From Gloeocapsopsis sp. IPPAS B-1203 (GTDB lineage: Bacteria; Cyanobacteriota; Cyanobacteriia; Cyanobacteriales; Chroococcidiopsidaceae): a DNA stretch of 64,000 nucleotides. The stretch lies in the NCBI RefSeq assembly GCF_002749975.1, contig NZ_PEIG01000012.1:62001-126000 (forward strand), given 5' to 3'. Of the stretch, positions 1 through 64,000 are shown piece after piece. Within the stretch, counting starts at the first letter, position 1. Every line of letters starts with the position of its first letter. Made by a program: the position numbers and the translations under genes. A model generated the notes under the pieces. It had not been told where the DNA came from. It worked only from the letters and a program-made list of their open reading frames with translations, and did no database searches.

Positions 1-9
1 ACTATAAAA

Positions 10-942
10 ATGCAGATTCCAATTATTGATTTTCAGCCATTCACTGAAGGCGATTCAGCAACACGACAAGCTGTAGCACAACAGATTTATCAAGCTTGTC
101 ATGAAATCGGATTTATGTATCTCAAAAATCCAGGAATATCTCCGCAGCAGATTGAAGCTTTATTCAATCAGTCAAAGTTTTTTTTCAATCTCCCTTTAGA
201 AGTCAAGCAGCAGTTAGCTTGGAGTGATAAAGTCAGTAATCGCGGTTATGTCGGAGTTGAAAGAGAACGCCTCGATCCTGATAAACCTGGAGATCTCAAA
301 GAGGCATTCAATGTCGGTAAAGAAGTCAAAAGTTATGATGTTGCTCCTGGCATGATAGTTAATAAATGGCTTCCTGATCAAGAAGATTTTCAAAGTGATG
401 TTTTAGCTTTTTGGGATACTTGTTGCCAAGTTACAGAGCAAGTTTTACAAGCATTTGCGATCGCCCTACAAGTACCAGAAGACTTTTTTGCCACAAAGCA
501 CGATCAACAAAATCATACATTACGACTTTTGCATTATCCACCAATAGCAAAACTACCAAAATTAGGGCAAGTCCGTGCGGGGGCACATTCTGACTATGGC
601 AGTATTACACTTTTATTTCAAGATCAAATTGGAGGATTAGAAGTCCAAACCAAAGACAGCGAGTGGATTTTAGCACCAGCAATTCCTGATACAGTTGTCG
701 TCAACACAGGAGATTTGATGCAGCGGTGGACAAATCATGTTTTCTGTTCTACCAAACATCGAGTTATGATTCCAACAGATGAACGGATAGAGCGATCGCG
801 CTATTCTGTTGCCTTCTTCTGTCATCCAAACCATGATGCAGAGATTGCTTGTCTTCCTTGTTGTAGTTTAGAAAATCCAGCAATTTATCCACCAATTTCT
901 GCTGGAGATCATTTACTTAGCCGCCTGCAAGCAACTTATTAG
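10..942 (+). CDS. 2-oxoglutarate/Fe(II)-dependent oxygenase, isopenicillin N synthase family
   Basis: The 310-residue protein has the two-part plan of plant and bacterial isopenicillin N synthase-like oxygenases: an N-terminal DIOX_N region (about residues 3-120) and a C-terminal jelly-roll domain. The iron ligands can be read as H193 and D195 (in AHSDYG) and H250 (in TKHRV), and R264 in the RYSVAFF motif is the usual anchor for the 2-oxoglutarate carboxylate. The full set predicts an active oxygenase, but the substrate cannot be inferred. It starts at an ATG nine bases from the window edge, so its upstream region is not visible. Its stop overlaps that of the convergent lycopene cyclase gene by four bases. 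Confidence 0.85.
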   Translation: MQIPIIDFQPFTEGDSATRQAVAQQIYQACHEIGFMYLKNPGISPQQIEALFNQSKFFFNLPLEVKQQLAWSDKVSNRGYVGVERERLDPDKPGDLKEAFNVGKEVKSYDVAPGMIVNKWLPDQEDFQSDVLAFWDTCCQVTEQVLQAFAIALQVPEDFFATKHDQQNHTLRLLHYPPIAKLPKLGQVRAGAHSDYGSITLLFQDQIGGLEVQTKDSEWILAPAIPDTVVVNTGDLMQRWTNHVFCSTKHRVMIPTDERIERSRYSVAFFCHPNHDAEIACLPCCSLENPAIYPPISAGDHLLSRLQATY

Positions 943-1697
943 GTGTGTGCTTGATGAGAATCAATAGACGCGATCGCCGCAAGTTTTGGCAGTTTTAACA
1001 ACAGCAATAATAGTAACCCCTGCACTACCAGCATATTAGTGACAAGAAAGAAAGTCGCCTCTTCAATTGGCAATCCGAACAACTGTAACCCCGTCGTATA
1101 CATCTCAGAAATTTGCCAAATTCCGTCACCAATTGCAATTCGGTCAATTACCCATAAATACAATGTTGGAACAACAGTAGCAATTAACCAGATGCGTTGC
1201 ATTGCAAACAATGTTGCTGCACCTATTACCCATTGTAGCGTTAATACAGGCGCAGCCCAAGCGAGAATAAGTCCTAAATATACCGTCGAGGGCGATCGTA
1301 GCATCAAAAATCCAGCAAGACTTAACGATACTCCAATTACGAGTAATAGCACTCGCAAAAATGGAGAAGTATTTTCTTGAATTGGCTCTTTGTAACGTGC
1401 TAGCAGCCAGTAAAGCCATAATCCTGTCAGAATGCATTGCAAAATGAAAAACAAATACTCTTCAATTGGTACATAGCCAATTGTGCCTAAAACGCGATCG
1501 CTACCATATCCCCATACTTTCCGCCAAACTAAATAATTGTCCCAAGGTGTTGTATAAACAAAGGCAACAATAGCAATTAAAGGTAATCCCAACCACGCCC
1601 TACGCCCGCCAACACCTGCAAGTGGTTGTGGCTGTCTCCATGCGAGAAACAAAATCGGGGGAAGCACAAACAATAAATGAAAGACAAAATAGCTCAT
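939..1697 (-). CDS. Lycopene cyclase, CrtYc/CrtYd-type membrane protein
   Basis: This 252-residue protein is almost wholly hydrophobic, with about seven membrane segments, and holds two copies of the lycopene cyclase domain. The first half carries TTPWDNYLVWRKVWGYG and VPIEEYLFF, the second LPIEEATFFLVTN; the paired P-(I)-E-E motifs are the hallmark of the CrtYc and CrtYd subunits of actinobacteria and of the fused archaeal and fungal cyclases. Its expected reaction is cyclisation of lycopene ends in carotenoid synthesis. Most cyanobacteria use the unrelated CrtL or CruA/CruP enzymes, so a fused CrtYcd-like gene is notable. No other carotenoid gene lies beside it. The family call is firm; the end-group made is unknown. 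Confidence 0.8.
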   Translation of the reverse strand: MSYFVFHLLFVLPPILFLAWRQPQPLAGVGGRRAWLGLPLIAIVAFVYTTPWDNYLVWRKVWGYGSDRVLGTIGYVPIEEYLFFILQCILTGLWLYWLLARYKEPIQENTSPFLRVLLLVIGVSLSLAGFLMLRSPSTVYLGLILAWAAPVLTLQWVIGAATLFAMQRIWLIATVVPTLYLWVIDRIAIGDGIWQISEMYTTGLQLFGLPIEEATFFLVTNMLVVQGLLLLLLLKLPKLAAIASIDSHQAHT

Positions 1698-1963
1698 AAC
1701 TTTGGCGTGATTGGATAAAATGCAAGCAGCGCTTGCTAATCAAATAGTATGTACCATTGATTGAGTTGAGCTGTCACTATCTCTGGTGTTGTTAATACAC
1801 TTGTGCTTGCCGCAGCAAAAGAATTAATGAATAAAAGCTGACATAAATCTATATTTCCTTGAGTTTAAAAAGTTCAAAATTCGATAAAATATATGGTCTA
1901 AGATCATTAGTTTAATAAAGACAAGCGATCGCTCTTTGGGAAGTTACCGCCTTTTTGGCAACA

Positions 1964-2485
1964 ATGAAACACACCTTATCTGTTTTAGTCGAAGATGAAG
2001 CGGGAGTTTTGACCCGTATTGCTGGTTTATTTGCGCGTCGCGGCTTTAATATCGAAAGCCTCGCAGTTGGTCCTGCTGAACAAAACGGTATATCGCGAAT
2101 TACAATGGTTGTCCCAGGTGATGACCGAGTAATTGAGCAGCTTACTAAACAACTCTACAAGCTCATTAATGTCCTCAAAGTACAGGATATTACGGAAACT
2201 CCGTGTGTCGAGCGAGAACTGATGTTGCTAAAAGTCAACGCCACAAGTTCAACACGCTCAGAAATTGTCGAGTTAGCCCAGATTTTTCGCGCCCGCGTTG
2301 TCGATGTTGCTGAAGACTCACTCACGCTAGAAGTCGTCGGCGATCCTGGTAAAATGGTGGCGATCGTTCAGGTGTTGCAGAAGTTTGGTTTGCGCGAAGT
2401 GGCTCGGACTGGCAAAATCGCTTTAACGAGAGAATCTGGAGTGAACACAGAATTACTCAAATCTTTGGAGGCAGCAAAAGTCTAG
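1964..2485 (+). CDS. ilvH: Acetolactate synthase small (regulatory) subunit
   Basis: This protein is the regulatory subunit of acetohydroxyacid synthase, which condenses pyruvate in valine, leucine and isoleucine synthesis and passes on valine feedback. An ACT domain sits at residues 1-75 ([21 protein letters not shown], then the [10 protein letters not shown] signature), followed by a second ACT-like regulatory domain to about residue 165. The length (173 residues) is normal. ATG at 1964 is preferred over an in-frame TTG three codons upstream because family members start just before the ACT strand. The catalytic subunit IlvB is not adjacent. The gene stands alone behind a 260-base upstream region. 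Confidence 0.93.
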
Positions 2486-2526
2486 CAGAGTCTTACTCTC
2501 TAAGTGGCTAGTGACATTGAGCTGCA

Positions 2527-2901
2527 CTACATCCAGTGATGAGGCAATAAATCGCTTAGTAGTATGTAGCTTGTGTCATCAACTATCACTTTTGTCTTGA
2601 GATTCTTTTTACTTACCTGCACCATTAACTCTCTGCACCTTCCACATGGCATCAGGATTTTTTTTGAACTCACTGCCACAATGTAATCAATCACAGTTTC
2701 ACGGGCTTTAAGCATTTCGGCGATCGCTGCATGTTCAGCGCAAAACCCAATACCACACGCTAAATCCAAACATATACCTGTATAAATAGTGCCTGCGTTT
2801 GTCATTAATGCGCAACTTACAGATCCTGCTGATAACCCTTGCTCGGCAAGTTGAAATTCTCCAAGTACAGTTTTGGCTTTCTTGATTAGTTCTTGGTGCA
2901 T
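2527..2901 (-). CDS. Cytidine deaminase family protein
   Basis: The protein (about 124 residues) has the zinc site of small tetrameric cytidine deaminases: CAEHAAI supplies one Cys and the proton-shuttling Glu, and PCGRCREL supplies two more Cys. The three-Cys arrangement and the short length fit the homotetrameric class that acts on free cytidine or deoxycytidine in pyrimidine salvage. The residue after CAE is His where Bacillus-type enzymes have Arg, so a related deaminase such as one acting on another pyrimidine or on a nucleoside antibiotic cannot be excluded. ATG at 2901 is chosen; a GTG lies two codons upstream. It converges on ilvH. Confidence 0.8.
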   Translation of the reverse strand: MHQELIKKAKTVLGEFQLAEQGLSAGSVSCALMTNAGTIYTGICLDLACGIGFCAEHAAIAEMLKARETVIDYIVAVSSKKILMPCGRCRELMVQVSKKNLKTKVIVDDTSYILLSDLLPHHWM

Positions 2902-3031
2902 TATCACTGAGTGCTGAAATCTTAAAGCATTTCCCTACTGAATAATCTTAAGGTTTCCTAACCTTAGACACCAGCAGTTGCCATCAAACAATGACGATAT
3001 TGTGTTGCTTGCGCGTCTTCTGCCTACGTGA

Positions 3032-3238
3032 CTAATTTGACTCTGCTTCAGTTGCTTGCTGAATCTTTTGTTCCACGGCATTCTCCCAACCTGGATCGCT
3101 TGGATTGATGGCGATCATGCGCCCTGAAGCTTTTGAGCGATCGACATACACATAAAAGGCATTTACGTCTTCTCGATGAGTCAAGACGTATCGACGTAAC
3201 TCGTCAAGATTCATTAGGTTAAAATCAGCTTTTGTCAT
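3032..3238 (-). CDS. DUF6887-like small protein
   Basis: This 68-residue soluble protein contains LDELRRYVLTHREDVNAFYVY and ends with an acidic, Gln-rich tail; I recognise the type as a small family common in cyanobacteria (DUF6887 from memory). Its ATG overlaps the TGA of the upstream gene in an ATGA, so the two are translationally coupled. Function is unknown. The size and overlap resemble type II toxin-antitoxin pairs, but neither protein has a motif of a known toxin. Confidence 0.7.
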   Translation of the reverse strand: MTKADFNLMNLDELRRYVLTHREDVNAFYVYVDRSKASGRMIAINPSDPGWENAVEQKIQQATEAESN

Positions 3239-3426
3239 GGCTCATACCCTCCAGTTAGCTTGATCTCAAAGTCTAGACTATCTTCAGCCAGTACATACAA
3301 ATTACCAGTCCGCTCATCAATTCTGACAAGTTCAATATTTCTATACTGCCATCCAGGATAAATCGCGTTGGTTAGTCGGTAGCAGAGTCTATAAAGCCCT
3401 TGAGCTTGCTCATCATTTGGTGCCAT
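3235..3426 (-). CDS. DUF6888-like small protein
   Basis: This 63-residue protein reads QAQGLYRLCYRLTNAIYPGWQ near its start, then ELVRIDERTGNLYVLAEDSL, a pattern that recurs in small cyanobacterial proteins (DUF6888 from memory). It is the first gene of a two-gene unit and its TGA overlaps the ATG of the DUF6887-like gene. No membrane segment, zinc site or nuclease motif is visible. Its role is unknown; the constant pairing of these families suggests that the products act together. Confidence 0.7.
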   Translation of the reverse strand: MAPNDEQAQGLYRLCYRLTNAIYPGWQYRNIELVRIDERTGNLYVLAEDSLDFEIKLTGGYEP

Positions 3427-3567
3427 ATTTGTTTAGTTTAACTTAAACCCAGTGATGAGATAGAATCCAAAATATGCAGTCTCTAGTAACTGTACCTGTC
3501 TATACAAATATTGCTATGAGAGTGAAGATCATTGCTATTTGGCAGCATCTAAAATCTTACATCCTTA

Positions 3568-3987
3568 CTAGTGACTTAATTGAGTTAACTTTAGAGTACC
3601 GCGTAATCTCAAGAGCGCGATCGCTTGCAATAGTGAAAGAAAAAATGTAGTGACAAGTAATCCGAGTGAAACGGGTAGCCGAAAGGCATTGTCACCTTGT
3701 AAAAGAAAATATGCGTGAATACTGACTGCAATTATTCCCCCAGCCACGAGCAACCAAGAGAACATAAAACCAGCGGTGCGACCTTGAGTTAAACATCGCT
3801 GACCGAATAGTATCAACATGACTAGTGGAATATTAAGCAGCAAATTCAGTTGAATTCCTCCTGGCATTCTGAACAGATCCCACTCATGCCAATATGCAGC
3901 GTCAATCTGGTGCGTAATGAGGATAGTTGCATTCACAAGGTAGAGCCAAGATAGTGATTTGGTCAGCATTGAACTTTTGATCAACAT
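3568..3987 (-). CDS. Four-helix integral membrane protein of unknown function
   Basis: The 139-residue product has four strongly hydrophobic stretches (about residues 10-28, 46-62, 73-92 and 104-124). The conserved-looking segment THQIDAAYWHEWDLF lies between the first two, followed by MPGGIQLNLLLNIP. I recall this pattern from small cyanobacterial and other bacterial membrane proteins of unknown function (possibly DUF6713). It stands alone, with about 140 bases to the DUF6888-like gene downstream and no partner on its own strand upstream. No function is proposed. Confidence 0.65.
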   Translation of the reverse strand: MLIKSSMLTKSLSWLYLVNATILITHQIDAAYWHEWDLFRMPGGIQLNLLLNIPLVMLILFGQRCLTQGRTAGFMFSWLLVAGGIIAVSIHAYFLLQGDNAFRLPVSLGLLVTTFFLSLLQAIALLRLRGTLKLTQLSH

Positions 3988-4083
3988 ACTTTTTCAATAA
4001 AAGCAATGAATCTAATTTAGAGTTCAGCACTGACAACTAGCAATTACTTCACAGGTAATGCAGCCCAACAGAGAAAGTGAATC

Positions 4084-4332
4084 TCAACTTGCTTTTGCTA
4101 AAGAGCGTACTGTTAAAATTTCATTAGCACTTAGGGAACTCACAGTAGAAATTGGTACAACAATCACTGTCAAAGATTCGCCAACCGCATTGAAGACTTC
4201 CAGTACACAACCCTCTCCGCCACCACTCGGATGCGGCACAAAGTCAACTAGCATTGCAATATCTCCCGCTTTTAGCTCATATTTTGGTAAGTCACGAGTT
4301 AAGGTGACTTCTTGATATAGCTCTAATGTCAT
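4084..4332 (-). CDS. DUF4926 domain protein
   Basis: The 82-residue protein starts MTLELYQEVTLTRDLPKYEL and continues AGDIAMLVDFVPHP, the typical opening of DUF4926 proteins, small SH3-like beta proteins found in many cyanobacteria. ATG at 4332 is chosen because AGGAG stands eight bases upstream; a longer frame with a GTG at 4392 would overlap the stop of the oxidoreductase gene but lacks such support. It lies 56 bases behind that gene on the same strand, so co-transcription is likely. The function of the family is unknown; members often sit near toxin-antitoxin or repair genes, and this one does not. Confidence 0.75.
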   Translation of the reverse strand: MTLELYQEVTLTRDLPKYELKAGDIAMLVDFVPHPSGGGEGCVLEVFNAVGESLTVIVVPISTVSSLSANEILTVRSLAKAS

Positions 4333-4388
4333 ATTAAGTCTCCTGGCGAGGTTTGAGGCAGATGAGATACCGTGCCTGCTTCTTATCG

Positions 4389-5393
4389 TCACTCGCTACC
4401 ACTGACTAAGACAATCTTACCCATTGTCGATCCAGCTTCGAGGACTTGATGTGCTGTTGCTGCCTGTTCTAGCAGAAAAATTTTGTTGAGGTGAATTTTG
4501 AGCTTTCCTTCATCAAACCATTGCCGACACTGATTTAGGATCTCCGCTTGATGTTGCTGCGCTTCAACTAGTCCCTGGAGCATGGGGGTCAGCATTAATT
4601 CATAGCTGACTCGGAGATTGCGATTTCTAGCAACTTTCCAAATCGTACTAGCATCTGGTTCTAGGATTGTCACAAGATCTCCATATACGCGCACTGCTGC
4701 AAAAGTCTTCGCAAAAGTTTCGCCACCAACCGTATCAAAAGCCAAATCTACGCCTTCTCCACCTGTCCAATCGAGCGCGGCTTGCACAAAATCTTGTTCT
4801 TTATAATTGATGGCAAGATCAGCACCCAGTTGATGTACAAATGCGGCTTTGTCATGCGAACTTACCGTTGTGCAAACGGTAGCACCATGCAATTTAGCTA
4901 ATTGAATTGCCACATGACCAACACCACCAGCGCCAGCGTGAATTAGAACTTTTTGCCCTGGCTGAAGTCGTCCGCGATCGCATAAAGCTTCCCAAGCAGT
5001 AATTAACACTAAAGGTGCTGCAGCCGCAGCAACAAAAGACAGCGAACTTGGTTTAGGGGCGACAAAACGTTCATCGACTACCACCCACTGCGCGTAGTTC
5101 CCTTGCTTACCGCCAAGTCCACCCTGACAAAAATAAACTTCATCCCCGACATGAAACCGCTGAACGTTAGAACCAACAACTTCGACGACTCCCGCACCAT
5201 CACAGCCTAAAATTGCTGGCATTTGATCGGGATAAAAAGTACCCCGTCGCCGTAATTTTGTATCGATGGGGTTAACACCTGCAGCTTCGAGGCGCACAAG
5301 AATTTCTGTGTCGTTCTCAATGCTAGGAGTTGGGACTTCCTGTAGTTGCAGAACCTCTGGATTTCCTGGTGCAGTCATTAAGACAGCTTTCAT
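4389..5393 (-). CDS. Zinc-independent quinone oxidoreductase / MDR-family alcohol dehydrogenase
   Basis: The 334-residue protein is a medium-chain dehydrogenase/reductase. A GroES-like domain covers residues 1-125 (GCDGAGVVEVVGSNV), and the Rossmann domain has the NADPH motif AGAGGVGHVAIQLAKLHGA near residue 150. It lacks the Cys/His set of the catalytic and structural zinc sites, which places it in the quinone oxidoreductase (QOR, zeta-crystallin) branch that reduces quinones or enals with NADPH. Length is normal. It is the first gene of a likely two-gene unit with the DUF4926 gene. The substrate is not predictable. Confidence 0.85.
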   Translation of the reverse strand: MKAVLMTAPGNPEVLQLQEVPTPSIENDTEILVRLEAAGVNPIDTKLRRRGTFYPDQMPAILGCDGAGVVEVVGSNVQRFHVGDEVYFCQGGLGGKQGNYAQWVVVDERFVAPKPSSLSFVAAAAAPLVLITAWEALCDRGRLQPGQKVLIHAGAGGVGHVAIQLAKLHGATVCTTVSSHDKAAFVHQLGADLAINYKEQDFVQAALDWTGGEGVDLAFDTVGGETFAKTFAAVRVYGDLVTILEPDASTIWKVARNRNLRVSYELMLTPMLQGLVEAQQHQAEILNQCRQWFDEGKLKIHLNKIFLLEQAATAHQVLEAGSTMGKIVLVSGSE

Positions 5394-5500
5394 CTTTAGA
5401 GTTTTGAATGCGTGAGTTTTGAGTTAACTCTACTTTAAATTCAAAGTTCATGATTGATGAAGTTGCACAGAGGTAAACACATGTGCTGCTCTTATTTATA

Positions 5501-5692
5501 TAGATATCCTGCGTAAAGAGAGCGAATGAATTCGCACACTATAAACAAAGTCCACCAATTCAGAGTTCTGAGTGATGAGTTTTGAGTGTTGAGTTAGGCA
5601 AATTCTTTATAATTCAAAATTCAAAATTCAAAACTTGCTTGGATAGCCCCGACTTTAGTCGTAAGGCATCTGTGATTCATGGAGGAGGTCTA
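5501..5692. mobile_element. MITE-like element, copy 1 (non-autonomous, TA-flanked inverted repeats)
   Basis: The ends are TAGATATCCTGC (5501-5512) and GGAGGAGGTCTA (5681-5692), a slightly decayed version of the perfect 12-base inverted repeats of a second copy at 43977-44143. Both copies share internal blocks: GCGAATGAATTCGC (5522-5535 here), ATAAACAAAGTCCACC, and GGATAGCCCCGACTT-AGTCG near the right end. The middle of this copy differs and carries tandem TTCAAAA and GAGTTTTGAG words. No open frame is present. Terminal TA dinucleotides suggest a TA target as used by IS630/Tc1-mariner transposases. The right TA also forms the TAG stop of the neighbouring ATPase gene. Confidence 0.65.
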
Positions 5693-7378
5693 ATGTCTTG
5701 TCTCCACAGTACTTAAGCGTTTAACCTTTGTCCAGTCTCTCTCTGAGGACTTAGAGTGCAAAGCAGTGCGCGGGATGACTCGTAACACTTCTTCTATAGT
5801 AGTTAAACCACTGGTGACTTTAGCGATCGCAGCCGTGCGGAAAGAAGCAAAGCTGGTTTCCTGAAGATAATGACGTAGCTGAGTAATTGTTCCCTCGTAA
5901 ATAATTTCTCGCACAACATCATCGATATCTAGTAACTCGACAATCGCTTCGCGTCCTAGGTATCCCGAATTAAAACAAGCACTACAGCCTTTACCTTTGC
6001 GCCATTGTGTTGGATTTGCTTGTTGCCAGTCAATCCCTAAAACACGTAAATCAGCTTCGGTTGGAGTATAAGGTTCACCACAATGCGGACACACTCGCCG
6101 GACTAAGCGCTGTGCCACAATTCCTAATAAAGCATCACTAAGTAGCGCAGGATCAGGTCCAATATCTTTTAACCGCGGAATCACACCGATCGCATCATTA
6201 GTATGCAGTGTCGTAAATACCAAGTGACCTGTTAGTGCTGCACGGACTGCAGTTTCTGCGGTTTCATGGTCGCGGATTTCTCCTACCATGATAATATCTG
6301 GGTCTTGCCGCAAAATCGCCCGTAAACCAGCCGCAAATGTCATTCCTGCAGCTTCATTAACTTGAGTTTGCGTAATCCGAGGTAAGACGTACTCTACCGG
6401 ATCTTCTACTGTCACCACATTGACGTTTTCTTTGGCAACACTTTGCAAACTTGTATACAGCGTACTTGTTTTGCCTGAACCTGTGGGACCTGTGAGAATA
6501 ATCATTCCCTGGGGCTGTTGTAACCAGTTTTTGTAGAGCGATAAGGTTTCTGGAGCAAAGCCTAAGTTATCAATATCAGAAAATGGGTTTTCACGCGGTA
6601 GTAAACGAATTACAGCCTTTTCGCCGTTGACACAAGGAAGCGTGCTTACGCGCATATCCATACCCATATCAGCAGCATTTGCTGTCGAATATTTCTCCTC
6701 GATCCGTCCATCTTGAGGGCGGCGGCTTTCAGAAATATCCATATTAGACATCACTTTCAAAGCAACAATCACGCGACGACTCTGTTCTGGTGGCAGAGTT
6801 GTAATATCACGCAGTACGCCATCAATGCGGTAGCGCACGCGCAATCCTTCTGCAGTTGGTTCAAGATGGATATCACTAGCACGGTTGCGTAACGCACCCG
6901 AAAGTAATGTTTTGAGTCGTTCAATTTGGTCAGCTGCCCGCGATAAATTAATCTGCGTCGTCTCTGAGATATTTTCCTGTTCTTGCTCGCCGGTAAGAGG
7001 GTTAACTAATGGTGAGGCATTGATGCGATTATTGTTTAGATTTTGGGTATGAAACCAGGTACGATAGCTTTTATCAGAAATCGGAATAATTTTAATTTCG
7101 CTGCCTGTACGTTTTGTAATTAGCGCGATCGCATCAGTAGTAATATTGACTGGACTACCGAGATAATAACAACCCCGCCATAGCAATAACGGAATAGTTG
7201 GTGGTAACGAAGTTTTATCAGGAAAGTGACGTAAGAACCTATAGCTAACATCTTTATCTAGTAGTTCATAGTTGATATTTCCTTGTTCATCTACCAAGAG
7301 TTTCAGTGCTTCGTCGCAAGTGATTTCTTGGTTCTTTAATCTTTGCCAAGTTGAAGTAATACTAGGTAAAGTTTGCAT
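5690..7378 (-). CDS. GspE/PulE/PilB-family secretion or pilus assembly ATPase
   Basis: This 562-residue hexameric ATPase would power type IV pilus extension or a related secretion system. The N1-type domain is short (residues 1-150), then come the N2 segment (RASDIHLEPTAEGLRVRYRID), Walker A GPTGSGKTST, the Asp box, Walker B IIMVGEIRDHETAE, the His box and a four-Cys zinc site (CPHCGEP, CSACFNSGY). ATG at 7378 is chosen over an upstream in-frame start that adds a 23-residue stretch unlike the family. No pilC or pilT gene is adjacent. Its last codon is followed by a TAG that belongs to the terminal repeat of a MITE-like element, so its C-terminus may have been altered. Confidence 0.85.
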   Translation of the reverse strand: MQTLPSITSTWQRLKNQEITCDEALKLLVDEQGNINYELLDKDVSYRFLRHFPDKTSLPPTIPLLLWRGCYYLGSPVNITTDAIALITKRTGSEIKIIPISDKSYRTWFHTQNLNNNRINASPLVNPLTGEQEQENISETTQINLSRAADQIERLKTLLSGALRNRASDIHLEPTAEGLRVRYRIDGVLRDITTLPPEQSRRVIVALKVMSNMDISESRRPQDGRIEEKYSTANAADMGMDMRVSTLPCVNGEKAVIRLLPRENPFSDIDNLGFAPETLSLYKNWLQQPQGMIILTGPTGSGKTSTLYTSLQSVAKENVNVVTVEDPVEYVLPRITQTQVNEAAGMTFAAGLRAILRQDPDIIMVGEIRDHETAETAVRAALTGHLVFTTLHTNDAIGVIPRLKDIGPDPALLSDALLGIVAQRLVRRVCPHCGEPYTPTEADLRVLGIDWQQANPTQWRKGKGCSACFNSGYLGREAIVELLDIDDVVREIIYEGTITQLRHYLQETSFASFRTAAIAKVTSGLTTIEEVLRVIPRTALHSKSSERDWTKVKRLSTVETRH

Positions 7379-7765
7379 TTTTATATGTATAAATATAGAT
7401 ACTTTGTAAATGTTTAAACTAAGTTTAAAAGAGGTAAATAGAGTCACGAAAAACTAGATTAGGCATTTTACTTGCCCATATTCTAACTTTCATGAATCAA
7501 TCGAAAATCCACAATAAATCTAGCGCTGTTTGCTCAAAAGTCCAAGCGAAGTTTCACTGATAGCCTATAACCAGCTTTGGATAACTAATAGATATTCTCG
7601 GTGAATTTACAGGAAGTTGCCTTTAAAAACACTTTTTAAGAATCGCAGTTTTACACTTGACACTATTGCAGTAAGAATACAGCGATCGCCTAAAAAAAAC
7701 TCCCTAAAATAAAAAGATTTGGAGCTATAGTAACCCCAAACCTTTTACTAACAATTGAATAAAGC
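7379..7765. other. Intergenic region between ATPase and PDH-E2 genes
   Basis: No coding frame with a ribosome binding site is seen. The left 320 bases must hold the promoter of the ATPase gene; the right end holds a terminator for the E2 gene. One HIP1 site lies near 7681. Confidence 0.6.
7706..7740 (-). terminator. Rho-independent terminator of PDH-E2 gene
   Basis: On the minus strand TTTGGGG pairs with CTCCAAA (one G-U) around a nine-base loop and is followed by TCTTTTTATTTT. It lies 26 bases beyond the stop codon. Confidence 0.65.
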
Positions 7766-9070
7766 TTACATTGTGAGAGATTGCGGATTTGTCTCAATCA
7801 ATTTAGCTAAATCTTGTAAAAAGGCAGCAGCATGAGTACCGTAGATAATTCGGTGATCGCAGGTTATATTGACTTGCATCTGTTGCCGAACACCGAACAT
7901 ACCATCGATCGCAACTACTTGCGATTGTGCAGCACCAACTGCGAGAATCGCACCCTGACCAGGGGGCAAAATTGCATCAAAGCGATCTACACCAAACATT
8001 CCTAAATTAGACAGCGTAAAAGTACCGCTATTGTATTCTTCAGGTTGTAATTGTTTTAGACGAGCGCGATCGACTAGGGATTTCCAATGACGGGATAACG
8101 AATAGATATCAATTTGATCGGCATTTTGCAATACTGGCGTGATTAATCCTCCATCATCCATAGCAACAGCAACAGCAATATTAATCGCACTACGATATTG
8201 AATACCTTGCTCTGAGTAGCTGGCATTTACCAGAGGATGTTTTTGCAAAGTAACTGCAACAGCTTTTGCTAAAAGTGCAGTCATCGTGACGCCCTTAGAC
8301 TTGATCTGTTTATACAGCTTGTCTAGCTCATTGGTAGTAATCGTGTAGCCTACGTGGAAAGTAGGTACTTGTAAACTCGCTACCATGTTCCGCACTACAG
8401 CATTTTGCAGTGTATTCAAAGGTACGACTTGACCAGATGCAGCGGTAGCTACTGGGGCTGGGGCTGGAGTCGGTGCAGGCGCACTTTTAACTGTTGGTGT
8501 TGGTGCTACAGGAGCCTTAGTTTGAGCTGGTGTTGGTTGTCTACCTGCTGCTGCTTCGATGTCTTGTGCCACAATTCGACCATGAGGACCACTACCTTGC
8601 AGATGACTCACATCGACTTTGAGTTCCTTAGCGAGTTTCCGCGCCCGTGGAGATACCATCACTCGTCCAGCACGATGTTCAGCACCGTTTTGGGAAGATC
8701 CAGCAGTGTTATCAGCAATTGCAACAGTGGTTGTAACATCTGCGACTTGTCCTGGAGAAGTTGTCGCCTCGGCTGCAGTTGGCGTCTTACCCCCAGATTG
8801 AGCTTGCTGTTTAACCGTTTCAATTTCGGCTTCGGTTTCAGCTAAAAGTGCGATCGCCGAACCTACAGGAGCAGTATCTCCTGATTCAACTAAAATTGTC
8901 GCGACATAACCTTCATAAAAGGACTCAACATCCATATCAGCTTTGTCGGATTCGACAATCACGACTGTTTCGCCTTTGTCCACTTTGTCACCAGGCGATT
9001 TGACCCAAGAGACTATTTTCCCTTCAGTCATTGTCGAACTAAGCGCAGGCATAAATATTTCGTGAATCAT
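7766..9070 (-). CDS. pdhC: Pyruvate dehydrogenase E2, dihydrolipoamide acetyltransferase
   Basis: The 434-residue E2 core transfers acetyl groups from lipoamide to CoA in the pyruvate dehydrogenase complex. A single lipoyl domain occupies residues 1-80 with the lipoyl-lysine motif ESDKADMDV. A peripheral subunit (E3) binding domain follows at about 133-170 (SPRARKLAKEL, GSGPHGRIVAQDI), between Ala/Pro/Thr-rich linkers. The catalytic domain spans 210-434 and ends with the active-site motif DHRIIYG (His 406). Length and one-lipoyl plan match cyanobacterial E2. E1 and E3 genes are not adjacent, as is normal in cyanobacteria. Confidence 0.93.
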   Translation of the reverse strand: MIHEIFMPALSSTMTEGKIVSWVKSPGDKVDKGETVVIVESDKADMDVESFYEGYVATILVESGDTAPVGSAIALLAETEAEIETVKQQAQSGGKTPTAAEATTSPGQVADVTTTVAIADNTAGSSQNGAEHRAGRVMVSPRARKLAKELKVDVSHLQGSGPHGRIVAQDIEAAAGRQPTPAQTKAPVAPTPTVKSAPAPTPAPAPVATAASGQVVPLNTLQNAVVRNMVASLQVPTFHVGYTITTNELDKLYKQIKSKGVTMTALLAKAVAVTLQKHPLVNASYSEQGIQYRSAINIAVAVAMDDGGLITPVLQNADQIDIYSLSRHWKSLVDRARLKQLQPEEYNSGTFTLSNLGMFGVDRFDAILPPGQGAILAVGAAQSQVVAIDGMFGVRQQMQVNITCDHRIIYGTHAAAFLQDLAKLIETNPQSLTM

Positions 9071-9111
9071 GAAGCGAGATCCTGAGAAGAGAAAGTAAAG
9101 ATTAGTGTGTA

Positions 9112-9268
9112 GAGGTCAGGGGTCAGGGGTCAGAGGTCAGGGAGTTTAAGAGAGTTATGAGAATTCTTTGTAATTCAAAACGTGCTAAGGCACTGTTACG
9201 CTAACAAAATTCACGCATTCAAAACTAATTACTATTCACTAGCCACTCATCACTCACCCCTCACCCTT
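9112..9268. repeat. Short tandem repeat pair: G-rich AGGGGTC words, then C-rich CACTCA words
   Basis: Tandem AGGGGTC-type heptads occupy about 9112-9144 and a pyrimidine-rich partner (CACTAGCCACTCATCACTCACCCCTCACCC) about 9237-9266. Such paired G-rich and C-rich heptad tracts are the STRR type found between cyanobacterial genes and could fold as an imperfect stem. This one fills the gap between the YlqD-like and E2 genes. Confidence 0.6.
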
Positions 9269-9270
9269 GA

Positions 9271-9720
9271 TTAAATATCGCCGCGAATTTCTTGGACAAC
9301 TCCATCACGTAGTAAAATTTCTACTTGCAATTTGCCAATTAGGTTGTCGCCAATTGTAGTGCTAAAAATGCCTTCAATTTGAAATTGGTTGACTTCCTGT
9401 TCAAGTTCGAGTAGCTGCACTTGTTGCAGATTTTGCAAGCTTTGATTTTTCTGTTCAAGGAGTTCGCTTTTTTGCTGATTCACTTGCAACTGAATATTTT
9501 CAATTTGTTGCAGTGTTTGAGGACCAGGAGGCTGTAAACTCTGCTTTTGAATTTCTGCGATCGCCCGCTGTCCCTGCATTTCCAACTGTTGTAACTGGGT
9601 GTCTACAGTATTGATTTGGGCTTGCAGTTGTTGCTGTACTTCTTCTTTCCAGCGGGGAGTCACAACAGCTTTAACATTAACGGCGCGTTTTAAGAGTAAC
9701 TGTGGTTTGGATGCATCCAT
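9271..9720 (-). CDS. YlqD-like coiled-coil protein
   Basis: This 149-residue soluble protein begins LLLKRAVNVKAVVTPRWKEE, has a Gln/Glu-rich coiled-coil from about residue 25 to 115 with few breaks, and ends in a short beta region (NLIGKLQVEILLRDGVVQEIRGDI). The beta-coil-beta plan matches the YlqD family of Firmicutes and cyanobacteria, whose role is unknown. It lies just downstream of the acyl-ACP synthetase gene (38-base gap, same strand), so the two may be co-transcribed. Confidence 0.75.
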   Translation of the reverse strand: MDASKPQLLLKRAVNVKAVVTPRWKEEVQQQLQAQINTVDTQLQQLEMQGQRAIAEIQKQSLQPPGPQTLQQIENIQLQVNQQKSELLEQKNQSLQNLQQVQLLELEQEVNQFQIEGIFSTTIGDNLIGKLQVEILLRDGVVQEIRGDI

Positions 9721-9758
9721 AGGATTTTGGCGATCGCGATTATATATTTAAAGTAAAA

Positions 9759-11705
9759 TTAGGCAAACATCTTGTTAATGATATCGCGATAATGTTCTGT
9801 CACAACCGGACGTTTAATTTTTAAAGTTTGAGTCATCATGCCATTTTCTAGAGAAAATGGTTCCAAAATCAATTCAAATGAACCAATTCGGTCATCTGGA
9901 CGATAACCTGGGCGATTTTTGACTTCCCGATTCAGTTCTTGGCGGAGTAAGTTCTGGATTGTTTTACTATTTAAGTCAAGTTCGGTATCGATATTCTGAC
10001 TAGCAGCCCATTGTTGTAAAGCTTCAAGATTAGGAACAATTAAAGCACCGAGAGATTTTTGATCTTGTCCGACAAGCATAATCTGATCAATATAGGGCGA
10101 TCGCAAACACGCATCTTCAATCGGTTGTGGTTCAATATTCTCGCCATTCGTCAACACTATCGTATCTTTGGCTCTTCCTGTAATCACTAAATCATCCTCT
10201 GGCGTTACCCAACCGAGATCGCCTGTATCAAACCAGCCTTCGGAATCAATTGCTTTCGCTGTGGCTTCGGGATTTTGATAATAACCTTGCATAATTTGAG
10301 GTCCCCGCACCATCACTAACCCTCGTTCTCCTTGGGGTAGAGGTTGACGAGTTTCCGGATCGACAATACGCACTTGTGTCCCTGGTAATGGTTGTCCTGA
10401 TGCGCCTCGTAAGTTCCGCCATTGGCGACGCGCATTTGTCACAGGGGAGGTTTCTGTCAATCCGTACCCTACTAGCACTTCAACACCAATAATTTCAAAA
10501 AAGTTTTCGAGGTGCATCGCTAAGGAACCGCCACCGCTAATTACTTGCTTGAGTTGTCCGCCGGTTGCTTCACGAACTTTCTGATAGACTATCTTTTCAC
10601 CCAAAGAATGAATTGGAGACAATGCAGTTGCTTGCACAGAAGCACTGAGACGTTCTGACATACTAGGATTTAAAGAATTTAAGCTTAACCCATGGACAAT
10701 TCTACGGGCTTCGACAAACTGCTGACTCTTACTGAGGAAAAAGTCAATTAATCGCTGCTTGTTAGCTGGTTGTTCGCGGAACTGTTTTTTGACTCCTTCA
10801 TAAATTGATTCCCATAGTCGGGGTACGCCAACCATGTAATTTGGCTTGAATTCGCGAATGTCTTTTTTAACTTGACGGATATTGGTATAGATTTGAGTGC
10901 ATCCTTGAGAAAGCAAGAAATATTCGCCAGTGCGTTCGTAGACGTGCCAGGTTGGTAAAATGCTGAGGATGCGATCGCCCGCTTGTGGCTGCACAATAGC
11001 TCCTAGGGTTTCAACTTGATGCAACAAGTTACCATGTGTAAGCATGACACCCTTGGGTTTACCTGTCGTGCCAGAAGTGTACATCAGTGTTGCCAACGTT
11101 TCCCGATTTTGTTGCACTGGCTGTAACGGTTGATTTTCACCCAATGACATAAATTGCGGAAAGTTCAGCACTTTTAACGATGCATCAGCTTCTGGGGCTT
11201 CATCTGAGAGTAAAATGATAACTGAAATTGGCAGAGAAGCTAAATCAGCACGGAGTTTTTGTAGTGTCTGCTGATTTTCGACAACTAAGGCGATACTGCC
11301 ACTATTTTCTAAAATAAATAATAATTCCTGCCGCTCGGCTTGAGAACTCCGGACAACGTTTGCTGCTCCTGATGCAATAATTCCTTGATCGGCAATAAAC
11401 CAACGTGGGCTATTATCAGCAATTAAAGCGATGCGAGGAGGTACGCCGTTTTGCCCCTCTCCAACTTGTAAAGCTTGTAAAGCTGCTGCAAACTGCTGAA
11501 TTTGTTGATACAACTGCGTATATGTAATAACAGTTTCTGGCACAGCGTGAGGATCTTGCAGTGCAACTGTCTTGCCAAATCGCTGTTGTGCTAATTGCCA
11601 GATTTCTGGCAAAGATTGTACTGAAGAGTAATCTATTAAACGCTTCAAGCAATAGCGTTCTTGTTCCGTAAAATTGTAAGACATATTCGATGCAGGGCGG
11701 TTCAT
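9759..11705 (-). CDS. aas: Long-chain acyl-ACP/acyl-CoA synthetase (AMP-forming)
   Basis: The 648-residue ANL-family ligase activates fatty acids through an acyl-AMP. The P-loop motif YTSGTTGKPKGVMLTHGN lies near residue 210, GYGLTETSPV near 420, and the hinge region GWFDTGDLGWVTPEDDL follows; the catalytic Lys is expected in the C-terminal domain (KIKRPVVTEHY). Cyanobacteria of this gene type use acyl carrier protein as acceptor and recycle fatty acids released from membranes. ATG at 11705 is used; a second ATG seven codons in is possible. It precedes the YlqD-like gene. Acceptor specificity (ACP or CoA) is inferred from the host group. Confidence 0.88.
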   Translation of the reverse strand: MNRPASNMSYNFTEQERYCLKRLIDYSSVQSLPEIWQLAQQRFGKTVALQDPHAVPETVITYTQLYQQIQQFAAALQALQVGEGQNGVPPRIALIADNSPRWFIADQGIIASGAANVVRSSQAERQELLFILENSGSIALVVENQQTLQKLRADLASLPISVIILLSDEAPEADASLKVLNFPQFMSLGENQPLQPVQQNRETLATLMYTSGTTGKPKGVMLTHGNLLHQVETLGAIVQPQAGDRILSILPTWHVYERTGEYFLLSQGCTQIYTNIRQVKKDIREFKPNYMVGVPRLWESIYEGVKKQFREQPANKQRLIDFFLSKSQQFVEARRIVHGLSLNSLNPSMSERLSASVQATALSPIHSLGEKIVYQKVREATGGQLKQVISGGGSLAMHLENFFEIIGVEVLVGYGLTETSPVTNARRQWRNLRGASGQPLPGTQVRIVDPETRQPLPQGERGLVMVRGPQIMQGYYQNPEATAKAIDSEGWFDTGDLGWVTPEDDLVITGRAKDTIVLTNGENIEPQPIEDACLRSPYIDQIMLVGQDQKSLGALIVPNLEALQQWAASQNIDTELDLNSKTIQNLLRQELNREVKNRPGYRPDDRIGSFELILEPFSLENGMMTQTLKIKRPVVTEHYRDIINKMFA

Positions 11706-12243
11706 TAACGTATCCTCAATCGCCAGATCAATCCGCTACTTTTACAAATTACTCTGCTATCGCCATAATTTCCACAAATTGTAAAGAGATTACAAGATGC
11801 TTAAGTCATCGAAAAAAATTGCGATCGCCTTGCATAAGTTGAAAAATACGTTTGACTACTTAAGTAAATGAAATACATAGTACTTCTTAAAAATTGAAGA
11901 TGACAAGCGTGATTTATCTGATTGATATATCAACTGATTACTATGGCGAAATATATAAATTAGTTTTTTAGAAAACGAAGTGACTATTTATTGTTAAATA
12001 TAAATAAAAGTGAAGTTTTAACTACTTGTTATTTTGATTTGGAATTCACAATGCGATCGCAAAACTAGCTTCCCAAGAGTCCAGTTATTTACAAAACTTA
12101 AATTCAGGTTAGCTTATATCAACTAAAAGAAATTCAAAAGTCGCGATATCATCTGTTGTTTACTTTTTGCTGCAAACTAAAGAAATAAGAAAACCGTTAG
12201 TGCGCAACGCTTAATCTTTACATTTGCAACGAGGTATCAAGGC
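11706..12243. other. AT-rich intergenic region without recognised genes
   Basis: This 540-base stretch between the acyl-ACP synthetase start and a small + strand frame is AT-rich, with two HIP1 sites (near 11820 and 12055). I see no frame with a ribosome binding site, no tRNA and no strong hairpin. It should contain the synthetase promoter and the promoter of the small frame. Confidence 0.6.
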
Positions 12244-12417
12244 ATGAATTTTATCGATTGTGCATTACTCACAGTGTTTAATACCGCAGTATGTATTGCT
12301 TTACCTAGGTTGCTTTCAGCAGCACAGACTCCCAAAGCTAAGCGCGGTCGCGAAACACCTCCAACGGAGATTTGTACTGGACAAGCTGTAACAGTGAAAG
12401 TACATAGCTTTTCTTAA
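12244..12417 (+). CDS. Small 57-codon putative gene with N-terminal hydrophobic segment
   Basis: An ATG with GAGG about nine bases upstream opens a 57-codon frame. Residues 6-26 (CALLTVFNTAVCIALPRLLS) are hydrophobic and could form one membrane helix or a signal; a basic stretch (PKAKRGRE) follows. I do not recognise the family. It converges on recQ, with its stop 12 bases from the recQ stop. The ribosome binding site and the hydrophobic start argue for a real gene; the small size and lack of a known family argue for caution. Confidence 0.45.
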   Translation: MNFIDCALLTVFNTAVCIALPRLLSAAQTPKAKRGRETPPTEICTGQAVTVKVHSFS

Positions 12418-12429
12418 CTGGATTTCAGA

Positions 12430-14547
12430 TTATTCTCTGCGCCAAACACTGCGCACAAGGCGAATCTCATCATAAAGATATTCTCCTCCTAAGTAGTCGC
12501 GAATTTGACTCAGGGGTTTATCTCCAAGAATCTGCAAAGCTTGCCGAATTTTCTCTTGATGAGGCAAGGGAACCAAGCAATTTAAATCTACAGGTTGATT
12601 TTTCTCTAATAAGTCAGCAAGATGACGCACGATTGTCGTACGACGTAAGTTGCGTTGTTGGGCAATTTCTGCAATGCTTAATCCCTGCTGATGTAACTGC
12701 AAAGTCAGTCGTTCAGTTTCTGTAGGTAAGGTATTGGATACCTCGCAATAAGCTTGAATTTCGGCTAAAAACTCAGCACCATAACGGGCAAGTTTATGAC
12801 TACCCACACCAGAAAGCTGAGCAAATTCAGTTAATGTTTTTGGCTGCTGCGTTGCCATTAGTTTAAGTGTAGAATCGGCAAAAATGACATAAGGAGGAAC
12901 AGATTGTTCGTCTGCTAACTGTTTGCGTAAGTTGCGTAACCGTTGAAATAGCAACTCTATTTCTGCGACTGCAGAAGTATCTTGAGATTCGGTAGTAGAT
13001 GCAGGTGTAGTAGCAGTCATTGCAACAAACACAGAACGTTGTCGTCGCATAACTTCCCAACTAAAAGCATTTAGCTTTAAAACAGAATAGCCATCGCTAG
13101 TTTGTGCAAGCAAACCTTGATGGAGAAGCGATCGCGCCAATATGCGCCAGTCATCCACGCTGCGCTCTTTGCCAATACCGTATGTAGACAGATTTTGGTG
13201 TCCGTTTTGGAGAATCTTGTGATTTTTGGCTCCGCGCAAGACATCGATGATGTAACTCATGCCAAATCTTTCTTTGCAACGCGCAACACAAGAAAGAAAC
13301 TTCATTGCTTCAATCGTCCAATCTTGCGTTGGTTTGGGGTAACAGCAGTTATCGCAGTTGTCGCACCCTCCTGTAAATCTTTCTCCAAAATAGGCTAGTT
13401 GAATTGTGCGACGGCAATCTGTTCCTTCAGCATAATCAATGACTTGACGCAATTGTTGTTTAGCAATCCGCTGTTCTTGAGGATCGGGTTTTTGCGAGAT
13501 CAGATACTCAATTGTTTTGATATCACCGTAGTTAAGAAACAGCGTACACTTTGCAGGTTCTCCATCGCGTCCTGCACGTCCTGACTCTTGGTAATAGCTT
13601 TCTAAGTTGCGTGGTAAGTCGTAGTGAATCACAAACCGTACATCAGGTTTATTAATTCCCATACCAAAGGCAATTGTTGCAACCATGACTTGCACGTCAT
13701 CGCGAATAAATCTCGTTTGATTCTCAGTACGATCGCGATCGCTTAACCCAGCATGATAAGGTAATGCGGCAATACCATCGTTTTTAAGTTTGAAGGCAAT
13801 TTCATCAACTCGACGACGGCTCAAACAGTAGATAATTCCTGAACCGGATTGTTGATGAATCAGTTGTAGTAATTGCTGATAGCTTTGTTTTTGCTTCGGC
13901 TGAACTTCGTAGAACAGATTTTGGCGGTTGAAGCTGGCAAGATGAATACTAGGTTGAATTAAACCCAACTGTTGAATGATATCTTGGCGTACGCGATCTG
14001 TTGCTGTGGCTGTAAGTGCTATCGTAGGTACGCCAGAAAAGCGTTGGCGCAGTTGTTTGAGCTGTCGATATTCTGGGCGAAAGTCATGTCCCCATTCAGA
14101 TACACAATGCGCTTCATCAATTGCAAATGCAGCAATGCCAATTTGATGATGAACTAAATCGAGAAGTGGGAGAAACTTTTCACTGAGTAAGCGTTCGGGT
14201 GCGATATAGAGCAGTTTCACTTTACCACTGAGAATTGCTTGTTCGCGCGATCGCACTTGATATCCACTCAAGCTGCTATTGATGAACGTTGCGCCAATAC
14301 CATTATCTTGCAATGCTTGTACTTGATCTTGCATCAAGGCAATCAAAGGAGACACAACGACAGTTAAACCTTTTTTTAAAAGTGCTGGTAGCTGAAAACA
14401 CAGCGATTTACCGCCACCAGTAGGCATGACAACAAGTAAATCTCGATTTTGCAGCGCTTGTTCTACGATATATTGTTGCCCTGGGCGAAAGCTGTCGTAA
14501 CCGAAATAATGTTTTAAAGCACTTTCTAAGGATGACAATTGAGGCAT
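12430..14547 (-). CDS. recQ: ATP-dependent DNA helicase RecQ
   Basis: This 3'-5' superfamily 2 helicase (about 705 residues) acts in recombination and replication fork repair. Motif I is PTGGGKSLCFQLPAL, motif II is DEAHCVSEWGHDFRPEY, motif VI is YYQESGRAGRDG. A four-Cys zinc site (C-RRTIQL, then GGCDNCDNCC) and RQC region follow, and an HRDC domain is visible at about 525-600 (QQPKTLTEFAQLSGVGSHKL). The tail adds a helix-turn-helix-like segment (LSIAEIAQQRNLRRTTIVRHL). ATG at 14547 is preferred over a TTG five codons upstream. Confidence 0.95.
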   Translation of the reverse strand: MPQLSSLESALKHYFGYDSFRPGQQYIVEQALQNRDLLVVMPTGGGKSLCFQLPALLKKGLTVVVSPLIALMQDQVQALQDNGIGATFINSSLSGYQVRSREQAILSGKVKLLYIAPERLLSEKFLPLLDLVHHQIGIAAFAIDEAHCVSEWGHDFRPEYRQLKQLRQRFSGVPTIALTATATDRVRQDIIQQLGLIQPSIHLASFNRQNLFYEVQPKQKQSYQQLLQLIHQQSGSGIIYCLSRRRVDEIAFKLKNDGIAALPYHAGLSDRDRTENQTRFIRDDVQVMVATIAFGMGINKPDVRFVIHYDLPRNLESYYQESGRAGRDGEPAKCTLFLNYGDIKTIEYLISQKPDPQEQRIAKQQLRQVIDYAEGTDCRRTIQLAYFGERFTGGCDNCDNCCYPKPTQDWTIEAMKFLSCVARCKERFGMSYIIDVLRGAKNHKILQNGHQNLSTYGIGKERSVDDWRILARSLLHQGLLAQTSDGYSVLKLNAFSWEVMRRQRSVFVAMTATTPASTTESQDTSAVAEIELLFQRLRNLRKQLADEQSVPPYVIFADSTLKLMATQQPKTLTEFAQLSGVGSHKLARYGAEFLAEIQAYCEVSNTLPTETERLTLQLHQQGLSIAEIAQQRNLRRTTIVRHLADLLEKNQPVDLNCLVPLPHQEKIRQALQILGDKPLSQIRDYLGGEYLYDEIRLVRSVWRRE

Positions 14548-14625
14548 AGTAAATGTAGTCAAGGCTGCTATTTATATTTTCGCCGCATAATAAGGGTTAG
14601 ATCCACTTCTTAATCAAAGAATCAT

Positions 14626-14910
14626 ATGCCAAAAGCAATCTGGAATGGGGCTATTTTAGCCGAAAGCGATCGCACTGAAGTTGTCGAAGGCAATCACTAT
14701 TTTCCACCTGACAGCATCAATAAAGAGTATTTTAAAGACTCTTCTACTCACACAAGCTGCCCTTGGAAAGGCTTAGCAAGTTACTACAGCATTGAAGTTG
14801 ATGGACAAGTCAATAAAGATGCTGCGTGGTATTATCCTGATGCCAAGGAGAAAGCAAAGAACATCGAAGGCTATATTGCCTTTTGGCGCGGTGTTAAAGT
14901 CGAATCTTAG
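14626..14910 (+). CDS. DUF427 domain protein
   Basis: The 94-residue single-domain protein has the DUF427 signature: AIWNGAILAESDRT at the start, then CPWKGLASYYSIEVDG and YPDAKEKAKNIEGYIAFW. Family members are small beta-rich proteins, often annotated as hypothetical or as nucleotidyltransferase-like, with no settled biochemical role. It is divergent from recQ (about 80 bases between starts) and converges on the epimerase gene across a hairpin. Confidence 0.85.
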   Translation: MPKAIWNGAILAESDRTEVVEGNHYFPPDSINKEYFKDSSTHTSCPWKGLASYYSIEVDGQVNKDAAWYYPDAKEKAKNIEGYIAFWRGVKVES

Positions 14911-14923
14911 TATTTAAGCTGTG

Positions 14924-14944
14924 GGGTAGGTATTTTGCCTGCCC
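14924..14944. terminator. Hairpin between convergent genes
   Basis: GGGTAGG (14924-14930) pairs with CCTGCCC (14938-14944, one wobble pair) around TATTTTG. It lies between the stops of the DUF427 and epimerase genes and is nearly the same as the pfkA hairpin at 50083-50103, so it belongs to a repeated terminator-like family. No long T-run follows. Confidence 0.5.
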
Positions 14945-14945
14945 A

Positions 14946-15914
14946 TTAGCTGTTTTGAAGTATTTTAACAATTTCCGCTAAAGTTTCTTCAACTGAACGC
15001 GGTTGCCAACCTAATTGTTGACGGGCTTTAGTAGCATCAACACGGACGCAGCGATCGTAAATGTAGTGAACGCGTTCGCGACTTAAAGGTGGTTGCCATT
15101 TTAATACACGCCCGATGGGATCGAGAAGATTTCCTGCTAGCTGAACAACAGATTTGGGGGCTTCTTTAGGAACAGATATTCCGGTTTGTTGACTCAAGAA
15201 TTCAAACATTTCCCGCGTAGAAAGTTCTCCAGCCGAAATAATATAGTGTTCTCCTGAAGGACTTTTCTCAGCAGCTAGTAGCATCGCATCAACTAAGTCA
15301 TCAACATGAACAATACCCGTGATGCGATCGCCTCCTGCCCATAACTTTAAGCGACCTTTGAGAAATTGCTGTAATACTGGACCAAAATGCGGATCGTCTG
15401 CACCAAAGATTCCTGATGGTAAAATACTAACTACAGGAAGACCTTGAGAGGCAAACTCATCAACAATCTGCTGTGCTTGGTATTTTGTGCGATCGTATGC
15501 GGAGGAGAAATCAGTTTGTCGACGTTGAAATGTCTCATCAACAACTTCACCTTTGGTATCGCCAAAAATGCCAATCGTACTGCAATAAACAATTTTTGAT
15601 ACCCCTGATGCTTGGGCAACTTCCATGACTGCGAGGGTTCCTTCAACATTAACGCGCTGCATTTTGTCATCATCAACTAACCCTAATTCAACGTAAGCAG
15701 CAGTATGAAATACCGTATCAACACCTTGCATTGCACTTTGCAAAGCTTTGCGATCAGTAATGTCACCGTAGACTAGTTGCAACTTAGAATCGGCTAAACG
15801 GGATAAGTTACTTGACTTGCGCACTAAGCCGACAACTTGTGCGCCACGTTGTTCTAAAGCTTGAACTAAGTGAGAACCAGTAAAGCCATTGCTTCCTGTG
15901 ACAAGTGCCTTCAT
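14946..15914 (-). CDS. NAD(P)-dependent epimerase/reductase, candidate ceramide reductase (CerR-like)
   Basis: The 322-residue protein is an extended short-chain dehydrogenase: TGSNGFTGSHLVQAL binds NAD(P), and the catalytic pair Y140/K144 appears in AYDRTKYQAQ, with Ser in CSTIGIFG. Its general family includes dihydroflavonol reductases and sugar epimerases. Its ATG overlaps the TGA of the GNAT-fold gene (ATGA), and that gene follows an alpha-oxoamine synthase gene by about 40 bases. In Caulobacter the same three families make ceramide, with the CerR reductase reducing 3-oxo-ceramide. That assignment is inference from context; a sugar epimerase role remains possible. Confidence 0.75.
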   Translation of the reverse strand: MKALVTGSNGFTGSHLVQALEQRGAQVVGLVRKSSNLSRLADSKLQLVYGDITDRKALQSAMQGVDTVFHTAAYVELGLVDDDKMQRVNVEGTLAVMEVAQASGVSKIVYCSTIGIFGDTKGEVVDETFQRRQTDFSSAYDRTKYQAQQIVDEFASQGLPVVSILPSGIFGADDPHFGPVLQQFLKGRLKLWAGGDRITGIVHVDDLVDAMLLAAEKSPSGEHYIISAGELSTREMFEFLSQQTGISVPKEAPKSVVQLAGNLLDPIGRVLKWQPPLSRERVHYIYDRCVRVDATKARQQLGWQPRSVEETLAEIVKILQNS

Positions 15915-17059
15915 AGGGCTTTTTCGTAAATCCGATACGTTTTATATATTTTGCCACCTGCGGCTTCAATCAATTTACGCGATGGGTAATTATCTTCGTA
16001 CACCCAAGATAATTCCGCACGTTTGTAAGGTTTTCCTTTTTGAATTCCTCCTTGCATTCCGAGATAAATTAAAGCCAAAGGTACCATTTTCAAACGATAC
16101 TCTGGCAGCGAGCAAATTGTAATCACTCGCCCTTGATCAATTTGACGACGATACCAGAGAAACTTGAGAATTCCCAACCAGTTTAATTTACCGTTGACGT
16201 GCTTCAGGGGAATGTTGTAATCAGGTAAACCCATGAAAAAGCCGATCATCTCGCCGTTATATTCTGCGATTGGGAACACATCAGGATCGACAATGCTTTG
16301 TAACTCTTTGGCTTCTTCCAGGAATTCGGCTTCGCTGCGGGGTGTAGAACTCCAGCTATGCGCAAATGCACGATTGAACAGGTGATAAATAGCGATCGCA
16401 TCTTTCTCAAATTTTTCCCCCTTGGTGTTAATCGGGCGAAAATTAACACCTGATTTACCAGCAACACGGTGCGCTTTTTCAAACTCTTTGGGTAAAGGTT
16501 TATCTAAAGGAAAATCATACGCGTATGCATCTTTCGCTTTGTGCCATCCATCACGTTCAATAAACTCTGGGTAGTATGGCGGATTATATGGCATCATGAC
16601 TAGCGGTGGAGAGTCAAAACCATCGACTAAAAAGAAGCAACGGTTATGCGTTGATAGATCGATAGGACCTCTAGCACGTTTCATTCCTTGCTTGCGCAAC
16701 CACTCACTTGCTGCTGCTAACAATGCTTGCGCCACTTCAAAATCTGGAATGCATTCAAAATAGCCAATTAACCCAATACTTTCACCTTCGCGTTCAATCA
16801 AGCGCTGATTGACTGCGGCGACAATTCTACCTAAAGGTTGAGGGTTTTCTGTATCTTGGGATAGGGCAACAAACTGTTGCAGTTTTCCATACTGAGAGAA
16901 AGGATAATCGGAAGTAAATTCCTTCGCAATACTACTGCGAATTGGTGGTATCCAATACTGATTGTTGGCATGTATCTTTGCTGGCACATCCAAGAAGGTT
17001 TCTCTATCTTCTGGAGTCGTTACAGCACGAACCTGAAAATTTATTGATTGTGTAAGCAC
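15911..17059 (-). CDS. GNAT-fold acyltransferase, candidate bacterial ceramide synthase (bCerS-like)
   Basis: This protein of about 382 residues has the look of a large GNAT-type acyltransferase: RIVAAVNQRLIE and IGLIGYFECIPDFEVAQALL in the first half, the conserved block RARGPIDLSTHNRCFFLVDGF, then MMPYNPPYYPEFIER, and a C-terminal GNAT-like repeat (WVYEDNYPSRKLIEAAGGK). Large GNAT proteins of this kind are often annotated as hypothetical and are found with serine palmitoyltransferase genes; the Caulobacter ceramide synthase is of this superfamily. GTG at 17059 with AGGT upstream is chosen; a TTG at 17077 is an alternative. The stop overlaps the next start, so both proteins are coupled. Confidence 0.7.
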   Translation of the reverse strand: MLTQSINFQVRAVTTPEDRETFLDVPAKIHANNQYWIPPIRSSIAKEFTSDYPFSQYGKLQQFVALSQDTENPQPLGRIVAAVNQRLIEREGESIGLIGYFECIPDFEVAQALLAAASEWLRKQGMKRARGPIDLSTHNRCFFLVDGFDSPPLVMMPYNPPYYPEFIERDGWHKAKDAYAYDFPLDKPLPKEFEKAHRVAGKSGVNFRPINTKGEKFEKDAIAIYHLFNRAFAHSWSSTPRSEAEFLEEAKELQSIVDPDVFPIAEYNGEMIGFFMGLPDYNIPLKHVNGKLNWLGILKFLWYRRQIDQGRVITICSLPEYRLKMVPLALIYLGMQGGIQKGKPYKRAELSWVYEDNYPSRKLIEAAGGKIYKTYRIYEKAL

Positions 17060-17101
17060 TTTGATTTTACCTAGCAATTAGTAGGCTAACAGCCAAAAAT
17101 A

Positions 17102-18382
17102 TTAAGCACTGAGCGTTGGTTTATAAAATAGATCTCTGGTAGCTACCATACCTGCAACTAAGCGATCCATCTCCTCCCGCGAATGCAAAGCATTGACAGT
17201 GATTCGCAAACGGGGTTTAGCAATAAACCAGATTGGAGATACCCATAGCCCATAGTTATGCATCAATTGCCGAGCAAAGATTTTCGGATTGATTTCAGAT
17301 TGTAAGATAACAGGAACAACATTTGTTTCACCGAGCGCCACAAAATCATGCTCTGTAAGACGCGATCGCAAATATTGCGTATTGTCTTGCAGTTTCTGCA
17401 CCAATTCAGGGCGTTGGCGTACTTGGCGAAGACTTTCTAATGCTGCAGCTGTTAAGGGTGGTGAGAGTGAAATTGTGCCAATTGACGTTGGTGACACGTT
17501 CAGGAGTGGTTTTAACTCAGCAACATGAGTGCTAATTGCGGCTCCTGCTGAGGCAGCAAATTTAGAGAAAGTCGTCATAATTATTGGGACTACGCCGCGT
17601 TCAATTGCCTGCGAGGGTAAAATACCAAAATGCTCATAAATCCCACGTCCTGTAGCTCCTAATGCACCGCTAGCATGAGCTTCATCCATTAATAGGACAC
17701 TACCTTCATAGTGGTGGAGCACATTGAGCATATCGGGTAGTGGAGCAATATCGCCATCCATTGAGAATACTGCATCAGAGACGACTAAAATGCGATCGCC
17801 TGGTCGAGCATAGCGCTGTAACTTACGCCGCAAGTCCTCCATATCGCAATGACGGTAAGCTTTGACGCGCACTTGCGGGCTGTGACTAAACACTTTCCCT
17901 GAACGAGTTCCTGCATTAACAACGGCAGAAACAATACAGCCGTGATTCAGCACATCGGTGAGAATTAGCGTTTCACGGGTGTTTTGAAATCCTGGTACTG
18001 GAATTGCGAGGTGACAAAAGGCATCCATCATTGCTTGCATTGCCATCCACGCATTAAGAAATAACTGTGTATGCGGTAAATGCTTGAATGCAGATATTTC
18101 TTCTTCTAACTGTTGATGTAACGTGATACGCCCACTTAAAACTGATGTAGAACTATTTGATGTGCCATACTGAAGGATTGCATCAATCGCAGCTTGTTTA
18201 ACCGCCTCGCATTGTACGAGTCCTAAAACGTCATTTGTGCAGAAAGTAAGAACTGTTTGTCTCTCACCTGTGTCTGCATCAGAAATCTCAACAAGATTAC
18301 CTTGCTTATGATGACAAATGTACTCGTCGGGATCGAGTCCGCTTTCGTACCACCGCTGAACGTATTCTTTAATAACTTGCAC
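17102..18382 (-). CDS. Alpha-oxoamine synthase, candidate serine palmitoyltransferase (Spt-like)
   Basis: The 426-residue PLP enzyme condenses an amino acid with an acyl thioester. It shows VVSDAVFSMDGDIAPLPDM, the DEAHASGALGATGRG cofactor-binding motif and Lys 274 (TTFSKFAAS) as the expected Schiff-base residue. These fit serine palmitoyltransferase, BioF, Kbl and CqsA alike. The neighbours (large GNAT protein and SDR-type reductase on the same strand, 40 bases and then a 4-base overlap) favour sphingoid base synthesis over biotin. GTG at 18382 is the start, with GAGGGGAG just upstream. The substrate is inferred; AONS or an autoinducer synthase remains possible. Confidence 0.8.
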   Translation of the reverse strand: MQVIKEYVQRWYESGLDPDEYICHHKQGNLVEISDADTGERQTVLTFCTNDVLGLVQCEAVKQAAIDAILQYGTSNSSTSVLSGRITLHQQLEEEISAFKHLPHTQLFLNAWMAMQAMMDAFCHLAIPVPGFQNTRETLILTDVLNHGCIVSAVVNAGTRSGKVFSHSPQVRVKAYRHCDMEDLRRKLQRYARPGDRILVVSDAVFSMDGDIAPLPDMLNVLHHYEGSVLLMDEAHASGALGATGRGIYEHFGILPSQAIERGVVPIIMTTFSKFAASAGAAISTHVAELKPLLNVSPTSIGTISLSPPLTAAALESLRQVRQRPELVQKLQDNTQYLRSRLTEHDFVALGETNVVPVILQSEINPKIFARQLMHNYGLWVSPIWFIAKPRLRITVNALHSREEMDRLVAGMVATRDLFYKPTLSA

Positions 18383-18525
18383 TAATCTACTCCCCTCACC
18401 TTTATCCCAGATAGCTTATCCTGTTTGAATTAAGAAAATGTTGCCTTTGGTTAGGTAGTTAACGCTATCCAGGTTTAAAAAACCGTAGCATAGGACAAAA
18501 AGTAATAGTTTTTATGAATAAATTG

Positions 18526-19635
18526 TTAAGAACCGCTAGTAAGATTGGTAATTGATTCTTTCTCCTGACGTTGTAGGGACGATTGTATAGATTTTTGCAT
18601 AAATTGTTCATGTTGCCGGATAATTAGTCGTTGAATAGCAATAATTGCTGGATTAATTTCTACATATCTGCGTTGAGGATTCACGAGATAGTTACGTTGC
18701 TCGCTTTCGATCATTTCAATGTCTTGCGCCAGAAACTTAGATAATACAAAGCGCTGAAGTAGAGGTATTAGTAATGGTTTGATAGGTTCTAGTACCCATT
18801 GTGGGAGGCGGACTTTGAAAAAGAATAGAGCAAATGAGCGACTTTCATTGCGATCTATCGGTAAGCGCATCAAGTACAAAGAAGAGACTCCTTGGAGTGA
18901 AGTGGCATAGTGTGGATAGCGATACTCTACTGTAATGGGCAACGTAGTTACAGTATCGGCGCGATCGCTTAAACCAAGAAACTTTGCCATGTGTCCTTTG
19001 TAGGAAACGTTGTATTCAGCGCGAACGGAAGTTTCAGTTTCTTTAAGACTAATTAAAACTGGGTCGAACCAGCCTTGTAATCCCTGATGCAAAAATCCAT
19101 GAAACACATCCATCGTGTTTTCGTTGCAGATAGAAAAATGTGCTTGAAAATGAGCAGAAATTGGGACTACTAACCACTCACTTTCGGAAAACTCTGGAAT
19201 ATAGGGAATTTGACAAGATGCAGCCAGCTTTGGTTCCCCAGGAAAAATCCAAATTAAATTATATTTTTCTTGAATGCGATAACTGCGAACGGTTGCACGC
19301 GGTAATTTTTGTTTTTCTGGCAAGTAAGGAATTTTTACACAACTTCCTTCACCATCAAATTCCCAGCCGTGGTAAGCACAAGCAAGGTTACAACCGTGAA
19401 CTTTACCTTTGTGTAAAGCAACGCCTTTGTGCGGACAAAAATCTTCTAGTGCATGCAGTTGACCGTTGATATCGCGGTAAATGGCGATCGCCTGCTGCCA
19501 GATGACGACAGATATAATTTCTCCAGGCTTGAGTTGATTTGCCCAACCTACCGCATACCAGTGATTCGGGTTAATTCCTACCTCACGGACAGCATTTTGC
19601 ACAGTGTGGCTTGTGAGTGTTGTCGCCAGTTCCAT
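18526..19635 (-). CDS. Rieske [2Fe-2S] non-heme iron oxygenase
   Basis: The 369-residue oxygenase subunit has an N-terminal Rieske domain (CPHKG and, 17 residues on, CAYHGWEFDG as 2Cys-2His ligands, residues 60-95) and a catalytic domain whose iron site is visible in ENTMDVFHGFLHQ. The C-terminal half includes hydrophobic, membrane-peripheral looking segments, as in cyanobacterial Rieske oxygenases that act on lipids or pigments. It lies about 140 bases upstream of the Spt-like gene on the same strand and may extend that unit. ATG at 19635 is chosen over an in-frame TTG at 19695. The substrate is unknown; lipid hydroxylation is only a guess from context. Confidence 0.8.
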   Translation of the reverse strand: MELATTLTSHTVQNAVREVGINPNHWYAVGWANQLKPGEIISVVIWQQAIAIYRDINGQLHALEDFCPHKGVALHKGKVHGCNLACAYHGWEFDGEGSCVKIPYLPEKQKLPRATVRSYRIQEKYNLIWIFPGEPKLAASCQIPYIPEFSESEWLVVPISAHFQAHFSICNENTMDVFHGFLHQGLQGWFDPVLISLKETETSVRAEYNVSYKGHMAKFLGLSDRADTVTTLPITVEYRYPHYATSLQGVSSLYLMRLPIDRNESRSFALFFFKVRLPQWVLEPIKPLLIPLLQRFVLSKFLAQDIEMIESEQRNYLVNPQRRYVEINPAIIAIQRLIIRQHEQFMQKSIQSSLQRQEKESITNLTSGS

Positions 19636-20178
19636 AGACGAGTGCTGTTGGCTGTGTATGTGACAATATTTAGCCTCTCGCTGACTGAAAGTCAATCAGT
19701 TTTGGATTATTTACAACATTGCTGGAAGAACAACTTATTCATCAGGCGTGACTTCTAAAGATGCGATTGATTTCAATCAAATACACAACGCGATCGCAGT
19801 CTTGATTCCAAATAATGAGCAAATGTGGCAACTTATACCAGGTCATAAAAAAATTTGAGTTTTTACCTAGCAGGAGTGCGAGAGACATCACAAGGTGCAT
19901 GAAAATTTAGTGATGTGAAGGAATTGGTCAGTTGGTTAATACTGATGCCTATCAATTTGACTCATCTATTGCAAGGTCAGTGTTGTGCAAGGTGTTTTCA
20001 GCATATTTACTGGACACACAAGCAATAGTTAAAGTGCTTGAAAGCACGTCAGGCTGAGTATTTACGAACACTGGAGCAGTAAGTTAATATCATCACAGTA
20101 ATAAAGTCTAGTGGTACAAAAACCAAGTTTTGTATTAGGTAAGCCACTTTCTGCTGAGGTGCGTCTTCTGGAGGTATT
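19636..20178. other. Intergenic region between divergent Rieske and kinase genes
   Basis: About 540 bases with promoters expected for both flanking genes. A weak trace of possible old coding sequence (frame broken by stops around 19930-20090) is seen but no family is recognisable. One HIP1-like site lies near 19790. A GGAGGT ribosome binding site is at 20170-20175. Confidence 0.5.
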
Positions 20179-22905
20179 TTGACATCTGCTCCCCTACCGC
20201 ATAATGAATCAGAGCGCATAGAAGCACTACGTCGCTACAAGATCCTTGATACGCCCCCAGAAGAATCATTTGATCGCATCACAGCCTTGGCAGCACGATT
20301 GTTCAATGTACCTGTTGCCTTAGTTTCCTTTGTAGATGAGTTTCGTGCTTGGTTTAAATCTTCCTATGGCTTTGATTCACAGCAGATTTCTCGCCAAGAT
20401 ACGATTTGTAGTATCGCTGTCTTATCTAATGAAGTTTTTGTAGTTCCAGACACTAGAGAAGATCCGCGATTTGCTTGCAAAGATTTTGCCTTATGCGAAG
20501 AAACAGGAATTCGCTTTTATGCAGGTGCTCCGCTCATAACCAATGATGGCTTTAATCTAGGCACAATCTGTTTAGTTGATCGCAAGCCACGTCACGATTT
20601 TAATCTGCAACAGCAAGCAACCCTTGCTGACCTAGCTGCGATTGTTGTTGATGAATTAGAGTTGCGCTTTGCTGCCCATAAAGTCTCTCAAATGGATACT
20701 GCCTTGTTAGAAGTGACTGAGGGAGTTTCGGCTGCAACAGGGGAAGCATTTTTTGCTTCACTAGTTAAACATTTAACTCAAGCATTAGGAGTAGAGTATG
20801 CATTTGTTGGTGAATTAGTCGAGCAAGAGGAGAAACAGACAATCAGGACGATCGCTATCTACGCTCAAAATGAAATTACCGACAATATTGAGTATTCTTT
20901 GCTCAATACACCTTGCCAACACGTCATTCAACTCAAAAAGCCCTGCTGCTATCCACGTAATATTCAAGCAGAGTTTCCTGATAATTATTTACTAGCACAG
21001 ATGAAGGTTGACAGCTATTTTGCGACTCCGCTGTTAGATTCTGCTGGCAGAGTGCTAGGATTGCTGGGAATTATGGCTTGCAAACCGCTAGAAAACATTT
21101 ATTTAGCACAACCGCTTTTGACTATCTTTGCAACACGCGCAACCGCAGAATTAGAGCGCACCCACCTACTCAACCGCGAACGACACCATACCAGACAATT
21201 ACATGGATTAACTGAGGCAGCACTTGCAATCAACTCAGCACTTTCGGTGGAAGAAGTGCTACAAGTGATTACAGAACAGGCACGTAGTATTATCGGCGCG
21301 CATCAGTCGGTTACAAGCATGAGTGTGAATCAAAACTGGCCACAGGCAATTAATGCTGTTTCGCTTTCTCAAAAGTACGCACAGTGGCGCAGTTATGATC
21401 AGAAACCGGATGGCTCAGGAATTTATGCGTGTGTTTGTCATATAAATCGTCCCATGCGAATGACGCAAGCTGAACTAGAAGTACATCCTCGCTGGCAAGG
21501 ATTTGGAAGACACGCGGCGGAACATCCGCCGATGCGAGGTTGGCTAGCAGCACCACTAACTGGACGCGATGGATATAACATTGGCTTAATTCAGTTGTCT
21601 GATAAGTATATTGGCGAGTTTACTCAAGAAGATGAAGCAATTATTGTGCAGTTAGCTCAGATGGCGTCGGTAGCTGTTGAAAATGCTAGGTTATACGCAG
21701 CTGAACAACAAGCACGTACCCAAGCGGAAACGGCAAATCGGCTCAAAGATGAATTTCTTGCGGTACTTTCTCACGAATTGCGATCGCCACTTAATCCAAT
21801 CTTAGGTTGGTCAAAGCTATTGTTAACACATAATTTCGACGCCACAAAAACTCACTATGCATTGGAAACCATTGAACGCAACGCCAAGTTACAGTCACAA
21901 CTGATCGAAGACTTACTCGATGTATCGCGGATTCTCCGTGGTAAACTTAGCTTAAATATCACTTCTGTAGACCTTGCTACTGTAATTACAGCTGCGATTG
22001 AAACAGTACGCCTAGCAGCAGAAGCTAAAGCAATTGAGCTAATCATAGATTTTGAATTGATCCAAGTATGGGGAGATGCGAATCGCTTGCAGCAAGTTGT
22101 TTGGAACCTGCTTTCAAATGCTGTGAAGTTTACGCCTGTAGGTGGACGAGTAGAGGTTAAGTTGGACGGTGTGTTCTCAGATTTGAATTCTGAGTCAGAT
22201 GCCGAATATTTAATTCAAAACTCTTTACGAGATCCAAATCAAAGTTTTGCTCGAATTTGCGTCAGTGATACTGGTAGAGGCATTGATCCTGAGTTCTTAC
22301 CTTTTGTATTTGATTATTTTCGCCAAGCAGATAGCACAACAACAAGATCTTTTGGCGGTTTAGGACTAGGACTAGCGATCGTGCGTTACTTGGTAGAGCT
22401 ACACGGAGGCACAGTCCAGGCAGAAAGTCAAGGGGCAGGACAAGGGGCAATCTTTAAAGTCATACTTCCTTTGGGTTCTGTCGCCACGCCAAGCTGCGAG
22501 CAGCAGACAAGCGATGAAGATATGCCAACGCTGCAAGGAATTAAGGTACTCGTTGTTGATGATGAAGAAGACACTCGTGATTTGATTGTCTTTGTCCTTG
22601 AAGAGTATGGAGCTACCGTGTGCGCTGTTGCTTCTGCTACAGAAGCTATTGAGATATTTACGCAGAAGCAAACTGATATTCTCTTAAGTGATATTGGAAT
22701 GCCCGAAATGGATGGTTATACATTAATTCGGACACTGCGATCGCTTCCTCAAGCAGAAGGTAGTGAGATTGCAGCGATCGCACTGACTGCGTATGCTGGT
22801 GAAACGAACCATCAACAAATCCTTGCAGCTGGCTTTCAAAAACACCTTGCTAAGCCCGTCGAACCAGAAGAGTTAGTTAAAGCGATCGCCCAACTTGTGA
22901 AGTAG
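20179..22905 (+). CDS. Hybrid sensor histidine kinase (3 x GAF, HisKA, HATPase, receiver)
   Basis: The 908-residue soluble kinase has a first GAF domain (residues 10-155, EALRRYKILDTPPEESFDRI), a second (about 170-325) and a third (about 345-505). HisKA follows with H532 in VLSHELRSPLNPILGW, then HATPase (NLLSNAVKFTP, DTGRGI, GGLGLGLAIVRYLVELHGG) and a C-terminal receiver with D838 in LLSDIGMPEMDGY. There is no membrane segment, and none of the GAF domains shows an obvious bilin Cys motif that I can assign, so the ligand is open. The start is TTG (or ATT one codon earlier) because GGAGGT stands right upstream and no ATG is in frame before the GAF domain. No separate response regulator is adjacent. 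Confidence 0.9.
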   Translation: MTSAPLPHNESERIEALRRYKILDTPPEESFDRITALAARLFNVPVALVSFVDEFRAWFKSSYGFDSQQISRQDTICSIAVLSNEVFVVPDTREDPRFACKDFALCEETGIRFYAGAPLITNDGFNLGTICLVDRKPRHDFNLQQQATLADLAAIVVDELELRFAAHKVSQMDTALLEVTEGVSAATGEAFFASLVKHLTQALGVEYAFVGELVEQEEKQTIRTIAIYAQNEITDNIEYSLLNTPCQHVIQLKKPCCYPRNIQAEFPDNYLLAQMKVDSYFATPLLDSAGRVLGLLGIMACKPLENIYLAQPLLTIFATRATAELERTHLLNRERHHTRQLHGLTEAALAINSALSVEEVLQVITEQARSIIGAHQSVTSMSVNQNWPQAINAVSLSQKYAQWRSYDQKPDGSGIYACVCHINRPMRMTQAELEVHPRWQGFGRHAAEHPPMRGWLAAPLTGRDGYNIGLIQLSDKYIGEFTQEDEAIIVQLAQMASVAVENARLYAAEQQARTQAETANRLKDEFLAVLSHELRSPLNPILGWSKLLLTHNFDATKTHYALETIERNAKLQSQLIEDLLDVSRILRGKLSLNITSVDLATVITAAIETVRLAAEAKAIELIIDFELIQVWGDANRLQQVVWNLLSNAVKFTPVGGRVEVKLDGVFSDLNSESDAEYLIQNSLRDPNQSFARICVSDTGRGIDPEFLPFVFDYFRQADSTTTRSFGGLGLGLAIVRYLVELHGGTVQAESQGAGQGAIFKVILPLGSVATPSCEQQTSDEDMPTLQGIKVLVVDDEEDTRDLIVFVLEEYGATVCAVASATEAIEIFTQKQTDILLSDIGMPEMDGYTLIRTLRSLPQAEGSEIAAIALTAYAGETNHQQILAAGFQKHLAKPVEPEELVKAIAQLVK

Positions 22906-22916
22906 CTATTAACGAC

Positions 22917-24035
22917 TTAATCCCACAAGCGCCGTCCTTCACGTCCGTTGAGTCTATTGTGAGAGTCTTGTAATAAGGTAGGAATATCAAGCTGTTCTGG
23001 ACAACGTGGCAAACAATCTCCGCACTCAGTACAACGGTTTGCTTTCATTCCAGGAAACCAGTGTCCGGCATTTTCAAACATTCCATAACGATATTTGCCG
23101 TATTCAACCATATCGTAAGCAATAGCAAGATTACGCAGGCGCAAAACCTCAGGAATGTGAATCGTCTCAGGACAAGGTAAACATTCATAGCATTGGCTAC
23201 AGCGATCGCTGCCTAAAGCATCTTTTTGAGTCTCCAAACGCTGTAATACAGCAATTTCTTCTGGTGTTAAAGCCTCTGTGCGATCGCTCACGCTTAAAGG
23301 TGCTGTCAGTTCTGTTGCGCTTGCTGCGCCTACACTTAAAGTGGTGATGCGAGGATCTTGAAGTAAAAAGCGATAGTTTAACTCTAGCGGGGAAAAAGGT
23401 TGACACAACGCTTGTAATTTTGGGGATGGTGTGTACAGTAGTCCCCCTTTATCAGCTGGTGAAATAATAAAAACTCCCATGTCTTTTTGCGCTGCAAGTG
23501 CGATCGCCGCTGCGTTGCGCTGAAAAAAATAGTAATAATGCAGATTGACAAATTCAAACAAATCTGTACTAACTACCGCTAAAACAATCTCTAACGGTGC
23601 ATGGGTAGAAAAGCCAACATGACGTACTCTACCATCGGCAATAGCCTGATGGACTGCTGGCATACAACCTGAAATGAATTTGAGATGTTCCCAAGTATTG
23701 ATGCCATGAAGTGCAAGACAATCTAAATAATCTAACCCTAAACGTGCGAGTGATTCATCTATAGCTCGCTGCATACTGTCTGCATCAAGTGTTGGGGCAA
23801 TTTTAGTGGTAATGTGTAATTGCGATCGCGTTTTTGGTAATCCAGCTTTAATTGCTGCACCTAGATACTGCTCACTTTTTCCGTAACCTCTGGCAGTTTC
23901 TAAGTGATTAACACCTTGCAACACTGCTTGATATACTGTTTGTCTTGCGTTTTCCTCAGAAGCCACATAGCGCATCGTTCCCAAGGAGAACACAGATAAA
24001 TTTAGGTTTGTTTTGCCAAAGCGGCGATAGCGCAT
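22917..24035 (-). CDS. Aldo/keto reductase with C-terminal 4Fe-4S domain
   Basis: The 372-residue protein joins an aldo/keto reductase barrel (MRYRRFGKTNLNLSVFSLGT at the start; catalytic Asp/Tyr/Lys/His region in the first 150 residues, HLETARGYGKSEQYLG) to a ferredoxin-like tail. The tail has CSQCYECLPCPETIHIP and CTECGDCLPRCPEQLDIP, enough Cys for two clusters. Such fused proteins are widespread in cyanobacteria and act as oxidoreductases of unknown substrate. ATG at 24035 is chosen over TTG at 24044. It converges on the hybrid kinase with an 11-base gap. Confidence 0.87.
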   Translation of the reverse strand: MRYRRFGKTNLNLSVFSLGTMRYVASEENARQTVYQAVLQGVNHLETARGYGKSEQYLGAAIKAGLPKTRSQLHITTKIAPTLDADSMQRAIDESLARLGLDYLDCLALHGINTWEHLKFISGCMPAVHQAIADGRVRHVGFSTHAPLEIVLAVVSTDLFEFVNLHYYYFFQRNAAAIALAAQKDMGVFIISPADKGGLLYTPSPKLQALCQPFSPLELNYRFLLQDPRITTLSVGAASATELTAPLSVSDRTEALTPEEIAVLQRLETQKDALGSDRCSQCYECLPCPETIHIPEVLRLRNLAIAYDMVEYGKYRYGMFENAGHWFPGMKANRCTECGDCLPRCPEQLDIPTLLQDSHNRLNGREGRRLWD

Positions 24036-24048
24036 TTTAACCAAGGAG

Positions 24049-24215
24049 TTAGGGGCGAGGGGTGAGGGGTGAGTAATTAGTGGCTAGTGGCTAGTGGGAG
24101 AGTGGGAGCGTTGTAGAGTTGGCAAGTGGGCGAGATTGAGAAATTTAATTGCTTTTTCCCTCATACCCTCATACCCTCCTACCCAACTACGCAACTACCC
24201 GCTACTCCTCTGCTT
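24049..24215. repeat. Intergenic short tandem repeat pair (G-rich then C-rich)
   Basis: A purine-rich tract built of GGGTGAG, TAGTGGC and GTGGGAG words (about 24054-24110) is followed by a pyrimidine-rich tract of CCCTCATA and CTACCCAACTACGC words (about 24158-24210). It fills the gap between the bifunctional nuclease and aldo/keto reductase genes, as similar pairs do at 9112, 25789 and 30172. Confidence 0.6.
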
Positions 24216-24219
24216 TTTT

Positions 24220-24720
24220 CTAACTTTCGCCCATAAAGCCTCCTCCCTTAATTAAATCTTCGGGGCGGAGATTGGCAAGGAATTCACGGAAAGCTTCTTG
24301 TTCAGCTTCATCCGCGTCGCGATCAACTGGAATCGAGGCATCAGCCACAACTTCTTCCATCACCCAAATAGGGCTATTAGTGCGAAGCGCGATCGCGATC
24401 GCATCACTTGGACGGGCATCGATCTCTTTTTTGACCTCACCCTGGCGAACTGTCAGCACTGCATAAAAGGTACCATCTTGAATTGCATTAATCACAATCC
24501 GCTCTAAAGTCATGCCCCACGCTTCCAAAATATTAGTGATTAAATCATGCGTTAGAGGACGTGGAGGCTTTTGATTTTCCAATGCACCAATAATTGCTTT
24601 TGCCTGATCTTGGTTGATGTAAATTGGTAAAGCACGGCGCTCTTGACCATCTTTCAAAAGCACGATGGGGCTGCGGTTTACGGCATCTATTGCAATGCCA
24701 GCGACTCTCATTTCAATCAT
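24220..24720 (-). CDS. Bifunctional nuclease family (DUF151) protein
   Basis: The 166-residue protein has the DUF151 pattern: MRVAGIAIDAVNRSPIVLLK, YINQDQAKAIIGALE and SDAIAIALRTNSPIWVMEEV, followed by a charged tail EEAFREFLANLRPEDL with a typical family ending. The homologous domain in plants was described as a bifunctional DNase/RNase, but the cyanobacterial proteins have not been given a certain role. It is a single-gene unit, divergent from a small + strand frame at 24772. Confidence 0.85.
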   Translation of the reverse strand: MIEMRVAGIAIDAVNRSPIVLLKDGQERRALPIYINQDQAKAIIGALENQKPPRPLTHDLITNILEAWGMTLERIVINAIQDGTFYAVLTVRQGEVKKEIDARPSDAIAIALRTNSPIWVMEEVVADASIPVDRDADEAEQEAFREFLANLRPEDLIKGGGFMGES

Positions 24721-24771
24721 TGGCGTAGCCTCTAGAATCCTTGGTCATAGCAGTCAGAAGGAAACACATAA

Positions 24772-24933
24772 ATGTCTATCTATATACTTCTATTTTTGGC
24801 TGCCACAGCACTAATTGCCCTACTTATAGAGAAATTAGGTAGCAATACTCTGCTAAGTCATACCAACATGGATAAGTTAAAAATGTACTTATCCCAAGTA
24901 TGCCCTGATATTGATGTAGATAGATTAAACTAA
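24772..24933 (+). CDS. Small 53-codon putative membrane protein
   Basis: An ATG with AAGGAA ten bases upstream opens a 53-codon frame. Residues 2-19 (SIYILLFLAATALIALLI) make one membrane helix; the rest is a hydrophilic tail with one Cys (LSQVCPDIDVDRLN). I do not recognise the family. It starts about 50 bases from the divergent bifunctional nuclease gene. The good ribosome binding site and the strongly hydrophobic start make a real small protein more likely than chance. Confidence 0.5.
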   Translation: MSIYILLFLAATALIALLIEKLGSNTLLSHTNMDKLKMYLSQVCPDIDVDRLN

Positions 24934-25122
24934 CTTTGACAATATATAAGTGAGGTAAAGTGACAGAAAAGCAGTGAGTGAGTAAACACAAGATAATTTC
25001 TAACTGCTACCCATTCCTAACCCTTAAGTTATGTTCATTTTCGCTCACGTTCTAAGCAGCTTGTCAAAATTTATACTTGCTTCATCCATATTCGTTACAA
25101 TTAACATTTTTTTATAAAAACT

Positions 25123-25785
25123 ATGTTTACAGGGTTAATTCAAGCTTTAGGAACAATGCGACCATTGGGAGGCGATCGCTTTTCAATTACTTGTCGCAAC
25201 AGTAGTGACGCTATTCTACAGGATCTTGCTGCGGGTGATAGTGTTGCTGTAGATGGCGTGTGTTTGACTGTTACAGACGTATTACCGCAAGGTTTCGTCG
25301 CAACTGCGTCTCCAGAAACACTGCGACGCACAACTATTGGTCAACAATTTGATCGCCTTGTCAATCTCGAAACAGCATTACGTGTTGGGAGCAAATTAGG
25401 CGGACATTTTGTCATGGGTCATGTTGATGGTGTAGGGTGTTTGCAAACTGTTGAGCAAACTGCGACTTCGTGGGAAATGGCATTTACTGCACCGGATGCG
25501 ATCGCCCGTTATATTGTACCTAAAGGGAGTATTGCTGTTAACGGTGTTAGCTTAACAATTGCGGACTGGAATCCAGCAATCAATTTATTTAAGGTGGCGG
25601 TAATTCCACTGTCTTATGCTGAAACTAACTTGCAATATCTCCACATTGGGGATTGGGTAAATTTAGAAGCAGATATTTTAGGCAAATACGTGGAGAAGTT
25701 AATTCAATCTGGGACTCATCGTGGTGTAGATGCTGCGCTTGATGCTGTAACACCTGCCTTTCTAGCAGAAAATGGTTATTTGTAG
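25123..25785 (+). CDS. ribE: Riboflavin synthase alpha chain
   Basis: Riboflavin synthase dismutates two molecules of 6,7-dimethyl-8-ribityllumazine to riboflavin. The 220-residue protein begins MFTGLIQALG, the diagnostic start, and has two homologous barrels: GDSVAVDGVCLTV and TLRRTTIG in the first, KGSIAVNGVSLTIAD in the second, with GHFVMGHVDGVG as the linker motif. Length is normal. No other rib gene is adjacent, and no FMN riboswitch was recognised upstream. Confidence 0.95.
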   Translation: MFTGLIQALGTMRPLGGDRFSITCRNSSDAILQDLAAGDSVAVDGVCLTVTDVLPQGFVATASPETLRRTTIGQQFDRLVNLETALRVGSKLGGHFVMGHVDGVGCLQTVEQTATSWEMAFTAPDAIARYIVPKGSIAVNGVSLTIADWNPAINLFKVAVIPLSYAETNLQYLHIGDWVNLEADILGKYVEKLIQSGTHRGVDAALDAVTPAFLAENGYL

Positions 25786-25788
25786 ATT

Positions 25789-25860
25789 GGGTAATGGGTA
25801 ATGGGTAATAGGTAATAGATCATTCTTGCCAATGACCAATGACCAGTTACCAATTACCAA
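25789..25860. repeat. GGGTAAT / ACCAATTACC tandem heptads
   Basis: Tandem GGGTAAT units (about 25789-25820) are followed by the complementary words CCAATGA and TTACCAATTACC (25829-25860). The halves can pair as a stem, so this STRR may also act as a terminator for ribE. Confidence 0.6.
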
Positions 25861-25912
25861 CTTAGTTTCTGTCTGCGGCACACTAGAGAAAATAAACATC
25901 ATAATTTAACTT

Positions 25913-27436
25913 ATGCAGACACTGGAAAAAACCCATCCCAAACTACAAGAACTAAAAACCCGTTTAAGTGAAATCAATGACCTTGAATCAGCTGCATCAC
26001 TGCTTTACTGGGATCAAGCAACATATATGCCACCTGGAGGTGCAGCTGCGCGGGGGCGTCAACTTGCAACACTAAGACAGATTGCCCATACAAAATTTAT
26101 TGACCCTACAATTGGGCAACTTCTGGAAGATTTAAGCTCGTATGAATCAAGTTTACCAGAGGATTCAGATGAAGCAAGCTTAATTCGTGTAACTCGCCGC
26201 GATTACGAACGCGCCATCAAAATTCCTGCTGACTTTACCGCAAGATTTTCTCAACATTCTACGGAAACTTATGAAGTGTGGGCAAAAGCGCGGAGTGCAA
26301 ATGATTTTGCTACTATTCATCCCTATCTAGAAAAAACGCTAGAACTCAGTCGGGAACTGGCTAATTTCTTTCCTGGCTACGAACATATTGCCGATCCTCT
26401 CATTGAGGAAGCCGATTATGGTATGAAAGCAACGAGTGTTAGGCATCTTTTTGCCCAACTACGCCAGCAACTTGTCCCAATTGTGGAAGCTATTTCCGCG
26501 CAATCTGCTACTGATGCTTCGTGTTTGCATCAGCATTTTCCTGAAGCTGAACAGATCGCATTTAGCTTGAAGGTGATTGAAAAACTCGGTTACGACTTTC
26601 AACGTGGGCGACAAGATAAAACGTTGCATCCGTTCATGACGAAGTTCTCCACTGGAGATGTGCGAATTACGACGCGGATTCGTGAAAATGACTTGAATGA
26701 AGGACTATTTAGTACAATTCATGAAACGGGTCATGCCTTATACGAGCAAGGGGTGAATCGTGATTTTGAAGCCACTCCTTTAGCGGGTGGAACTTCTTCG
26801 GGAGTGCATGAAAGTCAATCGCGGTTATGGGAAAACATGGTGGGGCGTAGCCGTCATTTTTGGCGGTTTTTCTATCCACAACTACAATCGCAGTTTCCTA
26901 CTCAAATGCGTGATGTTCCCTTAGAGACATTTTATCGGGCGATTAATAAGGTAGAGCGATCGCTCATTCGCACTGATGCGGATGAAGTTACATATAATCT
27001 TCATGTGATGATTCGCTTTGACCTAGAGTTACAACTCCTCGAAGGAACTTTAACAGTACGCGATTTACCTGAGGCTTGGAATGAGCGCTATCGTAGTGAC
27101 TTAGGTATTGTGCCTCCTAATGATAGCAATGGCGTTTTACAAGATGTCCATTGGTACGGTGGCATGATTGGAGGAATGTTTCAAGGTTACACGCTGGGTA
27201 ACTTGATGAGTGCACAATTTTTCCAAGCCGCTTTACAAAATCATCCTCAAATTTCTACCGAAATTGAGCAAGGTAATTTTGATACATTGCATAATTGGTT
27301 GAAAGCAAATATTTATCTACATGGACGTAAGTATACTGCAGCAGAAATTGTAGAACGTGCAACAGGAAAAGTGTTAAGTATTGAACCGTTTATTCTTTAT
27401 ATACGCCGTAAATTCGGTGAATTGTACTCTTTGTAA
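25913..27436 (+). CDS. Carboxypeptidase Taq (M32) metallopeptidase
   Basis: This 507-residue M32 metallocarboxypeptidase removes C-terminal amino acids from peptides in the cytoplasm. The zinc site HETGHALYEQGVN is clear at about residue 268, and the downstream Glu region follows in GVHESQSRLWENMVGRS, both diagnostic. Length is normal, and there is no signal peptide. A strong terminator hairpin stands 38 bases after the stop, so it is likely a single-gene unit. Confidence 0.93.
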   Translation: MQTLEKTHPKLQELKTRLSEINDLESAASLLYWDQATYMPPGGAAARGRQLATLRQIAHTKFIDPTIGQLLEDLSSYESSLPEDSDEASLIRVTRRDYERAIKIPADFTARFSQHSTETYEVWAKARSANDFATIHPYLEKTLELSRELANFFPGYEHIADPLIEEADYGMKATSVRHLFAQLRQQLVPIVEAISAQSATDASCLHQHFPEAEQIAFSLKVIEKLGYDFQRGRQDKTLHPFMTKFSTGDVRITTRIRENDLNEGLFSTIHETGHALYEQGVNRDFEATPLAGGTSSGVHESQSRLWENMVGRSRHFWRFFYPQLQSQFPTQMRDVPLETFYRAINKVERSLIRTDADEVTYNLHVMIRFDLELQLLEGTLTVRDLPEAWNERYRSDLGIVPPNDSNGVLQDVHWYGGMIGGMFQGYTLGNLMSAQFFQAALQNHPQISTEIEQGNFDTLHNWLKANIYLHGRKYTAAEIVERATGKVLSIEPFILYIRRKFGELYSL

Positions 27437-27473
27437 CAAGTCTTGCCGTACCAGTCACATTACAGTGGAATGT

Positions 27474-27507
27474 AGGCGAAATCTGATTAAGTTATTTCGC
27501 CTATTTT
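27474..27507 (+). terminator. Rho-independent terminator of the M32 peptidase gene
   Basis: AGGCGAAAT (27474-27482) pairs perfectly with ATTTCGCCT (27494-27502) around an 11-base loop and is followed by ATTTT. Confidence 0.75.
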
Positions 27508-27739
27508 CTGAATTAATACTAAAAAATAATGTTATACAAAGTAGCTTATGTTACTCAGTACCGCGAATAGTATCAGTTGCAAAAGTAAAAATTGAGAGAA
27601 ACATTTGTACTACTAAAAAGTCTCATTGATTGTGGGTTGTAGAGGGGCAGGCGATCGCATTACTTTCCAAGTTTGGATAAGAAACAAGCTGAAAATTTTT
27701 TCATTTAGTTGCTATAAAGGTAATGTTTCAATGTAGGGA

Positions 27740-30166
27740 ATGCTCATGTCGGAGTTAATCCAAGCTGTTATCAATAGTGAAGAGAAAAGCGATCTACGCT
27801 CGTTTATTAGTGAAATTCGCCATCAGGAAAAGCGTTATTTATTACGTAACGATATTCTGAGTGCCTATGCAGAATATTGCGAGAAGCATCAAAAATCAGG
27901 AGACTTTATTCAGTCTTCCAACTTGAGCAAATTAATCTACTATACTCAAGAAATTCTACAAGAAGATGGTAATCTGTGCTTGATCATTCGCCCAAAAATT
28001 GCAAGTCAAGAAGTTTATCGGTTAACTGACGATCTTAACGCTGAGGAACTAACAGTACAAGAACTGTTGGATGTACGCGATCGCTTTGTAAATCGTTACC
28101 ATCCTAATGAAGGCGATATTTTAGAACTGGATTTTCAGCCGTTTTACGATTACTCCCCTGCAATTCGCGACCCCAAAAATATTGGTAAAGGCGTACAATA
28201 TCTTAACCGTTATTTATCAAGTAAACTTTTCCAAGATCCACGACAATGGCTAGAGAGTTTGTTTGACTTTCTGCGCTTGCATCAGTATGAAGGTAGTCAA
28301 CTACTGATCAACGGGCAAATTCAATCACAGCAACAACTTTCAGATCAGATCAAAAAAGCATTGACCTATGTTGGTAAACTAGATAGCGAAGAACCCTACG
28401 AGAAATTTCGCTATGCATTGCAACCAATGGGCTTTGAACCTGGTTGGGGGAATACTGCAGGTCGAGTTGCAGAAACTTTAGAAATCCTCGATGAATTGAT
28501 TGACTCTCCAGACCACCAAACACTGGAAGCTTTCATTTCTCGTATTCCTATGGTGTTTAAGATCGTGTTGGTGTCCGCCCACGGTTGGTTTGGTCAAGAG
28601 GGAGTTTTAGGAAGACCTGACACTGGTGGTCAAGTTGTTTATGTCCTTGACCAAGCAAGAAGTTTAGAAAAACAGTTACAAGAAGATACGACACTTGCTG
28701 GATTAGATGTTCTCAACGTCCAGCCAAAAGTGATTATCCTCAGCCGATTGATTCCAAATAGCGATGGAACTTTGTGTAACCAGCGTCTAGAAAAAGTCTA
28801 TGGCACAGAGAATGCTTGGATTTTGCGCGTACCGTTACGCGAATTCAATCCTAAAATGACACAAAACTGGATTTCGCGCTTTGAGTTTTGGCCTTATTTA
28901 GAAACCTTCGCGATTGATTCTGAAAAAGAACTGCGATCCGAGTTACGCGGTAATCCAGATTTAATTATTGGTAACTACACCGATGGCAATCTGGTAGCAT
29001 TTTTACTTGCTCGCCGAATGAAGGTAACGCAGTGTAATATTGCTCATGCCTTAGAGAAGTCGAAGTATTTGTTTAGTAACTTGTACTGGCAAGACTTAGA
29101 AGATAAATACCATTTTTCCCTACAGTTCACCGCTGATTTGATCGCAATGAACGCGGCTAATTTTATCATCAGCAGCACGTATCAAGAAATTGTCGGGACA
29201 CCTGATAGTGTGGGACAGTACGAGTCATACAAATGTTTTACAATGCCAGAGTTGTATCACGTTGTCAGTGGCATTGAGTTATTTAGTCCCAAGTTCAACG
29301 TAGTACCTCCTGGAGTTAACGAGACATACTATTTCCCGTACTCGCGTTGGGACGATCGCACTGAAAGCGATCGCAACCGCATGGAAGATTTGCTGTTTAC
29401 CCAAGAAGATCCCAGTCAAATCTTCGGTAAACTTGACGATCCTACCAAGCGCCCCATTTTTTCGATGGCGCGTCTCGACCGCATTAAAAACCTCACTGGT
29501 TTAGCAGAATGCTTCGGTAAGAGTCCAGAATTACAAGAACGCTGTAACTTAATCTTAGTTGCAGGTAAGTTGCGTGTAGAAGAATCGGGCGACAACGAAG
29601 AACGTGACGAAATTGAGAAGCTTTACGGAATCATTGACCAATACAATCTACATGGTAAGTTTCGTTGGTTAGGAGTAAGGCTTTCTAAAACTGACTCTGG
29701 TGAAATTTATCGCGTGATTGCCGATCATCAAGGAATTTTTGTTCAACCAGCTTTGTTTGAAGCGTTTGGTTTGACGATTCTAGAAGCAATGATTTCGGGA
29801 TTACCAACGTTTGCAACGCAGTTTGGCGGTCCTTTGGAAATTATTCACGATAAAGTGAATGGTTTTTACATCAACCCCACACATTTAGAGGAAACTGCAG
29901 AGAAAATCCTTGATTTTGTCAGTAAGTGTGAACAAAACCCTAACTATTGGTACGAAATTTCTACACGAGCAATGGATCGAGTTTACAGTACCTACACCTG
30001 GAAAATTCACACAACAAGGTTGCTATCTCTAGCAAGAATCTACGGTTTCTGGAACTTTACTTCTAAGGAAAACCGCGAAGATTTACTGCGTTACCTTGAG
30101 GCACTATTCTATCTGATTTACAAGCCTAGAGCGCAACAACTGCTAGATCAGCATATGTATCGTTAG
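27740..30166 (+). CDS. susA: Sucrose synthase
   Basis: The 808-residue GT4-family enzyme reversibly converts sucrose and UDP or ADP to fructose and NDP-glucose, supplying sugar nucleotides for glycogen or polysaccharide. The long N-terminal regulatory region (1-250) is followed by the GT-B fold with SAHGWFGQEGVLGRPDTGGQ, ARLDRIKNLTGL and the E-x7-E motif in EAFGLTILEAM. Length and order match bacterial and plant sucrose synthases and exclude the shorter sucrose-phosphate synthases. ATG at 27740 or 27746 are both possible. In cyanobacteria the gene is found mainly in multicellular and Chroococcidiopsis-like lineages. Confidence 0.92.
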   Translation: MLMSELIQAVINSEEKSDLRSFISEIRHQEKRYLLRNDILSAYAEYCEKHQKSGDFIQSSNLSKLIYYTQEILQEDGNLCLIIRPKIASQEVYRLTDDLNAEELTVQELLDVRDRFVNRYHPNEGDILELDFQPFYDYSPAIRDPKNIGKGVQYLNRYLSSKLFQDPRQWLESLFDFLRLHQYEGSQLLINGQIQSQQQLSDQIKKALTYVGKLDSEEPYEKFRYALQPMGFEPGWGNTAGRVAETLEILDELIDSPDHQTLEAFISRIPMVFKIVLVSAHGWFGQEGVLGRPDTGGQVVYVLDQARSLEKQLQEDTTLAGLDVLNVQPKVIILSRLIPNSDGTLCNQRLEKVYGTENAWILRVPLREFNPKMTQNWISRFEFWPYLETFAIDSEKELRSELRGNPDLIIGNYTDGNLVAFLLARRMKVTQCNIAHALEKSKYLFSNLYWQDLEDKYHFSLQFTADLIAMNAANFIISSTYQEIVGTPDSVGQYESYKCFTMPELYHVVSGIELFSPKFNVVPPGVNETYYFPYSRWDDRTESDRNRMEDLLFTQEDPSQIFGKLDDPTKRPIFSMARLDRIKNLTGLAECFGKSPELQERCNLILVAGKLRVEESGDNEERDEIEKLYGIIDQYNLHGKFRWLGVRLSKTDSGEIYRVIADHQGIFVQPALFEAFGLTILEAMISGLPTFATQFGGPLEIIHDKVNGFYINPTHLEETAEKILDFVSKCEQNPNYWYEISTRAMDRVYSTYTWKIHTTRLLSLARIYGFWNFTSKENREDLLRYLEALFYLIYKPRAQQLLDQHMYR

Positions 30167-30171
30167 AGAGT

Positions 30172-30275
30172 GACTAGTAGTTAGTGGCTAGTGAAGGAGT
30201 GGGAGAGTAGGAGTGTGGGAGAGATTTGATGATTATTGCTCTTTACTACCCTCCTACCCTCGTACCCTCTGCGTC
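30172..30275. repeat. Intergenic G-rich/C-rich heptad repeat pair
   Basis: GTGGCTAGTGAAGGAGTGGGAGAG-type heptads lie at about 30180-30225 (written here as one word chain) and the C-rich counterpart CTACCCTCCTACCCTCGTACC near 30246-30270. The pair separates the convergent sucrose synthase and antiporter genes and may act as a transcription barrier. Confidence 0.55.
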
Positions 30276-30283
30276 TCTTATCT

Positions 30284-31372
30284 CTATCCAATTCCGTCGA
30301 TGATGGGGTGGAAGTAGAAAGCGAGTCCCAGTACTGTGTAGGTTGCAAGGAGTAATGTACCTTCTAGCCAATTAGAACGACCGTCAGAACTGATGGAATT
30401 GGCAATAAGAACTGATACAGCAACAGCGACAAGTTCAAATGGGTTGAAGTCTAAATCCATTGGTTGACCGAACAACCAGCCAACTAACACTAACACTGGG
30501 GCGACAAACAGTGCTATTTGCAAACTTGACCCGACAGCAACAGAAAGTGATAGATCCATTTTGTTTTTCATTGCTACGGTAACTGCGGTAGCGTGTTCTG
30601 CGGCGTTACCGATGATTGGAACGAGGATGACCCCTGTAAAAAGTGCAGTTAGTCCGAGTTGTGATGTAGCAACTTCAAGAGAATCTACTAAAAATTCTGA
30701 TTCGATTGCAACTAAGACTGTTGCTGCAAACAAAACGCCAACCCATAACCACAAGTTGGGCTTCTCAATATGTGCTTCTGATTCGATTTCTGCAACACCC
30801 ACATCGTAGAGATAGGAATGCGTTTTCATGGAAAAAATCAATGTGAGTGCATATACTAGCATCAACACTATAGCTACTGCGATTGAAAGATTTTGGATAG
30901 TGGTTTCGGTAATTCCACTTGAGGTAATGTCAACTGCGGTTGGTACCAAAATGGCAATAACAGCTAAGTTCATCGACGCTGCGTTGACTCGCGCTATGAC
31001 GGGTTGAAATTCTTGTTCTTTGTGGCGCAAACCTCCAAGTAGCATCGAAAGCCCCATGACTAGCAGTAAATTGCCAATAATTGAACCTGTAATACTTGCC
31101 TTAACAATATCAACAAGACCTGATCTCAAAGCAATCAACGCAATGATTAGTTCAGTTGCGTTACCAAATGTGGCATTGAGTAATCCTCCTAGAATTGGTC
31201 CTACCACCACAGCAATTTCTTCAGTAGCAGTACCCATCCACGCGGCTAATGGCAAAATTGCGAGTCCAGAGATGATAAAAACTGCTAACTCACCCCATTC
31301 TAAAAAGTGTGCGGCAAAAGAAATTGGCACAAATAGCAGCAGAACTGAAAACAGAATATTTTTAACTGACAT
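30284..31372 (-). CDS. cax: Ca2+/H+ antiporter, CAX family
   Basis: The 362-residue inner or vacuole-type exchanger has eleven hydrophobic segments and both alpha-repeat motifs: GGLLNATFGNATELIIA in the first half and GNAAEHATAVTVA in the second, with the acidic-rich loop (EIESEAHIEK) between the halves. The family exports calcium in exchange for protons and supports salt and pH tolerance. ATG at 31372 is chosen because 13 extra residues upstream carry two Cys and are unlike the family start. It is followed by no gene on its own strand. Confidence 0.9.
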   Translation of the reverse strand: MSVKNILFSVLLLFVPISFAAHFLEWGELAVFIISGLAILPLAAWMGTATEEIAVVVGPILGGLLNATFGNATELIIALIALRSGLVDIVKASITGSIIGNLLLVMGLSMLLGGLRHKEQEFQPVIARVNAASMNLAVIAILVPTAVDITSSGITETTIQNLSIAVAIVLMLVYALTLIFSMKTHSYLYDVGVAEIESEAHIEKPNLWLWVGVLFAATVLVAIESEFLVDSLEVATSQLGLTALFTGVILVPIIGNAAEHATAVTVAMKNKMDLSLSVAVGSSLQIALFVAPVLVLVGWLFGQPMDLDFNPFELVAVAVSVLIANSISSDGRSNWLEGTLLLATYTVLGLAFYFHPIIDGIG

Positions 31373-31948
31373 TTTCAACTTTGAGCAAGGGTAATCGTTA
31401 CAGACAGTCAACGCGCGATCGCTGTAACTCGACTCTAGGATACTCGCTTCTTTGAGGAATCAGGGATGGGCAAGAAGATCAAGGGGGGTTCAGGTGCAGA
31501 GGAGAAGTCCAAAATGATTTGAGATAAACTTTGAGAGGAACACTGACTTTTACTCTTAGCTTGACAGATATCTCTAGTTCCTGAACTCTGACCCCTGCTC
31601 TACCTGTTAAGTTTTTATGTCTGTTGTAACCAAATATAAAGGTTTATTTAGCAAGGCAAAGTCTGATTGTTAAAACATTAAGAAAGTTTTAAATTCAGGC
31701 AATTTCTAGGGTTTAATGGTGATTGTAGAGGTTTGTTGCGGATTTAGACCTCTGGAGTGAGGCAATACTCTTGTCTAGGTTAATAAAATAAAATGATTGC
31801 TAAGGACACACTGAACCACCGCAACAATTGCCCAGGTTCTAAATCTTCTTTTTAGCCTGAATGCTAACTTGAGTATCGAAATTTTCTGATGTTGTGGCAT
31901 CGAGTATAGCATCAGGTTTCCCTTCATATTGAATTTGGATAGTATTAC
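31373..31948. other. Intergenic region upstream of GH57 gene
   Basis: This 570-base stretch between divergent genes holds the promoters of the antiporter and GH57 genes. It contains a decayed repeat-like tract (CAAGGGGGGTTCAGG near 31480, GACCCCTGCTC near 31590). No small gene with a ribosome binding site was seen. Confidence 0.55.
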
Positions 31949-34639
31949 ATGGTTGCTTCTTCTCAAACGGCTGGGGATCAAAGCGTTAAAGCGGCTGCTA
32001 CGCAAAGTCCTCTTCAAACAGCTACAGGTGTTTACGTTACCGTCCACGGTCACTTCTATCAGCCGCCACGGGAAAATCCTTATCTTGACGCAATTGAACG
32101 TCAACCAAGTGCATCACCATTCCACGATTGGAATGAACGCATTCATCACGAATGCTATCGCCCAAACGCTTTTGCTAGGGTGCTGAATGAACAGGGCGAG
32201 ATCGTGGGGATCGTTAATAATTACGAGTATATGAGCTTTAACGTTGGACCGACGTTGATGTCTTGGTTGGAACGTTATGATGTCGAAGTTTATCAGCGAA
32301 TTCTAGAAGCTGATCGTAAGAGTTGCGATCGCCTGAATGGTCATGGTAATGGAATCGCGCAAGTTTACAACCACATCATTATGCCGCTGGCGAATACGCG
32401 GGATAAATATACACAAATTCGTTGGGGTAAAGCAGACTTTCGTTCGCGATTTGGACGCGATCCCGAAGGTATGTGGTTAGCAGAAACGGCGGTAGACTAT
32501 GCAACCTTGGAAGCATTAGTTGCAGAAGGCATTAGGTTTATCATTCTTGCACCTTCGCAAGCCCAGCGTTGTCGGGCGATCCCCACCGATGAAGAACCAG
32601 AAACACAATGGCATGAAGTTGGTGGAAGTCAAATTGATCCAACTCGTCCTTATCGTTGTTATTTAAAAGAGGTCGGGGATCAGAGGTCTGAGATCAGGGA
32701 AATTACGCCGGATACTCCTTATATCGATATCTTTTTCTATGATGGTCCCATTTCGCGAGATATGGGATTTAGTGATGTACTATTTAATTCACACCATCTT
32801 GCTGGACGTATTGGTTCAGCAGTACGCGGGGATCACCGTCCCGCGCAGTTAATTTCAGTTGCAACTGATGGAGAAACATTTGGTCATCACAAAGGTGGAA
32901 CTGAGAAAACTTTGGCGTATGCGTTTGTTGAGGAATTTCCCCGCCGCGAGTGGACAGTAACGAATTTTGCTCATTACCTCAGTTTGAATACTCCAACGTG
33001 GGAAGTTGAACTCAAGCCTGTTACCGCGTGGAGTTGCGCGCATGGTGTCGATCGCTGGCAAGATGATTGTGGTTGTGGTGGTGAAGGTGGCGTATGGCAT
33101 CAAAAATGGCGGCGTCCGTTGCGCCAAGCATTAGATTGGCTGCGAGATCAGTTAATTAAGGTATATGAGGAAGCTGGTAGACAGTTTTTCCGCGATCCCT
33201 GGGGTGCAAGAGATGAATATATTCAAGTCATCCGCGATCGCTCTCCTGCAAATATTAATCGTTTTCTGTGTCGCCATCAAACTCGCAAACTGAGCGCATC
33301 GGAACAAATCGACGCTTTACGTTTATTAGAAATGCAGCGTCATACTTTGTTGATGTATACGAGTTGTGGTTGGTTTTTTGAAGAAATTTCGCGTCCAGAG
33401 GGAACACAAATTCTGCGCTATGCTGCGCGTGCTCTAGAACTTGCTGGAGATGTTGCTGGAGTACAGTTAGAAAAGGGATTTATTAAACGACTGACGCAAG
33501 CACCCAGTAATGTTGACTTTTTTAAACACGGTGGTGAAGTTTATCGACACTTAGTTGTTTCTGCCCAAATTAGTTTTCAGCAAGTCGCGGCGCAGTATGC
33601 CATTACTTCGTTGTTTAGCAATCATAAATTAGAACGCAGTCAAGACAATGGCTTTGCCATACCTTCTTGCAATATTCGGTATTCTTCACAGCAGCACGTC
33701 TATTGCTACACTGCCCAGCAACTAGATTATCAATTACAACGAATGGGGGCATTAACGCTAGCTGTAGGACAATTACGCCTGATTTCAGAAATTACTTGGG
33801 AAAGCGAACATTTAGTGTTTGCAGTGTTGCACTTGGGAGGTTGGGATTTCCATTGCTGCATTCAACCTTTTAATGGGCGTCGTGCTTATAGCCAGATGAA
33901 AGATAAATCGTTTGAATCTTTGCAACAAGCAAGTGCGGCGCAGACAATTTTGGCAATGTCACAGATGTTTGGAGGTCAGTCGTTTAGTTTACAACATCTG
34001 TTTGCAGAAGAACGCCACAGAATCATGCGGTTGTTGAGTCAAGAAACGCTGACGCGGCTAGATCAGTTGTATACGCAGGTTTACCGCGATAATTATGGTG
34101 TTTTAATGGCGTTCCATCGCGATGAATTGGCAGTACCGCAAGAGTTACAAGTCGCAGCAGAAATTGCGTTAGGAAATCGCTGTTTAAATACATTGCGATC
34201 GCTGTCTGACATCAATGGAGCACAAGATAATAGTAATTATTTACTTGAACTGCAAGCGATTGCGACAGAAGCGCAGCATTTACGCTGTCGGTTAAATATT
34301 CCTGAAGGTAAGCAAATTTTAGAACAATTGATTGTGCGATCGCTTTGGCAATTGTTGTACGATACGAATCCTGCAACAGTTGAAGTAGATGTCCAATACT
34401 TGGAACGCTTGATTGATACAGCTTATCAGTTACAACTGGGTTGGTCTTTAGAAAGGGCACAGGAATTGTATTTTAGTTGCTTGCATAGTCAGATTGTGCC
34501 TTTGTGTATAGATGCGCTGCAAGCACAAGGAGAAGATGAAAACTTCAATCAAGTACAATTCGGTTACTTGCGTCCATTACTCCAGTTAGGACAAAAGTTA
34601 GGGATAGATGTGAGTGCTTGGTTGCATCAACTTTCCTAG
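31949..34639 (+). CDS. Glycoside hydrolase family 57 protein with DUF3536
   Basis: The 896-residue protein has an N-terminal GH57 domain (VYVTVHGHFYQPPRENPYLD at about 28; catalytic Glu in MWLAETAVDYATLEALV at about 175; Asp in SVATDGETFGHHKGG at about 310) followed by a DUF3536 region to the end. GH57 enzymes act on alpha-glucans such as starch and glycogen by retaining hydrolysis or transfer; the exact reaction here is not predictable. Residues 240-251 (KEVGDQRSEIRE) derive from an in-frame copy of a GGTCAGGGGATC-type repeat and form an insertion in a surface loop. Start ATG 31949 has only a weak ribosome binding site. Confidence 0.88.
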   Translation: MVASSQTAGDQSVKAAATQSPLQTATGVYVTVHGHFYQPPRENPYLDAIERQPSASPFHDWNERIHHECYRPNAFARVLNEQGEIVGIVNNYEYMSFNVGPTLMSWLERYDVEVYQRILEADRKSCDRLNGHGNGIAQVYNHIIMPLANTRDKYTQIRWGKADFRSRFGRDPEGMWLAETAVDYATLEALVAEGIRFIILAPSQAQRCRAIPTDEEPETQWHEVGGSQIDPTRPYRCYLKEVGDQRSEIREITPDTPYIDIFFYDGPISRDMGFSDVLFNSHHLAGRIGSAVRGDHRPAQLISVATDGETFGHHKGGTEKTLAYAFVEEFPRREWTVTNFAHYLSLNTPTWEVELKPVTAWSCAHGVDRWQDDCGCGGEGGVWHQKWRRPLRQALDWLRDQLIKVYEEAGRQFFRDPWGARDEYIQVIRDRSPANINRFLCRHQTRKLSASEQIDALRLLEMQRHTLLMYTSCGWFFEEISRPEGTQILRYAARALELAGDVAGVQLEKGFIKRLTQAPSNVDFFKHGGEVYRHLVVSAQISFQQVAAQYAITSLFSNHKLERSQDNGFAIPSCNIRYSSQQHVYCYTAQQLDYQLQRMGALTLAVGQLRLISEITWESEHLVFAVLHLGGWDFHCCIQPFNGRRAYSQMKDKSFESLQQASAAQTILAMSQMFGGQSFSLQHLFAEERHRIMRLLSQETLTRLDQLYTQVYRDNYGVLMAFHRDELAVPQELQVAAEIALGNRCLNTLRSLSDINGAQDNSNYLLELQAIATEAQHLRCRLNIPEGKQILEQLIVRSLWQLLYDTNPATVEVDVQYLERLIDTAYQLQLGWSLERAQELYFSCLHSQIVPLCIDALQAQGEDENFNQVQFGYLRPLLQLGQKLGIDVSAWLHQLS
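32669..32700. repeat. In-frame short repeat inside the GH57 gene
   Basis: GAGGTCGGGGATCAGAGGTC-type words are the same kind as the intergenic heptads at 9112. They are multiple of three here and code for GDQRSEIRE, which would sit in a surface loop between RPYRCYL and the strand before IFFYDGP. Confidence 0.6.
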
Positions 34640-34655
34640 CGTTGTCGTAAAAGGT

Positions 34656-34697
34656 AAGGGAGATAATGAGCTTGGATAAGTCTCCCTTTGCTTTTTT
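34656..34697 (+). terminator. Rho-independent terminator of the GH57 gene
   Basis: AAGGGAGA (34656-34663) pairs with TCTCCCTT (34681-34688) around a 17-base loop and is followed by TGCTTTTTT. Confidence 0.8.
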
Positions 34698-34701
34698 ATG
34701 A

Positions 34702-34920
34702 TTAGGCATTTTTGGCGCGATCGCTGTGACAATAATAAGGGTAAAGCCACTCACATTTAACGATGCCTTTGGTGTATTTCTCTATCACAGTTCCAAAGTG
34801 AACTTGGGGAATAACATCAATACCAGCTTTTGCTTTCATCTCATATAACTGTGGAAAGGCTGCAACGAGTAGCACAATGACAATTGCAATGCGTAAGAGC
34901 ATTTGCAGGTGATTTTTCAT
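34702..34920 (-). CDS. Small secreted or membrane-anchored protein of unknown function
   Basis: About 72 residues from ATG at 34920 (an upstream ATG at 34962 would add 14). Residues 1-25 (MKNHLQMLLRIAIVIVLLVA) form a signal-like or membrane helix, and the mature part has AKAGIDVIPQVHFGTVIEKY and two Cys (KCEWLYPYYC). The hydrophobic start and paired Cys suggest a small periplasmic protein with one disulphide. I do not recognise the family. It converges on the GH57 gene, just beyond that gene's terminator. Confidence 0.55.
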   Translation of the reverse strand: MKNHLQMLLRIAIVIVLLVAAFPQLYEMKAKAGIDVIPQVHFGTVIEKYTKGIVKCEWLYPYYCHSDRAKNA

Positions 34921-35177
34921 GAGTTGTTGAGTTTTAATTTGGTTACTGAGGGCGAGATCCATTATTCATAGAAAATAAGAAGTATTTCTTTGTAGGTTTA
35001 ATAAACAAGACAGCGATCGCCTCGAAGATAATCAAGACTGAAGAAAATATTAAATCATATCTCTTCAAACTAGGGAAGTTTACTATATGTAACTTTCAGG
35101 AAAGGGAAGAAATCATCCTGAAGTAATCATCAAAGGCTGAGAAGTAGTTAGTGATGCCTTAGGGTTAGGAGAATACA

Positions 35178-36146
35178 GTGGCGTCAGGAATGATGATTGC
35201 AGGTAAATGGACAACTGACAGGAATAAATCAGATTCTAGTGGCAAGTTTATTAGAATACCAACAACGTTTCGCGATCGCGTGACTGCTGATGGAACAAGT
35301 GGTTTTAAGGCAGAAGCAGGACGTTATCATCTCTATGTTGCCTTAGCGTGTCCGTGGGCACATCGCACCTTGATTATGCGAGAACTGAAAGGCTTAAACG
35401 ATGCCATCTCAGTGTCTATTGTCGATCCAATTATGAGCGATCGAGGATGGCTGTTTAGTGACGCACCAGGAACAATTCCTGACTCGGTAAATCACGCTCA
35501 ATATTTGCAAGAGATTTATATCAAAGCTGATCCCAAATATACAGGAAGAGTTACAGTTCCCGTGTTGTGGGATAAGCGATCTTCAACAATCGTTAATAAC
35601 GAGTCTCGCGAAATCATGCGGATATTTGATGTAGAGTTCGCGCAATTCGCAACACAGAAAATAGACTTATACCCACGCAATTTACAGCAGCAAATTGATG
35701 AAACAATTGATGCAATTTATCTGCCAATTAATGCAGGAGTCTATCGGGCTGGTTTTGCAACTTCGCAAGCTGCTTATGAAGAGGCAGTGACTGAACTTTT
35801 TGCTAGTTTAAGTCTATGGGAAAATACTCTGAGCAAGCAGCGTTATTTATGTGGAAATCAACTTACAGAAGCTGATATTTGTCTGTTTGTAACACTGTAT
35901 CGTTTTGATTCAGTGTATTATGGTCACTTTAAATGCAATTTGTGGCGAATTATCGACTATCCCAACCTCTGGAATTATCTCAAGGATTTATATCAACGTC
36001 CTGAATTCAAAGCGACGTGTAATCTAGACCATACCAAACGCGGCTATTACATGAGTATGACTGAGATTAATCCTAATCGAATTGTGCCTAAAGGACCGAT
36101 TATAGATTTTGAAGCAGAACACAATCGCGATCGCTTTGGTACTTAA
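35178..36146 (+). CDS. Glutathionyl-hydroquinone reductase (Xi-class glutathione S-transferase)
   Basis: The 322-residue protein has the Xi-class GST signature CPWAHRTLIMRELKGL, whose Cys forms the mixed disulphide with glutathione, then a thioredoxin-like fold and the helical GST-C domain (GNQLTEADICLFVTLYRFD). The enzyme reduces glutathionyl-hydroquinones to hydroquinones, part of quinone detoxification. The start is GTG at 35178 with AGGAG seven bases upstream; ATG at 35190 is an alternative with a poorer site. Length is normal. It stands alone. Confidence 0.9.
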   Translation: MASGMMIAGKWTTDRNKSDSSGKFIRIPTTFRDRVTADGTSGFKAEAGRYHLYVALACPWAHRTLIMRELKGLNDAISVSIVDPIMSDRGWLFSDAPGTIPDSVNHAQYLQEIYIKADPKYTGRVTVPVLWDKRSSTIVNNESREIMRIFDVEFAQFATQKIDLYPRNLQQQIDETIDAIYLPINAGVYRAGFATSQAAYEEAVTELFASLSLWENTLSKQRYLCGNQLTEADICLFVTLYRFDSVYYGHFKCNLWRIIDYPNLWNYLKDLYQRPEFKATCNLDHTKRGYYMSMTEINPNRIVPKGPIIDFEAEHNRDRFGT

Positions 36147-36205
36147 TGGCGATCGCACACTCATGAATACACTCCTCGGTGCTTTTGCTGGAAAACTGAT
36201 AATTT

Positions 36206-36967
36206 TTATTTTGAAGGCACTATGGGAACATTAGTATTTGTAGCCTGAAAAAAGGCTTTCTTTTCAAACCCCAGAGTATTGGCAACTAAGACATTAGGAA
36301 CACTTTGAATTTGTTGATTATAAGCTTGTACTGCTTGGTTATACCGCATTCTTTCTACAGCTAACCGATTTTCTGTACCTGTGAGTTCGTATTGCAGGTT
36401 AGTAAATAATTGACTTGATTGCAATTGAGGATTGACAGTAGCATAATCGCGAAAGCGATCAATGGCTTGATTGACTTGCACTGTGGCTGCAACTTTTTCT
36501 TCAGGAGTCGTCGCTTGTAAATATGTTTGACGCGATCGCACTAATAAATTAACTAGTTCTTGTTCCTGTTTAGCATAAGCTTGAGTGACATTGACAAGGT
36601 TAGGAATTAAATCAGCACGACGTTGGAGTTGATTTTCGACTTGTGCCCAAGCTGCTTCTACTCTAGAGTGACTGCTAGAAATAGAATTGTAAGTCCAGAT
36701 ACTCCAGACACTCAAAGCAGCTACCATCCCAGCGCCAGCGATGAGGAATTTTTGACGCAGATGAACTAAATGCTGTTGTTGTTTGTGTTTTGCTTGAACA
36801 TCTAGAATGGCTTGCTGAATGAATTCGGCGGGAATATCAACTTCTTCGCCTGCGGCTACTAACTCTGAAGCTGAATAACTTTGAGTGTGATTAGCATAAT
36901 TGCGTGCGGCTAACTCTAGCACTTCTGGGGCAATATTTTCAGGAATTCTTTTATCTGGATTATTCAT
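36206..36967 (-). CDS. LemA family protein with N-terminal extension
   Basis: The 253-residue protein has an N-terminal region of about 65 residues (helical, AARNYANHTQSYSASELVAA) before one membrane helix (residues 72-92) and the LemA four-helix domain, seen as RVEAAWAQVENQLQRRADLIPNLV and the tail NVLVANTLGFEKKAFF. LemA proteins are membrane-anchored with the helical domain outside. The extension is not usual in the short LemA proteins of other bacteria. It starts six bases beyond the stop of the TPM gene, so the two make one operon, a pairing seen in many bacteria. Confidence 0.87.
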   Translation of the reverse strand: MNNPDKRIPENIAPEVLELAARNYANHTQSYSASELVAAGEEVDIPAEFIQQAILDVQAKHKQQQHLVHLRQKFLIAGAGMVAALSVWSIWTYNSISSSHSRVEAAWAQVENQLQRRADLIPNLVNVTQAYAKQEQELVNLLVRSRQTYLQATTPEEKVAATVQVNQAIDRFRDYATVNPQLQSSQLFTNLQYELTGTENRLAVERMRYNQAVQAYNQQIQSVPNVLVANTLGFEKKAFFQATNTNVPIVPSK

Positions 36968-36973
36968 AAAATT

Positions 36974-38158
36974 TTACCAACTCCCACCAGCGCCCCCACC
37001 ACCACTACTACCACCATCAAAGCTACCACCACCACTGCCACCAGAATCACCCCAAGAACTACTAGGAGGAGGCGGAGGAGGTGGAGGCGGTAAAGGAGGA
37101 ATAATTTCTTCTTGCTGGCGATAGTAAGAACAACTATGGCACTCATCAGTAATGAGTCGCATTCCAGAACTGTATTGAGTTGGCGATCTCACAATCTTCT
37201 CGTTACGAGTGATAGTTAATTCTTGACAGTGAGGACAGTGCCGAAATTTGGAGGAACGAGACTCTTGGGCGATTAGGTGGAATCCATTACCAGTTTTCTT
37301 CTGACTGCAACGAGGACATTTCCACGCCTGAAACTTGACACTTCCGAGTTTTTGTGCTGTTGTTTCTGGTGGACTCAAATAGGATTGGACTATGGCATGA
37401 TCGACTTGTTGCATTGGTTGTTGGCAATCACCACACAAAAAAGTGTAATTACCTTCACCTTTACGGGTACGCCCTTCTGGTGTAATGAAGATTTTACGAG
37501 GGCGACTGAAGTAAACCGCACTTCCTGCTATTAGGGTTAATATTCCACCTCCTGTGAAAACTCCCCATAATATCCAGTTATTATTGTTTGGGGTTGGTTG
37601 GGTATTGGGAGGTATGACCTGATTTCCTGATGATGGTTCGGATTTGAGAACCACGATTAATGCTTGAGTTCCTGCTAGCGTACCGCCTGCAAAATCTCCT
37701 GTTTTGAAGCGAGGGATAATCTGAGTATCGATGATATTGCCTACTTTGGCATCGGGTAATATTGCTTCTACACCATAACCCGTCTCAATTTCTACACGGC
37801 GATCGCCTACGGAAATCAAGAATAATACGCCATTATCTTGTCCTTGCTTACCAATTCCCCAATAATTGAATAATTCTGTAGCAAATGTTTTCGGTGATAT
37901 AGCAGGGCTTGTTTCTGGTACAGTCACTACTGCCATTTCTGTACCTTTTTCTGCCTCTAATTCAGAAATCATCTGATTGATTTGGGCTTCTGTCTCGTCG
38001 CTAAGAATTCCTGCCATATCACTTACCCAACCGCCATATTCTTTGCGGGGATTTGGCACTTCTTCTACAGTTACAGCCAAGCCAGAAAGAGGAAAGAGAA
38101 TGACAGAGAAGATACTCGCCCAAAAAATACGTTTTGGTTGGAGTAGATTAAGTTTCAT
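36974..38158 (-). CDS. TPM domain (YgcG-like) protein with zinc ribbons and poly-Pro/Gly tail
   Basis: The 394-residue protein starts with a signal peptide (to about residue 29), then a TPM domain (residues 38-160: YGGWVSDMAGILSDETEAQI, NGVLFLISVGDRRVEIETGYG), one membrane helix (about 198-218) and a cytoplasmic-looking part with several CxxC pairs (CGDCQQPM, CPRCSQKK, CPHCQEL, CHSCSYY). It ends with ten or more prolines followed by a Gly/Ser tail. TPM domain proteins act as peptide-binding or thylakoid-assembly phosphatases in photosynthetic lines. It is the upstream gene of the LemA operon and its Cys pairs suggest one or more zinc ribbons. Confidence 0.85.
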   Translation of the reverse strand: MKLNLLQPKRIFWASIFSVILFPLSGLAVTVEEVPNPRKEYGGWVSDMAGILSDETEAQINQMISELEAEKGTEMAVVTVPETSPAISPKTFATELFNYWGIGKQGQDNGVLFLISVGDRRVEIETGYGVEAILPDAKVGNIIDTQIIPRFKTGDFAGGTLAGTQALIVVLKSEPSSGNQVIPPNTQPTPNNNNWILWGVFTGGGILTLIAGSAVYFSRPRKIFITPEGRTRKGEGNYTFLCGDCQQPMQQVDHAIVQSYLSPPETTAQKLGSVKFQAWKCPRCSQKKTGNGFHLIAQESRSSKFRHCPHCQELTITRNEKIVRSPTQYSSGMRLITDECHSCSYYRQQEEIIPPLPPPPPPPPPSSSWGDSGGSGGGSFDGGSSGGGGAGGSW

Positions 38159-38253
38159 TGCTTTCGCCCCTAATCAATATGGTCTGGGGTTTGCTTTAAT
38201 GATAGTTGTGTTGATAAAGTGCTTGCTTTTAAAGGCAGAGAACACAGGGGAAA

Positions 38254-38496
38254 TTAGAGATTATAGTGGCGCTGATATCGGGGATCGAGGTGATGTGTTT
38301 TGCGCTGGTTGCAGTAACGACAGAGAGTTTGTAAGTTACTAATATCGTTTTTACCACCACGAGCAAGCGGAATAATATGATCGACGGTGAGTGTCTCTAT
38401 TGCAGTTGTACCACAGCTTTGGCATTGCAGGCGATCGCGTTCAAACACATATCTCCTCACTGCTTGCGGTATCTGAATCCGTGGTGTTTTAGTCAT
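38254..38496 (-). CDS. Small HNH endonuclease
   Basis: The 80-residue protein is a compact HNH nuclease: CQSCGTTA, then LTVDHIIPLARGGKNDISNLQ and CRYCNQRKTHH give the catalytic His and a four-Cys zinc site. It consists of the nuclease domain only, with a basic start (IPQAVRRYVFERDRLQCQ). Stand-alone HNH proteins of this size are common in cyanobacteria, and their targets are unknown. It lies eight bases after the stop of a KGK gene, so it is likely the last member of a five-gene unit that begins with a dynamin-like GTPase. Confidence 0.85.
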   Translation of the reverse strand: MTKTPRIQIPQAVRRYVFERDRLQCQSCGTTAIETLTVDHIIPLARGGKNDISNLQTLCRYCNQRKTHHLDPRYQRHYNL

Positions 38497-38504
38497 AAAA
38501 TCTA

Positions 38505-38861
38505 CTACTGCCCATTTTTAGGCATCATTTGCCGAATATCATCAAGAGGCGAATTATCGCTGTTTATTGATAGTTCATTGCTATCTTTCACTTCAAGTTC
38601 TTCTGGACAAAATTCTAGAGTAATTCTTACTTTTCCTCGCTGCCAACTTTTAGCACCTGGCTTTAATATTTTACAGTCTATTCCTTCCCCAAACCAATTA
38701 GCTTTTTCTTCTGTCCAAGTTGTTCCTGATTTGTCTTTTATCGTCGGCATCATAGCTGAAATAAACTCATTAATTGTAAAAGTCCGGTTATTTACAAAAA
38801 TTTGACTAGAGTACACAGATACAACGTCTTCACGTTCTAAACTATTAAATTCAGAGTTCAT
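38505..38861 (-). CDS. KGK domain protein, third paralogue
   Basis: The 118-residue protein carries the KGK core AKSWQRGKVRITLEFCPEE and ends SPLDDIRQMMP. The same core and tail occur in the two genes upstream, so the three are tandem paralogues. KGK proteins are a small family mainly in cyanobacteria with no assigned biochemical role. AGGAG stands nine bases before the ATG. It is separated by 22 bases from the second paralogue and by eight from the HNH gene. Confidence 0.8.
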   Translation of the reverse strand: MNSEFNSLEREDVVSVYSSQIFVNNRTFTINEFISAMMPTIKDKSGTTWTEEKANWFGEGIDCKILKPGAKSWQRGKVRITLEFCPEELEVKDSNELSINSDNSPLDDIRQMMPKNGQ

Positions 38862-38883
38862 TTTTATTTTCTCCTAATATTTC

Positions 38884-39312
38884 TTAGTTAACCTGGTTTA
38901 TCTTTTGCCGAATATCATCAAGTGGTGATTCTGATTTAACATCTTGCACTTCATCTAATTCATTATTAATCTCTGGTAAATCTGGATAAAATTCTAAAGA
39001 GATTTGAAGATTAATTTTTATTTTTCCCCTTTGCCAGCCTTTAGCACCAATTTTTAGGGTTTCACAAGCTATTCCATTGTCAAACCATTCCTCGTAATGT
39101 TCAATCATACTTGAACTTCTACCATTAAATTCACGTCTAACTGGTATGATCAATTTATTTGCATGACAAGAATCGCTGATTTGTTTACCCAGCTTATATT
39201 GATGGAAAAACTTTTCTAATTCTTCTAGTAAGTTACTTACTTTGAGCATGGCAGATCCAAATGATAAAACATCTTCTCGCCCACAGTTGTGTAAAATTAT
39301 TTTGTTATTCAT
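38884..39312 (-). CDS. KGK domain protein, second paralogue (longest)
   Basis: The core AKGWQRGKIKINLQISLEF and the tail SPLDDIRQKI mark the KGK family. This copy is longer (142 residues from ATG 39312; an ATG six codons upstream is possible) because of an insertion of about 25 residues (SDSCHANKLIIPVRREF) before the core. The three copies share little outside core and tail, so the duplications are old. It lies between the first and third paralogues with short gaps. Confidence 0.8.
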   Translation of the reverse strand: MNNKIILHNCGREDVLSFGSAMLKVSNLLEELEKFFHQYKLGKQISDSCHANKLIIPVRREFNGRSSSMIEHYEEWFDNGIACETLKIGAKGWQRGKIKINLQISLEFYPDLPEINNELDEVQDVKSESPLDDIRQKINQVN

Positions 39313-39341
39313 AAACTTAATAGTTACCAAAAAATATCTTG

Positions 39342-39680
39342 TCAGCTTTTTTCATTAATCATCCTCCGAATGTCATCTAATGATGATTTTTGCTCGTTAC
39401 TCTCAAACGGGCTACTTGTGGTTACATCTTCACCTTCAGGTTTGTCAGGACAAAATTCTAGTGTGAATTTAATTCTTCCTTTTTTCCATCCTTTCGCATC
39501 TAACTGAAGCACTTCTACTTCTAAACCTTTATCTAATAGTTTATTAATATTGTCATGATTAATGTATGATTTAATTGCCCGAAGCATTTCCCCTACTTTA
39601 AATGTGCTAGATAAACTTGGTAAAGAAAAAGAGTTATATATGACCTCATCTTTTTGCATCTGCTGACAGGCTTTGTTCAT
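39342..39680 (-). CDS. KGK domain protein, first paralogue
   Basis: The 112-residue protein has the KGK core AKGWKKGRIKFTLEFCPDK and the tail SSLDDIRRMI. The first half is a weakly conserved alpha/beta region (FKVGEMLRAIKSYI). It is 77 bases downstream of the dynamin-like gene and 30 bases upstream of the second paralogue on the same strand. Only a weak ribosome binding site (AGAG) is seen. The role of the family is unknown; a link to the GTPase is inferred from gene order. Confidence 0.8.
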   Translation of the reverse strand: MNKACQQMQKDEVIYNSFSLPSLSSTFKVGEMLRAIKSYINHDNINKLLDKGLEVEVLQLDAKGWKKGRIKFTLEFCPDKPEGEDVTTSSPFESNEQKSSLDDIRRMINEKS

Positions 39681-39757
39681 AGTATTTAGCTCTAATTAAT
39701 TTAGTTTGGTTTTGATTGCAACTCAAGTAGATCGAAAAAGTTATAAATTATTTTTTA

Positions 39758-42238
39758 CTAAACACTACTTTCTAGTAAGTTCTGCGTGTTGTTTGAATAA
39801 GCCGTTTTGGTAAGATCTGTATTAGTATTAAAAATATTTGCTTTCTCAGATGATGAGATCAAGCTTGATCTATCGACTACAGGCAATAAATGCTCGTGTA
39901 AATGCATTGCTTGTAAACAGCTATTTATTCCAGTGATGACTTGGTTATAAATTGTGATTTTGTCTTGTAATTCTCCTAGAAGTCGCTCATTTCTTCTAAT
40001 CTTCTCTTCTACGTCTTGCTCTAGTGTTTGCTCTAAATAAGCACGAGCTTGAGTGTATTGTTGTAGAATGTCATTAGCTTGTTGATTGGCTACTGGTAAT
40101 AACAGCGTTTTTAGTGTTTGATTGATCGTTTGGCGGAAATTTCTGCGAATTGTAGCGGAAACTTTGGGTTCAAAATCTAATTTTAATAACTGGCGAATTG
40201 CGGGTTCGGCTTCTACCATGCTTTCGCAGTCGTAACCTTGCGAAGTTTGTTGTAATGTTTGACGAAATTGATAGATTGAAAAAGTACCTTCATCGTAAAA
40301 TCTAGGGCTTTCGCGCACAAAGCGATCGCATTCAACTCTTGCAGCACTAATTAAAGCTTGCTTAACATCTTTTTCTAAAAGTTTTAATTGCTGTTCAATT
40401 CCGCTATCATTACCAAGTAGTCGATACAAATTGCGATAATATTCTGACTTGCGTACTCGTTCAATTAAACGTTGAAATAAACTACCTGTAACTTCTTGAC
40501 ATGACTCAACCAAAATATCTTCAAGTTGATTTGCTAAGTAATACAATGCCTCGACTAAAATAGCAATTAATGGTGCAGTTGCATTGCGATGATGACTTAG
40601 TGTGGCGCGACTATACGCATCACTCACCGAAAATGTATCGAGTAATTCATCTAAGCGGCGAATCATCCGCGCTTGGAGTTTGCGAAAATCGTCTTCAAAA
40701 GCTGTGCAAGTATTAGTCACTACTGCATTAACTTCTGCTTCGATATGTGTTGCGTACTCTTTACCAATTTGTTGTAGTTGTTGGCTGAGAAGTTCGAGTT
40801 CCCGCGCTTTCATTGCATCAATTTCACGCGGTTGACTATCTAATTCGCGCTGTGCATCTATATAATGTTTCCGCAGACTGATACACAATGGCTGTAAATC
40901 ATTTGCTAAAGTTGCAAATAACTGCGGGCGTTTCTCTTGGGTAAGATACTTAGTAATTGCACTGCGAAATTCTTCAATTCCACTATCTGCAATTAACTGA
41001 TCGATTAGAGATGTACCTTGTTCGGCTAAAATTCGGATGTAGTTTTCGTTTGGTGTTTCGTAACTATTCACCGAAATGCGAAACTTACTTGGTGAAAGCT
41101 TACCAGAGTTAGCACAATAGCGATTAAATTCATTAACAAATTGCGGTGTGTCTTCTTTTCCATCGATACCTTTGACACTTTCAGCAAAAATGGAATTTAA
41201 ACCAAAGCGATCGCTTCCACTAGTGTGTTTAATCTGACTACCATAAAATCCAAGTAATCCACTCGTTTTGTAAACGCGGCTACTGTCTTGAAACTGCGCA
41301 ATAACTAAGCCATCTAAGCGTTGCCGTAGTTGTGTATTGTACCAAGTTTCATCAATGCGGTTAAAGACATAAAAAACGCGATCGCGGATTCCTGAATTAC
41401 CCCGCATGGCTTCTAGTAACTCAGTTTCCTCTTTTGTCATGTCACCAGCAGCAGCAGGTTTGAGTACGCAGACAACAGCTGAAGTATCGGGATGTTCAAT
41501 CTTGCGGTAGGTAAGTTCCGCATCTTTTTGTACCGGTGCATCAATTCCTGGCGTATCAATTAAAATATTGCCATCTTGTAAAAGCGGATGATGACAGTAA
41601 TACTCAACGCGCTTTAAAACTGCACTATTACTACCCCGACGTGCATAACTTGCAGCTTCCTTCAAATTAGAAAAGTTAAACTGCTCCATTGAATACGTGG
41701 CATTATCAGTATTGTGGATGCGATCGCAATTTGCCTCAAATCCTTCTAATAGTAAAATCAACGCCTTCGCTTGCTTAGCGCGTTCTGATTTACTCTCACC
41801 ACCTTCTTGTTGAATAATCAGTTCACTTCCTTGACATAGTAAATTAATGACTTCCGGTTGATTTATTCTCACCTGCGCAGTTAAACCCAACCGCTGACTC
41901 AACGCCTCAGCTTGTGCGCAAATTTCCGCTTCACTCAAGAAAGTGAGAATAACTTTTTCCGCTTCAGGTTCAGCATAAGCTATATAACACTCAGTTCCCG
42001 TAGCATGACCTTCAGCACTATAAAGTAGTTCGCGTTCTAATAACGCATTAATTAACATTGATTTACCAGCGCTAAACGCCCCAGCAAACACAATCTCAAA
42101 CGTCGGTGAAACAACTTTTCGCAATGAAGATTGAACTGAAAACGTATCCTGAGTACGCAATGCAGGTTCTTGATGCAACAATTGTAAGAGACTTTCAACC
42201 TGTTCTGATAAATTCTCACATTGCGGAAACTGAGACAT
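39758..42238 (-). CDS. Bacterial dynamin-like GTPase
   Basis: The 826-residue protein has a dynamin-type GTPase domain: P-loop AGAFSAGKSMLINALL near residue 55, the G2 Thr in ATGTECYIAY, G3 DTPGIDAPVQ, and G4-like NRID in VFYVFNRIDETW. Long helical and coiled-coil segments follow (450-820), with a hydrophobic stretch near 550-570 (APLIAILVEALYYLANQL) that may be the membrane paddle. Bacterial dynamin-like proteins remodel or protect membranes; some act in phage defence. Here it heads a same-strand series with three KGK genes and an HNH nuclease. The upstream gap to the divergent PPC gene holds its promoter. Confidence 0.87.
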   Translation of the reverse strand: MSQFPQCENLSEQVESLLQLLHQEPALRTQDTFSVQSSLRKVVSPTFEIVFAGAFSAGKSMLINALLERELLYSAEGHATGTECYIAYAEPEAEKVILTFLSEAEICAQAEALSQRLGLTAQVRINQPEVINLLCQGSELIIQQEGGESKSERAKQAKALILLLEGFEANCDRIHNTDNATYSMEQFNFSNLKEAASYARRGSNSAVLKRVEYYCHHPLLQDGNILIDTPGIDAPVQKDAELTYRKIEHPDTSAVVCVLKPAAAGDMTKEETELLEAMRGNSGIRDRVFYVFNRIDETWYNTQLRQRLDGLVIAQFQDSSRVYKTSGLLGFYGSQIKHTSGSDRFGLNSIFAESVKGIDGKEDTPQFVNEFNRYCANSGKLSPSKFRISVNSYETPNENYIRILAEQGTSLIDQLIADSGIEEFRSAITKYLTQEKRPQLFATLANDLQPLCISLRKHYIDAQRELDSQPREIDAMKARELELLSQQLQQIGKEYATHIEAEVNAVVTNTCTAFEDDFRKLQARMIRRLDELLDTFSVSDAYSRATLSHHRNATAPLIAILVEALYYLANQLEDILVESCQEVTGSLFQRLIERVRKSEYYRNLYRLLGNDSGIEQQLKLLEKDVKQALISAARVECDRFVRESPRFYDEGTFSIYQFRQTLQQTSQGYDCESMVEAEPAIRQLLKLDFEPKVSATIRRNFRQTINQTLKTLLLPVANQQANDILQQYTQARAYLEQTLEQDVEEKIRRNERLLGELQDKITIYNQVITGINSCLQAMHLHEHLLPVVDRSSLISSSEKANIFNTNTDLTKTAYSNNTQNLLESSV

Positions 42239-42370
42239 ATAATTTAGTACAATAAAATTTACTTTATTGCATTTATTTTATAAATTTTATTTCAATCTCA
42301 CGTTAGTAAAATCACTGAGACAGCTTTTAATCAAACTAATAAACTTAAGTAAAAACACCAATCAACATCA

Positions 42371-42766
42371 ATGGAAGTATTAGCATTAAGACTTAAATCA
42401 AATGCAGATTTACGCCAAACTTTAAAAAAATTTACCCTTCAAAACAACATTCAAGCAGGTTTTATTTTAAGTGCAATTGGTAGCCTCAAACAAGCAACAA
42501 TTCGCTTTGCTAATCAAGACACAAGTGCTGTACTCGACAATAAATTTGAAATACTTTCTCTTAATGGAACATTAGCCACAAGCGGCATTCATCTCCACAT
42601 TTGTATAGCTGACAAACACGGTAAAACCATCGGCGGACATTTAGACAACGGCTGCATCATCTACACAACCGCAGAAATCATCATTGGCACAACAACAGAC
42701 TTCACCTTTACACGCACCCTCGATCCGCAAACAGGCTACAACGAACTAGAAATCATCCCCCACTAA
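42371..42766 (+). CDS. PPC (DUF296) domain protein
   Basis: The 131-residue protein is one PPC/DUF296 domain: ALRLKSNADLRQTLKKF, then GFILSAIGSLKQATIRFA and GIHLHICIADKHGKTIGGHL, with the conserved HxH and GGHL metal-binding residues. In plants the domain accompanies AT hooks; the stand-alone bacterial form has no settled role. The gene diverges from the dynamin-like gene and overlaps the convergent RsmB-type gene by 21 bases at the 3' end. Confidence 0.85.
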   Translation: MEVLALRLKSNADLRQTLKKFTLQNNIQAGFILSAIGSLKQATIRFANQDTSAVLDNKFEILSLNGTLATSGIHLHICIADKHGKTIGGHLDNGCIIYTTAEIIIGTTTDFTFTRTLDPQTGYNELEIIPH

Positions 42767-43762
42767 TAAACCCTTCACAACTTTTTCTTCTGCGTCCTTG
42801 TAGTTCACATCATTCAACTGATACCTAATCCCCACTTGCTGCAATATCTCAACATCCAAATTCTTAACCTTCCCCACCTCAGTATTCTGAAATAAAGCCG
42901 TAAACGTCCCCGCCCCTAATTTACTTTGAGGAAACAACCGATAACAAGAAAGATTAGTAAGCCGAGATTTATACTCTACTAACGCAGAAATCTCCACTGC
43001 TTTAAACTGCGGAAACTTCTCCAGAAACCACTCACAAACTTGCTCATTTTCTTCAAAAGAATACGTACAAGTCATATAAACTAAATAACCTTGTGGTGCT
43101 ACTAGTTGTGCTGAGTTAGCAATAATTCTCTTTTGCCTATTTGCATTTTTATTAATAGTGGTAGGATGAAAACATCCTGGTACTTTACCACCTTTTGCTA
43201 ATAAAGATTGACCGCTGCAAGGAGCATCAACTATGACTAACTGGTTAGAAGAATTTATTTGATTTAAGTCACCTGGATCTTTACTTAATACAATTGTTGG
43301 GGAAATAAGACAGCGTTTTAAATTAGAAATTAGCATTCCAACACGCTTGCTAATTGCTTCATTACAGATAAGTAGTTGAGGTTGTAAAGCCCGCCAAGCA
43401 AAAATACTCTTACCTCCTGGTGCAGCACACATATCAAATATAGTGTTTATAGGCGATCGCACTGTCAACAAACTCATTGCTGCAAACACTGAAGAGAAGT
43501 CTAAGCAGTAATAATAACCTTCATTATGTAAAGAATGCTGTCCTGGTTTTTCACCAAAAGATAAACGATCGACAAAATATGGTTGCCAGGATATCGGTGG
43601 TTCTATTTTAAATGGCGATCGCTTTTCCCGACACCAAACAATACAAGGATGAAACGGTTGAGGATGAATGAGCGCGTCAACAAATTTTTCTTGTTCTGTT
43701 GCATCATCAAACAAGCGACGACTTAATTTTAATAACAAATTTGAAGGTTTATCCATCATCAA
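42746..43762 (-). CDS. RsmB/NOP-family RNA cytosine-C5 methyltransferase
   Basis: The 338-residue SAM-dependent enzyme makes 5-methylcytosine in rRNA or tRNA. The SAM site region is DMCAAPGGKSIFAWRAL, motif IV VDAPCSGQSLLAKGG, and motif VI MTCTYSFEENEQV supplies the catalytic Cys. It lacks the NusB-like N-terminal domain of RsmB and so is closer in size to the short NOP/Sun proteins. The target cannot be named. Its 3' end overlaps the PPC gene by 21 bases on the opposite strand. Confidence 0.87.
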   Translation of the reverse strand: MMMDKPSNLLLKLSRRLFDDATEQEKFVDALIHPQPFHPCIVWCREKRSPFKIEPPISWQPYFVDRLSFGEKPGQHSLHNEGYYYCLDFSSVFAAMSLLTVRSPINTIFDMCAAPGGKSIFAWRALQPQLLICNEAISKRVGMLISNLKRCLISPTIVLSKDPGDLNQINSSNQLVIVDAPCSGQSLLAKGGKVPGCFHPTTINKNANRQKRIIANSAQLVAPQGYLVYMTCTYSFEENEQVCEWFLEKFPQFKAVEISALVEYKSRLTNLSCYRLFPQSKLGAGTFTALFQNTEVGKVKNLDVEILQQVGIRYQLNDVNYKDAEEKVVKGLLVGDDF

Positions 43763-43976
43763 AACTTAAAGTAAGTGTGGTATGGATATCTTACCTAGGC
43801 ATACCACAGATAAAACTGTCACACTAAAAGTAATCAGCTTACAATGCTAACTTCAGAATAAATATATACTAAGAAATAGCTATAACTATGACAGTAGACT
43901 ACATTGAGTTTATTAATTAATAGATGTTATCAAATATTAATTACGAAAAACCGCAAACAAGAAATGAAGTAAACAA
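43763..43976. other. Intergenic region upstream of MITE copy 2
   Basis: AT-rich; carries the promoter of the RsmB-type gene on the minus strand. Nothing else was recognised. Confidence 0.5.
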
Positions 43977-44143
43977 TAGACCTCCTGCGTAAATGCGCTT
44001 GCGAATAAATTCGCACCTAAATAAACAAAGTCCACCTCCGTGGACTTACTACTAAAAATCTCATTTTAGTGTACGAAGGTACACTTTGCCTGGATAGCCC
44101 CGACTTCAGTCGTAGGGCATCTACGATTCATGCAGGAGGTCTA
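43977..44143. mobile_element. MITE-like element, copy 2 (167 bases, perfect 12-base inverted repeats)
   Basis: Ends are TAGACCTCCTGC (43977-43988) and GCAGGAGGTCTA (44132-44143), exact inverse complements with outer TA. Inside are three short perfect hairpins: GCGAATAAATTCGC (44001-44014), AAGTCCAC-CTCC-GTGGACTT (44028-44047) and GTGTAC-GAAG-GTACAC (44069-44084), then GGATAGCCCCGACTTCAGTCG. No open frame exists. Size, TA ends and inverted repeats fit a non-autonomous transposon; a decayed copy is at 5501-5692 in the same orientation. Confidence 0.75.
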
Positions 44144-44210
44144 ATATCTTCCTTACCTTCCTATTATCTATTACTAAAATCTAAACTTATATATAAAACA
44201 GGAGACTGAC

Positions 44211-45650
44211 GTGACTTCAGATAAGTTTCGTCACCAGTTACGCCATGAAGCACAAATATGGCAAGCTGAGGGACTCATTAATGATTTGCAATACGAACAA
44301 CTATCACAACGCTATCAATTTAACACGCTTGATAGCACTGCAAGTCATAGTTTTATTGCAATTTTAGTCGGTTTAGGCAGTATTCTGATTGGTTTAGGCA
44401 TTATCACCTTTGTTGCTGCCAATTGGCAAGAATTACCGCGAGGTGGCAAAGTCACGCTGCTATTAAGTTTATTTATCGGCGTTAATATTGTAGGTTTTTG
44501 GTTATGGAAACATGCTAACGAATCGCGCCAACGCCTAGGTCATGGATTACTTCTATTAGGGGCGTTGATTCTGGGTGCAAATATGGGCTTAATGGGGCAA
44601 ATTTTCCACATTGATGCGCCATTTTACGAGTTATTGCTTGCTTGGGGTATTGGCGTATTAGCAATGGCATACAGCTTACGCCTAACTTCCTTGGGTGTGT
44701 TATCAATTATCCTACTGTGGTTAGGTTATTGGGGGTATTGGGGAAGTGCGATCGCTCAAAGTTGGTCAACAAGTACCATTGCAGAAATATCATGGTCATC
44801 GATAATGGGGCAACATATGCCGCTATTATCAGCAGTATTATTTATGCCGCTAGCTTATTGGTGTCGTTCTGGCTGGATTTTTGCGTTAGGTGCGATCGCT
44901 ATTGTCACATCCTTAGAAGCCAATATTCAACCGTTTGTCTGGGGAACGTTTCAAAAAGGTTGGGTAGCAAGTATTGCGTTTGCACTACCACCTGCTTTGT
45001 TGTGGAGTTACGATGACTCTTTCCTTGTGTATGGTAATTTTCTGAGATTATATAGACACCGCGATCGCCATATCAATGTTGGTTCATTTCAACCAATAGC
45101 ACGTAATTTAGCCTTATTTACCTTAGGCATCTTGTTTATTTTCGCTGCTACAACTACTTTTTGGCAGTCCCTTGCGCAATATACAGAGTATGTTACATCA
45201 AGACAAGTTAATCAGTTACTACTCATTGATGCAGTTATTTTAACTGGTATTGCAATTGGGCAATGGGTACTAATTGCGTCTCAAAGATATCGCCGTCGTC
45301 AACAAAATGTCATAACGATGGTTGTTGGTATCTTTATCTGCATAATTGCTACAGTTACTTTCTGGCATATTGAAGTCACAAACATTTCACCATACGCCAC
45401 ATTTATCTTTAATATCATGTTATTCCTCTTTGCAGCAGGATTAATTCGGATTGGGCTTGATAAAGGAGGAAGACGCGCTTTTTGGGGTGGAATGCTGCTA
45501 TTAAGCTTACGAATTTTTTATGTATTTTTACTATCTGCCACAGGATTACTCTTCAAATCCTTAGTGTTCATTTTATGTGGTATTGGCGTAATGGCTGTGG
45601 GTTTGTGGTTTGAACGCCATATTCGACTCAATCATCCAGCAAAATCATAG
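44211..45650 (+). CDS. DUF2157 integral membrane protein
   Basis: The 479-residue protein starts with a DUF2157 soluble region (KFRHQLRHEAQIWQAEGLI, residues 1-40) and continues with about twelve membrane segments, including GLGSILIGLGIITFVAANW. The start is GTG at 44211 with AGGAG upstream. DUF2157 proteins have no assigned role. The next gene begins 18 bases on and codes for a GDYXXLXY-type protein, the usual partner, so the two form an operon. The promoter must lie within or just after the MITE copy. Confidence 0.88.
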   Translation: MTSDKFRHQLRHEAQIWQAEGLINDLQYEQLSQRYQFNTLDSTASHSFIAILVGLGSILIGLGIITFVAANWQELPRGGKVTLLLSLFIGVNIVGFWLWKHANESRQRLGHGLLLLGALILGANMGLMGQIFHIDAPFYELLLAWGIGVLAMAYSLRLTSLGVLSIILLWLGYWGYWGSAIAQSWSTSTIAEISWSSIMGQHMPLLSAVLFMPLAYWCRSGWIFALGAIAIVTSLEANIQPFVWGTFQKGWVASIAFALPPALLWSYDDSFLVYGNFLRLYRHRDRHINVGSFQPIARNLALFTLGILFIFAATTTFWQSLAQYTEYVTSRQVNQLLLIDAVILTGIAIGQWVLIASQRYRRRQQNVITMVVGIFICIIATVTFWHIEVTNISPYATFIFNIMLFLFAAGLIRIGLDKGGRRAFWGGMLLLSLRIFYVFLLSATGLLFKSLVFILCGIGVMAVGLWFERHIRLNHPAKS

Positions 45651-45667
45651 TTCTAAAAGGATTCACT

Positions 45668-46312
45668 ATGACATCCAAAGTTAAAACAACACCTGAAGTA
45701 TTAAAGCCGCAACAACTTCCTGGAAGACTACCATTTTGGCGACTATGGCTACCGCTACTTTTTCAAACAGGAATTATTTTAGCCGCACCAGCGCAACCAT
45801 TTTATACACAGCTTACCGGAAAAACTGCAATTCTCCAAACCGTACCCGTTGATCCTTACGATCCTCTGCGGGGTTACTCGCAAACATTAAGTTACGACAT
45901 TTCCCAAGTCAATAACTTACAAGAACTTCCAGGTTGGCAAGAATTAACTCAGCATAATAACGAACCTGCTGTTAATGACGTACCTGCGGGAACAAATCTT
46001 TATGTCACACTTGAAGCACCTACATCAAATACAACTCCACCATCAGCATGGATACCTGTGCGTGTGAGTCGCGATCGCCCACAAAATCTAACTGCAAATC
46101 AAGTCGCGATCAAAGGTAAAGTGACTGGTAACTCAATTGTATATGGCTTAGAAACATACTATATGCCCGAAGCCCAGCGCGATGATATTAATCAAAGTAT
46201 TGCGCAAGCACAACGCGATCAACAGCGGTTTGTCGTTGAAGTTAAAGTAGATAATCAAGGTCGCGCAGTACCAATTAGCTTATGGGTAGATCGGCGTAAT
46301 TATCGGTTTTAA
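45668..46312 (+). CDS. GDYXXLXY-type membrane-anchored protein
   Basis: The 214-residue protein has one N-terminal membrane segment (WLPLLFQTGIILAAPA) and an extracytoplasmic domain with the family motif, here VDPYDPLRGYSQTLSYDI. In the usual family motif RGDYxxLxY the Asp is missing here: the sequence reads RGYSQTLSY. Partner DUF2157 membrane proteins are almost always adjacent, as here, but the function of the pair is unknown. AAGGA precedes the ATG. Confidence 0.85.
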   Translation: MTSKVKTTPEVLKPQQLPGRLPFWRLWLPLLFQTGIILAAPAQPFYTQLTGKTAILQTVPVDPYDPLRGYSQTLSYDISQVNNLQELPGWQELTQHNNEPAVNDVPAGTNLYVTLEAPTSNTTPPSAWIPVRVSRDRPQNLTANQVAIKGKVTGNSIVYGLETYYMPEAQRDDINQSIAQAQRDQQRFVVEVKVDNQGRAVPISLWVDRRNYRF

Positions 46313-46350
46313 TGACAATTTGTTGGAAAAGGGCTAATTGCTATACATAA

Positions 46351-47358
46351 ATGGAGTTATCAGAATTAGAAAAACAAATTATTGTGAATCATTGGTCGTT
46401 TTTAACGGAGATGTTCATAGAACCGACTCAGGGAGGAAGCAATACAACATACTTCATTCACACACCAACTGATCAATTTGTTTTAAAAATTTACTCTAAT
46501 ACAACAAATGCTGCTCAAATTGAATATGAACACTCCTTACTCGTCTTTTTACAACAAGCAAATTTATCTTTTACCATTCCAGCACCGATTCCGATATCAT
46601 CAGGTGAAACTCTAATTCATGTTGAAACCCAACAAAGATTACTAAAAGTCGCTTTACTACCGCGAATAGTTGGAAAACCCGCTAATCGACGCAACCTGCA
46701 ACAAGTTCAATCTATAGGCTATACACTAGCAGAGTTACATTGTGTCCTTACGGAATTTGACCCACAAGGAAAACTAGCAAGATTGCCATACTGGGGTAAT
46801 TTAGCGCAAATTCATCCATTAATTAGCGATCCGTTGGCGATCGCGCCAGTACTAAATCTAAGTCTTGAAGATCAAACTCTTCTCAATCGGATGTTGCTTA
46901 AGGTAACAGAGTCTGTACCTGATTTATATGCAACATTACCACTTCAGACAATTCATGCTGATTACATTACACCCAACATTCTCGTTGAAAACAACCAAGT
47001 TGTTGGTGTTTTAGATTTTGAATTCGCAACTTTTGACTTAAGACTACTCGATCATTTAAGTAGCCTAGATCAGCTTGCTTCGTTTCCTTGGAAAGAAGAA
47101 CTTTTTGCTGATATTGTCAAAGCATTCAGCACAGGTTATCGCCAACGTAATTCTTTAACATCACTAGAACACAAATCTTTACTCGCTGTGTGGCGACTAC
47201 AACGCGCAAGTTCACTAATTTATTGGATAGGTTGGCTGATTGAAGGAAAGGCAAATCGTCAAAAAATTGTAGATGCAGTTATTGAGACATTAAAGTTTGA
47301 AACTTGGCTGAAAAACAACAGCAAGTACTTTCTCGATCTTCTAAGTGGTGTATCTTAG
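46351..47358 (+). CDS. Phosphotransferase, aminoglycoside kinase/homoserine kinase-like (APH) family
   Basis: The 335-residue protein is an APH-fold kinase: an N-lobe with GGSNTTYFIHT and VLKIYSN (ATP-binding Lys), a catalytic loop HADYITPNILVEN near residue 205 and the metal-binding VLDFEFATFDLRLLDH. Substrates of the family include homoserine, choline, aminoglycosides and fructosamines. A choice cannot be made from the sequence. It lies 38 bases downstream of the GDYXXLXY gene on the same strand and might be transcribed with it. Confidence 0.8.
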   Translation: MELSELEKQIIVNHWSFLTEMFIEPTQGGSNTTYFIHTPTDQFVLKIYSNTTNAAQIEYEHSLLVFLQQANLSFTIPAPIPISSGETLIHVETQQRLLKVALLPRIVGKPANRRNLQQVQSIGYTLAELHCVLTEFDPQGKLARLPYWGNLAQIHPLISDPLAIAPVLNLSLEDQTLLNRMLLKVTESVPDLYATLPLQTIHADYITPNILVENNQVVGVLDFEFATFDLRLLDHLSSLDQLASFPWKEELFADIVKAFSTGYRQRNSLTSLEHKSLLAVWRLQRASSLIYWIGWLIEGKANRQKIVDAVIETLKFETWLKNNSKYFLDLLSGVS

Positions 47359-47434
47359 AACTTACAGCAATTGAATTTATTACTGTGTTTCGCTAGAAAT
47401 TTAAATTTAGATTTTGTAGCGATCTAACGATTAT

Positions 47435-47677
47435 TTACCAGACTTCATTGCCTACGGGTGTTTTTGTGTCGGTTTCTGAATGAAAGTTATTCGGAGTCAT
47501 TCCCTCAAGCAGTTCTTCTAAGGTGTATTTTCTTCGTTGCGGTTGAATCATGATCCCGCCATCGACAACAGTAAATATTACTGTTGCGCCTTCTTCTATG
47601 TGAATTTGCTTGGCAATTGCACTAGGGATGCGAATACCTAAACTGTTTCCCCACTTTGTCACAATTTGGTCAGCCAT
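47435..47677 (-). CDS. MazE/AbrB-type antitoxin-like protein without adjacent toxin
   Basis: The 80-residue protein begins MADQIVTKWGNSLGIRIP, the SpoVT/AbrB swapped-hairpin DNA-binding motif of MazE antitoxins, and ends with the typical TPVGNEVW. ATG at 47677 fits the family start; an upstream in-frame ATG would add ten residues. In MazEF operons the toxin gene follows at once, but the 76 bases to the convergent phosphotransferase stop hold no frame. It is therefore an orphan antitoxin or a stand-alone regulator. Confidence 0.85.
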   Translation of the reverse strand: MADQIVTKWGNSLGIRIPSAIAKQIHIEEGATVIFTVVDGGIMIQPQRRKYTLEELLEGMTPNNFHSETDTKTPVGNEVW

Positions 47678-47719
47678 AATGTGACTCAATGTATATACAA
47701 AGATCATACATTATTTTTA

Positions 47720-47739
47720 ACCCACGCAGGTGGGTTTTA
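47720..47739 (+). repeat. AACCCAC/GTGGGTT hairpin
   Basis: AACCCAC (47720-47726), loop GCAG, GTGGGTT (47731-47737), followed by TTA. It lies between the orphan antitoxin start and the era terminator; no + strand gene precedes it closely. Confidence 0.5.
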
Positions 47740-47745
47740 TCTGTG

Positions 47746-47772
47746 TAGTAGCAACTTCTAGTTGCCACTACT
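47746..47772 (-). terminator. Hairpin downstream of era
   Basis: GTAGTAGCAAC (47746-47756) pairs with GTTGCCACTAC (47762-47772) over eleven bases with one mismatch. It starts six bases after the era stop. No clear T-run is seen on the minus strand, so it may be a processing or attenuating stem. Confidence 0.5.
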
Positions 47773-47777
47773 TGCAT

Positions 47778-48728
47778 TTATTCTTCTACGCGATAGCCTA
47801 ATTCAGATAACCGAAAACGCGATTGTCGCCATTTGGGTTGCACTTTCACAAATAATTCTAAGTAAACTTTACCTGCAATTAACTTTTGCATTTGTTCTCG
47901 CGCCGCAGAACCGATCGCTTTGAGCATCGTACCGCCTTTTCCGATCAAAATACCTTTTTGTGAATCGCGTTCAACATGAATCGTAGCTAAGACACGAGTA
48001 ATTGTTGTATCTTCTTCAACGCGATCAATCGTTACTGCGACCGAGTGAGGAACTTCTTCGCGAGTGAGGAGTAAAATTTGTTCGCGGATTAATTCTCCCA
48101 TAATAAACCGCTCAGGTTGATCGGTAACTAAATCTGGCGGATAGTAGTATGGTCCTGGTTCTAAATGCGTAACAAGTAACTGTAAAAGTTGGTCTAACCC
48201 TTCTTTTGCAAGTGCAGAAAACTTGACAATTTGCCATTGATATGGTGCAACTAACTCTTCATAAGTACGATCAAGTTGCTGCGAATCGTCTGCTTGTTGA
48301 TCAATTTTGTTAATACCTAGAATGACAGGATTTTCTGTACGACTGAGTAGATCGATAATAAAGCGATCGCCACCTCCCGCTGGTTGCGAACCATCGACGA
48401 CAAACAATATAACATCCACAGAATCAATTGCAATTCGTGCATTGCGGACTAGAACTTCTCCGAGTTGATGGTGTGGCTTGTGAATTCCTGGCGTATCAAC
48501 AAAAATAAGTTGTGCTTCGGGCGTTGTTAAGATTCCTTGCAAACGATTTCGCGTAGTTTGCGCGACAGGTGAAGTAATCGCAATTTTTTGCCCTACAAGT
48601 TGATTCATTAATGTCGATTTACCGACATTCGGGCGTCCAACAATACCAATAAAACCCGATTTGTATCCGGTAGGCGCTTGCGGAATACTCCACGCTTCAG
48701 AAAAGTCAAAACTATCAATATCGCTCAC
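47778..48728 (-). CDS. era: GTPase Era
   Basis: Era binds 16S rRNA and checks small-subunit maturation. The GTPase motifs are GRPNVGKSTLMNQLVG (G1), DTPGIHKPHH (G3) and NKID (G4), and the C-terminal KH domain shows GKGGTMLKAIGSAAREQM. GTG at 48728 gives 316 residues; a longer frame with GTG at 48764 adds 12 residues and cannot be excluded. No rnc or dgkA gene is adjacent. A stem lies after its stop. Confidence 0.92.
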   Translation of the reverse strand: MSDIDSFDFSEAWSIPQAPTGYKSGFIGIVGRPNVGKSTLMNQLVGQKIAITSPVAQTTRNRLQGILTTPEAQLIFVDTPGIHKPHHQLGEVLVRNARIAIDSVDVILFVVDGSQPAGGGDRFIIDLLSRTENPVILGINKIDQQADDSQQLDRTYEELVAPYQWQIVKFSALAKEGLDQLLQLLVTHLEPGPYYYPPDLVTDQPERFIMGELIREQILLLTREEVPHSVAVTIDRVEEDTTITRVLATIHVERDSQKGILIGKGGTMLKAIGSAAREQMQKLIAGKVYLELFVKVQPKWRQSRFRLSELGYRVEE

Positions 48729-48804
48729 TTTCGTCGTAATCCCAAAATATTTACTCTGCCACACAAATAAACTGAGATAGAAGGTACAGGAGTAATGACT
48801 AAAA

Positions 48805-48860
48805 AACTTTCACTAACCAATAGCCACTAACCACTAGCCACTCACACCTCACCTTTTTCC
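48805..48860. repeat. Intergenic C-rich short repeat tract
   Basis: CACTAACCACTAGCCACTCA-type words lie between the divergent era and pfkA starts. It resembles the C-rich halves of the repeat pairs at 9237 and 24158, but no G-rich partner is close. Confidence 0.5.
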
Positions 48861-48988
48861 ATTTGCAAGTTTTAATATAGTTTCTTTACTAAAAATCACA
48901 AATAATAAAATCCTGCGGTAATTTGCAAAATGTGTCTACCTAATCTAGTTTAATCATTTTCTAAAGAGGACTTTTAGCTTAAGTCAAC

Positions 48989-50071
48989 ATGGGAGAACAC
49001 AAACGCATTGGTATTCTTACCAGTGGAGGTGATTGCGCTGGATTAAATGCTGTAATTCGGGCAGTGGTAAATCGCGCTGTAGGTACTTATGGCTGGGAGG
49101 TGCTGGGTATCCGCCAAGCTACATTAGGGTTAATGCAGCAACCACCAAAGTATATGGCTTTGGATGTCGAAAAGGTAAACTCCTTACTCACTGCTGGTGG
49201 TACAGTTCTAGGCACAACCAATAAAGGCAATCCATTTGCTTATCCAATGGCAGATGGTAGCGAGTGCGATCGCTCTGAAGAAATCATCGCAGGTTATCAC
49301 CAACTTGGTCTAGATGCATTAATTGGAATTGGGGGCGATGGCAGTTTAGCAATTTTACGTCGTCTTGCCCAACAAGGAGAAATCAATTTAGTCGCTATTC
49401 CCAAAACGATTGATAATGACGTTGGAGTCACCGAACTTTCGATTGGTTTTGAAACTGCGGTGAGTATTGCAACAGAAGCCTTAGATCGCTTGCATTTTAC
49501 TGCTGCTAGTCACAGCCGTGTCATGATTTTAGAAGTAATGGGGCGTGATGCAGGACATATTGCCATTAGCGCTGGAATAGCAGGCGGTGCAGATGTGATC
49601 CTAATTCCCGAAATTCCTTATACTGTTGACCAAGTTTGCCGTGATATTAAAGAACGCCAAGAACAAGGTAAAAACTATTGTTTAATCGTTGTTTCCGAAG
49701 CTGTACGCAATGAAACAGGCGACTCAGTTGTTAATACGGATCGCATGGGTGAATGCAGATATGGTGGAATTGGTCAATATCTTGCTGATGAAATTTGCCA
49801 TCGCATTGGTGCAGAAACTCGCGTTACAGTTTTAGGACACATTCAGCGTGGTGGAACACCATCACCTTTAGAAAGACTCATTGCTTCAGCTTTTGGTGTT
49901 GCAGCTGTTGATTTAATAGCTGAACAAAAGTATGACCAAATGGTGACATGGCAAAACCGTCAAGTTGTCAGTGTCCCGATCGCAGAAGCGATCGCTCAAT
50001 ATCGCGCTGTCGATCCTAATGGGACTTTAGTCAAAACTGCTAGAGGATTAAATATCTGTTTGGGAGATTAA
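48989..50071 (+). CDS. pfkA: 6-phosphofructokinase
   Basis: The 360-residue enzyme phosphorylates fructose 6-phosphate in glycolysis. Motifs are TSGGDCAGLNAVIRAVV, GIGGDGSLAIL, PKTIDNDVGV and the substrate site EVMGRDAGHIA. The donor-specificity residues read Gly in GGDGS (ATP type) and Lys in PKTID (found in PPi enzymes and in some ATP enzymes of actinobacterial type), so ATP is likely but not proven. A terminator hairpin follows the stop. The gene stands alone. Confidence 0.93.
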   Translation: MGEHKRIGILTSGGDCAGLNAVIRAVVNRAVGTYGWEVLGIRQATLGLMQQPPKYMALDVEKVNSLLTAGGTVLGTTNKGNPFAYPMADGSECDRSEEIIAGYHQLGLDALIGIGGDGSLAILRRLAQQGEINLVAIPKTIDNDVGVTELSIGFETAVSIATEALDRLHFTAASHSRVMILEVMGRDAGHIAISAGIAGGADVILIPEIPYTVDQVCRDIKERQEQGKNYCLIVVSEAVRNETGDSVVNTDRMGECRYGGIGQYLADEICHRIGAETRVTVLGHIQRGGTPSPLERLIASAFGVAAVDLIAEQKYDQMVTWQNRQVVSVPIAEAIAQYRAVDPNGTLVKTARGLNICLGD

Positions 50072-50082
50072 CATCACCTGTG

Positions 50083-50107
50083 GGATAGGCATCTTGCCTG
50101 TCCTTTT
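50083..50107 (+). terminator. Rho-independent terminator of pfkA
   Basis: GGATAGGC (50083-50090), loop ATCTT, GCCTGTCC (50096-50103; one wobble pair), then TTTT. The same motif family occurs at 14924. Confidence 0.75.
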
Positions 50108-50113
50108 ATTAAA

Positions 50114-51229
50114 CTACATGACTGCCAATACATACTCTCCTTCATTTACTGCATGATTAGTCGCCACGTCATACACCAAACCATCTTTTTCAGCACAAAT
50201 ATTAATCAAAGAAGGTAATTCTCCATTTTTATTAAACATTAAAATTTTATACAGTTTTTCTCCTGCTTTCACTACGCTACCAAGTGGTACTCGCGCTTGC
50301 ACCATACCGCCAACAGGAGCATAATACTTCGTTATCTGACTTTTTGATCTGAATGTCATCTCATGTGCGATCGCCTTTGTATTTAACGCTAATACACCTT
50401 TATATAGTAAATAATTCTTGACTCCTTGTACGCCTTTTTCTACCGACTGTGGCATCATTTGCATTCCTGAACCAAGTTCTAATGTCCAAGCTTCTACATC
50501 AAAAATAATTTCCCGTCCTAGTTTTTGAAAAGCATTTTCTAAGGCTAACCACGGTTTGATAAAAGCTTCATCAAAAGCGTCACCATCATAGTCATCGAGT
50601 AAAATACCATAGTCAAATAGAAAGTGTTGAGCGCTAGATTCGCGGTGAGAAAAATAGTAGAGATAATCTAAACCTCGATCGGTAGAAGTGTGGAGATCAA
50701 TTAAATAATCAGCATCAATACTTAATGATTGCAAGCGGTAGCGAAAAAGTTCTGTAAAAGGCACACTACTTGGAGAATGAATATCTTCTGTCAGTGTAAT
50801 GAAATGGTTAATAATCTTATTTAAATAGTTTTTCTTAATAGTATCTATATCTAAATTAACTTGCGATTTAGCAAATTCTTGCAAGTCTTCTTGCGTCTTT
50901 TCATAATCCCAAAAAATCCGATTCCAATCTTTGCCTTCATAAACACAATAGCGTCCAGAAGCAAAACGATGCGATCGCTGATTGACTCCCAGAGGATTAC
51001 ACACAGGAACTAGCCAAACCTCGCCAAATAATTGTGTCACTTCCAAGATTCTAAAATACTCAATTAGCTGATATATCACAGCATTACCAGCAATTTCTGC
51101 CCCGTGTAAATTTGCTTGGATATAGACTTTTTTACCAGGCTTCGCACCGACAAATCGATAAACTTGAAGAGACAAGCGATCGCCAGAAGCTAACTGAATG
51201 AGAGGAATTGTGTAGATATTCGGAATCAT
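50114..51229 (-). CDS. Succinylglutamate desuccinylase/aspartoacylase-family (M14-like) zinc hydrolase
   Basis: The 371-residue enzyme has the zinc site of the AstE/AspA family: NLHGAEIAGNAV (His and Glu ligands) near residue 40, then DLHTSTDRG near 178. A biotinyl/lipoyl-like beta domain ends the protein (APVGGMVQARVPLGSVVKAG). Such proteins deacylate N-acyl amino acids; the exact substrate is unknown. It converges on pfkA behind its terminator. No arginine catabolism genes are adjacent. Confidence 0.85.
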   Translation of the reverse strand: MIPNIYTIPLIQLASGDRLSLQVYRFVGAKPGKKVYIQANLHGAEIAGNAVIYQLIEYFRILEVTQLFGEVWLVPVCNPLGVNQRSHRFASGRYCVYEGKDWNRIFWDYEKTQEDLQEFAKSQVNLDIDTIKKNYLNKIINHFITLTEDIHSPSSVPFTELFRYRLQSLSIDADYLIDLHTSTDRGLDYLYYFSHRESSAQHFLFDYGILLDDYDGDAFDEAFIKPWLALENAFQKLGREIIFDVEAWTLELGSGMQMMPQSVEKGVQGVKNYLLYKGVLALNTKAIAHEMTFRSKSQITKYYAPVGGMVQARVPLGSVVKAGEKLYKILMFNKNGELPSLINICAEKDGLVYDVATNHAVNEGEYVLAVM

Positions 51230-51309
51230 ATTAGAACTATAGATAATATCAGAATAAAGACAAAATAATAAGAAAATAAATATAATTTAAAATTTAATAC
51301 TTGGCAAAA

Positions 51310-51345
51310 ATACCTATCACCAATTACCAATTACCAATTACCGAT
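51310..51345. repeat. CCAATTA tandem repeat
   Basis: Three to four tandem CCAATTA units (TATCACCAATTACCAATTACC) lie in the divergent gap between the aspartoacylase-like and CDF genes, a short form of the intergenic heptads seen elsewhere. Confidence 0.55.
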
Positions 51346-51524
51346 TTTTACCAAAAGTTAAAGTCCACTTACTGATTCATTAATCTAATACTTGCTAATC
51401 TGCACAAGGATTCATGTAATTTATTCCGTATCAGGGCAATGAAATTAAGTTGTTAGTTGAGAAACAATATGCTTCTCTAGAGCAACTGATACTACATAAG
51501 GTTGCCATTTTTACTTGGTGAATA

Positions 51525-52229
51525 ATGTCAAAATTGCACTCGAACACGCGGAAAATCCAAATACTACAACTAGCAATCGGGCTGGAGATCAGTTTTTTTG
51601 CTGTTGAACTTGGTGTTGGGTTATGGGTCCACAGTTTATCTCTGTTAGCGGATGCAGGACATCTACTTTCAGATGTAGCAGCATTGGGAGTGACTCTGAT
51701 AGCAAGCTGGATGGCGCAAAGCGCTAAACGTCATGCCAAGTACGGAAATGGTCGTATTGAATTATTCGCTGCACTACTAAATAGTCTTAGCTTAATTATT
51801 TTGGCAAGTTGGGTAGCAACAGAGGCAATTGCCAGGATGCAATCTCCTACATCAGATATTCTTAGCCTACCGATGTTGCTAACAGCAGTAGTCGGGCTAG
51901 GAATTAATGGTTGTAATGCTTTTTGGCTACACGAGTGCAGTCATTGTGACCTGAACTTCAAAGCAGCCTTCTTGCACGTACTTTCAGATCTATTTAGTTC
52001 ATTTGGTGTCATTTTAGCAGCGATCGCTATTTCCTGGCTTGGTTGGATGTGGGCTGATAGTGCAATTAGTCTTTTGGTATCAGGACTTGTTGCGATTTCG
52101 GCTACTGCGTTACTGCTACAAAGCATCTGGATGCTATTTGGCACCTCCCCTACTACAAATGCTTGCGACTGTGAAAAACGCGACATGGAAAAACTGTTAT
52201 TTCCATCATTAGAGGAGATTTTGCGATGA
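51525..52229 (+). CDS. Cation diffusion facilitator (CDF) transporter, short form
   Basis: The 234-residue protein has the CDF membrane part: six helices with the metal-binding motifs LLADAGHLLSDVAALG (HxxxD in helix 2) and LHVLSDLFSSFGV (HxxxD in helix 5). A His/Cys-rich loop (HECSHCDLNF) lies between. It ends soon after helix 6, so the cytoplasmic C-terminal domain of usual CDF proteins is missing. The substrate is probably zinc or a similar divalent ion. Its stop overlaps the start of the alkaline phosphatase gene (ATGA), so the two products are made together. Confidence 0.87.
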   Translation: MSKLHSNTRKIQILQLAIGLEISFFAVELGVGLWVHSLSLLADAGHLLSDVAALGVTLIASWMAQSAKRHAKYGNGRIELFAALLNSLSLIILASWVATEAIARMQSPTSDILSLPMLLTAVVGLGINGCNAFWLHECSHCDLNFKAAFLHVLSDLFSSFGVILAAIAISWLGWMWADSAISLLVSGLVAISATALLLQSIWMLFGTSPTTNACDCEKRDMEKLLFPSLEEILR

Positions 52230-54274
52230 GCAGTTCATGCTCAATTCAGTTTGTGTGGAAGCGATGGAAAGTAGTTAGTGTTTTTGCGATCATAGCGATG
52301 ACTTGGCTAGCTACCATACTACCTGTCCAAGCGCAAGGAGCAGATGAAGAACTAGTACGCATCTGGCCTACAAATAATACAACTATACTGGTTGGGCAAC
52401 GCTTTGATTTGCGTGTAGAAAGCTTAATTCCTGGGCAGTCAGCACCGACATTAGAATCGATCACAATCAACGGCAATAACTTTACCGGAACCTTTAGGCA
52501 GCGCATCAACGAACAGTTACAACTACCTGGCGGTACTATCGAAGTAGGACAACCACCTGAAGACTCCAACCTTTTTGGTCAAACACTCCGCAACTGGAGT
52601 TTACCTAAGCCAGGAAGTTACGAAATTGTAGCGACTCTGAACATCGACGGACGCCAAGTTTCCGCCCGTAATACTTACCGCGTTCAACCATTTCAACAAC
52701 GAGGTCAACTCAACAAAGTGATCTTTTTCGTTGGCGATGGAATGGGAACACCGTTACGCACAGGGGCGCGGATTATGAAATACGGTGTTAGAGATGGTCA
52801 ACCAGGTGGCTATCTTGAGATGGAGCAAATGCCTGTATCAGGATTAGTATCTACCCACTCGCTCAATAGTATTGTTCCAGATTCAGCAAATACTGCTGCT
52901 GCTTGGGTTTCTGGGGCAAAAACGATCAACAACGCACTCAATGCGTTTCCTGACAATACACCTGAAAATCCTCTCGACAATCCCCGAATTGAAACTTTAC
53001 CTCAGTATATGAAGCGGAGATACAACTGGGGTATCGGGATGGTAACGACAGCCTTTACAACTGATGCGACACCTTCATCCTTTGCAGCCAATCAAGTCCA
53101 GCGCGCTCAATTTGAAGCGATCGCACAACAATATTTTGACTTTTTTCAGGATGGTTGGTATGTACCAGAAACAGGATATCGTAGCTTAAAAGAATTATCT
53201 CAACCTGTTGATGTTCTTTTAGGTCCAGGAGCACGTCATTATATCCCAGACGAGAACAGTGCAGCTCAGTTTAGAGATACAGTATTTCGCCGCGACAATC
53301 AAGATCTCGTAGCAGTTGCCCGACAGCAGGGCTACAGTATTGTCACCGACTTAAACAGCATGAATCAAGCTCCTAACAATCGCCCAATCTTTGGTTTATT
53401 TTTAGGAGATTTTCGTGAAGGCGCGGCTTTAGGTCCACAAAATATTCCTTCAGTACTGGATCTATTGATTGCGCGTGGTAGAGCAACAATTGACGGTAGA
53501 GGCGCTCGTCAATTAACTCCTCCTGTTCCCTCAGAATTTGCCACAATTCCCACATTAGAAGAGATGACTAGAAAGGCGATCGCTGTTCTTGAAGCAGAAT
53601 CGCCTCAAGGTTGGATGCTGCAAGTTGAGTCTTCGCAATCTGATAAACTCGCTCACCCCCTCGATCCTGATCGGACACTTTACGAAGTTCTCACTTTGGA
53701 TAAATCTGTGGGAGCGGTACGCCAATTTGTTGCCCAAAATCCTAATGCACTCATTCTTGTCACGGCGGATCACGCTCAAGGTCAGACTGTAGGTGGTACC
53801 GTTGACTCACAAGCAATCCGCGAAGGTAGAATTGATTTGAATGATGCCATGCAGTCATTTGAAGACGCAGGTTTCCCGACTTATCAAGACATAGATGGCG
53901 ACGGCTATCCTAATGAGGCAAATCCTAGCACTAAGTTAGCGATAGGTATTTCAGCACGACCTACATTTCGGACTAACTTCTTAACCGACGACTTGAATTT
54001 ACCTCCCTCTGGGGATGATGGTACTGAGCCTAATCCTGAGCGCGATCCCAATGGCTTACTGTTGACTAATGACTTAGAACGCGGTACGACTGTTGCAAAT
54101 CATACGGCAGACGATGTTCCGATCGCTGCTCAAGGACCTGGAGCCGGATTATTTACTGGTGTCATGGATAACATTGAAGTTTTCCAACGCATGGCTGCTG
54201 TGATTTCTGGCGTGAGAAATCGTCAAGACTTAGCTACTGGTAGACCATTTACCGCTACGGAGACTGAATCATGA
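52226..54274 (+). CDS. Alkaline phosphatase (PhoA family), secreted
   Basis: The 682-residue protein starts with a signal peptide (to about residue 37, ending PVQAQGA). The catalytic domain shows FVGDGMGTP, the nucleophile-Ser motif in PDSANTAAAWVSG and the metal site VTADHAQGQTVGG. A calcium-binding DxDGDGxxxE loop (YQDIDGDGYPNEANP, around residue 556) is also visible. It hydrolyses phosphate monoesters outside the cytoplasm. The start overlaps the CDF stop, and its own stop overlaps the next start. The zinc-dependent enzyme and CDF partner suggest linked zinc handling. Confidence 0.9.
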   Translation: MSSSCSIQFVWKRWKVVSVFAIIAMTWLATILPVQAQGADEELVRIWPTNNTTILVGQRFDLRVESLIPGQSAPTLESITINGNNFTGTFRQRINEQLQLPGGTIEVGQPPEDSNLFGQTLRNWSLPKPGSYEIVATLNIDGRQVSARNTYRVQPFQQRGQLNKVIFFVGDGMGTPLRTGARIMKYGVRDGQPGGYLEMEQMPVSGLVSTHSLNSIVPDSANTAAAWVSGAKTINNALNAFPDNTPENPLDNPRIETLPQYMKRRYNWGIGMVTTAFTTDATPSSFAANQVQRAQFEAIAQQYFDFFQDGWYVPETGYRSLKELSQPVDVLLGPGARHYIPDENSAAQFRDTVFRRDNQDLVAVARQQGYSIVTDLNSMNQAPNNRPIFGLFLGDFREGAALGPQNIPSVLDLLIARGRATIDGRGARQLTPPVPSEFATIPTLEEMTRKAIAVLEAESPQGWMLQVESSQSDKLAHPLDPDRTLYEVLTLDKSVGAVRQFVAQNPNALILVTADHAQGQTVGGTVDSQAIREGRIDLNDAMQSFEDAGFPTYQDIDGDGYPNEANPSTKLAIGISARPTFRTNFLTDDLNLPPSGDDGTEPNPERDPNGLLLTNDLERGTTVANHTADDVPIAAQGPGAGLFTGVMDNIEVFQRMAAVISGVRNRQDLATGRPFTATETES

Positions 54275-54720
54275 CACTGAGTAAACCAAACGCAACTATG
54301 TTCAAATTCAAAAAACTACTGCGTTCCAAACGACTACGGTTAGTGACGGGTGTCATCCTTGCTGTAACAGTATTTGCATTACTAACACTACAACCTAGCC
54401 TAGCGTTTCGGGCGCGTCCTCAGGGAGATAGTTTGCTATATGGTAAATTAGCTGATACTCGCCGCATACACGATGGACATGGCGTAGTAGCAAATGCCAA
54501 AGTCACAATTAATTCCATCCCACCACAAACAACTCGTACCGACAATCAAGGTCAATTTTGGTTTAAAGGATTGCGAGATGTTCATTACGTCCTTAAGATA
54601 GAATTACCTTACGATCGCAGCAACGTCTACTCATTATCTACTAATGTGCATGGTCAAACAGGCGATTTTTTTGATATTAGTAATGATGAGAGGCATAATT
54701 TGCACGAAATGGACTACTAA
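54271..54720 (+). CDS. Secreted carboxypeptidase-regulatory-like beta-sandwich protein
   Basis: The 149-residue protein has a hydrophobic helix (VTGVILAVTVFALLTLQPS, residues 27-45) and then a beta-sandwich of the carboxypeptidase regulatory-like type: VVANAKVTINSIPPQTTRTD, NQGQFWFKGLRDVHY. It could bind the phosphatase or surface. Its ATG at 54271 overlaps the TGA of the phosphatase gene; a second ATG at 54298 would also fit. The function is inferred only from the fold and operon. Confidence 0.75.
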   Translation: MTLSKPNATMFKFKKLLRSKRLRLVTGVILAVTVFALLTLQPSLAFRARPQGDSLLYGKLADTRRIHDGHGVVANAKVTINSIPPQTTRTDNQGQFWFKGLRDVHYVLKIELPYDRSNVYSLSTNVHGQTGDFFDISNDERHNLHEMDY

Positions 54721-54775
54721 CACCAATTCATTTTAAGGTTGGCACAAGTAGACAGAAAAAGAATTAGTATCTAGT

Positions 54776-54806
54776 AGCTGGGGAAGAATTAAACCCCCAG
54801 CTTTTT
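54776..54806 (+). terminator. Rho-independent terminator of the CDF-phosphatase operon
   Basis: AGCTGGGG (54776-54783) pairs with CCCCAGCT (54795-54802) around 11 bases and is followed by TTTT. It lies between convergent genes. Confidence 0.8.
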
Positions 54807-54808
54807 AA

Positions 54809-55447
54809 TTAAGTTCCTGGTAAAGAGCGCAAATGCTCATTAAGGTGAGTACGATCAGCTAAAGCATGAAGCAGTGGACCATGCGTTCCAAACTCTACAA
54901 TACTAACAGAACCCACAGGGCATCCTAAGCGATAACGAAAGCGCCCAACATCGATTCCAAGCAGACTACATAACATGATGCGAATCGTTGCTTTATGCGA
55001 GACGATTAGTATATTGCCACTTTTGTACGAATTTTTAATTTCTTCAATGACTTGCATGGCGCGAGAGGCGATCGCTACGGCTAATTCACCACCAGTCGGA
55101 GGATACCACGCCGGATCTGCTGACCAGCGAATATAATCGTCGTGATAATCGCGAGCTACCGCATCGACTGACAAGCCTTCCCATTTACCAAAGTTGATTT
55201 CTTTTAAACCATCGCGTAGTTGTAAGTCTATTCCTAGTGCTTCACATAAAGGTTTTGCAGTTGCGATCGTGCGTTGCATGGGGCTAGAAACAACAGCCTC
55301 CCAGGAACTATGACGGTAAGCCGCAGCAAAAGCTTGCGCCATCTCCAGTCCTTCTGGTGTCAAACTTGGATCAATAGCACCACAAAAAGCATTGTTTCGG
55401 CTGCACTCCGTTTGTCCGTGGCGCAAAAAATAAAGCGAAATAGCCAC
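54809..55447 (-). CDS. Histidine phosphatase (phosphoglycerate mutase-like) protein
   Basis: The 212-residue protein has the RHG motif near its start (LYFLRHGQTECS) and the second catalytic region LIVSHKATIRIMLCS, as in cofactor-dependent phosphoglycerate mutases and phosphatases. It probably acts on a small phosphate ester; the exact substrate is unknown. GTG at 55447 is chosen because AGAGG stands nine bases upstream; a GTG two codons earlier is also possible. Convergent to the phosphatase operon. Confidence 0.82.
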   Translation of the reverse strand: MAISLYFLRHGQTECSRNNAFCGAIDPSLTPEGLEMAQAFAAAYRHSSWEAVVSSPMQRTIATAKPLCEALGIDLQLRDGLKEINFGKWEGLSVDAVARDYHDDYIRWSADPAWYPPTGGELAVAIASRAMQVIEEIKNSYKSGNILIVSHKATIRIMLCSLLGIDVGRFRYRLGCPVGSVSIVEFGTHGPLLHALADRTHLNEHLRSLPGT

Positions 55448-56002
55448 AATCACCTCTTTTGAGCTGCTGTTGATTGAATCCTAAAGCCAATTCCTTATGA
55501 GTACTAAGATGACTTCAAAACTTAAGTCTCATTGAGCTAGGAAACTTTGAGCATTGCTCTACTAAGGTTATAAGAAAACTTGATAATTTACTGTTTAATA
55601 CTTAACCAATTTTCCTTTAAACATCATTGGTTAAATTTATTACAGTAAGATTACTATCTTAATCAATCTACCTGTATAATAACATACCTCAAGAATGTCA
55701 ATATTGCATTTATGCTGTTATCAAGTTATTCTTACATCTTAATAAAGATTGTATAAAAAATTTAATGAATAACACAGCATTATTGAAGCGGAGATTTACC
55801 AGCAAACTAGTTTGGATAATATATTTGCAATTTGAGAACCTTTCAGTACGCATGCAACTACCCTAGTGGCTCTGAATGAAAGCTAAGGCTTTTAAAGAAG
55901 CGATTGTTTTCAGGAACTAAAAACTTTTGGTTCCATCGTAATTGCATGAGATTTTATGCCAAAAACTCTTTTGAAGAAGTGGTGTTCAGAGGAAAATCAG
56001 AT
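55448..56002. other. Intergenic region upstream of the trypsin-like protease
   Basis: A 555-base AT-rich stretch with the promoters of two divergent genes. A perfect inverted repeat is at 55602-55634. No additional gene with a ribosome binding site was seen; a frame reading back to 55904 lacks one and is judged not translated. Confidence 0.55.
55602..55634. promoter_or_regulatory. Perfect 9-base inverted repeat, possible operator
   Basis: TTAACCAAT (55602-55610) and ATTGGTTAA (55626-55634) are exact inverse complements separated by 15 bases (about 1.5 turns apart in centres). It stands 370 bases before the protease start. It could be a regulator site or a weak hairpin; no T-run follows. Confidence 0.4.
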
Positions 56003-57130
56003 ATGAAATTTCAAATTCGTTTTCAATTATACTTAGTGTTCATTACAACAATCGCAGGTGTAGTACCTAATGTGGTTATGGCTGCGCCTGGCTTTGTTTC
56101 TAAAGTCAATGACACTCTTACTACCAATAGCAACAATACTTACTGGACTCCACAGCGGCTGCAGAATGCTAAACCATTAAATTTACCTAAACCTACCAAT
56201 CAGTTAACAACACAGACAGTTCCATTAGCAGGAACTCCAGTAAGTGCAAGCGGTCAAGCACCAACAATTAATATTGCACCTGATTTACAAAACAAGTTAT
56301 TTCAACCACGTCAGACAAATTCTATAGCCAATGAGCAACTAGTACAACCTAACAATGCTGGTTCAGCAAGAGCTTACTTTACAAGTTCTCGACTTGTTCC
56401 TTTATCAGCAGATCTTGTCTATCCTTATAGAGCAGTAGGAAAACTCTTTTTTACAATACCTGGTCAAGGTGACTTTGTTTGCTCTGGTGCAGTTATCAAA
56501 CCTAGAATTGTTTTAACCGCAGGTCACTGCGTTCACGGTGGTAGTGGCGGTCAAAATGGCTTCTTTACTAATTTCTTATTTGTTCCTGCATATCGAGATG
56601 GTGCTGCGCCCTATAAGTCTTGGAGTTGGAGTTATGTACTAACTCCAGATGTTTGGGCTAAAGGTAATGGCGTTGTTCCCAACGCAGCTGACTACGCGGT
56701 AATTGAAATCAACGATTTATCCTTTAAAGGAGTCTACCGCAAAATTGGTCAAGTGACTGGCTCTCTTGGTTTTAAGACTTTTAGTCTTTTTCCTAACCAC
56801 GCAACTTTACTTGGTTATCCAGGCAATCTTGATAATGGCAATAAAATGCACCAAGTTAATGCTCAAAGTTTCCGCACCCGAACTCCCAATTCGGTAGAAT
56901 ATGGTTCTGATATGCGAGGAGGTTCAAGTGGTGGACCTTGGATACAAAATTTTGGAGTAGCATCTGTAGGGCAAAACGGAGGACAGAATCCTAGTTTAAA
57001 TCAAATTATTGGAATTACTTCTTACGGCCCTGCCTCAACTGCTCTTCTATTTCAAGGTAGTTCTGTTCCCGATTCTCGCTTCGTAAATATGTTAAATACA
57101 ATCTGCAATAGAAGACCTGGAAACTGTTAG
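56003..57130 (+). CDS. Secreted trypsin-like serine protease
   Basis: The 375-residue protein has a signal peptide (MKFQIRFQLYLVFITTIAGV, cut near the AAPGF), a Gln/Asn/Pro-rich spacer of about 110 residues and a chymotrypsin-fold domain. The triad is visible as His in LTAGHCVHGG, Asp in NAADYAVIEIN and Ser in MRGGSSGGPWIQ. It would act outside the cytoplasmic membrane. AGAGGAAA stands eight bases before the ATG at 56003, which supports this start over a longer frame that begins upstream without one. It is followed by a secreted protein of unknown function. Confidence 0.87.
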   Translation: MKFQIRFQLYLVFITTIAGVVPNVVMAAPGFVSKVNDTLTTNSNNTYWTPQRLQNAKPLNLPKPTNQLTTQTVPLAGTPVSASGQAPTINIAPDLQNKLFQPRQTNSIANEQLVQPNNAGSARAYFTSSRLVPLSADLVYPYRAVGKLFFTIPGQGDFVCSGAVIKPRIVLTAGHCVHGGSGGQNGFFTNFLFVPAYRDGAAPYKSWSWSYVLTPDVWAKGNGVVPNAADYAVIEINDLSFKGVYRKIGQVTGSLGFKTFSLFPNHATLLGYPGNLDNGNKMHQVNAQSFRTRTPNSVEYGSDMRGGSSGGPWIQNFGVASVGQNGGQNPSLNQIIGITSYGPASTALLFQGSSVPDSRFVNMLNTICNRRPGNC

Positions 57131-57304
57131 CGGTATAAGTATGGACAAAACAAATAAGATGCCTACCTCACATTTCATATTAATTTAGTTAATTTGCATA
57201 ACTATACTGTAATTGTAGTACTTGACTAGTTATTAATACTCGCGAAGAATAATTGTTACTTGTTAAAAAGATTTTTAATAAGCCTAATCTTTATAGAAAA
57301 ATGT

Positions 57305-57793
57305 ATGTTTAAAGTAATAGGAGTGGTTATAGCTTTTCTGCTATTTCCTCAAGTAACCTTAGCTCAAGATCTTTTATGCTATATAGAATGGCGTGGAGAA
57401 ATTATTGATTTATCTAGTAGTATTTGTAATAAAACTAGAATCATAAATAACATTTTACCTAATCGTAATAAATCAAAACCTCAGATAATTTCATTAGAAA
57501 ATATCCGATTTTCTGATGTCACAATTACACCCACTCCTGATGAAAATATTTTAGAGATCAAAGGAAATCTCACGAACGAGTCTAACTTAGCTGGAGTGTT
57601 ACCAGTAATTCAATTGAATGTGTTTGACCGGCGTAATAATCAAGTTGTTGCTAGTACATCTGTATCTATAGAAGCAGGTGATGGGATAGATCCAGGAGAA
57701 CAAATGTCATTTACACAAATGGTGCATACAAGCACTTTTAACCATCATGCAACTCTAACCAATCTCAAAGTCAAAGTTATTAGCTCTAATTAA
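57305..57793 (+). CDS. Secreted protein of unknown function
   Basis: About 162 residues from ATG at 57305, beginning with a signal peptide (MFKVIGVVIAFLLFPQVTLA) and then QDLLCYIEWRGEIIDLSSSIC, a Cys-pair motif common at the start of secreted cyanobacterial proteins. The rest is a beta-rich domain (FSDVTITPTPDENILEIKGNL) of a type seen in surface or periplasmic proteins. A TTG upstream at 57260 would add 15 residues before the signal and is less likely. It lies 174 bases downstream of the protease gene, so co-transcription is possible. Confidence 0.65.
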   Translation: MFKVIGVVIAFLLFPQVTLAQDLLCYIEWRGEIIDLSSSICNKTRIINNILPNRNKSKPQIISLENIRFSDVTITPTPDENILEIKGNLTNESNLAGVLPVIQLNVFDRRNNQVVASTSVSIEAGDGIDPGEQMSFTQMVHTSTFNHHATLTNLKVKVISSN

Positions 57794-57832
57794 ATGAACT
57801 GCAAGACAATAAATATTGTTATCAAATTTCAC

Positions 57833-58090
57833 TTACCACTTTAGATAAGCAGCTTCAGTGCCTTGCTCTCGTCGAATTTTTCCATCTTGCTCAAACCAAG
57901 CAACGATTTGCTGTGGTGTTAAATCTTCTATAGCAACATTATAATCTTGGGCAATATGCTTCAAGAGCTTCCAAGAAGAAATCGTGAGCCGAGTCAAAAA
58001 CTTCTCAGGAGACGATAGCAGCGCTGCATCTACTTTGGCTGATTCTTCTAATGTCAGAAATTGAGTTGAAGGTTGCTGTTGAGCGTCCAT
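57833..58090 (-). CDS. Small protein of unknown function downstream of sufR
   Basis: The 85-residue acidic protein has no membrane segment. It contains LTISSWKLLKHIAQDYNVAI and LTPQQIVAWFEQDGKIRRE, which look like two or three helices. It follows sufR by 15 bases on the same strand, so it shares sufR transcription and probably SufR control. I recall similar small genes beside sufR in other cyanobacteria, but no function is known. Confidence 0.7.
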   Translation of the reverse strand: MDAQQQPSTQFLTLEESAKVDAALLSSPEKFLTRLTISSWKLLKHIAQDYNVAIEDLTPQQIVAWFEQDGKIRREQGTEAAYLKW

Positions 58091-58105
58091 TAAAAAGGTT
58101 GGAGA

Positions 58106-58786
58106 TTAGTGATTTTTTTGTCTTGCTTGGACTAAATATCCACAACGATGTTCGCCGTTAATAATCCAGTGCGTACGTTCTACTGTACAGTCGGGTAAAA
58201 TTGCAGCAAACATTTCTAATTCATGAGTGCAAACGCTAGGAAAAGACTCAGCAACATTAGAAATCGCGCAGTTATGTTCTGTCAGGATAAAGCGATCGCC
58301 TACACTCCTGAATTCATCTACAGGATACCACTCTGCCATGAATCCTTCTGCTTTTCTTAACTCGACTAACTTAGCTACGCGTTCTTTGAGGGAACCATTA
58401 CCAACGCGATCGCGATACTCGATTGCCTTACGCTCCCATTGTTTGCGTAAAATGGAACTCATCTTTTCGCGCCCGACAGTTTCTGCCAGAGTATCTAATA
58501 AAGAAACAGCAAACTCACCATAACTATCCAAATCAGTTGAATCGCGTCGCAAGCGATCGCGCCCTTGAGGGCTTATCTGGTACATATGCTGCGGACGTCC
58601 CATCCCTGCTTGTACTGCTGCGTAGTGTATGAGATCTTCTACTTCAAGATCTTTAAGATGACGGCGAATTGCTTGTGGACTGACTTCTAGCTGCGTAGCA
58701 AGTTCCTGGGCTGTTGCCTGACCCTGTTTAAGTAGATAATGCAGGATATCCTGCTTGGTGGAGGACTGCTGCTGCGTAATCGCCAT
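58106..58786 (-). CDS. sufR: SufR, iron-sulfur responsive repressor of the suf operon
   Basis: The 226-residue protein has a winged helix-turn-helix (DILHYLLKQGQATAQELA, then SPQAIRRHLKDLE) and a C-terminal half with four Cys (EHNCAIS, SVCTHEL, DCTVER, HRCGYLV) that fit cluster binding. In Synechocystis SufR holds [4Fe-4S] clusters and represses sufBCDS and itself. It diverges from sufB, and two matching palindromes lie in between. A small gene follows within 15 bases. Confidence 0.93.
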   Translation of the reverse strand: MAITQQQSSTKQDILHYLLKQGQATAQELATQLEVSPQAIRRHLKDLEVEDLIHYAAVQAGMGRPQHMYQISPQGRDRLRRDSTDLDSYGEFAVSLLDTLAETVGREKMSSILRKQWERKAIEYRDRVGNGSLKERVAKLVELRKAEGFMAEWYPVDEFRSVGDRFILTEHNCAISNVAESFPSVCTHELEMFAAILPDCTVERTHWIINGEHRCGYLVQARQKNH

Positions 58787-58823
58787 CTTTTTACCAAAAT
58801 TTTTAGGTGAAAAATTTACTTTG

Positions 58824-58839
58824 ACAACATAGCTGTTGT
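58824..58839. promoter_or_regulatory. SufR operator 1
   Basis: ACAACATAGCTGTTGT carries CAAC-N6-GTTG (58825-58828 and 58835-58838), extended to a perfect palindrome by one base each side. It lies 38 bases from the sufR start and fits the motif described for SufR of Synechocystis. Confidence 0.8.
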
Positions 58840-58867
58840 TAATGTAGCGTAAAATGGAGATAGATTA

Positions 58868-58885
58868 AACAACATACTCGTTGTT
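58868..58885. promoter_or_regulatory. SufR operator 2
   Basis: AACAACATACTCGTTGTT carries CAAC-N6-GTTG (58870-58873 and 58880-58883) with two extra paired bases each side. Its centre is 45 bases from that of operator 1 and 121 bases before the sufB start, so the two sites can control both directions. Confidence 0.82.
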
Positions 58886-58997
58886 TTAGTTGATTCAATT
58901 GTAACAGCAGTTGCATCAAAAACGTCAAAAACTAAACTAATACCCGTCTTCCAGCCTTAAAGAGATCCTATTACAGAACACTAAGAGAACACTACCC

Positions 58998-60434
58998 ATG
59001 AGTGCCACTGTCAAAACCTTAGTCAATCAGCCCTACAAATACGGATTTGTCACCGACATTGAGGCAGATACGATTCCACGTGGACTGAGCGAAGATGTGA
59101 TTCGGCTAATCTCTGCTAAGAAAGAAGAGCCAGAGTTCATGCTAGAGTTTCGCCTCAAAGCTTTCCGTCAGTGGCAAAAAATGACAGAACCTGCCTGGTC
59201 TAATGTCGAGTATCCTCCGATTAATTACCAGGATATCATTTATTACTCTGCACCGAAGAAGAAGCCCAAGCTCAACAGTATAGAAGAAGTCGATCCTACG
59301 CTTCTAGAAACTTTTGAAAAACTAGGAATTCCTCTCTCAGAGCAAAAACGACTTTCTAACGTAGCAGTGGATGCTATTTTTGATAGCGTTTCCGTGGCGA
59401 CAACATTTAAAGAAAAGCTTGCTGAAGAAGGCGTCATCTTCTGTTCCATTTCCGAAGCCTTACGAGAATATCCAGAGTTAGTGCAAAAGTACTTAGGTAG
59501 CGTTGTTCCCATTGCAGACAACTACTTTGCTGCGTTAAACAGTGCTGTATTCAGCGATGGTTCCTTTGTCTATGTTCCCAAGAACACTAAATGTCCGATG
59601 GAACTGTCTACTTACTTCCGCATTAACAGTGGTGACACTGGACAGTTTGAACGGACGCTGATCGTTGCTGAGGAAGGGAGCTATGTTTCCTACCTTGAAG
59701 GTTGTACAGCACCGATGTACGACACAAATCAACTCCATGCGGCTGTCGTAGAGTTGGTTGCGCTAGACAATGCAGAAATCAAATACTCTACAGTGCAAAA
59801 CTGGTATGCTGGAGATGAAAATGGCAAAGGTGGAATTTACAACTTCGTAACTAAGCGCGGTTTGTGTCAAGGTGTGAACTCTAAAATTTCCTGGACACAA
59901 GTAGAAACAGGTTCAGCAATTACTTGGAAGTATCCCAGTTGCGTCCTCGCAGGCGATAACTCAGTTGGTGAATTTTACTCAGTTGCATTAACGAACAATA
60001 TGCAGCAAGCCGATACTGGAACTAAAATGGTACACGTTGGGAAAAATACTCGTAGTACTATTGTTTCCAAAGGAATCTCCGCTGGACGCTCCTCGAATAG
60101 CTATCGCGGCTTAGTCAAAGTCAGTCCCAATGCCAAAGGTGCAAGAAATTATTCACAGTGCGATTCAATGCTGATCGGGGATAATGCTCATGCCAACACC
60201 TTCCCCTACATTCAAGTACAGAACAACACTGCCAAAGTAGAACATGAAGCGTCAACTTCTAAGATTGGTGAAGAACAGCTATTTTACTTTTCACAGCGTG
60301 GTATATCTGCAGAAGATGCTGTTTCTATGATGATTAGTGGCTTCTGTAAAGATGTCTTCAATCAGTTACCAATGGAGTTTGCAGTAGAAGCAGATCGACT
60401 ACTGAGCTTGAAACTAGAAGGCAGTGTAGGCTAA
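58998..60434 (+). CDS. sufB: Fe-S cluster assembly scaffold SufB
   Basis: SufB is the core scaffold on which the SufBCD complex builds [Fe-S] clusters. The 478-residue protein has the typical N-terminal part ([20 protein letters not shown]) and a long parallel beta-helix ([61 protein letters not shown]). The Glu and Cys residues used in cluster building are expected there (GTCTAPMYD-like EGCTAPMYD). Length is normal. It starts the operon, 60 bases before sufC. Confidence 0.96.
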
Positions 60435-60494
60435 CTGTGGGCTAAGTATTCTCCCTGTACCGTCCTGCTAAATGAACGACACAAAGACAAAAAG

Positions 60495-61286
60495 ATGATT
60501 GTAGAAAACAGTGGAATTGTGCTGTCAGTGCGGGATTTGACAGCCGAAGTAGAAGGAACGCCGATTCTCAAAGGTGTTAACTTAGAAATTAAAGCCGGTG
60601 AAATTCATGCCATCATGGGACCAAATGGTTCTGGTAAAAGCACATTTTCAAAGGTTTTAGCAGGACACCCAGCTTATAAAGTTACTGGCGGTGAGGTGAT
60701 TTATCAAGGTAACAACTTACTAGAAATGGAACCAGAAGAACGCGCCCAAAGTGGTGTGTTTATGGCATTTCAGTATCCACTAGAAATTCCTGGTGTCACC
60801 AACTTAGACTTTCTCCGAGTAGCTTACAACTCGCGACGCAAAGCACAGGGGTTAGAAGAATTAGACGCTTTTGATTTTGATGAAGTAGTCCAAGAGAAGC
60901 TGGAAGTCGTTAAAATGAATCCTACTTTTCTTAACCGTAGTGTTAATGAAGGCTTTTCTGGTGGTGAGAAAAAGCGCAATGAGATTCTGCAAATGGCGCT
61001 ACTCGAACCAAAGCTGGCAATTTTAGATGAGACAGATTCAGGATTAGATATTGACGCGCTCAAAATTGTTGCTAGTGGAGTCAATCAGCTAGCAACTCCA
61101 GACAATGCCATTCTTTTAATTACCCACTATCAGCGTCTACTTAACTACATCGTGCCAGACTTTGTTCATGTTATGGCAGATGGTCGTGTCATCACGAGTG
61201 GTGGTAAAGAATTAGCACTAGAGTTAGAATCGCGTGGCTATGACTGGGTGCTAGAAGAAAATGTATCTGAGGTAGGAGCAAGATGA
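60495..61286 (+). CDS. sufC: Fe-S cluster assembly ATPase SufC
   Basis: The 263-residue ABC-type ATPase drives conformational change of SufB and SufD. Motifs are Walker [17 protein letters not shown], signature [17 protein letters not shown] and Walker [18 protein letters not shown]; the Q-loop is [11 protein letters not shown]. Length is normal, and there is no membrane domain. Its TGA overlaps the ATG of sufD (ATGA), which would keep the two products in step. Confidence 0.96.
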
Positions 61287-62644
61287 GTATTCAAACTCCT
61301 GACCTAAACCAAGTTGGGGTAGTATCTTCAGTTGACGCTGGGTTGAGTCTATATCAAACACAAGCGATCGCTGTTCAAGAACCAGAATTAGTATCTTTAT
61401 TACAAGCAATTCGCGATCGCGCATCTGTAACTGTACAGCAATCCCAATTGCCAACGACTCGCGATGAAGAGTGGCGATTTACCGATTTATCTGCTTTAAA
61501 GTCAGTTAATTTTCAAGCCGCACCGTCATCAACACTGAATTTAATGGCGCTTGAACCTCTGTTGCTACCAGAAGCACGCAGTCGGTCAGTATTTGTTAAT
61601 GGTGTTTATGCACCTGAGTTGTCAGCAGTTACACTACCTGATGGAGTAATCGCGAGTAACCTTGATGAGCTACCACCAGCGTATCGTTCTCAAATAGAAA
61701 AACACTTAGCACAACTTCCAGGCGCACAAGAAGTCTTTACGGCGCTGAATACAGCAGCGATCGCAGATGTTGCCGTTGTCTGGATACCAAAGAATATTAT
61801 TGTCGAAACACCAATTCATCTATTATTTATTTCAACTGCAAGTCACACTCCCATCGTTTCGCAACCGCGTTGTCTTGTCGTAGCAGAATCGAATAGTAGC
61901 GTCACGCTAATTGAAGATTACTTCAATCAAATGACGAACTTAGCAGCAGAAGAAACCGAAGCCGAAGTCGGCGAACCAATCTACTTCACCAACGCTGTTA
62001 CAGAAATTTGGCTAGCAGAAAACGCTCAAGTTAACCATACCAGAATCGAACGCGATAGCCCAGAAGCTTTTCATATTGGTAAAACTGCGATCGCCCAAGC
62101 CAGAGATAGTCGCTACACTTGCACTGCAATTACTTTAGGTGCAAAGCTATCACGCCACAATCTAGAAATCTACCAAACCGGCGAACAAACCCAAACAATT
62201 CTCAACGGTTTAACCAAGATCTCCGGAAATCAACTCGCCGACACGCACAGTACTCTCGCACTCAATCATCCCTACGGTACAAGTCACCAACAACATAAAT
62301 GTATCGTCGGCGATCGCGCCCACGCAGTCTTCAACGGCAAAATCTTTGTACCCAAACCCGCACAACAAACCGACGCCGCCCAACTTAACCGCAATTTATT
62401 ACTCTCACCCAAAGCCAGAGTAGACACCAAACCCCAACTAGAAATCACAGCCGATAACGTCAAATGCGCCCACGGCGCAACCGTCAGCCAACTCGACGAC
62501 GACGAAGTCTTCTACCTCCAAAGCCGAGGACTCAACGCCACCGACGCCCGCAGCCTCCTTGTCAACGCCTTCGCCGCCGAAATCATCAACCAAATCCCCA
62601 TCCCCTCCCTGCAACAAACCCTACTAAAAACCATCAATCTCTAA
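61283..62644 (+). CDS. sufD: Fe-S cluster assembly protein SufD
   Basis: The 453-residue protein is the SufB paralogue in the complex. It has an N-terminal helical part with the typical [16 protein letters not shown] and a beta-helix ([35 protein letters not shown]) ending with [19 protein letters not shown]. Its start overlaps sufC by four bases. From about 62200 to the end the codons switch to C-ending, unlike the first two thirds. A 49-base gap separates it from sufS. Confidence 0.94.
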
Positions 62645-62693
62645 TTAATAACCTCTGCGCCTAGTAAGGTTCGTTTCCCCCCTCCCTCTAACC

Positions 62694-63953
62694 ATGACAC
62701 TCACCCGAGAAAAAACCCTAGCCGATCGCATCCGCAGTGACTTCCCCATTCTCCACCAAGAAGTCAACGGTAAGCCCTTAGTCTATCTAGACAACGCCGC
62801 AACATCCCAAAAACCCCTACTCGTCCTCAACACACTCCGCGATTACTACGAGCAGTATAATTCCAACGTACATCGTGGCGTTCATACCCTCAGTGCTAAA
62901 GCTACCGATGCTTACGAAGCTGCAAGAGATAAAGTTGCAGCCTTCATCAACGCCGCCTCACGTCAAGAAATTGTCTTCACCCGCAACGCCTCCGAAGCAA
63001 TTAACTTAGTCGCCTACAGTTGGGGAAGCAGCTTACAGACAGGAGATGAAATTATTCTCTCTGTCATGGAACACCATAGCAACTTAATTCCCTGGCAATT
63101 ATTAGCACAACGCACTGGTGCAGTTCTGAAGTTTGTTGAATTAACAGTAGAACAAGAATTCGATTTAGAACACTTTAAAACACTCATTACCGACAAAACA
63201 AAACTTGTCGCCACAGTTCATGTTTCTAATACTTTAGGTTGTATTAGCCCAGTTAAAGAAATTGTAGCAATCGCTCACGAACATGGTGCAAAAGTATTAA
63301 TTGATGCTTGCCAAAGTGTCCCACACATGCCTATAGATGTGCAGCAAATTGACTGCGATTGGTTAGTGGCTTCTGGACACAAAATGTGCGCTCCTACTGG
63401 TATCGGTTTTCTTTACGGTAAATTAGATCTACTTCGTTCAATGCCACCCTTTTTAGGTGGTGGTGAAATGATTGCGGATGTGTTTTTAGACCATGCTACC
63501 TACGCAGATTTACCACATAAATTTGAAGCCGGAACCCCTGCAATTGCAGAAGCGATCGCCCTTGGTGCAGCAGTAGACTATCTGAGTGCCATTGGTATAG
63601 ATAATATTTATGCTTATGAAGCGGAATTAACAGCTTACTTGTGGGAACAACTCGGACAAATCCCTGAAATTCAAACTTATGGTCCTCAACCTAAAGTAGC
63701 AGGTTTAGGCAGAGCCGCACTAGCAGCATTTACTGTGGGTGATGTTCATCCTCACGATCTATCGACAATTTTAGATCAAGCAGGTGTTGCAATTCGCGCC
63801 GGACATCATTGTACTCAACCGTTACACCGCCATCTTGGCATTCAATCTACAGCACGAGCTAGTTTATCTTTTTATAATACTCGGCAAGAAATTGATGTCT
63901 TTATTGCTGCTTTGAAAGAAGCTATAGAATTTTTTGGTAGTATTTTCAGTTAA
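62694..63953 (+). CDS. sufS: Cysteine desulfurase SufS
   Basis: The PLP enzyme takes sulphur from cysteine and passes it on for cluster assembly. The 419-residue protein shows the start [20 protein letters not shown], the Schiff-base Lys in [18 protein letters not shown] and the catalytic Cys in [16 protein letters not shown], all of class II (SufS) type. The N-terminal third shares the C-ending codon style of the sufD 3' end. It is the last gene of the operon in the window; sufE is not present downstream within the 47 remaining bases. Confidence 0.96.
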
Positions 63954-64000
63954 GTGATATCGGGTGAGCGTAACTTACCCGAATTATAGCTATTCTAGTT

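Follow-up and report, generated by a model that had tools for sequence, protein, structure and literature searches.

A divergent alpha-oxoamine synthase and its gene partners as candidates for ceramide-type lipid synthesis in cyanobacteria

Introduction

The closest described bacterial system is the Spt-bCerS-CerR set of Caulobacter and the Rhodobacteria, in which these proteins are accompanied by AcpR and AasR. CerR of Caulobacter is periplasmic. In Rhodobacteria, genes for an acyl carrier protein (ACP) and an acyl-ACP synthetase are reported to co-occur with the serine palmitoyltransferase (SPT) gene (PMC9386255). Trios of an alpha-oxoamine synthase (AOS), a GNAT protein and an SDR that come without an ACP gene are carried by Rubrobacter, Streptomyces, Gemmatimonadota, Binatota, Planctomycetota and others, and the Spt-like clade of PMC11334938 serves as their comparison. 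Two cyanobacterial sphingolipids have been reported, from Scytonema julianum and Moorea producens, whose genetic basis is yet to be reported according to PMC8895605. By the account of the same source, unbranched sphingolipids were absent from Nostoc punctiforme, the one cyanobacterium examined there, and Npun_R3567, the sole AOS found in that genome and once proposed as an SPT, groups with cyanobacterial BioF homologues and gave no KDS in E. coli.

Here we describe a related gene set in a window of 64,000 nucleotides (the whole stretch of DNA analysed) from Gloeocapsopsis sp. IPPAS B-1203. Like the system of Caulobacter and the Rhodobacteria, it combines an AOS with a large GNAT and an epimerase-type SDR; unlike that of the Rhodobacteria, the cluster holds neither an ACP nor an acyl-ACP synthetase gene. 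It further departs from the Caulobacter-type system in that its AOS lies outside the Spt clade, its SDR forms a clade of its own and lacks a leader peptide, and Rieske, fatty-acid hydroxylase and Mpo1-like partners are added. Gene content is shared with the ACP-less trios of other phyla, and gene order with those of Rubrobacter and Streptomyces, but the AOSs of Rubrobacter/Streptomyces-type trios fall inside the Spt clade whereas the cyanobacterial AOS falls outside. Throughout, relatives from Sphingomonas and E. coli took the place of the Caulobacter Spt, bCerS and CerR sequences.

Results

The open reading frames contain the three genes as a consecutive trio on the minus strand, as originally predicted. 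The divergent AOS (positions 17102-18382, 426 aa, GTG start, PF00155, Aminotran_1_2), a proposed long-chain-base synthase, is followed by a tandem GNAT (15911-17077, 388 aa, TTG start), the proposed N-acyltransferase (ceramide synthase, bCerS/YghO family), and by an extended SDR (14946-15914, 322 aa, ATG start, PF01370, Epimerase) with a putative 3-keto reductase (CerR) role. The expected ATGA overlap of the GNAT stop and the SDR start was found at 15911-15914, and the PLP lysine Lys274 and DEAHASGALGATGRG are present in the AOS. The 42-base gap given earlier between AOS and GNAT holds with the GTG at 17059, which was evidently taken as the GNAT start; with the TTG start, the gap is 24 bases. 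No ACP gene was found beside the cluster among the listed frames of at least 90 aa nearby, in line with the earlier observation. Genome-wide, 19 PP-binding (ACP) matches were detected, none of them on the contig of the trio, and two of the 19 fall in open frames of only 99 and 105 aa. Beyond the SDR, at a distance of 3.2 kb and on the far side of a RecQ-like gene, there is an AMP-binding gene. A Rieske oxygenase gene (18526-19695, minus strand, PF00355), encoding a proposed lipid hydroxylase/desaturase, is located 143 bases upstream of the AOS and had been overlooked. A promoter scan found fewer sites (3) than shuffled sequences had on average (12.2), and there were more terminators (9 against 4.7), neither count being informative.

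The best NCBIfam model of the AOS is bioF (234.5 bits, TIGR00858 cut-off 426.45), and all 11 NCBIfam models are far below cut-off. This top score would fit a paralogue of the biotin-pathway enzyme BioF set among unrelated neighbours. Yet the genome's own BioF is a separate gene on contig C18 (472.8 bits, over the TIGR00858 cut-off), BioF exceeds the cut-off in 12 of 12 further genomes tested, and co-inheritance of the AOS with the GNAT and the SDR is complete in the 292-genome sample described below. The paralogue was ruled out on the separate BioF of this genome and the 12 others, and we give it almost no credence. Gloeocapsopsis, with BioF plus a separate AOS, differs from N. punctiforme.

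In a careful tree, the supported Spt clade (39 rows, support 100/99) excluded the AOS, which sat on a branch of length 2.1, adjoining an equally long HemA row with weak support (64/46). The BioF rows of this tree did not form one clade. Holding the AOS sister to Spt was not rejected by an AU test (p-AU 0.51); after 9 long or odd rows were dropped, neither BioF (p 0.26) nor Kbl (p 0.48) was rejected as its partner, and the reduced quick tree placed it with Spt (SH-aLRT 81, not starred). In the careful tree, the AOS of Acidisoma, though encoded beside a GNAT, fell outside Spt in the company of two cyanobacterial AOSs whose frames are very long. Against the curated SPT models NF047600, NF047599 and NF047603, the AOS scored 168, 164 and 110 bits and fails each cut-off (640, 500 and 670); rows from Bacteroides, Sphingomonas and E. 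coli each reach at least one of these cut-offs. This test is weak alone, because the AOSs of Rubrobacter, Streptomyces, Aureispira and locus L227 lie inside the Spt clade and also pass no curated SPT model. The claim of an Spt of the Caulobacter kind is not supported, given the position outside the Spt clade, the long branch and the failure against every curated Spt model.

In the alignment, H147, D233, H236, K274 and R393 are conserved in 19 of 19 rows of the AOS lineage. We take these five to be the catalytic AOS residues, a choice that follows the SPT literature. The choice of His, Asp, His, Lys and Arg also draws on PMC8895605. The predicted model (pLDDT 89) has the AOS fold. VIA comparison gave Z scores of 46.6 for SPT, 46.4 for Kbl, 46.2 for ThAOS and 45.4 for ALAS, SPT being first within ties, and Foldseek ranked ThAOS first; comparison of the predicted fold cannot separate these four. 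By sequence, the closest PDB match is SPT 3a2b (136 bits), the next non-SPT entry reaching 113. Where 38 of 38 Spt rows have a Ser (Sphingomonas 102), all 19 AOS-lineage rows carry Cys, Thr or Ala; the Arg that follows it (38 of 38 Spt rows) is replaced by Ser, His or Pro in at least 17 of the 19, the alignment being less sure there. The lineage also carries three insertions. Such altered substrate-side positions, the insertions and the placement outside the Spt clade would suit an AOS that uses alanine, glycine, cysteate or another substrate and leads to a sphingolipid analogue, a 1-deoxy- or sulfono-type N-acyl amino lipid. Cysteate acyltransferase and broad AOSs like ThAOS are indeed among the PDB matches, ThAOS heading the Foldseek ranking, but SPT comes first both by PDB sequence match and, within ties, in VIA, and we regard an analogue as unlikely. 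Because the AOS lies outside the Spt clade and below every curated Spt cut-off, we only infer that its substrate is serine.

The GNAT has a weak Pfam match to Acetyltransf_1 (22.4 bits). In tblastn searches it was matched over its full length by proteins of Rubrobacter, Streptomyces, Sphingomonas and E. coli (E 2e-54 to 2e-44, 28-33%), its identity to YghO of E. coli and to a GNAT of Sphingomonas being 28-30%. Among the matches listed, it is 33-40% identical to GNATs at 49 loci in other phyla, those of the trios included, an AOS lying near the GNAT at 32 of the 49 (many loci are cut by contig ends); at the other 17, and also at plasmid loci, GNATs of the same family occur without an AOS found nearby. 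Identity to the 11 other-phyla loci in alignment A3 is 34-38%. The predicted fold is a tandem GNAT (Z 24.2 to 7q3a). In a quick, unrooted tree, built without L037 and without two of the 49 loci that were excluded because of their frame length, the protein and its orthologues formed a separate clade that took in two proteobacterial MAGs (99); 59 other rows stood next to it (88), and six distant cyanobacterial GNATs lay further out. Its full-length homology to Spt-linked GNATs of other phyla, to YghO and to the Sphingomonas protein supports the predicted membership of the ceramide-synthase family.

The best NCBIfam model of the SDR is HpnA (208.7 bits, TIGR03466 cut-off 367.65), followed by SdmB, and the closest curated model of the Rieske protein is the 4beta-methylsterol monooxygenase SdmA (242 bits, cut-off 600). 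These top models could be read as signs of a natural-product pathway that modifies terpenoids or secretes an acyl amine, with the Rieske/SDR pair working like SdmA/SdmB of bacterial sterol demethylation or like HpnA, and the AOS/GNAT pair forming an unrelated small amide for export by the MFS and ABC proteins; in the stretches around the genes, 25 of 51 labelled genomes have an MFS gene and 24 have one for an ABC ATPase. The counts over the 51 labels are not independent, because loci are repeated (named loci partly repeat sampled genomes: L188/G060, L202/G185 and L204/G289) and neighbour families were built by single-linkage clustering over stretches that reach up to about 10 kb to either side. 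Both scores, however, are far below the cut-offs, on which ground membership of HpnA or SdmA/SdmB was ruled out; HpnA is also the best model for 8 scanned SDRs from AOS-GNAT loci, other phyla included, and fatty-acid hydroxylase and Mpo1-like proteins track the trio. We consider a pathway of this kind very improbable.

In a quick tree, the SDR formed its own clade (99), adjoining but not inside a group (94) of SDRs from AOS-GNAT loci and the CerR-like rows of E. coli and P. veronii, while other SDRs of the same genome were on very long branches. The protein begins directly at the Rossmann motif. A CerR role for this epimerase-type SDR, co-inherited with its partners in 22 of 22 genomes, is a proposal; the protein stands beside the Spt-cluster SDRs and has no leader peptide.

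Co-occurrence was evaluated in 292 cyanobacterial genomes from 115 genera, a part of the phylum. For AOS, GNAT and SDR alike, the close orthologues found occupied exactly the same 22 genomes, which span 16 of the 115 genera in a patchy distribution. In 7 of these genomes AOS and GNAT are separated by more than 50 kb or sit on different contigs, and in 11 the same holds for GNAT and SDR. As a control, the adjacent DUF427 gene was sought in 80 chosen genomes and found in 71: 18 of the 22 that carry the trio and 53 of the 58 that lack it. The identical 22 genomes, set against this uncorrelated control, point to more than chance co-occurrence; the p-values ignore genome kinship and serve only as description. 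We chose E-value cut-offs of 1e-60 for the AOS and 1e-50 for the SDR, but no matches fell between them and the weakest counted orthologues (AOS 7e-206, SDR 9e-130). In a scan of genome contigs, of which the best 80 of 576 matches were used, so that absences from it carry no weight, carriers of the lineage among the matches listed include the culture-collection strains Leptolyngbya sp. PCC 7375 and Baaleninema simplex PCC 7105 (its SDR outside the stretch examined) and a Moorena genome.

Three further genes follow the trio. Rieske orthologues of at least 57% identity were found in 15 of the 22 trio genomes and in none of the 270 others, adjoining the AOS in 11 of the 15; 7 trio genomes have no close orthologue, and the gene is apparently split or short at loci L194, L201, L208 and L214. 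Among the papers listed by a literature search, none by its title tied serine palmitoyltransferase and ceramide to a Rieske enzyme. Fatty-acid hydroxylase orthologues of at least 66% identity occur in 20 of 22 trio genomes, and an Mpo1-like protein (E <= 1e-10) in 15 of 22, each in 0 of 270 others. In Gloeocapsopsis these two genes are on another contig (C16), in a group with an amidohydrolase and close to a DevC-like permease; in Aliterella atlantica (L198), the trio, Rieske, fatty-acid hydroxylase and Mpo1-like genes form one cluster. The hydroxylase (PF04116) has as its only PDB matches at E <= 0.1 two weak ones to yeast Scs7 (E 0.0034 and 0.0054), and the Mpo1-like protein belongs to PF06127. 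Mpo1 is a 2-hydroxy-acid dioxygenase. Likeness to eukaryotic Scs7/FA2H and Mpo1 is at the family level: the linked proteins are short and bacterial, with open-frame lengths of 160-190 aa for the hydroxylase and 108-152 aa for the Mpo1-like protein, and with predicted functions. Judged from their Pfam families, both suggest sphingolipid-type chemistry.

Discussion

Since the trio is co-inherited, the accessory genes track it and similar trios of other phyla contain a canonical Spt, a ceramide-type product is likely, and we have good confidence that the trio and the Rieske oxygenase are central to the biosynthesis of such a lipid in cyanobacteria. Together with the second gene group elsewhere in the genome, they probably build a ceramide-like lipid jointly. 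The original prediction of a sphingolipid made by an Spt-GNAT-CerR trio is supported in its GNAT, by the co-inheritance of the trio and by the accessory genes, but not in its Caulobacter-type Spt. Sequence comparison partly supports a variant of bacterial sphingolipid synthesis, with a non-canonical AOS.

The basis of the pathway is made up of the genes, the predicted AOS and GNAT folds, the AOS catalytic residues, co-inheritance and shared clusters; we infer every reaction and substrate, their order and the final lipid. The AOS would join a long-chain acyl thioester, which the housekeeping ACP probably carries, to an amino acid, with serine the likeliest, and so form a 3-keto long-chain base. 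This base would be N-acylated by the tandem GNAT and its 3-keto group reduced by the SDR, while the Rieske oxygenase may oxidise the product by introducing a hydroxyl group or a double bond. The C16 group could 2-hydroxylate the N-acyl chain and turn over 2-hydroxy acids.

Metagenome screens for Spt kept matches at E <= 1e-70 (PMC11334938, PMC12619533). When the AOS lineage was compared with 40 Spt-type rows, none of its 19 rows reached 1e-70; as the best match was 4e-52, such screens are expected to miss it.

More tentatively, and with somewhat more doubt than belief, cyanobacteria may have a sphingolipid pathway of their own, with a separate, fast-evolved AOS lineage that is not Spt and with tailoring by a Rieske oxygenase, an FA2H/Scs7-like 2-hydroxylase and an Mpo1-like dioxygenase. 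If so, this pathway could give odd-chain ceramides such as mooreaside A, reportedly a C17 base/C25 acyl compound from Moorea. The trio and its partners are a candidate genetic basis for the cyanobacterial sphingolipids.

AOS, GNAT and SDR genes and a neighbouring Rieske oxygenase gene

The genes for an alpha-oxoamine synthase (AOS, 17102–18382), a GNAT protein (15911–17077) and an SDR protein (14946–15914), all on the minus strand, have the place, strand and spacing given in the original prediction, which called them a candidate ceramide operon, and the ATGA overlap between GNAT and SDR is present as claimed. With the longest frames the AOS–GNAT gap is 24 bases; the predicted 42 bases correspond to a GTG start at 17059. 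A Rieske oxygenase gene that had gone unmentioned is found on the AOS strand at 18526–19695, 143 bases upstream of AOS. The Pfam families are Aminotran_1_2 for AOS, Acetyltransf_1 (weak) for GNAT, Epimerase for SDR and Rieske for the oxygenase. The top NCBIfam models were HpnA for SDR (209 bits vs a cut-off of 368) and SdmA for the Rieske protein (242 bits vs 600), while GNAT matched no NCBIfam model. An AMP-binding acyl-CoA/acyl-ACP synthetase-like gene (9759–11705) lies on the same strand as SDR, 3.2 kb away and separated from it by a RecQ-like gene; it is possibly a housekeeping cyanobacterial enzyme rather than a member of the set.

Co-inheritance across cyanobacteria

In a sample of 292 genomes of the phylum, GNAT (at least 58% identity), AOS (E ≤ 1e-60) and SDR (E ≤ 1e-50) were each detected in 22, and the three sets of genomes are identical. 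Weak GNAT matches (24–33%) in 18 further sampled genomes were left out of this count. AOS and GNAT are neighbours on one strand in 14 of the 22 trio genomes and the whole trio is contiguous in seven; in 11, GNAT and SDR are more than 50 kb apart or on different contigs. The Rieske protein (at least 57% identity) was found in 15 of the 292 genomes, all inside the trio's 22, and its gene adjoins AOS in 11 of these 15. Another 51 genomes, including three with the trio, encode less similar Rieske proteins, with identities of up to 43%. As a control, the DUF427 gene beside SDR was present in 18/22 trio genomes and in 53/58 chosen others. At four loci (L194:7827–8600, L201:7354–8118, L208:7337–8461 and L214:155–1366) the AOS-adjacent Rieske gene appears short or split in two frames, and may therefore be decaying or misassembled.

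Two other genes follow the trio. The fatty acid (FA) hydroxylase was found at 66% identity or more in 20/22 trio genomes and in none of the 270 others, six of which have it at 49–62%; the Mpo1-like protein (E ≤ 1e-10) was detected in 15/22 and 0/270, respectively. In the window genome these genes adjoin each other on another contig, C16 (FA hydroxylase, 86922–87413; Mpo1-like, 87705–88013), in a row (86922–92483) continued by an amidohydrolase, a B12-radical-SAM protein (DUF4070) and a DevC-like permease. The amidohydrolase comes after the hydroxylase/Mpo1 pair, directly or past one small frame, in 9 of 10 loci compared. Two yeast Scs7 entries (E 0.0034 and 0.0054) were the sole PDB matches of the FA hydroxylase at E ≤ 0.1.

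Neighbour families were clustered in stretches around trio genes over 51 labelled genomes, partly duplicates. The recurrent ones were Rieske (34), MFS (25), ABC ATPase (24), FA hydroxylase and FtsX/MacB-type permease (11 each), histidine kinase (8), GH3, Mpo1-like, FA desaturase and Tab2-like protein (5 each) and three unassigned families (5–7). Aliterella atlantica (L198) carries amidohydrolase, Mpo1-like, FA hydroxylase, GH3, MFS, Rieske, AOS, GNAT, SDR, ABC ATPase and permease genes in one stretch. MFS, ABC ATPase or FtsX/MacB-type permease genes lie around AOS/Rieske at L188, L189, L198, L207, L215, L216 and other loci, proteobacterial MAGs included, and lipid export is a possible role for them. 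In Leptolyngbya/Leptothoe (L207–L211) a fatty-acid desaturase gene (PF00487) follows GNAT on the opposite strand, between GNAT and SDR wherever both occur in the stretch. The GH3-family protein is also found near the cluster at L056:15149–16831, as at L198; its top NCBIfam model is the lyso-ornithine lipid synthetase OlsH, far under cut-off.

Identity of the AOS

AOS matched 11 NCBIfam models, every one far under its cut-off: 235 bits vs 426 on bioF, and 168 vs 640, 164 vs 500 and 110 vs 670 on the SPT models. Genome-wide, the bioF model retrieved a separate BioF (472.8 bits) and, as the sole further match above 24 bits, the window AOS (234.5 bits). Since Spt-type rows score 321–396 bits on this model, no canonical Spt was seen in the window genome by this search. 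Alignment shows the catalytic residues conserved in the AOS, together with three insertions and with substitutions relative to the Spt rows at several positions on the substrate side. Its predicted model (pLDDT 89) superposes on SPT 3a2b (Z 46.6, 1.8 Å, 378 residues), but Kbl and ThAOS, the latter its top Foldseek match, come within 1 Z unit of SPT, and ALAS is close.

A careful tree of 74 AOS rows placed 35 of the 36 GNAT-neighbouring AOSs, together with four known or assigned SPTs, in an Spt clade (100/99). Seventeen cyanobacterial and two proteobacterial AOS rows formed their own clade (100/100) on a branch 2.1 long, outside the Spt clade. A sister position of this lineage to Spt was not rejected (p 0.51); nor, with a reduced row set, was its grouping with BioF or Kbl. 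The window AOS, in its long-branch clade outside Spt, is therefore not a canonical Spt, nor is it the genome's BioF, which is a separate gene; it may be a runaway sister of Spt. By comparison with the Spt rows used here, this lineage falls below the E-value filter of the published metagenome screens (PMC11334938, PMC12619533). The AOS domains of two cyanobacteria (L286 and L287) sit inside reading frames as long as 1157 and 2746 aa and group with an Acidisoma AOS, outside Spt.

Relatives of GNAT and SDR in other bacteria

The predicted GNAT model (pLDDT 85) has the tandem GNAT fold, scoring Z 24.2 against 7q3a, with N-myristoyltransferases also among its matches (Z about 16). A GNAT search of plasmid records matched 44, and gene context was compared at 12 of these loci. 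Rubrobacter radiotolerans and a Streptomyces have AOS-GNAT-SDR in the window order, without ACP. The E. coli relative, YghO, is encoded near AOS-ACP-SDR-FAAL, and that of Sphingomonas parapaucimobilis shares its region with an AOS that has the known SPT 2jg2 as top PDB match. No annotated AOS was found in the GNAT stretches examined from Tunicatimonas, Chloroflexota, Diaphorobacter and Roseomonas, and a Nonomuraea stretch, which is without annotation, gave only a weak AOS match. Four of the 12 loci have an oxygenase or desaturase close by (sterol-desaturase family in Acidisoma and Roseomonas, fatty acid desaturase in Sphingomonas, P450 in Diaphorobacter); we read the Rieske enzyme as their counterpart in the window.

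A scan of genome contigs confirmed 576 GNAT loci. Among the 80 matches listed, 29 are cyanobacterial, two come from proteobacterial MAGs and 49 from other phyla; these 49 GNATs are 33–40% identical to that of the window, with an AOS nearby in 32, contig ends cutting many of the remaining loci. In the two MAGs (L215 and L216; Gammaproteobacteria and Azospirillaceae), GNAT is 51% and AOS and SDR are 54–60% identical to the window proteins, reflecting either inter-phylum transfer or misbinned contigs. In quick GNAT and SDR trees the cyanobacterial and these two proteobacterial proteins form their own clades beside groups found next to Spt. Distant GNATs also occur in further members of the phylum (L031–L038). 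Two of their genomes (G007 and G021) gave no AOS other than BioF at a cut-off of E ≤ 1e-30; the GNAT family therefore probably extends beyond ceramide synthesis.

Cyanobacterial sphingolipids and a proposed pathway

PMC8895605 mentions two earlier cyanobacterial ceramides, for which it reports no genetic basis. Mooreaside A, a glucosylceramide with a C17 base and a C25 acyl chain, came from field-collected Moorea (PMC6272925), so its cyanobacterial origin may be doubted; xenic cyanobacterial cultures harbour sphingomonads (PMC13028669). A Moorena genome (L206) has a contiguous trio with the FA hydroxylase close by; neither a Rieske nor an Mpo1-like gene was found in this 21-kb stretch. The gene set is not described in the titles or abstract openings of the papers listed for cyanobacterial sphingolipids, ceramide synthase and SPT, a survey mostly outside subscription journals. 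A cyanobacterial entry may exist in the original bCerS paper, reportedly dated 2022, or in its supplement.

In Caulobacter, Spt and bCerS are cytoplasmic and CerR periplasmic, and it is disputed whether acylation or reduction comes first (PMC11087976). A periplasmic SDR step, as for CerR, is less likely here because the Rossmann motif stands at the very start of the window SDR. By analogy, we propose that AOS would catalyse the condensation, presumably preferring serine, GNAT the N-acylation and SDR the 3-keto reduction. The Rieske enzyme and FA hydroxylase would add oxygen, and the Mpo1-like protein, going by its Pfam name, would act on 2-hydroxy acids. It is tempting to speculate that the odd chains of mooreaside A arise from Mpo1-type alpha-oxidation.
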